Source: a virus. Taken from it: a stretch of DNA of 23,203 nt. Below, piece by piece: positions 1 to 23,203 of this stretch; positions within the stretch are counted from its first letter, which is position 1, and every line of letters starts with the position of its first letter. The translations under genes and the position numbers were made by a program. The notes under the pieces were generated by a model that was not told the origin of the DNA, made no database searches, and worked only from the letters and a program-made list of their open reading frames with translations. The stretch spans positions 1-23,203 of the IMG/VR virus record IMGVR_UViG_3300010885_050987. One strand, written 5' to 3'.

Positions 1-921
1 CAAAAGAAAGGTGTATCTTTCAATGAAGCAGAACTTCAAATTATTAAGAATGATTATAAGAAGTGTGCAGAACAGAGAGATGAGTATAAGCATCAGCTTA
101 ATGCATCTAATAAAGAGAATGAAGCACTGAAGAGTAAAATAAGAGATTGGGAGGACAGGTATACAAAAAGTTTTAGCTATAGGGATATGGATAAGTTACA
201 GAAGACTATTGATGAACAGAAGAAAGAGATCCAAAAGCTCAAAGGAGACATTGTTGATTATGTCATTGAGAAAGATGATAAGTTAGAGGAAGCTAAAGCA
301 GTGATTGAAGCTCTTAAGGGTATGAAAACTCAGGGTTTTGAAGATTATGACCCTAGTGACTTTGTAGAACAAAAACATCCTATGTACCCTCTTCATTGGG
401 GTGGCTATGATAAGAACATTAAGGAGTTTGTTGAATCCGAACTTAATAATGAAGACCCTGTTGATGGTCTCTCAGAACTTTTACAAAAAGCTAAAGATTT
501 AACAGAAGGGGTTGAAGTAGACTTAGACAAGTCCTTAGATGAGCAATGTGATGAAGAGCCTATTGATTGGAATAATCTACCTAAAACCTTCCCTAATGAA
601 TTTCAAGATGAAGAAACAACAGCTGAGAACCTAGAAGAGAAGTTTGACAGAGGTGAAGATGTAATGGATTATTTTCAAGAGACCTGGAAGTGTCCTTGTA
701 ATATGTGTAAACAAGCAAGAGAAGAGAACACAGAAAAATCTTGGGAAGAAACAGCATCAGATTTAGCTTTAAAAGTAGCAAAGCTTGAAAAGAAAATAGA
801 AGAGCTTACGATTATTACACATACTAGCGATCCGAATTACAAATATTTTTTAGAGCATGGTAAGTGGCCTTATAGTGATGTGAACTCTGATGGTACTCTC
901 AAACAAACAACTGCTAAATAA
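1..921 (+). CDS. Acidic coiled-coil protein of unknown function, 5' end cut by window edge
   Basis: The reading frame is open from base 1 with no stop, so the Met at 187 is internal and the real start lies upstream of the window. The visible part is 306 residues. Roughly the first 110 residues are rich in Lys, Glu and Gln with heptad-like spacing, which suggests a long coiled coil. The middle is strongly acidic (many Asp-Glu-Glu runs). A compact Cys cluster, CPCNMC, lies at visible residues 231-236 (bases 691-708) and could bind a metal. A second short coiled stretch follows near residues 250-275. I do not recognise the family. It leads into a run of small plus-strand phage genes, so an early or accessory role is possible. 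The coding call is firm; the function is open. Confidence 0.8.
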   Translation, partial: QKKGVSFNEAELQIIKNDYKKCAEQRDEYKHQLNASNKENEALKSKIRDWEDRYTKSFSYRDMDKLQKTIDEQKKEIQKLKGDIVDYVIEKDDKLEEAKAVIEALKGMKTQGFEDYDPSDFVEQKHPMYPLHWGGYDKNIKEFVESELNNEDPVDGLSELLQKAKDLTEGVEVDLDKSLDEQCDEEPIDWNNLPKTFPNEFQDEETTAENLEEKFDRGEDVMDYFQETWKCPCNMCKQAREENTEKSWEETASDLALKVAKLEKKIEELTIITHTSDPNYKYFLEHGKWPYSDVNSDGTLKQTTAK

Positions 922-929
922 TTTTTTGC

Positions 930-957
930 TTGACTCCTACTTTATTTACTATAGAAT
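930..957 (+). promoter_or_regulatory. Putative sigma70-like promoter ahead of the 73-aa gene
   Basis: TTGACT at 930-935 and TAGAAT at 952-957 are separated by 16 bases, a reasonable host-type -35/-10 pair. The -10 box ends only six bases before the ATG at 964, so the transcript would start at or next to the start codon. There is no Shine-Dalgarno sequence. The call is an inference from motif spacing. Confidence 0.35.
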
Positions 958-963
958 TTAATT

Positions 964-1185
964 ATGCCTAAAGCTACTTTAACTTTTGATCTCCCTGAAG
1001 AAGAGTCATTACATCAAATGACTATTAATGCTGGAAAGTATTATTCTGCTCTTTTTGAAATTGACCAGTACATGAGAAATCAGATCAAATATGCATCTGA
1101 TGATACACCAGAACTTTTTGGGGAAGCTATTCAAATGGTAAGAGATGAACTTTGGAGTATTCTAAACAGCAGCAATATAAATTGA
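964..1185 (+). CDS. Small conserved-type phage protein, 73 aa, unknown function
   Basis: This 73-residue soluble protein starts MPKATLTFDLPEEE and continues into a predicted helical region with the segment EIDQYMRNQIKY. Its layout (short N-terminal strand reading as a 'lysine-alanine-threonine-phenylalanine-leucine-proline-glutamate-glutamate' type opening, then an aromatic/acidic helix) resembles a small protein I associate with many T4-like and marine phages whose function is unknown; that is recollection, not a search. It has no signal peptide, membrane segment or Cys. The ATG at 964 lacks a Shine-Dalgarno sequence but follows a promoter-like sequence. The next gene starts five bases after its stop, so the two are probably co-transcribed. 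Confidence 0.75.
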   Translation: MPKATLTFDLPEEESLHQMTINAGKYYSALFEIDQYMRNQIKYASDDTPELFGEAIQMVRDELWSILNSSNIN

Positions 1186-1190
1186 GACCT

Positions 1191-1526
1191 ATGACAAAAC
1201 AACAATTCGAAGAGGTTATCCTCAAACTACAATTAACTCAATTGAGAAGCCAACAGCTTTATAAGCTTGGAGTTGATCTAATGGAAATCGAAGAACCTTA
1301 TCACAAGGTGATTGATATTCTTTTTAATTCATGTTTTAATGGAGAACAGATGGGTTGGATTGATTGGTTTCTTTATGAGAGAGTTGGTATCAATGGTAAG
1401 ATTCTTAAAGCTACAAAGAAAGTAGGTAGAAAGAAAGTAGAGATCTGTTATGATATTGATTCTCTTTGGGAGACAGTATGTGAATATGGACAACAAAAAG
1501 ACTTTGATAATAGAGTAGGAGAATAA
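1191..1526 (+). CDS. Small phage protein of unknown function, 111 aa
   Basis: I place the start at ATG 1191. An in-frame TTG at 1152 would add 13 residues but would overlap the preceding gene by 34 bases, and ATG 1191 sits just five bases after that gene's stop. The protein is mainly helical at the N-terminus (MTKQQFEEVILKLQLTQLR), then has a segment EEPYHKVIDILF followed by WIDWFLYER and a C-terminal SLWETV helix. This Tyr-His/Trp-rich pattern resembles small uncharacterised phage proteins. No catalytic motif is visible. It ends one base before the start of the APS-kinase-like gene, which has a GGAG ribosome-binding site inside this gene's last codons, so translation of the pair is probably coupled. 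Confidence 0.75.
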   Translation: MTKQQFEEVILKLQLTQLRSQQLYKLGVDLMEIEEPYHKVIDILFNSCFNGEQMGWIDWFLYERVGINGKILKATKKVGRKKVEICYDIDSLWETVCEYGQQKDFDNRVGE

Positions 1527-1527
1527 T

Positions 1528-2085
1528 ATGAAACCTACTGTCGTTTGGATCACTGGATTGTCTGGAGCTGGAAAGACAACAACAGCAAATGCTCTTAAGG
1601 GGTTCCTAGAAGAAAAAGGACATAGAGTAGGTACTGTGGACGGGGATGATGTAAGAAGACTCTCTGAAAAGCCTATTGGTTTTAGTATAATGGATCGAAT
1701 AAAAAACAATAATATAGCTGTATATTCTGCTAGAAATATGTTTGAGTTTCAGAAAGTAGAAATTGTTATTGTTTCTATGATTTCACCGTTAAAGGAAATG
1801 AGAGATAATGCTAGAGACATTTTAACGAAATACTCTAAAGCCAGATTCATTGAAGTGTATATGGATACACCTTTAGAGATTTGTGAAGAAAGAGATCCAA
1901 AGGGTCTTTATAAGAAAGTTCGTGCTGGTGAGATTAAAGACTTTACAGGAATTGATTCCCCATATGAAATACCTGAATTTCCAGAAGTAATAATTCATCC
2001 AAAAAGTACACTTTTTGGTGAAATGACAGTTGATAGAGCAGTAAATATAATCTATAATATAATTCAAACAAATACAATACTATGA
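1528..2085 (+). CDS. cysC: APS (adenylylsulfate) kinase-like P-loop enzyme
   Basis: This 185-aa protein matches the APS kinase pattern along its length. It has a Walker A loop GLSGAGKTT at residues 10-18, the DGD(D)VR substrate motif at 38-43, DRIKN at 56-60 (the Arg and Asn of the family's DRxxN), ISP at 85-87 with the Ser expected in family members, and ERDPKGLYKK followed by RAGEIKDFTGIDSPYE at 121-147. APS kinases phosphorylate the 3'-hydroxyl of adenosine 5'-phosphosulfate to give PAPS, the activated sulfate used for assimilation or sulfation. The length is close to free-standing bacterial CysC (about 200 aa). The segment after DRIKN diverges from the usual IRR, so substrate preference should be treated cautiously. 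GGAG lies about ten bases before ATG. The stop overlaps the next ATG (ATGA), so the two are probably co-translated. No other sulfur gene is visible nearby. Confidence 0.88.
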   Translation: MKPTVVWITGLSGAGKTTTANALKGFLEEKGHRVGTVDGDDVRRLSEKPIGFSIMDRIKNNNIAVYSARNMFEFQKVEIVIVSMISPLKEMRDNARDILTKYSKARFIEVYMDTPLEICEERDPKGLYKKVRAGEIKDFTGIDSPYEIPEFPEVIIHPKSTLFGEMTVDRAVNIIYNIIQTNTIL

Positions 2086-2525
2086 CAACAAAGAAGACTC
2101 TACTACTAACTAACGACATGTATCTTCAGTTTACTGAAGAGGAGCTGAGTTCTATTGGAGCAGGTCCTGGAACAAAGTTTGAAGTAAAGCTTCATGATGA
2201 TGGATCTATTGAGCTCCGTCCTTATGTTAAGATGGAGCTCGATATGGAGGAATGGCCTCGAGAAATTCTTGAAACGATTGTCAAGGAGTCTTGTGAGCAG
2301 GATATTTCTGCTAATGATGTTATTTGCAATTTGTTAAAGGAATCTTTGGATCATTTGGAGCAATACCCGACTAATAAAGATAGCAATCAAGCCAAAGAGG
2401 AGCTTCTCTTTGAAAGAGCTGCTATTGATCCTAATTTTACTAATAATGATACAAGCATCTGTAATAGTAATAAGATCGAGAAGGATATGATATACAAAGC
2501 TCCTAGAAAGCCAATTGAATTATAA
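2082..2525 (+). CDS. AbrB/MazE-like small protein (possible DNA-binding), 147 aa
   Basis: The N-terminal 50 residues have the look of an AbrB/SpoVT-type swapped-hairpin domain: an opening strand ending LTNDMYLQFTEEEL, the glycine turn GAGPGTKFEVKL and the closing DDGSIELRP. Proteins of this fold bind DNA as dimers, often as transition-state regulators or antitoxins. Residues about 55-95 are helical with ISANDVICNLLKESL, which could be a ribbon-helix-helix-like or dimerisation segment. The C-terminal third is polar and probably disordered. The gene overlaps the APS-kinase gene by four bases (ATGA). No toxin partner is visible; the upstream neighbour is an enzyme. The fold call is by eye and moderate, and the regulatory role is inference. 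Confidence 0.5.
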   Translation: MTTKKTLLLTNDMYLQFTEEELSSIGAGPGTKFEVKLHDDGSIELRPYVKMELDMEEWPREILETIVKESCEQDISANDVICNLLKESLDHLEQYPTNKDSNQAKEELLFERAAIDPNFTNNDTSICNSNKIEKDMIYKAPRKPIEL

Positions 2526-2568
2526 TTTTAAGGACTAGATTAAAGGGTAGTTAGTATTAATTAATAGT

Positions 2569-3150
2569 ATGAAGAAAGTATTATTAATATCAGTACTGTT
2601 TATTGCAGGTTGTACTGTATACACTGAAAAACAATCTGAAGCTTTAAGTCAAAATGCATATGCAACGAATGATTCATTAAATAAGGCAAGAGTAGATCTT
2701 GCCTATTACTACTCTGATCAGACAACACGATTGGTTAAGATACCTAAGAAGAGAATTAACATTCAATCTATATATGAAACAGGTGTAGTTGTAAAGGGTA
2801 CAAAGACAGGACCAGGTACAAGAGTCGTTATTGTACCTGATCAGTATAAGAATGATAAGATTGTTGTAGTTGGGTCAGCTGAATATCAAGAACTGTTAAA
2901 AACAAAAGCAATTGCACAGCAGTTAAAAAAGGACAATGAAAATATTCTTTTAGCAAAAACTAACACTGATAAAGAATTAGCAAAGCAGGCGGAAAACAAC
3001 AATAAGATGGTTATAGCTCTCAATACAATGCAAAAGCAACTTGTACAGAAGGACCTGGCTATTCTGTGGAGAAATATTATTATTATTAGCTTATTAAGTC
3101 TAATTGGTGGTTATATCTACTTAAGATTGAATAAGTTATTCTTTCTTTAG
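2569..3150 (+). CDS. Probable unimolecular spanin (outer-membrane lipoprotein with C-terminal membrane anchor)
   Basis: The N-terminus MKKVLLISVLFIAGC is a lipoprotein signal peptide with lipobox IAGC (Cys15). The +2 residue is Thr rather than Asp, so sorting to the outer membrane is expected. Residues about 20-100 form a mixed strand region, and about 105-165 are a Lys/Gln/Asn/Leu-rich probable coiled coil. Residues 169-185 form a single hydrophobic segment near the C-terminus, followed by a short basic tail. A protein tethered to the outer membrane by lipid at one end and to the inner membrane by a helix at the other is the architecture of a u-spanin (phage T1 gp11 type), which fuses the two membranes in the last step of lysis. 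At 193 aa it is longer than T1 gp11. The downstream membrane-protein and endolysin genes support the call. No strong ribosome-binding site is visible. Confidence 0.72.
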   Translation: MKKVLLISVLFIAGCTVYTEKQSEALSQNAYATNDSLNKARVDLAYYYSDQTTRLVKIPKKRINIQSIYETGVVVKGTKTGPGTRVVIVPDQYKNDKIVVVGSAEYQELLKTKAIAQQLKKDNENILLAKTNTDKELAKQAENNNKMVIALNTMQKQLVQKDLAILWRNIIIISLLSLIGGYIYLRLNKLFFL

Positions 3151-3170
3151 TAGAAATTCATGTATATATG

Positions 3171-3178
3171 ATTAAATA
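3171..3178 (+). promoter_or_regulatory. Late-promoter-like AT box ahead of the 42-aa gene
   Basis: ATTAAATA lies five bases before ATG 3184. It differs at two positions from the T4 late -10 consensus TATAAATA and has the same placement as the better matches in this window. Weak on its own; the repeated placement is the reason to record it. Confidence 0.25.
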
Positions 3179-3183
3179 TATAC

Positions 3184-3312
3184 ATGGATAAAATTATTAA
3201 AATCATTTCATCTGTAGCTAGTTCAGTTGCTGACTGGATTACCTCCAACCCTAAGACAGCTCTCGCCCTACTCTTGTTTATTGTAGGCTTCATTCTTGGA
3301 ACATTGTTCTAA
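3184..3312 (+). CDS. Short single-span membrane protein, 42 aa (holin/lysis-accessory candidate)
   Basis: A complete 43-codon frame runs from ATG 3184 to TAA 3312. Residues 1-19 (MDKIIKIISSVASSVADWI) look like an amphipathic helix. After a short SNPK turn, residues about 26-42 are a clean hydrophobic membrane span ending GFILGTLF. There are no Cys residues and only three Lys. It lies 33 bases after the spanin-like gene and belongs to the lysis module by position. Small single-span proteins with an amphipathic helix include pinholins and holin regulators, but the sequence alone does not separate these from a simple membrane peptide. An AT-rich promoter-like box precedes it. Confidence 0.6.
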   Translation: MDKIIKIISSVASSVADWITSNPKTALALLLFIVGFILGTLF

Positions 3313-3336
3313 GAACTGTTTTCACCGATCTACTGC

Positions 3337-3438
3337 ATGTACGAGCACACACGCTCTACCTATCTCTATGTTTCAATGAATATCTATAGTCTTGTTTTAG
3401 GCTTTGGAATAGCTCAATGTTTGTTCAAGCCGATATAA
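3337..3438 (+). CDS. Possible 33-aa membrane micro-protein
   Basis: ATG 3337 opens a 33-codon frame ending in TAA at 3436-3438. The product starts MYEHTRSTYLYVSM and continues into a hydrophobic stretch, about residues 15-29 (NIYSLVLGFGIAQCL), ending FKPI. It fills the gap between the 42-aa membrane protein and the holin-like gene, and its stop overlaps the TATAAATA box. There is no Shine-Dalgarno sequence, but most neighbours lack one too. A frame this short can arise by chance; its membrane character and position in a lysis module are the only support. Confidence 0.35.
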   Translation: MYEHTRSTYLYVSMNIYSLVLGFGIAQCLFKPI

Positions 3439-3441
3439 ATA
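3434..3441 (+). promoter_or_regulatory. T4-late-type promoter box TATAAATA
   Basis: This is an exact match to the T4 late promoter -10 element TATAAATA, seven bases before ATG 3449 of the holin-like gene. In T4 such boxes are read by the phage sigma factor gp55 and need no -35 element. The predicted start of transcription would lie at or within a few bases of the start codon. It would drive the holin-like gene, the endolysin and the four-cysteine gene. Confidence 0.5.
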
Positions 3442-3448
3442 ATAATAG

Positions 3449-3802
3449 ATGAACAATCAGCGTAGAAGACTTTTTTCAAAAGAAAACTTCCTTGAAGGCA
3501 ATCGCCAGAAGTGGCTTATTGTGTTTTTAGGATTTGGTTTACTTATTTTAGTTGTTGATGCATTAAATGTCCTTAAAGACCCGACCCCATATCTCACCTT
3601 CCTCACGTTTTGTGCGGGGTCCTTCATAATCGGCTATTCAGGTACAGAAACCATGAAACTCTTTAGATCTGAATCATCTAATGTCAATGAAACAACCGAG
3701 CAAAGTGAAAATAAATACGTAAAGAAGGATATTTCTGTAGATCAACGAATTTTAACAAATAACGCTAAAGAAGATGGGTACAATATTGAAGAAAACGTAT
3801 AA
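3449..3802 (+). CDS. Two-helix membrane protein, holin-like, 117 aa
   Basis: After a basic N-terminus (MNNQRRRLFSK) there are two predicted membrane spans: residues 22-40 (starting WLIVFLGFGLLILVV) and 48-64 (YLTFLTFCAGSFIIGYSG). They are separated by a short DPTP turn. The C-terminal 50 residues are polar and acidic. Basic N-terminus, two spans and polar tail fit a class II type holin topology. Its stop overlaps the endolysin start by one base (TAATG), the usual holin-endolysin coupling. It has no enzymatic motif. Holin is the favoured reading because of context, but other small phage membrane proteins look similar. Expression would come from the TATAAATA box at 3434. Confidence 0.6.
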   Translation: MNNQRRRLFSKENFLEGNRQKWLIVFLGFGLLILVVDALNVLKDPTPYLTFLTFCAGSFIIGYSGTETMKLFRSESSNVNETTEQSENKYVKKDISVDQRILTNNAKEDGYNIEENV

Positions 3803-4413
3803 TGAAGACACCATCTCCCACAGCTTTAGACTTAATACTTGAATACGAAGTTGGTGGCGGGCAAAGCTATTATACACGGTATCTTTCACATCCAACCTGG
3901 CCTGGCGGTGCTTCTGGTACAACATTAGCTATCGGTGTTGATTGCGGGTACTACTCACAAGACGAGTTAGCAAAGATTTTTCATTTCTTACCTTTAGGTC
4001 AATTAGAAGCTATTAAGAACGCATCTGGTAAAACAAGTCAAGCTGGTAAAGCATATGTTCAGAAGATTAAACCACTCAATATCACTGTTAGCTGGGAACA
4101 AGCAGTAGAAATCTTCAATACATTAACCTGGCCTAAGTTTGCGAGGCTAGCAGAGAAGGCTTTTCCCGGGTTGGATCAACTTTGCGACAACGCTTATGGT
4201 GCATTAGTCTCGCTTGTCTTTAATAGAGGCACTGCAATGCAAGGCGATAGTAGATTAGAGATGAGAAATATTCGTTCTTTAGTTCAGAAGAAGGATTATA
4301 AGGGGATTGCTAAAGAACTAAGAAAAATGAAACGGATATGGGAAGGAAAAAACCTAGATGGCTTATTAGCCCGTAGAGAAGCTGAAGCTGCTTTGGTCGA
4401 AACTTGTATATGA
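3802..4413 (+). CDS. Endolysin, lysozyme/muramidase-like, 203 aa
   Basis: The N-terminal segment ALDLILEYEVGGG carries the acidic pair Glu14/Glu16, one of which is the likely catalytic glutamate. WPGGASGTTLAIGVDCGY (residues 33-50) corresponds to the glycine-rich beta region of phage lysozymes (T-I-G-x-G type). A helical domain follows, with NAYGALVSLVFNRG, the usual lysozyme-superfamily core, and an Arg-rich end GLLARREAEAAL. This resembles a lysozyme-like family in proteobacterial genomes and phages that carries the same WPGGASG motif. It would cut the glycan strands of peptidoglycan. It has no signal peptide or SAR segment, so release into the periplasm would need a holin, consistent with the gene directly upstream. 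The start overlaps the upstream stop by one base, and the stop overlaps the next ATG (ATGA). Confidence 0.8.
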   Translation: MKTPSPTALDLILEYEVGGGQSYYTRYLSHPTWPGGASGTTLAIGVDCGYYSQDELAKIFHFLPLGQLEAIKNASGKTSQAGKAYVQKIKPLNITVSWEQAVEIFNTLTWPKFARLAEKAFPGLDQLCDNAYGALVSLVFNRGTAMQGDSRLEMRNIRSLVQKKDYKGIAKELRKMKRIWEGKNLDGLLARREAEAALVETCI

Positions 4414-4613
4414 GCAATTTAATTAATGAGTTCTTTTCTCTGGATCAACCGTGTCCTGAGAAAGTACCTAACTGTGTAAATTTAAGAGAGCAGTATCTTA
4501 CAGAGTTACAAACAGCGCGTTCAGCTAGTTGCCAGCATTGCGATGAAACAAAGATAAAAGTTAAGTATATGGAAATTGTCTGGAACGCTTTTATAGATTC
4601 GCTTAATTTCTAA
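4410..4613 (+). CDS. Four-cysteine mini-protein, 67 aa, possible zinc ribbon
   Basis: I choose ATG 4410, which overlaps the endolysin stop as ATGA, over an in-frame TTG two codons earlier. Cysteines at residues 15, 22, 41 and 44 give C-x6-C-x18-C-x2-C, with CQHC as the second pair, so one zinc ion could be bound. Between the pairs is a helix (NLREQYLTELQTARSA), and the C-terminal KVKYMEIVWNAF is another. I do not recognise the family. Overlap with the endolysin indicates late co-expression, but nothing shows a lysis function. It converges tail-to-tail with the metallopeptidase-like gene, their last three bases overlapping. Confidence 0.65.
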   Translation: MSNLINEFFSLDQPCPEKVPNCVNLREQYLTELQTARSASCQHCDETKIKVKYMEIVWNAFIDSLNF

Positions 4614-5083
4614 ATTATCTTACTAAAGTATCTATAGTACTTGGTAAATTTAGTAAGATGGGTACGTGCAAACTGACGTGCATCGACTTCATACTCGTTC
4701 CTAAAGTAAGCATTAGTATTATGCTTTACGTCATCCTTATCGTATGTTAGTTTATTAGCACTTATCTTGTAAACTCTACTTTGCATCCAATGTCTAAACT
4801 CGTGTAGAAAATGATCGAAGAAAGCTAAACATTTCTTACGTCGAGATTTTGCTTTACTATCAGGTTCATCGCAAATGCAAATCTTGTCTGTTGTAAATGT
4901 ATAAAAACTTTCATCTGAACCATATTTTATCTGCAGTGTTAGTATTTTACTTTTTGTATGCGTTGTAGGTTCAAGCTCAGCAAAGAGTAAGCTCAGAGCT
5001 GCTTCCATAGCATATAGGTCGATCTTATTCTCCTCAAACCAAGGAATGGAGTTTGGTGTAAGCTTTAATTTAAATACGATCAT
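4610..5083 (-). CDS. Zincin-type metallopeptidase-like protein, 157 aa
   Basis: HEFRH at residues 94-98 is an HExxH zinc-metallopeptidase signature in a predicted helix (FFDHFLHEFRHWMQ). About 33 residues later NEYEVDARQFA supplies Glu132 in an ExxxxA-type helix, the usual third zinc ligand in gluzincin-like families. The N-terminal 65 residues are strand-rich. There is no signal peptide or membrane span, so it probably acts in the cytoplasm. Candidates include an ImmA/IrrE- or SprT-like role, or a phage-specific protease; no helix-turn-helix is visible. It is the only minus-strand gene between 1 and 7135, with its own divergent upstream region (5084-5125). The start ATG at 5083 has no good Shine-Dalgarno sequence. 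Confidence 0.65.
   Translation of the reverse strand: MIVFKLKLTPNSIPWFEENKIDLYAMEAALSLLFAELEPTTHTKSKILTLQIKYGSDESFYTFTTDKICICDEPDSKAKSRRKKCLAFFDHFLHEFRHWMQSRVYKISANKLTYDKDDVKHNTNAYFRNEYEVDARQFARTHLTKFTKYYRYFSKII
4617..4659. repeat. Perfect 11-bp inverted repeat at a convergent gene junction (possible terminator)
   Basis: ATCTTACTAAA at 4617-4627 is the exact reverse complement of TTTAGTAAGAT at 4649-4659, with a 21-base loop that has a further weak pairing (AGTA with TACT). It begins four bases after the stop of the four-cysteine gene and lies inside the 3' end of the metallopeptidase gene. There is no T-run on the plus side; the minus-side exit is AT-rich. It may end or block convergent transcription or stabilise mRNA ends. 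Confidence 0.4.
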
Positions 5084-5106
5084 TGTAGATTATTAGTATT
5101 ACTATC

Positions 5107-5117
5107 TATAATATAAT
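5107..5117 (+). promoter_or_regulatory. Two overlapping TATAAT -10 boxes
   Basis: TATAAT occurs at 5107-5112 and again at 5112-5117, eight bases before ATG 5126. A poor -35 (TTGTAG, 5083-5088) lies 18 bases before the first. It sits in the 42-base divergent gap between the metallopeptidase-like gene and the 64-aa gene. Transcripts would again start close to the start codon. Confidence 0.4.
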
Positions 5118-5125
5118 ATACAAAC

Positions 5126-5320
5126 ATGAATGCTACCACGGAAAATTTAACTGTTATCGAGGCGCCAACGGAACTTACTGTCTCTGATATTAAATCGCTA
5201 GACTTTATTATTGACACATGTTTAACAGCAAATGTGTTTGCAGATATTAGTGTACCTTTAGTGCAGGATCTTAGTACAAAACTTAAAAAACTTGTACAAG
5301 TGTTAGATCAAGCATCTTAA
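5126..5320 (+). CDS. Hypothetical protein, 64 aa
   Basis: A small acidic, soluble protein with no recognised motif. The first 18 residues are Thr/Glu-rich and probably flexible. The remainder is predicted helical (DIKSLDFIIDTCLTANVF, then VQDLSTKLKKLVQVLDQ), giving a two-helix hairpin with one Cys. It is preceded by a good -10 box but no Shine-Dalgarno sequence. The next gene begins 29 bases downstream. Support for coding is the complete frame, the fit to the gene spacing and the neighbouring promoter; the function is unknown. Confidence 0.6.
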   Translation: MNATTENLTVIEAPTELTVSDIKSLDFIIDTCLTANVFADISVPLVQDLSTKLKKLVQVLDQAS

Positions 5321-5349
5321 AACCATGTGTAGCGTTATTCATAAATATT

Positions 5350-5562
5350 ATGGTAATGTCTACTATATCGGCAATATCGGCAATCTGTGAGGAGTTCACT
5401 GATGCAATGCTCGTTGATCATAAGAAGGGTAGTATTATAGTCAATGTCAAAAAACAATGGTTCTCTTGTTTGAATAAGCGCCTTATTTCAATGAAATGTA
5501 AGCTAGTACATAAGTCACCAATTAGTACAGGATATACATGTACATATGTTTATGCAGAATAA
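5350..5562 (+). CDS. Hypothetical protein, 70 aa
   Basis: The frame opens at ATG 5350, with a second ATG two codons on at 5356; either could be the start. The product has a helical N-terminus containing a short tandem repeat (ISAISAI, from two copies of ATATCGGCA at 5365-5382). A strand-rich part follows (GSIIVNVKKQWF, then LVHKSPISTGYTCTYVYAE). Three internal Cys are present with no obvious metal-site spacing. ATAAATAT, a late-box-like sequence, lies only a few bases upstream of the start. I do not recognise it. Confidence 0.55.
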   Translation: MVMSTISAISAICEEFTDAMLVDHKKGSIIVNVKKQWFSCLNKRLISMKCKLVHKSPISTGYTCTYVYAE

Positions 5563-5564
5563 TG

Positions 5565-5592
5565 TTGATACCCGATCATAAGTCAGTATAAT
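5565..5592 (+). promoter_or_regulatory. Sigma70-like promoter ahead of the nuclease gene
   Basis: TTGATA at 5565-5570 and TATAAT at 5587-5592 are 16 bases apart, the best host-type promoter in the window. The -10 box ends eight bases before ATG 5601, so the transcript probably starts within about three bases of the start codon. It would drive the nuclease gene and the overlapping 159-aa gene. Confidence 0.5.
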
Positions 5593-5600
5593 AGGCTGAT

Positions 5601-6290
5601 ATGTTAATTTTTGACCCGATAGCGCACTCCTATAAGAACGAATTTACAGGAGAAATCTATACCTCAGCTTCAGCTGTTCTTGGTAAGTTTAAAAAGCCGT
5701 TTGATGCTGATGTTATTGCCGAGCGTGTCGCTAAGAAAAGAAAGTGCACGGTAGCGGAAATAAAAGCGGAGTGGAAACAGTCAAACGAAGATAGTAAAGT
5801 TTACGGCACTGAGATTCACGCAGCTATTGAACAGTATATTAAGATGGGCACATACGATATAAAGTATGTTGATTTGATTCAAGCTTTTATTGATCTTGAT
5901 CTTCTAGATAGTAAGCGTGATGACATTCTCCCCGAGCAGCAGGTTTATAATCACGAATATAAAATTGCCGGTACAGCTGATATTATTCGTTTGGAGGATA
6001 AGGGTGGGTTTAGTATTTTTGATTTTAAGACAAATAAGAAGTTTAATATGTATAGTCAGTATAATGATTATCTATTATCACCTGTTGAGCATCTTCCAGC
6101 TTGTGAATATTCGAATTATGCGTTACAGCTTTCACTCTATGCGTTTATGTACCAAGGTATAACAGGTCGAAGAGTCAATCAGCTAGGTGTTATTTATTTT
6201 GATCGTCAAGCTTGTAAGTTTATCCATTACCCGATAAATTATATGAAGCATGAAGTTATTTCAATGCTCAACTATATTAGAAACAAATGA
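5601..6290 (+). CDS. PD-(D/E)XK nuclease, RecB/Cas4-like, 229 aa
   Basis: The order of motifs is that of RecB-family exonucleases. It has VYGTEIHAAIE at 67-77 (G-x-x-H helix), PEQQVYN at 111-117, then GTADII at 124-129 with metal-binding Asp127. IFDFKTNKK at 139-147 follows with Asp141 and Lys143 (the D-x-K of the fold), and then YALQLSLYAF at 173-182, the usual Gln-containing helix. All expected active-site positions are present, so it should be an active Mg2+-dependent DNA nuclease, cutting or resecting DNA ends in recombination, repair or host-DNA degradation. No Cys cluster for a Cas4-type iron-sulfur centre is visible. The start has no Shine-Dalgarno sequence but follows a good promoter. 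The last four bases overlap the next gene (ATGA). Confidence 0.82.
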   Translation: MLIFDPIAHSYKNEFTGEIYTSASAVLGKFKKPFDADVIAERVAKKRKCTVAEIKAEWKQSNEDSKVYGTEIHAAIEQYIKMGTYDIKYVDLIQAFIDLDLLDSKRDDILPEQQVYNHEYKIAGTADIIRLEDKGGFSIFDFKTNKKFNMYSQYNDYLLSPVEHLPACEYSNYALQLSLYAFMYQGITGRRVNQLGVIYFDRQACKFIHYPINYMKHEVISMLNYIRNK

Positions 6291-6766
6291 AATTTATTGA
6301 TCAAATATTGTCGAATAGTCAAATTAAGGAAGCTAAGCTTTATGGTCCTTCAAAGAAAGCTGCAGAGCGACCAGAAACAGGTATTACAATACAAACTCCT
6401 GCTGCGTTTCATGTTATTAAGGATTGCGCTACTCTAGCCAATAGATATTTACCACATTTTGTCTTTGGACATTATGCAAATCCTTTTCAGGTATTAAAAG
6501 GTAAATTTACAAAAGCTGATATTGCTGAGTTTGTTACTGAAGCAAATTCTGATATTGTTATGCATCAACTTCTTGCTCTTGTTATTAGTAAAGTTGAAAG
6601 CACTATGCCTCAATTAAAGGCATCTATAACAAATGTCGATATCTCAGGTTTTAATAGTCCGTCAACAGATCCTTATGGTGATTATGAATCTTATTCATCT
6701 GCACCTGTTGTACAACAGCAAGATACTGTATCTATACTCTGTACAGCATTTGATGTAACTCAATAA
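6287..6766 (+). CDS. Hypothetical protein, 159 aa, co-translated with the nuclease
   Basis: This protein starts inside the nuclease stop (ATGA overlap), so the two are expressed together. The N-terminal 30 residues are Lys-rich (IKEAKLYGPSKKAAERPETG). Residues about 35-110 appear globular and helical, with a hydrophobic segment MHQLLALVISKV that is too short and polar at its borders to be a sure membrane span. The C-terminal 45 residues are Ser/Tyr/Gln-rich and probably disordered (SPSTDPYGDYESYSS). I recognise no motif. A partner or regulator of the nuclease is possible from position alone. Its stop lies inside the late-type box for the next gene. Confidence 0.65.
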   Translation: MKFIDQILSNSQIKEAKLYGPSKKAAERPETGITIQTPAAFHVIKDCATLANRYLPHFVFGHYANPFQVLKGKFTKADIAEFVTEANSDIVMHQLLALVISKVESTMPQLKASITNVDISGFNSPSTDPYGDYESYSSAPVVQQQDTVSILCTAFDVTQ

Positions 6767-6769
6767 ATA
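6762..6769 (+). promoter_or_regulatory. Late-promoter-like box AATAAATA ahead of the Dps-like gene
   Basis: AATAAATA matches seven of eight positions of the T4 late box and lies six bases before ATG 6776, overlapping the previous gene's stop codon. No Shine-Dalgarno sequence is present. Same geometry as 3434 and 16516. Confidence 0.35.
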
Positions 6770-6775
6770 ACATAG

Positions 6776-7135
6776 ATGAAGCTTTTATCACCATTTCTTC
6801 AAATTCAGAATCAGCTAAGGATTTTTCATTGGCAAACTTCAAGTTACGCACAGCACAAGGCCTTTGGTAAAGCGTATGAACATCTTGACGAACAAATTGA
6901 TGAATTTGTAGAAGTGTTTATGGGGAAGTACGGTCGCTCTAAAGCTGCTTCAAGCTATAATATACAGCTTGATAATCTTGGAGAGGATTACTTGGATGTA
7001 ATTGATAGCTATATTAGCTATCTTATCGGTATTACCGACGAAGTGGATTCAGTTAATGATACAGATCTTCTCAATATACGGGACAGTATGCTAGGTGAGC
7101 TTAACCGTCTAAAATATCTACTTACTTTAGAGTAA
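6776..7135 (+). CDS. Dps/ferritin-like protein, 119 aa
   Basis: Residues 7-46 read FLQIQNQLRIFHWQTSS, then a His27-containing loop, then YEHLDEQIDEFVE. This is the Dps-like helix pair with His18-Trp19 and the acidic LDExIDE segment (Asp38, Glu39, Asp42, Glu43). In Dps proteins these positions form the ferroxidase site at the subunit interface. At 119 aa it is shorter than bacterial Dps (about 160 aa) and lacks the basic DNA-binding tail. It resembles short Dps-like proteins found in tailed phages. Possible roles are iron or peroxide handling during infection or a structural role. Whether it oxidises iron or forms a cage cannot be told here. It is monocistronic and ends four bases before the convergent baseplate block. 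Confidence 0.65.
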   Translation: MKLLSPFLQIQNQLRIFHWQTSSYAQHKAFGKAYEHLDEQIDEFVEVFMGKYGRSKAASSYNIQLDNLGEDYLDVIDSYISYLIGITDEVDSVNDTDLLNIRDSMLGELNRLKYLLTLE

Positions 7136-7136
7136 G
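7121..7136. terminator. Weak hairpin at the convergent Dps-like / baseplate junction
   Basis: CTTAC (7121-7125) pairs with GTAAG (7132-7136) around a six-base loop, followed on the plus side by ATTTATTG. It spans the stop codon of the Dps-like gene, three bases from the stop of the convergent 1086-aa gene. The stem is short and the T-run poor. Confidence 0.25.
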
Positions 7137-7138
7137 AT

Positions 7139-10100
7139 TTATTGTGATCCCCAGGTAAAGGTGTTATCAGCGGTGTTTATATAACCCGCTGCTGATCCAA
7201 TTATAGTATATGTATCAAGGTACTGTGTACCAACGCGAGATTCATTTGGTAACCGATTGGCAAAGTTAATATGATATGTATTCGTAGCAGGTATATGAAC
7301 TGTTGTGTTTATATTAATAATTTGATTATTAATAAATTGAAAGCGCGTTGTGAATATATAAAAACAATTTGCTCCATCTTTACCAAGATAGGTAAGGGTA
7401 AAATAATCAGTATCTTTACTGTAATTTAGAATTGGTTTTTCAATGCTAATAATATTAAGTTCAATACCTTGACCGTAGAGTGAAAAGGCACTAAGTGAGT
7501 TGAATGTCAATGCGCTCGATGGTACAGTAGGATATACAGTCGCTGTTTGTTTATTGTTTAAATTAATTGTATAGATAGTAGGATATACAATCTTATAGTT
7601 TGTATCGCTTAATTGATTGAATAATGTTGTTACACATACCATTAATACGTTTGTGTTTTCATCAAACCAAACTGTAGAGAATTTTTCAAGATCCGTACCA
7701 CTACCACGTGGGATAACATCATATACTTTAACAGAACCTATTACAGCATTAGTATCGTAGTCATATTCGATTTTATCAAATACGAGATAATCTTTTGTCT
7801 CAATTTGTAATGTATCGAAATATAAATCAAAATTTATAGTATTATTATAAATTTGACTTTGAACAGCAGATGGGTAATTAAGAAAAGTTGCACTTAATGT
7901 AGAGGATATTGGGCCAACTGTTGTACTATTTGCATTTCTAAAATAGAGATTACCGTATTGTATATTTCTCGTATAGTAAAGAGAATTTTGCGTTGTATTA
8001 ATACCGGAGAGAGAAAAGTCTAGCGATGTATTTCTATCTGCTAACCGACTATTAACAAAGGTATTATTTTCTGTATATGAATGTGTGCATATATTACTAC
8101 AGGGCTCGGCATTAATTGTTGTATCAAAAAATACACCTCCATCATATTGTTTGGTAATATATGCAGCCGGGTTATTAAGTGAAAAACTATCTATATAGCC
8201 AGTACCGGTATTGATGTTAATAATAGCACCGTCTACCAATTCATTATAATAGAGAGTAGGATTACTAATGTTAAAGGATGGTGAGTCACTTGGAGAATCT
8301 GGCAACGGTGCATTATTAGCAGAATATGGTCGTGTAAATGAAACAGCGTCGTGATACTCACATGTATATGAATTAATAGCAGTAATCGATGATGTAAATG
8401 CATCGTTCGTATTAAAATCATATGATTCAAGTATTACAACATTGTTCGAATCGTCCGTTGTTGAGAAGCTCGATCCGTCATCGATAATGTAATTGAGATT
8501 GCGACCTGATAATGTACTAATAACGTATTTTGAGTTAATTGGTTGACGTACAAATTTAATTGCGTTATTAGCACGTGATTCTGATGAGCTTGTATCTAAT
8601 AAAACACCAGAGTATTGTGTTTGAAGATTGAGAACTGAATAACTCGGTGTAAGATTTGTTACTAACCAGCTGTTGAAGTTAACGCCATTAGATGTCAGAG
8701 TCGCATCAATAAAGTTAACATCTGCTGCAGATGTGTTAAATACAAAACCATCAATAATGAGATCTAACGTACTAACGGGATTTAGCGCTGTACTGAATTG
8801 TTTATTTGTTGTTGTTTTATAAAGGCCGTATTCATTACCATATACATCACTTTTGTATTGAAATAAATTTTGATTAATTGTTAAGAGATCCTGTAGACGG
8901 CTTGCAATTGGAAATTGACTCACTGAAGCAAGTGGATATACATCAACATTCCTCCATATTGTATCCATATCGCCAGTAAAGAAGTCTTGTGAGTCAATAT
9001 AACGCGATATACCGGCGTTTGAATAATTAAGTGTCTGCTCTCTTGATTGATATGCGCGAAATGTTTGATAGCTAGGACTTGTTGCTACATCACCGAAGCG
9101 ATACTGATTACTATAATCAATCTTATTAAAGTAATTCTCTTCAAAAAATGCTAACGGTGATTGAAATTGTGTTTTAGAGTTGCCGGAAATGTTTCCATAC
9201 TTTGATGGGTCGGGAAAATAATATACAGAGTTAGGTTGTAATTTCGTTAAGTCGACAGAAGCTGTAAATTGAAAATTTGTAAAGTTAGACAAACCAATTT
9301 TATCTGGTTTGAAAAACAAGCCAATCTCCTTAGCAGTTTTTAAGAATTCTTGACTTGGTATAGCTGCTATTGTTGGATAGCGCTTATTGAGCGTATTGGC
9401 GAACTCACTATTAGCGGTAAACAATATACCGGAGGTAAATGTATTAAGTGTCGACGTGGTTATGTAATAATAATCAACGCCCATGTACTTTGAAAGTTCA
9501 AGAGCTTGATTCTGTAAATTTAAATTATTAACATCGCCGTTATTTACTGTAGATATAAAATCACTATCTTTTAATAAATTTAGTTGTGATGAATTAACTA
9601 ATGGGTCAATTGTTAAGCTATCTCCAAGTTCTTGTGTATAAAACGGATATGCAAGAATAGCATTTAAAATGCTTATATTGATACTAAGATCGAGATAAGG
9701 GTCAATATTAACAGTATTTGCTGAGAAAAAATCATTTCTTAGTCCTGACGTTACATTATAGGCAGAAGCTGGTAAGACAGGATTTATATCGTAATAATCT
9801 GGATAGGTATCGTATAATTCCTCAACGTCAATTGTTATATTATTACTAATTGAAGATATAGTTAAGTTAAGTGTTGTTAATTGATCCTGAATTTCAGGTG
9901 TCTGTAATGCTTTGATAAACGAAACGTATATTAAATTTTCATTACCGGTATTTGAGCCTTTGAGGTTAAATTGTATTGCTGAGGATTGTACAGCGTCACG
10001 TAAATTACTATAGTAAAGACAAATATCTTTTAGTTTTTGTGCAAAAAATGGAACTGCAATTGCTAGATCACGTGAATTAGTAAGATCGAGATTTTGAAGG

Positions 10101-10399
10101 TAACGCTGCTCATCGCTTGATGTGTAATTAAGTACAATTTCACTAATTATATTTGTATAGTAATTTTGTACACCTGTTGTTTGCTGCTCTATGGAAGCGT
10201 TATTTGCTATATACCAATTATTAAGATAAGATTGATATCGATTTAAAAAATCACTTGTTGTTGTGAATAAGCTAGTGTTATACTTGAGCCAATCAGTAAA
10301 TGTAAGTGGCTGTATACGATCAACAGGGTTTACAGGTGGTGTTAACGCTGTGATCGAATTAGGCAGTCTTTCATCTATAAATTGCAGTATATCAGCCAT
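7139..10399 (-). CDS. Large tail/baseplate-associated structural protein, 1086 aa
   Basis: This is the last gene of the baseplate block, starting eight bases after the 1221-aa gene. The N-terminal 250 residues are helical (LTFTDWLKYNTSLF, LSKYMGVDYYY further on). From about residue 380 the protein is dominated by Ser, Thr, Asn and Tyr in short beta-type stretches, typical of extracellular phage structural proteins. The C-terminal 250 residues have blade-like repeats such as DYLVFDKIEYDYD, VWFDENTNVLMVCV and YFTLTYLGKDGANCFYIFTT, hinting at a beta-propeller or sandwich. There is no enzyme motif. Position after gp25, gp6 and the 1221-aa protein parallels the T4 wedge genes (gp7/gp8/gp10), but I see no clear similarity to these, so the exact counterpart is open. 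Confidence 0.65.
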   Translation of the reverse strand: MADILQFIDERLPNSITALTPPVNPVDRIQPLTFTDWLKYNTSLFTTTSDFLNRYQSYLNNWYIANNASIEQQTTGVQNYYTNIISEIVLNYTSSDEQRYLQNLDLTNSRDLAIAVPFFAQKLKDICLYYSNLRDAVQSSAIQFNLKGSNTGNENLIYVSFIKALQTPEIQDQLTTLNLTISSISNNITIDVEELYDTYPDYYDINPVLPASAYNVTSGLRNDFFSANTVNIDPYLDLSINISILNAILAYPFYTQELGDSLTIDPLVNSSQLNLLKDSDFISTVNNGDVNNLNLQNQALELSKYMGVDYYYITTSTLNTFTSGILFTANSEFANTLNKRYPTIAAIPSQEFLKTAKEIGLFFKPDKIGLSNFTNFQFTASVDLTKLQPNSVYYFPDPSKYGNISGNSKTQFQSPLAFFEENYFNKIDYSNQYRFGDVATSPSYQTFRAYQSREQTLNYSNAGISRYIDSQDFFTGDMDTIWRNVDVYPLASVSQFPIASRLQDLLTINQNLFQYKSDVYGNEYGLYKTTTNKQFSTALNPVSTLDLIIDGFVFNTSAADVNFIDATLTSNGVNFNSWLVTNLTPSYSVLNLQTQYSGVLLDTSSSESRANNAIKFVRQPINSKYVISTLSGRNLNYIIDDGSSFSTTDDSNNVVILESYDFNTNDAFTSSITAINSYTCEYHDAVSFTRPYSANNAPLPDSPSDSPSFNISNPTLYYNELVDGAIININTGTGYIDSFSLNNPAAYITKQYDGGVFFDTTINAEPCSNICTHSYTENNTFVNSRLADRNTSLDFSLSGINTTQNSLYYTRNIQYGNLYFRNANSTTVGPISSTLSATFLNYPSAVQSQIYNNTINFDLYFDTLQIETKDYLVFDKIEYDYDTNAVIGSVKVYDVIPRGSGTDLEKFSTVWFDENTNVLMVCVTTLFNQLSDTNYKIVYPTIYTINLNNKQTATVYPTVPSSALTFNSLSAFSLYGQGIELNIISIEKPILNYSKDTDYFTLTYLGKDGANCFYIFTTRFQFINNQIININTTVHIPATNTYHINFANRLPNESRVGTQYLDTYTIIGSAAGYINTADNTFTWGSQ

Positions 10400-10407
10400 G
10401 GAAATAT

Positions 10408-13400
10408 TTAGCTATTATAGGTAATGTTGACAGCAGAGGTGAAGAGTCTTAAACCTTTTGTTAATTCGTAGCTGAGCATATTTTGTATTATACCCTCATC
10501 TGAGCTCCACGATTGATATGAACTATTTGTAGGTGAAAGAGTAGTAAGAGGATTTGTCCAATCGATAATATTGTTATAATATGTGCCCTCAGGTGTAGGG
10601 TTATATTTAAAAAATTTATAATAATTACCAATACTTGGACCTAGTATGCTTGAACCTACAACTAGATTCCACCCCCAAATAGGTGTATATGCTGAAAGCG
10701 GTATAGTAGCTCCATTTGCACTATTACTAATAAGATTGGTATTAATAAGGTTATAATTTCCTGAAAATAATTCTTGCGCTATAATTGGTGTACCATTTGT
10801 AAAGGTACCGGTTAGTGGGTCAATTATAGAGCTTAAATTAGTACCGTATGTACTATTTGTTATTATTGTACCGCGTGGTTCAAAATTTAAAGCATATTGG
10901 TTAGGTTGTCCCCATAGTAAGCTTTGTTTAATTGATAGAAAATCTATTAAACGCTGAACTTGTGGCGGTAATACATATGTATGTTGCTGATAGTCTACTG
11001 TTAATTCTTGACAAAATGATAATAATTGACTAATATTAACTTTATCAATATCTACGTTGTTGTCAACAAAGTTTGCAATTTTTTCGTAAACTGTTTTACC
11101 TAACTCATATGGTTGTGCGTTAAGATCACCAAAAATAACACCTAAGAATTGTTCAAAAAATACAGGTTTATTAATAAGTGACTCTTGGTAACGTAGAGAT
11201 TCATAATAACCAGCAGCATTCCAATTTTCGTTAACTTTTGCAATATTATATTGCCCGCTATATGGGTAGATATTAAAAAGACTTGAAGCACCTGTAATAG
11301 TACGACTGGTACTTACAGGTGCTGCATATTTGTTTATCCAATTATAGCCATTCCAATCGCCTATTGCTTGAAACTCGAGTAAACCATCGCTATATGGAGG
11401 GTAACCGGCTCTTGGTAATGATATAAGTGCACTACCGGTGTATGCTGAAACAGCAGGTAACCTACTTGACGGGAACGTAAGAGATAGTGTGTATTTTGGA
11501 TTAAATGCACTAGTTCTTAGCGTCAGATTTGATTGTATTGCGTTAAATGCGTATATATTTTGATCAAAATTATTAATTACCCAAACATTATTGTCTGTAT
11601 CACAAGCAACACCACCAATGCCGCAGATGTACTCTGTTTTATTGTTTATTGAGTTACCGTTTGTATCACGAATACCGGCAGCAATGCTTCGAGTTGTACC
11701 CAATACACCGTCAACTCTAGTCAATGTATCTGCACCCTGTACCACCCAAGCGTTTTGATTACCGTCAATAGCAAAACTACCGATTTGTTGAAATCCTGAT
11801 AAAGGAAAGCCTGGTACAATATTACCGTTTATATCAAATTTATATAAAAAGTCATTACGATTATTAAATGCAATGCCGTTTGCATTGTGATTATTACACG
11901 CTACCCAAACGTATTGATTTCTATCAACGCGAACCATTTCCGGTGTAATGCCGTATGGAAATGAAATTGATGTTAATTGCGTCGCTGCAGTTGAAAAATT
12001 ACCAATACCTTGATACTTGATAAGTTTATTGAAATCGGGATGATTATAAGCGACCCATATGTTGTTATATTGATCTGTATCAATAGAAGATGGTAAGATC
12101 AAGCCTTCACCTGCAAAGCCACTTGTTGTGTTATAAGTGCTCGAATTTTCAAAATACTGATTAATAACCCCGCTTGGTGAAGCATATGTTGATATATAAT
12201 TACCTGTTAATACACCGGCTAGAGAACCGTTAGTAATCTTAACCACTAGACCACTATCAAGAAGTGAGACCCAGAGATCACCATTACTATCTAACGCCAT
12301 ATCACTTGGTGTTGCAAACGCGGATACACCGTTTGTTGGTGTGGATTGATATGAATTATATACAATCGTATTGTTTACAAGAGTTGGTATAGATGAAAGA
12401 GTAAAATTATAATAAGTTGATGTACCACCTGTCAGCGTTGGTGTAAAATAGAGTGGTAGCTGATTACCGTATATATCATACTTTATAAGTCGATCGTTAA
12501 CGTTATCTGCAAACCAGGTTTGATAGTCATTATCACTACCTGCCCCTGACGGTGCGACAGCTATAGCATAGACATTCTGATTATTAATATTAAATTCTGA
12601 ATTTAGTCCGTTAGTAAATGAAATTGTATCAGAAAGAGTAAAGCCGTTTATGCTCTCTTGACGTATGATTCTTAATGCAGAGCTATATTGTGGAATTGTT
12701 ATCCAGCTCACTAATGAGTCTTTATGATAATAGGCAGGATCCATGACAACGACTGATGCTGTTAATATACAGTTCGTACTTGATTGCGATGAAATAAAAT
12801 ACCCTTTATAAAAAGCACCAAGACTTTGTGGTGCTTGTTGAGGAAAGTCCTCATAAAAAGTTACACCTGATAAAGGTAAATATGTATTACCACTTAAGAA
12901 TACTATTCCTGTCTGTACATCGTAAAGTGGTTGCGACTTACCGTAGATAGATGAGCCTTTAGCAATAGATGATGAAAGCGGGGGGTAGTTTTTAGTTGTA
13001 TAATTTAAATAATCCTTAAATGTAAGGACATAAGGTATTTCAGTTTGTTGCCAACTAATATTGGGTATTTCAAAATTAGTAATAGGTAACGCACCTTCAC
13101 CATCAATACCTGTTGTTGTAATCGATATATGGTCAACAGGGTTAAAGCGTGTTTTAATATTTGGAAAAACAGCTGGTTCAAGATTTTGAAATCCGAAGGG
13201 CGGGTAATTAATGTAATCAAACGCGTTTGTTTCCTGTGTTAGTTTATCGTGAAATTTTGAGCTATCTACTGTTGCAAAAAGGATGATAGGCTTATTATCA
13301 GTAAGATAATTGGCAGGTCGATCGTCTGTATACCAAAACTGCGATGAGCCAGTTACACCAGCTAATATACATCCTGGTGTTGTAGGTGTACATATTTGTA

Positions 13401-14073
13401 ATTTATTATTTTGAATAGCAACATATACAGGTATTAGCTGTGGTTGGATACTATCTACAATGGTATAGTCAGTAACGTTATTAACTGTAGATAGTGCGTA
13501 GAATCGACTTAAAGAGCGTAAGTGTTCCCATTTGTCGTGCAGGGTATCGGCAACATAGTTATAATCACCTCTTGCACCTGATGCATATAAGTTAATTGTG
13601 TATGCAGTAGCGCTCAGTGACGTACCACTTAATGATTGGTATGTTTGCCAACTAAAATATGCATTAATTATTAACGGGTCTATTAGTTGACCTGATGGTA
13701 TATCATAAACAAGGCTTTTGTAATCTTGAAAAGCGATTTGTGTTGAAACAAAATCAAAAATATTTATTATCGGTTGATAGCTACTGTCATACGCTGTACC
13801 GTTTTTATCATATATAGTTAATGTAACTGTGTATTGACCTGGCCATGTATAATTGTGTGTTGGTACAAGATCATTTGAAGTCGTACCATCGCCAAAATCC
13901 CAGTGTAGTAAATTATTTGATATACTGTTCGAGCTCGATAAAATCGATGATGTGGTAAAATCGGGCTTAAATGTTAAAGGTGTATTACTAAGAGAGAAGG
14001 ATGATAATGAACTATTGCCTGTATAGTCAACTACATTAAAATAGATATACGTATAGTTTAGACTGTTAGACAT
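10408..14073 (-). CDS. Baseplate-associated protein with PKD domain and beta-propeller, 1221 aa
   Basis: It lies twelve bases after the gp6-like gene. Residues about 35-90 form a PKD domain: HWDFGDGTT at 57-65, HNY at 73-75 and PGQYTVTLTIYD at 78-89. Between about 506 and 840 there are six repeats with a D-x-x-x-x-x-W-V core, centred near residues 531, 594, 668, 718, 773 and 828 (for example DSNGDLWVSL, DQYNNIWVAY, DRNQYVWVAC, DTDNNVWVIN). This is the signature of an NHL/Vgb-type six-bladed propeller. The C-terminal 250 residues (starting near FFEQFLGVIFGDL) look globular and could be the part that docks to the wedge. Gene order suggests a T4 gp7-like position. PKD and propeller domains suit glycan or protein binding at the cell surface. 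Product role in the baseplate is inferred; the domain calls are well supported. Confidence 0.75.
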   Translation of the reverse strand: MSNSLNYTYIYFNVVDYTGNSSLSSFSLSNTPLTFKPDFTTSSILSSSNSISNNLLHWDFGDGTTSNDLVPTHNYTWPGQYTVTLTIYDKNGTAYDSSYQPIINIFDFVSTQIAFQDYKSLVYDIPSGQLIDPLIINAYFSWQTYQSLSGTSLSATAYTINLYASGARGDYNYVADTLHDKWEHLRSLSRFYALSTVNNVTDYTIVDSIQPQLIPVYVAIQNNKLQICTPTTPGCILAGVTGSSQFWYTDDRPANYLTDNKPIILFATVDSSKFHDKLTQETNAFDYINYPPFGFQNLEPAVFPNIKTRFNPVDHISITTTGIDGEGALPITNFEIPNISWQQTEIPYVLTFKDYLNYTTKNYPPLSSSIAKGSSIYGKSQPLYDVQTGIVFLSGNTYLPLSGVTFYEDFPQQAPQSLGAFYKGYFISSQSSTNCILTASVVVMDPAYYHKDSLVSWITIPQYSSALRIIRQESINGFTLSDTISFTNGLNSEFNINNQNVYAIAVAPSGAGSDNDYQTWFADNVNDRLIKYDIYGNQLPLYFTPTLTGGTSTYYNFTLSSIPTLVNNTIVYNSYQSTPTNGVSAFATPSDMALDSNGDLWVSLLDSGLVVKITNGSLAGVLTGNYISTYASPSGVINQYFENSSTYNTTSGFAGEGLILPSSIDTDQYNNIWVAYNHPDFNKLIKYQGIGNFSTAATQLTSISFPYGITPEMVRVDRNQYVWVACNNHNANGIAFNNRNDFLYKFDINGNIVPGFPLSGFQQIGSFAIDGNQNAWVVQGADTLTRVDGVLGTTRSIAAGIRDTNGNSINNKTEYICGIGGVACDTDNNVWVINNFDQNIYAFNAIQSNLTLRTSAFNPKYTLSLTFPSSRLPAVSAYTGSALISLPRAGYPPYSDGLLEFQAIGDWNGYNWINKYAAPVSTSRTITGASSLFNIYPYSGQYNIAKVNENWNAAGYYESLRYQESLINKPVFFEQFLGVIFGDLNAQPYELGKTVYEKIANFVDNNVDIDKVNISQLLSFCQELTVDYQQHTYVLPPQVQRLIDFLSIKQSLLWGQPNQYALNFEPRGTIITNSTYGTNLSSIIDPLTGTFTNGTPIIAQELFSGNYNLINTNLISNSANGATIPLSAYTPIWGWNLVVGSSILGPSIGNYYKFFKYNPTPEGTYYNNIIDWTNPLTTLSPTNSSYQSWSSDEGIIQNMLSYELTKGLRLFTSAVNITYNS

Positions 14074-14085
14074 TGCTTTTTATTC

Positions 14086-15951
14086 TTAGTTGTTTAAAAA
14101 CTGGATAGACGGTGTTACGACATTAATTTTTTTAATAAATTGCTGTGCGTTTGCTAGATAAGGGAATTTAAAATATGGTAGAGGTATATTCTGCGCATGT
14201 ATACTAATATCGTTGTAAGGGTAAATAGGATTAAAGACTAGTAAGCTTATACCAGGTACCTTATAGACATTACCGTTTGTGTCTGTATACTGTGTTTCGA
14301 CTTTTGTCACACCGTTAATACTAAGAATCTGATTATTAAGACTTATAATATCAATAAGAAGACCAAGATTATCGTTTGTTGTAGCAAAATAATTTACAAA
14401 CACATTAGCTACTTGTTGAGCAATAGAAGAGGGTGTGAGACTAGAGGAGATATCCCGTGTTATCAGTAATTGTGTTTTGGTAGTTATATCTGGTGTTACA
14501 GTAGTACTGCCTGGTACATTAATACCGAGATCGACTTCAACATATACAGGATCATTAACTATAATTTCTGCTGTTGTTAATTTACTATTTTGTAAATCAT
14601 TAATAATTAATTGCTTTTGAGCGCTATTAAGATAATTTACTCTTGTTGAAAGAGAAGATGTTTTAGCTAACTTCGGTACAGCGTAAACATAGATATTGTT
14701 AAAATTATTAGCATCAGCAAATTTTACCTGATTATATAAAACACGTGACTGTACATTTGGAGATGATACACCAAGATCATAATAATACTTTAAATGACCG
14801 GATATATAGTCCCAGTTACCGACAACTTTAGAAGAGGTTATTATATTACTATAATTTTTATTAATATAATTTACGTAATCCGTCGGCGTTACAAGTCTAT
14901 ATTGACTTCTAAAAGTATTAGGTGCATTAAGCTTTATACTTGTTACATTTTCTGCTGCGATAAAGTTAGTAGAAGGGTCAGTATTTGAAAATACAATATT
15001 TGCAGCTTGACTTGAAGTTAGTAAATTTAAATTTGGTGAAATTACATTAGCTCGAATTGCATTAAATCTTGATGTGTTGTAGAAGAATAATTGTTTACTG
15101 TTTAATAGGTTAGGTCCTAGTTGTCCCTTCGCGCCGTCAGTTTTAAGATAATACACTGCAACCTGATCGCCTGTATTTAACTGTTGACCGGTAACACCGT
15201 TACCAAATTTTATTTCATATCTTCCGTTTTCATTAAGTCGAATTTCATACTTTGTAGCGTTTGATTGCTCGAGAAATAAAGACTGTGTTGGTGTCCATTT
15301 AATCCACGGTGTGTTAGCTGATGTACTACTCTTAACATACACATCGATATTAAAATGATCTATTATGACGTTTTGTCCGTTTGTATTGACAAGTGTTAAT
15401 GTCAGTACTTCAAAGGGAGCTCCATATGCATTATATGTCGGGTATTCTGTATATTGACCTTGATAAAGAAGATTATTATCCTGTAAATCTGTTAGAGCTG
15501 CAGCAACTTGTTTTGTATTTGTAAATGTTGCGTCGCTGTTGAAAGAGTATATTGTACCATTAACATTAAAGTATGAATAACGGGGTATTGTATATGTACC
15601 GATATTAAGATTAACTGTACTCGTAGCTTGGAAAGGAAGAATAGCTGTTTGATAACCAACGGGGTTATAACCAATTAGCTTAACAATTTTATTAACGTTT
15701 TCGTAAAGTTCAGCAGTTGTAAATGTACTCTCAGCACTTGTTCTGTTTAGATAGAAAAGCAAAACATGGTATGCATAAGCAATAATGTCAATAATTGATG
15801 ATAGATTACTACCTTCAAATTGCTGATCAGTGTAATTATTAGTAGAATTGAGTCTTGTAATAATAAGATCCTTTAAGCTAAGCGCATCAAATGCAGCATA
15901 AGCATTAATTGGAAGATTAAAATCGTTAAATTGATTATTGTTTGTTGCCAT
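14086..15951 (-). CDS. Baseplate wedge protein, gp6/baseplate J-like, 621 aa
   Basis: The N-terminal region (residues 50-97) has the pattern of T4-type gp6: LSSIIDIIAYAYHVLLFYL, then TAELYENVNKIVKLIGYNP. A strand-rich baseplate-J-like middle follows, including RYEIKFGNGVTGQQLNTGDQV and VTPTDYVNYINKNYSNI-type segments (about 240-370). A C-terminal region of alternating strands and helices (about 440-600) completes it. T4 gp6 is 660 aa, so the length fits. gp6 dimers form the inner ring that ties wedges together around the hub. ATG at 15951 follows the gp25 stop by three bases, so the two are co-transcribed, and gp25 and gp6 are physical neighbours in contractile baseplates. Confidence 0.85.
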   Translation of the reverse strand: MATNNNQFNDFNLPINAYAAFDALSLKDLIITRLNSTNNYTDQQFEGSNLSSIIDIIAYAYHVLLFYLNRTSAESTFTTAELYENVNKIVKLIGYNPVGYQTAILPFQATSTVNLNIGTYTIPRYSYFNVNGTIYSFNSDATFTNTKQVAAALTDLQDNNLLYQGQYTEYPTYNAYGAPFEVLTLTLVNTNGQNVIIDHFNIDVYVKSSTSANTPWIKWTPTQSLFLEQSNATKYEIRLNENGRYEIKFGNGVTGQQLNTGDQVAVYYLKTDGAKGQLGPNLLNSKQLFFYNTSRFNAIRANVISPNLNLLTSSQAANIVFSNTDPSTNFIAAENVTSIKLNAPNTFRSQYRLVTPTDYVNYINKNYSNIITSSKVVGNWDYISGHLKYYYDLGVSSPNVQSRVLYNQVKFADANNFNNIYVYAVPKLAKTSSLSTRVNYLNSAQKQLIINDLQNSKLTTAEIIVNDPVYVEVDLGINVPGSTTVTPDITTKTQLLITRDISSSLTPSSIAQQVANVFVNYFATTNDNLGLLIDIISLNNQILSINGVTKVETQYTDTNGNVYKVPGISLLVFNPIYPYNDISIHAQNIPLPYFKFPYLANAQQFIKKINVVTPSIQFLNN

Positions 15952-15954
15952 ATA

Positions 15955-16461
15955 TTATGATGTAAAGACGAATCCAGAATTACTTAATGTACCAAAGAAC
16001 TGATAACTAGTGGGACCTATTGTTGGAACAGTAAAAGAAATAATAACTGTATATTGCTGTGCATCAGGTTGTGCTATTACCGATACTTGTTGTAGTGATA
16101 CTCTCGGTTCAAAGGTGGAGATACCGTTTACTATCTCATTACCAATTAAATTTGCGGTGTCTTCATCGCATTTTTCAAAGATAAATTGGGTTAAATTCAA
16201 GCCAAAAAAGGGATTTAATATCTTCTGACCAGGTATAGTGGTAAAGAGATTTGTTAGTGAATTTTTAATAGCCCCTAAATCGTAATCAGCTGAAATATCA
16301 ACAATTTCATGTCCGCGTAGTAACTCATTGTTTTGAGTATAACCACCGTAAGGAGGATTATACACAACAGGTGTAAAATCTAAATGTAAGTCATTATACT
16401 TGTAGCCTTTATTAGATTTCGTAGGCTGATCTGATAAAGAATTAAGTTTAATAGTTGCCAC
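15955..16461 (-). CDS. Baseplate wedge protein gp25-like, 168 aa
   Basis: Residues 59-97 have the gp25 core: DLGAIKNSLTNLFTTIPGQK, then NPFFGLNLTQFIFE. FEPRV (117-121) carries the Glu-Pro-Arg motif typical of the family, followed by the strand pair VSVIAQPDAQQYTVIISFTV. gp25 is the conserved sheath-nucleating wedge subunit of contractile tails and type VI systems. The protein is longer than T4 gp25 (132 aa) because of an N-terminal extension of about 45 residues rich in Tyr/Pro. The start is GTG at 16461; no in-frame ATG exists nearby and the ATG two bases upstream is in another frame. A GATAAATA box lies five bases before the start on the minus strand, so it probably begins the wedge operon. 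Confidence 0.88.
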   Translation of the reverse strand: MATIKLNSLSDQPTKSNKGYKYNDLHLDFTPVVYNPPYGGYTQNNELLRGHEIVDISADYDLGAIKNSLTNLFTTIPGQKILNPFFGLNLTQFIFEKCDEDTANLIGNEIVNGISTFEPRVSLQQVSVIAQPDAQQYTVIISFTVPTIGPTSYQFFGTLSNSGFVFTS

Positions 16462-16466
16462 ATATA

Positions 16467-16474
16467 TATTTATC
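16467..16474 (-). promoter_or_regulatory. Late-promoter-like box GATAAATA for the gp25 operon
   Basis: Read on the minus strand, GATAAATA matches seven of eight bases of the T4 late box and is followed after five bases by the GTG start of gp25. It lies in a 69-base divergent gap whose other side has AATAAATA on the plus strand, so the two late operons appear to be fired from back-to-back boxes. Confidence 0.4.
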
Positions 16475-16515
16475 AGTGTTTTATGTTTCGTTAATTGGTT
16501 TATTGTGCCTTGGAC

Positions 16516-16523
16516 AATAAATA
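16516..16523 (+). promoter_or_regulatory. Late-promoter-like box AATAAATA
   Basis: AATAAATA at seven bases before ATG 16531, the same distance as the exact TATAAATA box at 3434, and with the same following ATAATA. No Shine-Dalgarno sequence is present between box and start. Confidence 0.4.
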
Positions 16524-16530
16524 ATAATAC

Positions 16531-17130
16531 ATGAAAAAGCGTTTTCTCAAGCTCTATGAAAGTTGGTTAACCCGATATAACCATGGTGGTTTCCTTCAGG
16601 GTGATATTGTTAAGTTTAAAGCTGATGCTTTAAAGCATTATTTTATTAAAACACAATCTGATGAGCTTGTTAAGAATCTTGAAGATTTAATTAAAGACGG
16701 TCGTACGCTAAGAGTTACAAACGTTATTAATAAATTCCCGGCTGTTATGGGAACAGGTAATCCAGATGACGTTGGTCCTGATTTTACCGTAGAAGTCGGT
16801 CTTGATGAAGGTGGTGGTAGAATATATAAAACAGCTATTGCTCACGTTGGAATGCTTGATAAGATTGATACTGTTCCAGGTCTCGAAGAAGTACCTGATA
16901 GAAACAAGTATGATAATAAAATCAAAATTAAGCCTGTAGAAGTCAAGGACGAAGCTGAAGAAGTTCCGTTTTATTCACCAGCTCGTACACGTACAGCTGA
17001 TTTAGGTAACAAAAAATTAGCTCCTACTGAAACAAAGTTAAAAAACGTTAATACAGTAATTCCATCGTCACCAAACGTTAACGCTAAGGACCCCGCTTCT
17101 TATACAGCAAAATACATGCCTAAGGCTTAA
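16531..17130 (+). CDS. Conserved-type phage protein of unknown function, 199 aa, with a head-targeting-like N-terminus
   Basis: The N-terminus MKKRFLKLYESWLTRYNHGG resembles the short targeting peptides of T4-like internal head proteins (Lys near the start, then spaced aromatics and a Glu). LYE followed by Ser fits the L-x-E cleavage pattern of the gp21 prohead protease. GGFLQGDIVKF at 19-29 then opens a small strand-rich domain (to about 125). The C-terminal 70 residues are Pro/Lys/Thr-rich and probably flexible (DLGNKKLAPTETKL). I recall similar proteins in marine T4-like phages without known function. The gene runs opposite to the block around it, has its own late-type box and converges with the clamp-loader gene, overlapping it by 11 bases. 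Head association is speculation from the N-terminus only. Confidence 0.7.
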   Translation: MKKRFLKLYESWLTRYNHGGFLQGDIVKFKADALKHYFIKTQSDELVKNLEDLIKDGRTLRVTNVINKFPAVMGTGNPDDVGPDFTVEVGLDEGGGRIYKTAIAHVGMLDKIDTVPGLEEVPDRNKYDNKIKIKPVEVKDEAEEVPFYSPARTRTADLGNKKLAPTETKLKNVNTVIPSSPNVNAKDPASYTAKYMPKA

Positions 17131-18052
17131 CCTCAGATAGCTGAATTAAACAGGCATAGCAGTTAATCTCCTTATCAATAACAAATCCATCTCTGTAGAG
17201 GTATTCTGAAATTGTAAGTAGATAAAATCTCTTAAGATCAGAATTTGTTTCTGTCTCGTCAACATAGTTAAAGAGATTGCGGAGAAGCGAGGTATAGTCA
17301 GAATTAAACAATTGTTCGCTCTCAATTAAGGCTCTACGTAGAGCTTCAACATTTTTCTTTTTTATTTCTTTAAAAATCAATTCAAGAACTTTATCGTTTT
17401 TTGTATCTTTAAGAACAAGAGTACCGGTAGAAGAAAATTTCTGCAACTCATTAATACACTTACGTAGATCAGGATATGTACTCTTAATAAATTCAACTAA
17501 TTTTACCCTCTCACTATCTGGTACAGTAATGTTTTCTTTCTTTAAAATACTAGCGCACCTTTTAACGGTAAGATCAACAGGCGGCGTCAGATCAAAACTC
17601 TGACAACGGCTCTGTAATGCAGGGATTATCTTATATTTGTAATTCGCTGTAAGAATAAAACGTGTAATACCTGCAAACTCTTCCATTGTATTTCTTAATG
17701 CACGTTGTGCGTCAATAGACAAACCATCACACTCATCAAGAATAATAACCTTAATCTTACCGTCAATGCTCATAGTTTGAGCGAAGTTAATTACTTTATG
17801 TCTAATGGTATCAATACCGTTTTCATCTGATGCATTAATATACAAGTACTGACAGTCAAGAATATTATTTACAATAATTTTTGCGACAGAAGTCTTACCA
17901 ATACCTGCAGCTCCGACAAATAAGAGATTCGGTATCTCTTCCTTATCCTTAAAGGAAAGGAGTGATTCTTTAGTAAAGGTTGTACATACAAGGTCCTCAA
18001 GTATATGAGGGCGATAACGCTCAACCCAGAGATTTAAAAAATTATAACTCAT
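17120..18052 (-). CDS. Sliding-clamp loader ATPase subunit, T4 gp44-like, 310 aa
   Basis: AAA+ clamp-loader motifs are complete. WVERYRP at 9-15 is the usual opening. Walker A GAAGIGKTS is at 47-55 and Walker B VIILDECD at 102-109. RALRNTMEEF at 117-126 is the central helix, LTANY at 134-138 covers sensor 1, and SRC at 148-150 carries the trans-acting arginine finger. The C-terminal 120 residues are the helical collar. T4 gp44 is 319 aa, so the length fits. It loads the sliding clamp on primed DNA for the phage polymerase. The small subunit (gp62) is not visible here. ATG overlaps the dUTPase stop by one base (TAATG), so the two replication genes are translated together inside the structural block. 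Confidence 0.92.
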   Translation of the reverse strand: MSYNFLNLWVERYRPHILEDLVCTTFTKESLLSFKDKEEIPNLLFVGAAGIGKTSVAKIIVNNILDCQYLYINASDENGIDTIRHKVINFAQTMSIDGKIKVIILDECDGLSIDAQRALRNTMEEFAGITRFILTANYKYKIIPALQSRCQSFDLTPPVDLTVKRCASILKKENITVPDSERVKLVEFIKSTYPDLRKCINELQKFSSTGTLVLKDTKNDKVLELIFKEIKKKNVEALRRALIESEQLFNSDYTSLLRNLFNYVDETETNSDLKRFYLLTISEYLYRDGFVIDKEINCYACLIQLSEVKP

Positions 18053-18501
18053 TAACGTCCAGAAGCACCAAAGCCCTTTTCTCCACGCTCTGTAGCTTCA
18101 GCTTTGCCCCATTCAACAGGCATATGAATATTCATATAAATTACAAATTGTGCTACTCTATCGCCTGCTTTGACTTCGTAAGGAATATCAGTGTTATTAT
18201 AGAGCTTAATACCTGCATCACCACGATAGGCATTATCAATAATGCCAGGATGAGCTGAAACACCATGCTTAAACCCTAAGCCGCTTCTTGACTCTACTTT
18301 AACCCAATATCCTTCAGGAATGTAAGCAAACTTTAACCCTACAGGCACAACTACACTACCACGGGCTGGTACTACTGTATCTTCTACACTATAAACATCA
18401 TAACCAGTATCAGATTCATGATTCTTAGTTGGAAGCTTAGCAAGGTCGTTAGTCTTTTCAAACTTTAAAATAGGAAGATATTGAATATTGGGATCGGACA
18501 T
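18052..18501 (-). CDS. dut: dUTPase (trimeric), 149 aa
   Basis: All five motifs of trimeric dUTPase are present: DTGYDVYS (31-38), SRSGLG (71-76), GIIDNAYRGD (86-95, with the catalytic Asp89 and Tyr92), GDRVAQFVI (113-121) and RGEKGFGASGR (139-149). The enzyme hydrolyses dUTP to dUMP and pyrophosphate, keeping uracil out of phage DNA and feeding dTMP synthesis. The length is typical. ATG at 18501 begins the two-gene dUTPase/clamp-loader unit. The 59-base divergent gap to the plus-strand terminase-like gene holds AT-rich -10-like sequences for the minus strand (TATTAT and TATATT at 18512-18520) with no clear -35. Confidence 0.95.
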   Translation of the reverse strand: MSDPNIQYLPILKFEKTNDLAKLPTKNHESDTGYDVYSVEDTVVPARGSVVVPVGLKFAYIPEGYWVKVESRSGLGFKHGVSAHPGIIDNAYRGDAGIKLYNNTDIPYEVKAGDRVAQFVIYMNIHMPVEWGKAEATERGEKGFGASGR

Positions 18502-18542
18502 ATAAAGCTATAATATAATACCTTTATTAAAAATCAACAGGG

Positions 18543-18550
18543 TATAAGTA
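18543..18550 (+). promoter_or_regulatory. Late-like box TATAAGTA ahead of the terminase-like gene
   Basis: TATAAGTA matches seven of eight positions of the T4 late box and lies ten bases before ATG 18561. A Shine-Dalgarno sequence is absent. It shares the short divergent gap with the dUTPase gene. Confidence 0.35.
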
Positions 18551-18560
18551 TATAGACAGT

Positions 18561-19028
18561 ATGGACGATGAAACACACGACGAAGTTGAGACATTACTCG
18601 ACCAGCTTCAAGCAGTTAGCACTACAGTTAAAAACGTAAAGAAAGAGAGAGATCCTATTACCAAGGAAGAACTTGAGAAGTTTACTATTGAAAATGGTGC
18701 TGCTTTAGTTCAGGATGCTCTAGAGATGGTAGCTACTGTTAAGGATTTTATTATATCAGCACCTAATGCTGAAGACGTGGAAGCATTAGCAGGTTTAATA
18801 AAAGCAGCTTCTTCGGCAATAGATTCTCTCAATCATCTTACTATTCAAGATAAGAGATCAACAACTTCTGTCAAGCTTAAAGAGATGGACATAACATCGA
18901 GAAAAGAACTTCAGCAGGATAACAATAATCATAAGCTACTTGCAACAAGAGAAGAGATCTTTAAAATGCTCGTTGATAACGCCAAGCCTATTGAGGCTGA
19001 ACTTATTGGGAATAAAAAAATAAGTTAA
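18561..19028 (+). CDS. Probable small terminase subunit, gp16-like, 155 aa
   Basis: The layout follows T4-type gp16: an acidic N-terminal segment, then a central helical hairpin (ENGAALVQDALEMVATVKDF, then PNAEDVEALAGLIKAASSAIDSLNHL) and a polar linker with KLKEMDITS. A short conserved C-terminal piece, TREEIFKMLVD, ends it. T4 gp16 is 164 aa with a central pair of helices of the same length and a similar 'AK/NADSP' turn; here the turn is SAPNAED. gp16 forms a ring that regulates DNA recognition and cutting by the large terminase during packaging. Sequence identity to gp16 is low by eye, so this is a fold-level call. The large terminase is not in the window. It is a single plus-strand gene between minus-strand hub and replication genes. 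Confidence 0.5.
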   Translation: MDDETHDEVETLLDQLQAVSTTVKNVKKERDPITKEELEKFTIENGAALVQDALEMVATVKDFIISAPNAEDVEALAGLIKAASSAIDSLNHLTIQDKRSTTSVKLKEMDITSRKELQQDNNNHKLLATREEIFKMLVDNAKPIEAELIGNKKIS

Positions 19029-19039
19029 CTGCCTTATTT
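19018..19039 (-). terminator. AT-rich hairpin with T-run ending the hub operon
   Basis: AAATAAG (19018-19024) and CTTATTT (19033-19039) form a perfect 7-bp stem with an eight-base loop. On the minus strand the stem runs on into four further T's (T-run of seven in total), the form of an intrinsic terminator. It spans the stop of the 378-aa gene and overlaps the stop of the convergent terminase-like gene, so it may act on both. Confidence 0.5.
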
Positions 19040-20170
19040 ACCGTTTTTAGCATTTTGCTTGTTTGTCGGTGCTGTGTCGCAAGTTGTTATTTCCTTGACA
19101 ATAGCATCGTAAATTGCATGTGGATCGGGCAGTAAATCCTGTAATATTTGTACGATATCAATACTATTAATAATATTTGAAATTTCATTTTCAAACTCTG
19201 TCACAATCTTCTTAAGATCATCAAGAGGGTTATGGAATTTAAAGCTAAGAATAGATTTTAAATTTGGTATCTTTAAAATTGGTAATACAAAGTTACATAC
19301 AATTGATTTAACTTGTTTTTCTAAAGCTATAATACCGGTCAAGCTTGTAGGCGGTCCATTGCTTGCAATACTTGCTGCAAGACCAAACACTTCTTGCAAT
19401 GACCCGAGTGATGGTAGACCGCCTTGTAGGTTTAAGTTTGAACCTTCAAATAAACCTTGTACAAATGTTGTAGTGGCGCCTACAGGGTTAAATAATGCTT
19501 TAGTAAAATCAGCTGTACCAGGAATATTACCAAGAGCGTTAGTTGCAACACTTAGACCAGGTATTTTTGCTAAAGACTGTGTAACCTGTGCTTGTGGTAA
19601 AAGATTTGAAACTTGCCCTGCAGCATTAGCAAATACATTACCGGAAGCAAGTGAGCCAATCTGCGATCCTGCACTTTGTAAGAGACTAGTATATTGACTT
19701 GTTCTGCCACCTAGACTTTGAGTTACTGCAGTTGTACCGCTGTTAAACATCTTCGCTGCCACGCTTTGTGTTGATGAGACTTTTGCAGTACGATCAGGAT
19801 TATTGAGCGATGGATCATTAATTATTGTATTAGCGAGCGGTGTTGCTGAAAGTGAAACAATTTGTCTATAGGGAACATTATTGTCAGTGATGATTCTTTT
19901 ACCAAGATAATCAACAATAATACTCGTACCTTCAACATTTAAAGAAAATTTAAGAGGTGCGATAAACTGTTTATTACTATAGGGTACTTGCGCCCTTACT
20001 TGTAGAACTTGTGCCCCCTGTGGGTTGGGTACATATTTGCTAGGATTTGATTGTACTGTTTGTTCTAAAGCTGATGGTGTCGGGTTTACTATAGTTTGTA
20101 GACCAGGTACGACACCTTCTGCGCCTTGTGTTATTTTTCCTAAATTAGTTGTAATTATAGATGAGTCCAT
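19034..20170 (-). CDS. Probable tail/baseplate structural protein, 378 aa
   Basis: Third gene of the hub-side operon, six bases after the preceding stop. The N-terminal 110 residues are strand-rich (QVLQVRAQVPYSNKQFIAPL, FSLNVEGTSIIVDYLGKR). The middle (about 130-260) is Ala/Gly/Ser/Gln-rich with repeated QS-G and N-G-type turns and is probably extended or disordered. The C-terminal 100 residues are helical and hydrophobic (SIVCNFVLPILKIPNLKSIL; EISNIINSIDIVQILQDLL), with Cys near residues 291 and 366. No membrane span is certain. I do not recognise a family. Position between the 3D-domain protein and the terminator indicates a virion assembly or baseplate-centre role. Coding is not in doubt. 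Confidence 0.6.
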   Translation of the reverse strand: MDSSIITTNLGKITQGAEGVVPGLQTIVNPTPSALEQTVQSNPSKYVPNPQGAQVLQVRAQVPYSNKQFIAPLKFSLNVEGTSIIVDYLGKRIITDNNVPYRQIVSLSATPLANTIINDPSLNNPDRTAKVSSTQSVAAKMFNSGTTAVTQSLGGRTSQYTSLLQSAGSQIGSLASGNVFANAAGQVSNLLPQAQVTQSLAKIPGLSVATNALGNIPGTADFTKALFNPVGATTTFVQGLFEGSNLNLQGGLPSLGSLQEVFGLAASIASNGPPTSLTGIIALEKQVKSIVCNFVLPILKIPNLKSILSFKFHNPLDDLKKIVTEFENEISNIINSIDIVQILQDLLPDPHAIYDAIVKEITTCDTAPTNKQNAKNGK

Positions 20171-20176
20171 ATATGT

Positions 20177-21931
20177 TTATACTTTTGATTTAACGACTTC
20201 AACACGCAACTTAACACCGCTACCATTAAGTTTATCATAATAACTTGTTAATTGAGGATTATTGCCAGCATAGAAATCCAAGGCTCCGGTACTGACGCCG
20301 CTATCACGGCCAACTTTTCTAAGGTTTGCTGAACTACCGGTATCACCGACACGGTAGATACCATCAGGATTTGCGCCACCCGCATCGATAGGCTGTCCTG
20401 TTTCAGCATTTGTAATACGTAGAAGAGTCCGAGGCGGGTAATCTCCTCTTCCAATACCAACGTCGAACGCAGGAGTGAGGTTGTTACCTACATACGCACC
20501 TTGTGCTTGCTCAGCTGATGTCAGTGTACCCCATGAAGCTGCAGTAGTGTCACCAGTGCGGTAGTTATCATCTAATCGCTGTAATTTATCAGCACCGTAT
20601 TTCTGAAGGTAAAAAGCTGTAGCATCAGGATCACGTTGATCAGGTTTAGTATCAAAGTATGTTGAAAGATCACTCATTTGTCCGCCATATGTTGAGACAG
20701 CTTTTTCTGTAACATTACCAGTACTTTCAACATCAGATAATCTCAACGATGTACCGGCACCATTCTGATTCATTGGTGTACCAGAGCCAGCGAGAGGTGC
20801 TGCAAACGTTGGTTTTAATGTTATATTATCAGTAGGTGCGTATGGACGTTTTCCAATTTGCGAATTATAATTTGCACTATCAGCTAGTCCCATTACTTGT
20901 TGTTGCGCTGCAAGAGCTTGATTCGCTAATCCTTCTGCAACTTCACTTTTCGCTATAGCTTGAGATTGTTGAGCTCGTTCTTGAGAGGTAATAACAACAA
21001 AATCTTTATCACTACTTGAAACAGGAAAAATATCTCTTAAGTTAAATCCTGTTGAATTGCCAATATTACATAGATATTGAACAAATCCAAATAATTTTGA
21101 TTCTGTGTAGATACTATATAGAGCGATAATTAAAGTTAATAATGCTTGATTTATATTAACGAATGTTGGTAGATCATTTATTAAATTTAACCCGTGTGAG
21201 GTTGAAGCGTCTGCTGCTAAATTTTGTAATAGAACGGTATTACTATAACCAATATTAAGTAAATTACGTCTCATAAGTGTAGTAGTTTTTTTACTTAAAT
21301 CATACATCACATTACGCGTATTTGCGCTAATTTTATTTTCCGTAGAAGCAGAGAACGGAACTGGTACACCATAATACTCTTGATTAACATCAAATAGAGG
21401 TAATGTTGAATCGAGCTGCATGTATTTAGAATTTGCCATTATTCCAATACTATCACTTATATTGTCAAAATATTGATTTTCCGGGTCTGATCCGTTTGAT
21501 GTAAGAGCGTTTTTTGTAAATTGTGCGTTAGCAGGATCTAAGATTGGAAAAACATTATCTTGATGAAATTGTGATTGTGATATAAAAGAGGCTAATTCTT
21601 TATCACTACGCTTAATTCTATAAAACCAATACAGTACCGTATCTAGAGAAAAGTCTGCTTGCTTTATATAGGTAGTGGTTAACAGGTCATAAAATTTTGT
21701 AAATGCGGTTATGACATCACCTTGCTTGAAAACATTTCTATAATCAATAGCAGCTTGTAGTTCATTGTCAGGTATAGCATTTGCTGGAAATACCTGTCGA
21801 AGTGACGTATCATCAGTATTTGCGAGTATACTGAATGTACTTGTAATATCAATATCGGCGAGTGTAGGCGCTGCTGTAATTTCACTCGTATTACCCTTGC
21901 GCATTCCGTTTGAAGATTGTGTGTTTGCCAT
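20177..21931 (-). CDS. Baseplate/hub-region protein with C-terminal 3D/double-psi-barrel-like domain, 584 aa
   Basis: Residues 1-330 are a mixed globular part with helices such as YDLLTTTYIKQADFSLDTVL. Residues about 330-460 are Ala/Gln/Gly-rich linkers. From about 475 to the end the sequence looks like a 3D or RlpA-like double-psi beta-barrel. LLRITNAETGQPIDAGG is at 503-518 (matching 'G-T-x-V-x-V-T-N-x-x-T-G'), YRVGDTGSS at 526-534 with Asp530, and GALDFYAG at 549-556 with Asp552. In MltA and related enzymes these Asp positions form the site that cleaves peptidoglycan. A cell-wall-active tail component beside the hub would match the role of the lysozyme in T4 gp5. No lysozyme motif is present. 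AGAGG lies ten bases ahead of the ATG. Activity is inferred. Confidence 0.6.
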   Translation of the reverse strand: MANTQSSNGMRKGNTSEITAAPTLADIDITSTFSILANTDDTSLRQVFPANAIPDNELQAAIDYRNVFKQGDVITAFTKFYDLLTTTYIKQADFSLDTVLYWFYRIKRSDKELASFISQSQFHQDNVFPILDPANAQFTKNALTSNGSDPENQYFDNISDSIGIMANSKYMQLDSTLPLFDVNQEYYGVPVPFSASTENKISANTRNVMYDLSKKTTTLMRRNLLNIGYSNTVLLQNLAADASTSHGLNLINDLPTFVNINQALLTLIIALYSIYTESKLFGFVQYLCNIGNSTGFNLRDIFPVSSSDKDFVVITSQERAQQSQAIAKSEVAEGLANQALAAQQQVMGLADSANYNSQIGKRPYAPTDNITLKPTFAAPLAGSGTPMNQNGAGTSLRLSDVESTGNVTEKAVSTYGGQMSDLSTYFDTKPDQRDPDATAFYLQKYGADKLQRLDDNYRTGDTTAASWGTLTSAEQAQGAYVGNNLTPAFDVGIGRGDYPPRTLLRITNAETGQPIDAGGANPDGIYRVGDTGSSANLRKVGRDSGVSTGALDFYAGNNPQLTSYYDKLNGSGVKLRVEVVKSKV

Positions 21932-21934
21932 ATG

Positions 21935-23203
21935 TTATTGTCCTCTTGATACTAAACCAACTAAATTACCATCTGCATCCTCACTTGTATATGTATTGTC
22001 TAATTGTAGATAGTTATATGTTTTAATACAATACAGATCATTGTAGTACTCGTTACCTGAGAAGCTATGAGATACCTGTACGATAAAATATACACCTAAT
22101 AATTTATTATCGAATTTACTATCAGGTATAGAGTTGTCACGGTCTATACCTATAAAATAGCCTGGCTGACGATGTGTTGAACCTGGTAATCGAAAAGATA
22201 CTAAGTTATTTGCAAATATACTTGCATATAAAAATTGATTTCTACCCCAGGCAAGTCTTTGATTAGAGTCTTGGTTGGACACTGAAAAAACATTATTAGC
22301 GTTTTTATTTAAATATCTTAACTGTCCGGGAGCAAAGCTTGGAAATGCAGGGTCTTTTGACGAGCTAAGCATATTATTAACATAGTTTTCTTGATACGTT
22401 TTCATCATTTGCTCGACACCATTGCGTTGAATATCTATAGCAAATTGTTTATTTTCGTAATCATAGCTATGTACAAACGTTGGTACTAATTTGCGCTGTG
22501 AGTGAAGACCAGGTAAACTATCAAAAGCAAAACTTTTTATTGTACCAATACGTTCAAAATATAAGCCGTTGGTCGGGGTAAAATATGTACCAGAAGCGTC
22601 TCTTCCATCTTGTTGTGTATTACCGCCGATCTTTAATGTTTCAAGATAAAGACTACCTGGTGAATCTTTGTTATTTCCTAGAGCTTGATCAAAATACTGT
22701 TTTAAGCTCTTAAATGTAAATTCTCTTGGGTATCTTTCTAGCTGCAGAAAACACTGATCATAATTACTTTGTGAATTCGATACATGTCTCGATAATATAT
22801 AATAAAGGCTATCTATTCCTTTATAATTAGCAGGTGATGTAAAAAATAAATTCGTACCACCGAGATCCCAATCGATATTTTGCTGATCAATTTCATTTTG
22901 AGACAATCCTGATGTATTCTGAGTACCGGGTATATTTTGTGAAAATGCAATGGGATACTGCTCATTAGGTGGAAAAGCAGCTTTTAAAAATTCACGTAAT
23001 GCCAAGCCGGTCGGAATAGCTCGGTCACTATCATCAGCGTTACTTGGAAGTGATGTAGTTTGTATCCCGTTTGCTGGCTGTGCTGCAGATGATGTAGCCG
23101 CGGCAGATTGAGCTATAGTAGCTGTAGAAAATTGAACGTTTTTCTCTAATAAAAGCTGATAAGTTATATCCCAAAAATATAATTTTTTAAATTTTTGATC
23201 GGG
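21935..23203 (-). CDS. Probable baseplate hub protein, 5' end cut by window edge
   Basis: The frame is open on the minus strand from base 23203 with no stop. The TTG at 23005 is therefore not a needed start, and at least 422 residues are present. The visible N-terminal part opens DQKFKKLYFWDITYQLLLEK, then an Ala/Ser/Thr/Asn-rich linker (about 70 residues in), then REFLKAAFPPNEQYP. The C-terminal part LLGVYFIVQVSHSFSGNEYY followed by NDLYCIKTYNYLQL resembles the closing strand pair of hub proteins of the gp27/gpD type ('G-x-Y-x-V-x-x-V-x-H-x-F'). Together with the following 3D-domain protein it could be the gp27-gp5 equivalent pair. The family call is by eye. The stop lies three bases before the next ATG. 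Confidence 0.55.
   Translation of the reverse strand, partial: PDQKFKKLYFWDITYQLLLEKNVQFSTATIAQSAAATSSAAQPANGIQTTSLPSNADDSDRAIPTGLALREFLKAAFPPNEQYPIAFSQNIPGTQNTSGLSQNEIDQQNIDWDLGGTNLFFTSPANYKGIDSLYYILSRHVSNSQSNYDQCFLQLERYPREFTFKSLKQYFDQALGNNKDSPGSLYLETLKIGGNTQQDGRDASGTYFTPTNGLYFERIGTIKSFAFDSLPGLHSQRKLVPTFVHSYDYENKQFAIDIQRNGVEQMMKTYQENYVNNMLSSSKDPAFPSFAPGQLRYLNKNANNVFSVSNQDSNQRLAWGRNQFLYASIFANNLVSFRLPGSTHRQPGYFIGIDRDNSIPDSKFDNKLLGVYFIVQVSHSFSGNEYYNDLYCIKTYNYLQLDNTYTSEDADGNLVGLVSRGQ

Follow-up and report, generated by a model that had tools for sequence, protein, structure and literature searches.

The u-spanins were defined by the combination of a lipoprotein signal and a C-terminal membrane span in one protein, and none of the 58 published examples carries a periplasmic Cys (PMC6139136). 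Their prototype, gp11 of phage T1, is a 133-aa protein with beta sheets in its periplasmic part; its gene stands last in the lysis cassette, and its partner is a SAR endolysin. The two-component spanins, such as lambda Rz/Rz1 and T4 PseT.3/PseT.2, have a coiled-coil-type helical periplasmic part and an inner-membrane span. The same work described one-piece spanins as beta-rich and two-piece spanins as helical, likened them to the two classes of viral fusion proteins, and listed T4-like phages with two-piece spanins or with none. Among holins, class II proteins such as S21 have two membrane helices and N-terminal positive residues and are encoded directly before the endolysin. In the S21 pinholin, a glycine zipper of TMD2 takes part in pinhole formation, as cited in PMC9025707.

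Here we analyze a 23 kb stretch of DNA from an uncultivated virus (IMG/VR record IMGVR_UViG_3300010885_050987), referred to as the window. It very probably holds the late lysis cassette, in complete form, of a T4-superfamily phage that infects Gram-negative hosts; within this cassette, a 193-aa protein would be the u-spanin and a 117-aa protein the holin. This reading is based on gene content, conservation, anchor signals, linkage, and protein-level selection on a micro-gene and on the tail of the holin. The five frames listed in an earlier sequence-only reading are all present with the exact sizes (193, 42, 33, 117, and 203 aa) and coordinates.

Genomic Setting and Conservation of the Cassette

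The window codes for gp6-type and gp25-type baseplate wedge proteins, a gp44-type clamp loader, and a dUTPase. Its gp6, gp25, and gp44 relatives match phrog_219, phrog_261, and phrog_168, and tblastn also matches T4-like phages. Judged by these tail, clamp-loader, and dUTPase genes, the window is part of the genome of an uncultivated phage in the T4 superfamily, and the gp6, gp25, and gp44 relatives bear out an earlier description of the phage as T4-like.

Viral contigs were scanned twice, which yielded 130 loci; the distinct full-length lipoprotein members number 79. In 65 loci that differ in their lipoprotein sequence, lipoprotein and endolysin occur together with one to three small membrane genes in between. 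The order of lipoprotein, small tail-anchored protein, two-span protein, and endolysin recurs in dozens of divergent relatives, which argues that this arrangement is not due to chance. In each of 13 long contigs (119–203 kb, without a completeness estimate), a single PF00959 lysozyme adjoins the only full match to the lipoprotein. Such single, adjacent copies support the earlier proposal that the lysis pathway is gathered in one place, a clustering unlike that of T4 itself.

Among approximately 50,000 cultured phage records, neither the lipoprotein nor either of the two holin types described below has a meaningful relative. In a host search, bacterial genome contigs gave no relative of the 193-aa lipoprotein, while endolysin relatives in bacterial contigs (38–48%) were spread across many phyla and pinpointed no host.

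Several neighboring genes travel with this region. An adenylylsulphate (APS) kinase gene at 1528–2085 (PF01583, E = 1e-49), which overlaps the next gene by 4 nt, also precedes the lysis module in several of the relatives. On the minus strand, 4610–5083 encodes a 157-aa protein with an HEFRH motif and zincin-like, sub-threshold Pfam matches, and its gene adjoins the lysis module in many close relatives. Homing endonuclease genes lie within the module in two relatives, L009 (3759–4451, GIY-YIG/NUMOD3) and L078, in the latter between holin and endolysin. In L103 (5733–6377), and at the same place in L106, L107, L111, L120, L124, and L126, a gene for a protein of 214–216 aa separates the holin from the small tail-anchored gene; the protein has its membrane span at the N-terminus, contains the conserved stretch RVWIAQFHNGGNFYPGNKSMKK, and belongs to no known family.

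Anchor Signals of the 193-aa Lipoprotein

The first gene of the cassette (2569–3150, + strand) encodes a u-spanin-like lipoprotein of 193 aa with a signal peptide at residues 1–14, a lipobox Cys at position 15, a long predicted helix (113–187), a C-terminal span at about 163–181, and a positively charged tail. The lipobox reads IAGC with Thr at +2, and hydropathy places the span at 163–181, both in agreement with the lipobox and C-terminal span noticed earlier. All 79 distinct relatives keep the lipobox Cys, the +2 residue being Thr or Ala and never Asp. Negative charges are absent from their last 14 residues, which have one to three positive ones (79/79), and 77 of the 79 lack a periplasmic Cys. 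Every full-length member has the C-terminal hydropathy segment, and the helix of the AlphaFold model runs on through it. By two rules established for E. coli, those of +2 sorting and of positive-inside topology, these residues predict that the lipid anchors the protein in the outer membrane and that its C-terminal span lies in the inner membrane.

A strict lipoprotein scan was passed in 40 of the 65 loci, the window included, and the failures stem from LNSC- or LPAC-like lipoboxes. Across all six frames of the window, the 193-aa frame is the only lipoprotein-like one, and no second such frame was found within 2.5 kb of the lipoprotein in any of the 65 loci. An o-spanin embedded inside the 193-aa gene was searched for and not found. 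Because the predicted features match those by which u-spanins were defined, topology and context make u-spanin the best provisional classification of the gene. The dual anchors, the missing Cys, and the lack of a nearby lipoprotein frame likewise favor the earlier choice of a u-spanin over a two-gene spanin.

Searches of Pfam, PHROGs, and NCBIfam with the lipoprotein returned only sub-threshold noise. A PHROG "Rz-like spanin" match was rejected, as it spans only the signal peptide and the residues directly after it, and matches to EnvZ and cytochrome bd were sub-threshold.

Predicted Fold and Comparison with Known Spanins

An AlphaFold single-chain model of the 193-aa protein, built with 66 sequences, reached a mean pLDDT of 83 and showed helices at residues 24–38, 42–55, 104–109, and 113–187, hardly any strand, and a less ordered middle. 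The last helix enters the membrane, with block pLDDT values of mostly 82–94. Between residues 113 and 165, the hydrophobic columns of the alignment follow a heptad pattern exceeding that of shuffled columns (p = 0.006, best of seven phases). Foldseek gave a single match, an uncharacterized phage protein of the same family; searches of PDB and viral structures with the model found no characterized match and nothing solved. Neither by sequence nor by fold did the protein match a characterized spanin.

The sequence-only reading had likened this protein to u-spanins of the T1 type. The double anchoring stood, and the protein shares with T1 gp11 the lipoprotein signal and C-terminal span in one chain, the lack of a periplasmic Cys, and the placement in a lysis cassette. 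The kinship did not: hhalign against gp11 gave a probability of 0.6%, and the periplasmic part is predicted to be mainly helical, with a 75-residue helix, rather than beta. Given no detectable gp11 homology and a long helix in place of beta sheets, profile comparison and predicted structure indicate that the 193-aa protein is not T1-type. It is also longer than gp11 (193 versus 133 aa), its gene is the first rather than the last of its cassette, and it is paired with a canonical instead of a SAR endolysin.

In its helical periplasmic part of coiled-coil type, its inner-membrane span, and its expected end result, the protein resembles Rz/Rz1 and PseT.3/PseT.2. In contrast to these two-component systems, one polypeptide carries both anchors in reversed orientation (with the span at the C-terminus), disulfide-forming periplasmic Cys residues are absent, and there is no second lipoprotein gene nearby. 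As modeled, the family departs from the division into beta one-piece and helical two-piece spanins. With helices predicted instead of the sheets of the textbook example, the 193-aa protein may fuse membranes differently from the known one-piece type.

Endolysin and the Last Gene of the Run

The 203-aa endolysin (3802–4413, + strand) belongs to the GH24 phage lysozyme family, as indicated by PF00959, the alignment, and PDB lysozymes. The Pfam score of 42.4 bits against a cut-off of 22.3 and the PDB lysozymes confirm its earlier description as lysozyme-like. Glu-16, Thr-41, and Asp-47 are invariant in 35 aligned members and follow the E...T-x5-D order of pesticin. The PF00959 match and the invariant Glu, Thr, and Asp are features of GH24 lysozymes and pesticin-type muramidases alike, while likeness to the Pfam Pesticin model itself is only sub-threshold. 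Only two cultured-phage relatives were found, both distant, the closest being the endolysin of Xanthomonas phage AhaSv (43%). The N-terminus contains no hydrophobic segment of signal or SAR kind; with an endolysin of this sort, a hole big enough for the folded enzyme would be needed. Downstream, a 67-aa protein with four Cys is encoded at 4410–4613 (+ strand), its ATG and the endolysin stop overlapping by 4 nt. Its gene is the last of the operon-like run and is kept beside the endolysin in many relatives.

Holin Candidate and Its Conserved Tail

The gene before the endolysin (3449–3802, + strand) encodes a 117-aa holin candidate of what we call type A, with predicted helices at about 13–38 and 46–74 and a long unstructured tail ending in N-x-K-E-x-[DG]-Y. 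Its stop had been reported to overlap the endolysin start, which holds true by 1 nt only (TAATG). The two spans claimed with it fared less evenly: by hydropathy, one segment is strong and the other weak, the second span being borderline, while AlphaFold predicts two helices (13–38 and 46–74, pLDDT 72–79) at moderate to low confidence and is poor outside them. The candidate resembles class II holins such as S21 in its N-terminal positive residues and gene position and, as modeled, in a pair of membrane helices; it differs in having no family match and in its long C-terminal tail, which is acidic/polar and ends in the shared motif. No holin family in Pfam, PHROGs, or NCBIfam was matched above sub-threshold noise by the holin candidates, and a weak, likewise sub-threshold likeness to SLATT_5 2TM domains was seen. 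A search with Phage_holin_T matched neither relatives nor controls and is uninformative, so it is no evidence of absence.

Most relatives encode a type B protein in this position. The membrane parts of types A and B are unrelated by hhalign (probability 0.1%), whereas the last ~20 residues are common to both (probability 96.8%, E = 2.8e-10). The relaxed N-x-K-E-x-[DG]-Y motif stands at the C-terminus of 64 holin-position frames and of no other among 1741 frames. Within the tail, codon differences amount to 0.51 at the third position (near saturation) and 0.31 and 0.23 at positions 1 and 2, so that third positions vary about twice as often as second ones. The tail is also retained in L031 (4431–4880) and L072 (5835–6284), where another frame parts the holin from the endolysin. 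This codon-position pattern and the persistence in these two loci point to selection acting on the tail at the protein level. The N-x-K-E-x-D-Y tail may serve in docking.

Micro-Proteins between Lipoprotein and Holin Candidate

Directly 3' of the spanin gene, a 42-aa tail-anchored micro membrane protein with GxxxG at its very C-terminus is encoded at 3184–3312 (+ strand), a candidate antiholin or holin partner. Members of its family (34–75 aa) occupy this place in 47 of the 65 loci, and two further divergent ones are found in L039 and L045. In every member, the chain stops almost directly after a C-terminal membrane span; Gxxx[GAS] occurs within the last 12 residues in 47/47 and GxxxGxxxG in 16/47. 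As dN/dS of the micro-proteins was saturated, codon-position counts were used. Differences of 494/223/709 at the three positions identify the 42-aa frame as a genuine coding gene under purifying selection on its protein. A recognizable copy is missing from 16–18 of the 65 relatives, so the protein is probably an accessory regulator rather than the main hole former.

The 33-aa protein (3337–3438, + strand), a possible second small regulator with a hydrophobic YSLxLGFxxA core, has homologues in a subset of close relatives: 13 clear ones, window included, and three extra profile matches at the same place (L002, L003, and L078). Its core shows codon-position differences of 779/637/1002, which are coding-like, more weakly so than in the 42-aa gene. 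Both frames had been proposed as hydrophobic; both are coding and the 42-aa protein does end in a membrane span, but the span of the 33-aa protein is only borderline hydrophobic. Neither has a family in Pfam, PHROGs, or NCBIfam, where matches were sub-threshold noise. DUF883-type tail anchors, suspected as relatives of the 42-aa protein, were dismissed, as no such Pfam model matched. An intrinsic terminator-like site at 3293–3315 was not above chance.

Late Promoter Motif

The T4 late promoter core ATAAATA lies at 3435–3441 (+ strand), 7 nt before the start of the holin candidate. The window has eight copies against 17 by chance, a depletion, and four of the eight stand 6–14 nt before start codons (3435–3441, 6763–6769, 16467–16473 on the minus strand, and 16517–16523). 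In relatives, 91 copies lie upstream, of which 61 cluster within a band of five positions immediately ahead of the start, and the motif is found at 13 of 63 holin starts against 0.14 expected. Given this enrichment directly before starts, the lysis genes are probably late, with transcripts starting at or just before the start codon. Many genes of the phage group have ATAAATA 6–16 nt before their start codons. The pattern suggests that late transcripts of this group are leaderless or nearly so.

Alternative Explanations

The conserved tail could instead be a by-product of the overlapping endolysin translation start, with ordinary recombination at the junction producing the type A/B difference. 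In most loci the tail does lie directly before the endolysin start, and an SD-like core is found there at 35 of the 65 endolysin starts. However, differences at third codon positions approach saturation (0.51) but the residues are fixed (0.31/0.23 at positions 1/2), the tail stays in L031 and L072 despite the intervening frame, and the motif ends no other among the 1741 frames, which makes this explanation unlikely. A second alternative concerns the division of labor between the membrane proteins. The glycine spacing seen in all 47 members of the 42-aa family, together with the GxxxGxxxG of 16 of them and the S21 zipper noted above, would suit a pinholin-like hole former, leaving the 117-aa protein as antiholin or scaffold. 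A pinhole would not release an endolysin that lacks a SAR segment, however, and the 42-aa gene is missing from 16–18 of the 65 loci, whereas virtually every locus has a two-span protein ahead of the endolysin; we regard such an exchange of roles as distinctly unlikely.

For the 193-aa protein, a different task can be imagined, namely that of a dual-anchored envelope protein that acts, for example, in superinfection exclusion or in the control of envelope stress and is simply inherited along with the endolysin. The lack of homology to any characterized spanin would fit this, as would the N-terminal peptide past the lipid Cys, CTVYTEKQSEAL, which is unusually conserved for a spanin linker. Yet the lipoprotein is single in each long relative contig and always adjoins the lysozyme, its topology and absent cysteines fit u-spanins, and no alternative spanin candidate lies nearby. 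We give the envelope-protein role only a slight chance and retain the u-spanin assignment.

Proposed Lysis Pathway and Implications

We infer every functional step of the following scheme. Late in infection, the two-span 117-aa holin would accumulate in the inner membrane and make holes, through which the soluble GH24 endolysin could pass to the peptidoglycan and cut the cell wall. The 42-aa tail-anchored protein would most likely tune holin timing as an accessory regulator, and perhaps the 33-aa protein as well. The 193-aa spanin would bridge the envelope: the lipid at its N-terminus would tie it to the outer membrane and its C-terminal span to the inner one, and the two anchors would be joined by a helical periplasmic part whose long helix is coiled-coil-like. 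After peptidoglycan cleavage, it would draw both membranes close, leading to their fusion.

A broader proposal is offered tentatively, with more doubt than confidence. It holds that T4-superfamily phages possess a helical, coiled-coil u-spanin class breaking the published rule, and that in the same cassettes a conserved cytoplasmic tail, N-x-K-E-x-D-Y, has by exchange come to carry either of two unrelated holin membrane domains and docks a common partner that times lysis. Such an exchange of membrane domains on a constant tail would offer a handle on the control of lysis timing outside T4 itself. A large family of dual-anchored proteins that are helical in the periplasm would mean that the fold of a spanin is not set by its one-piece layout. 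The 79 distinct members may serve as a compact sequence set in which to study membrane fusion by spanins.
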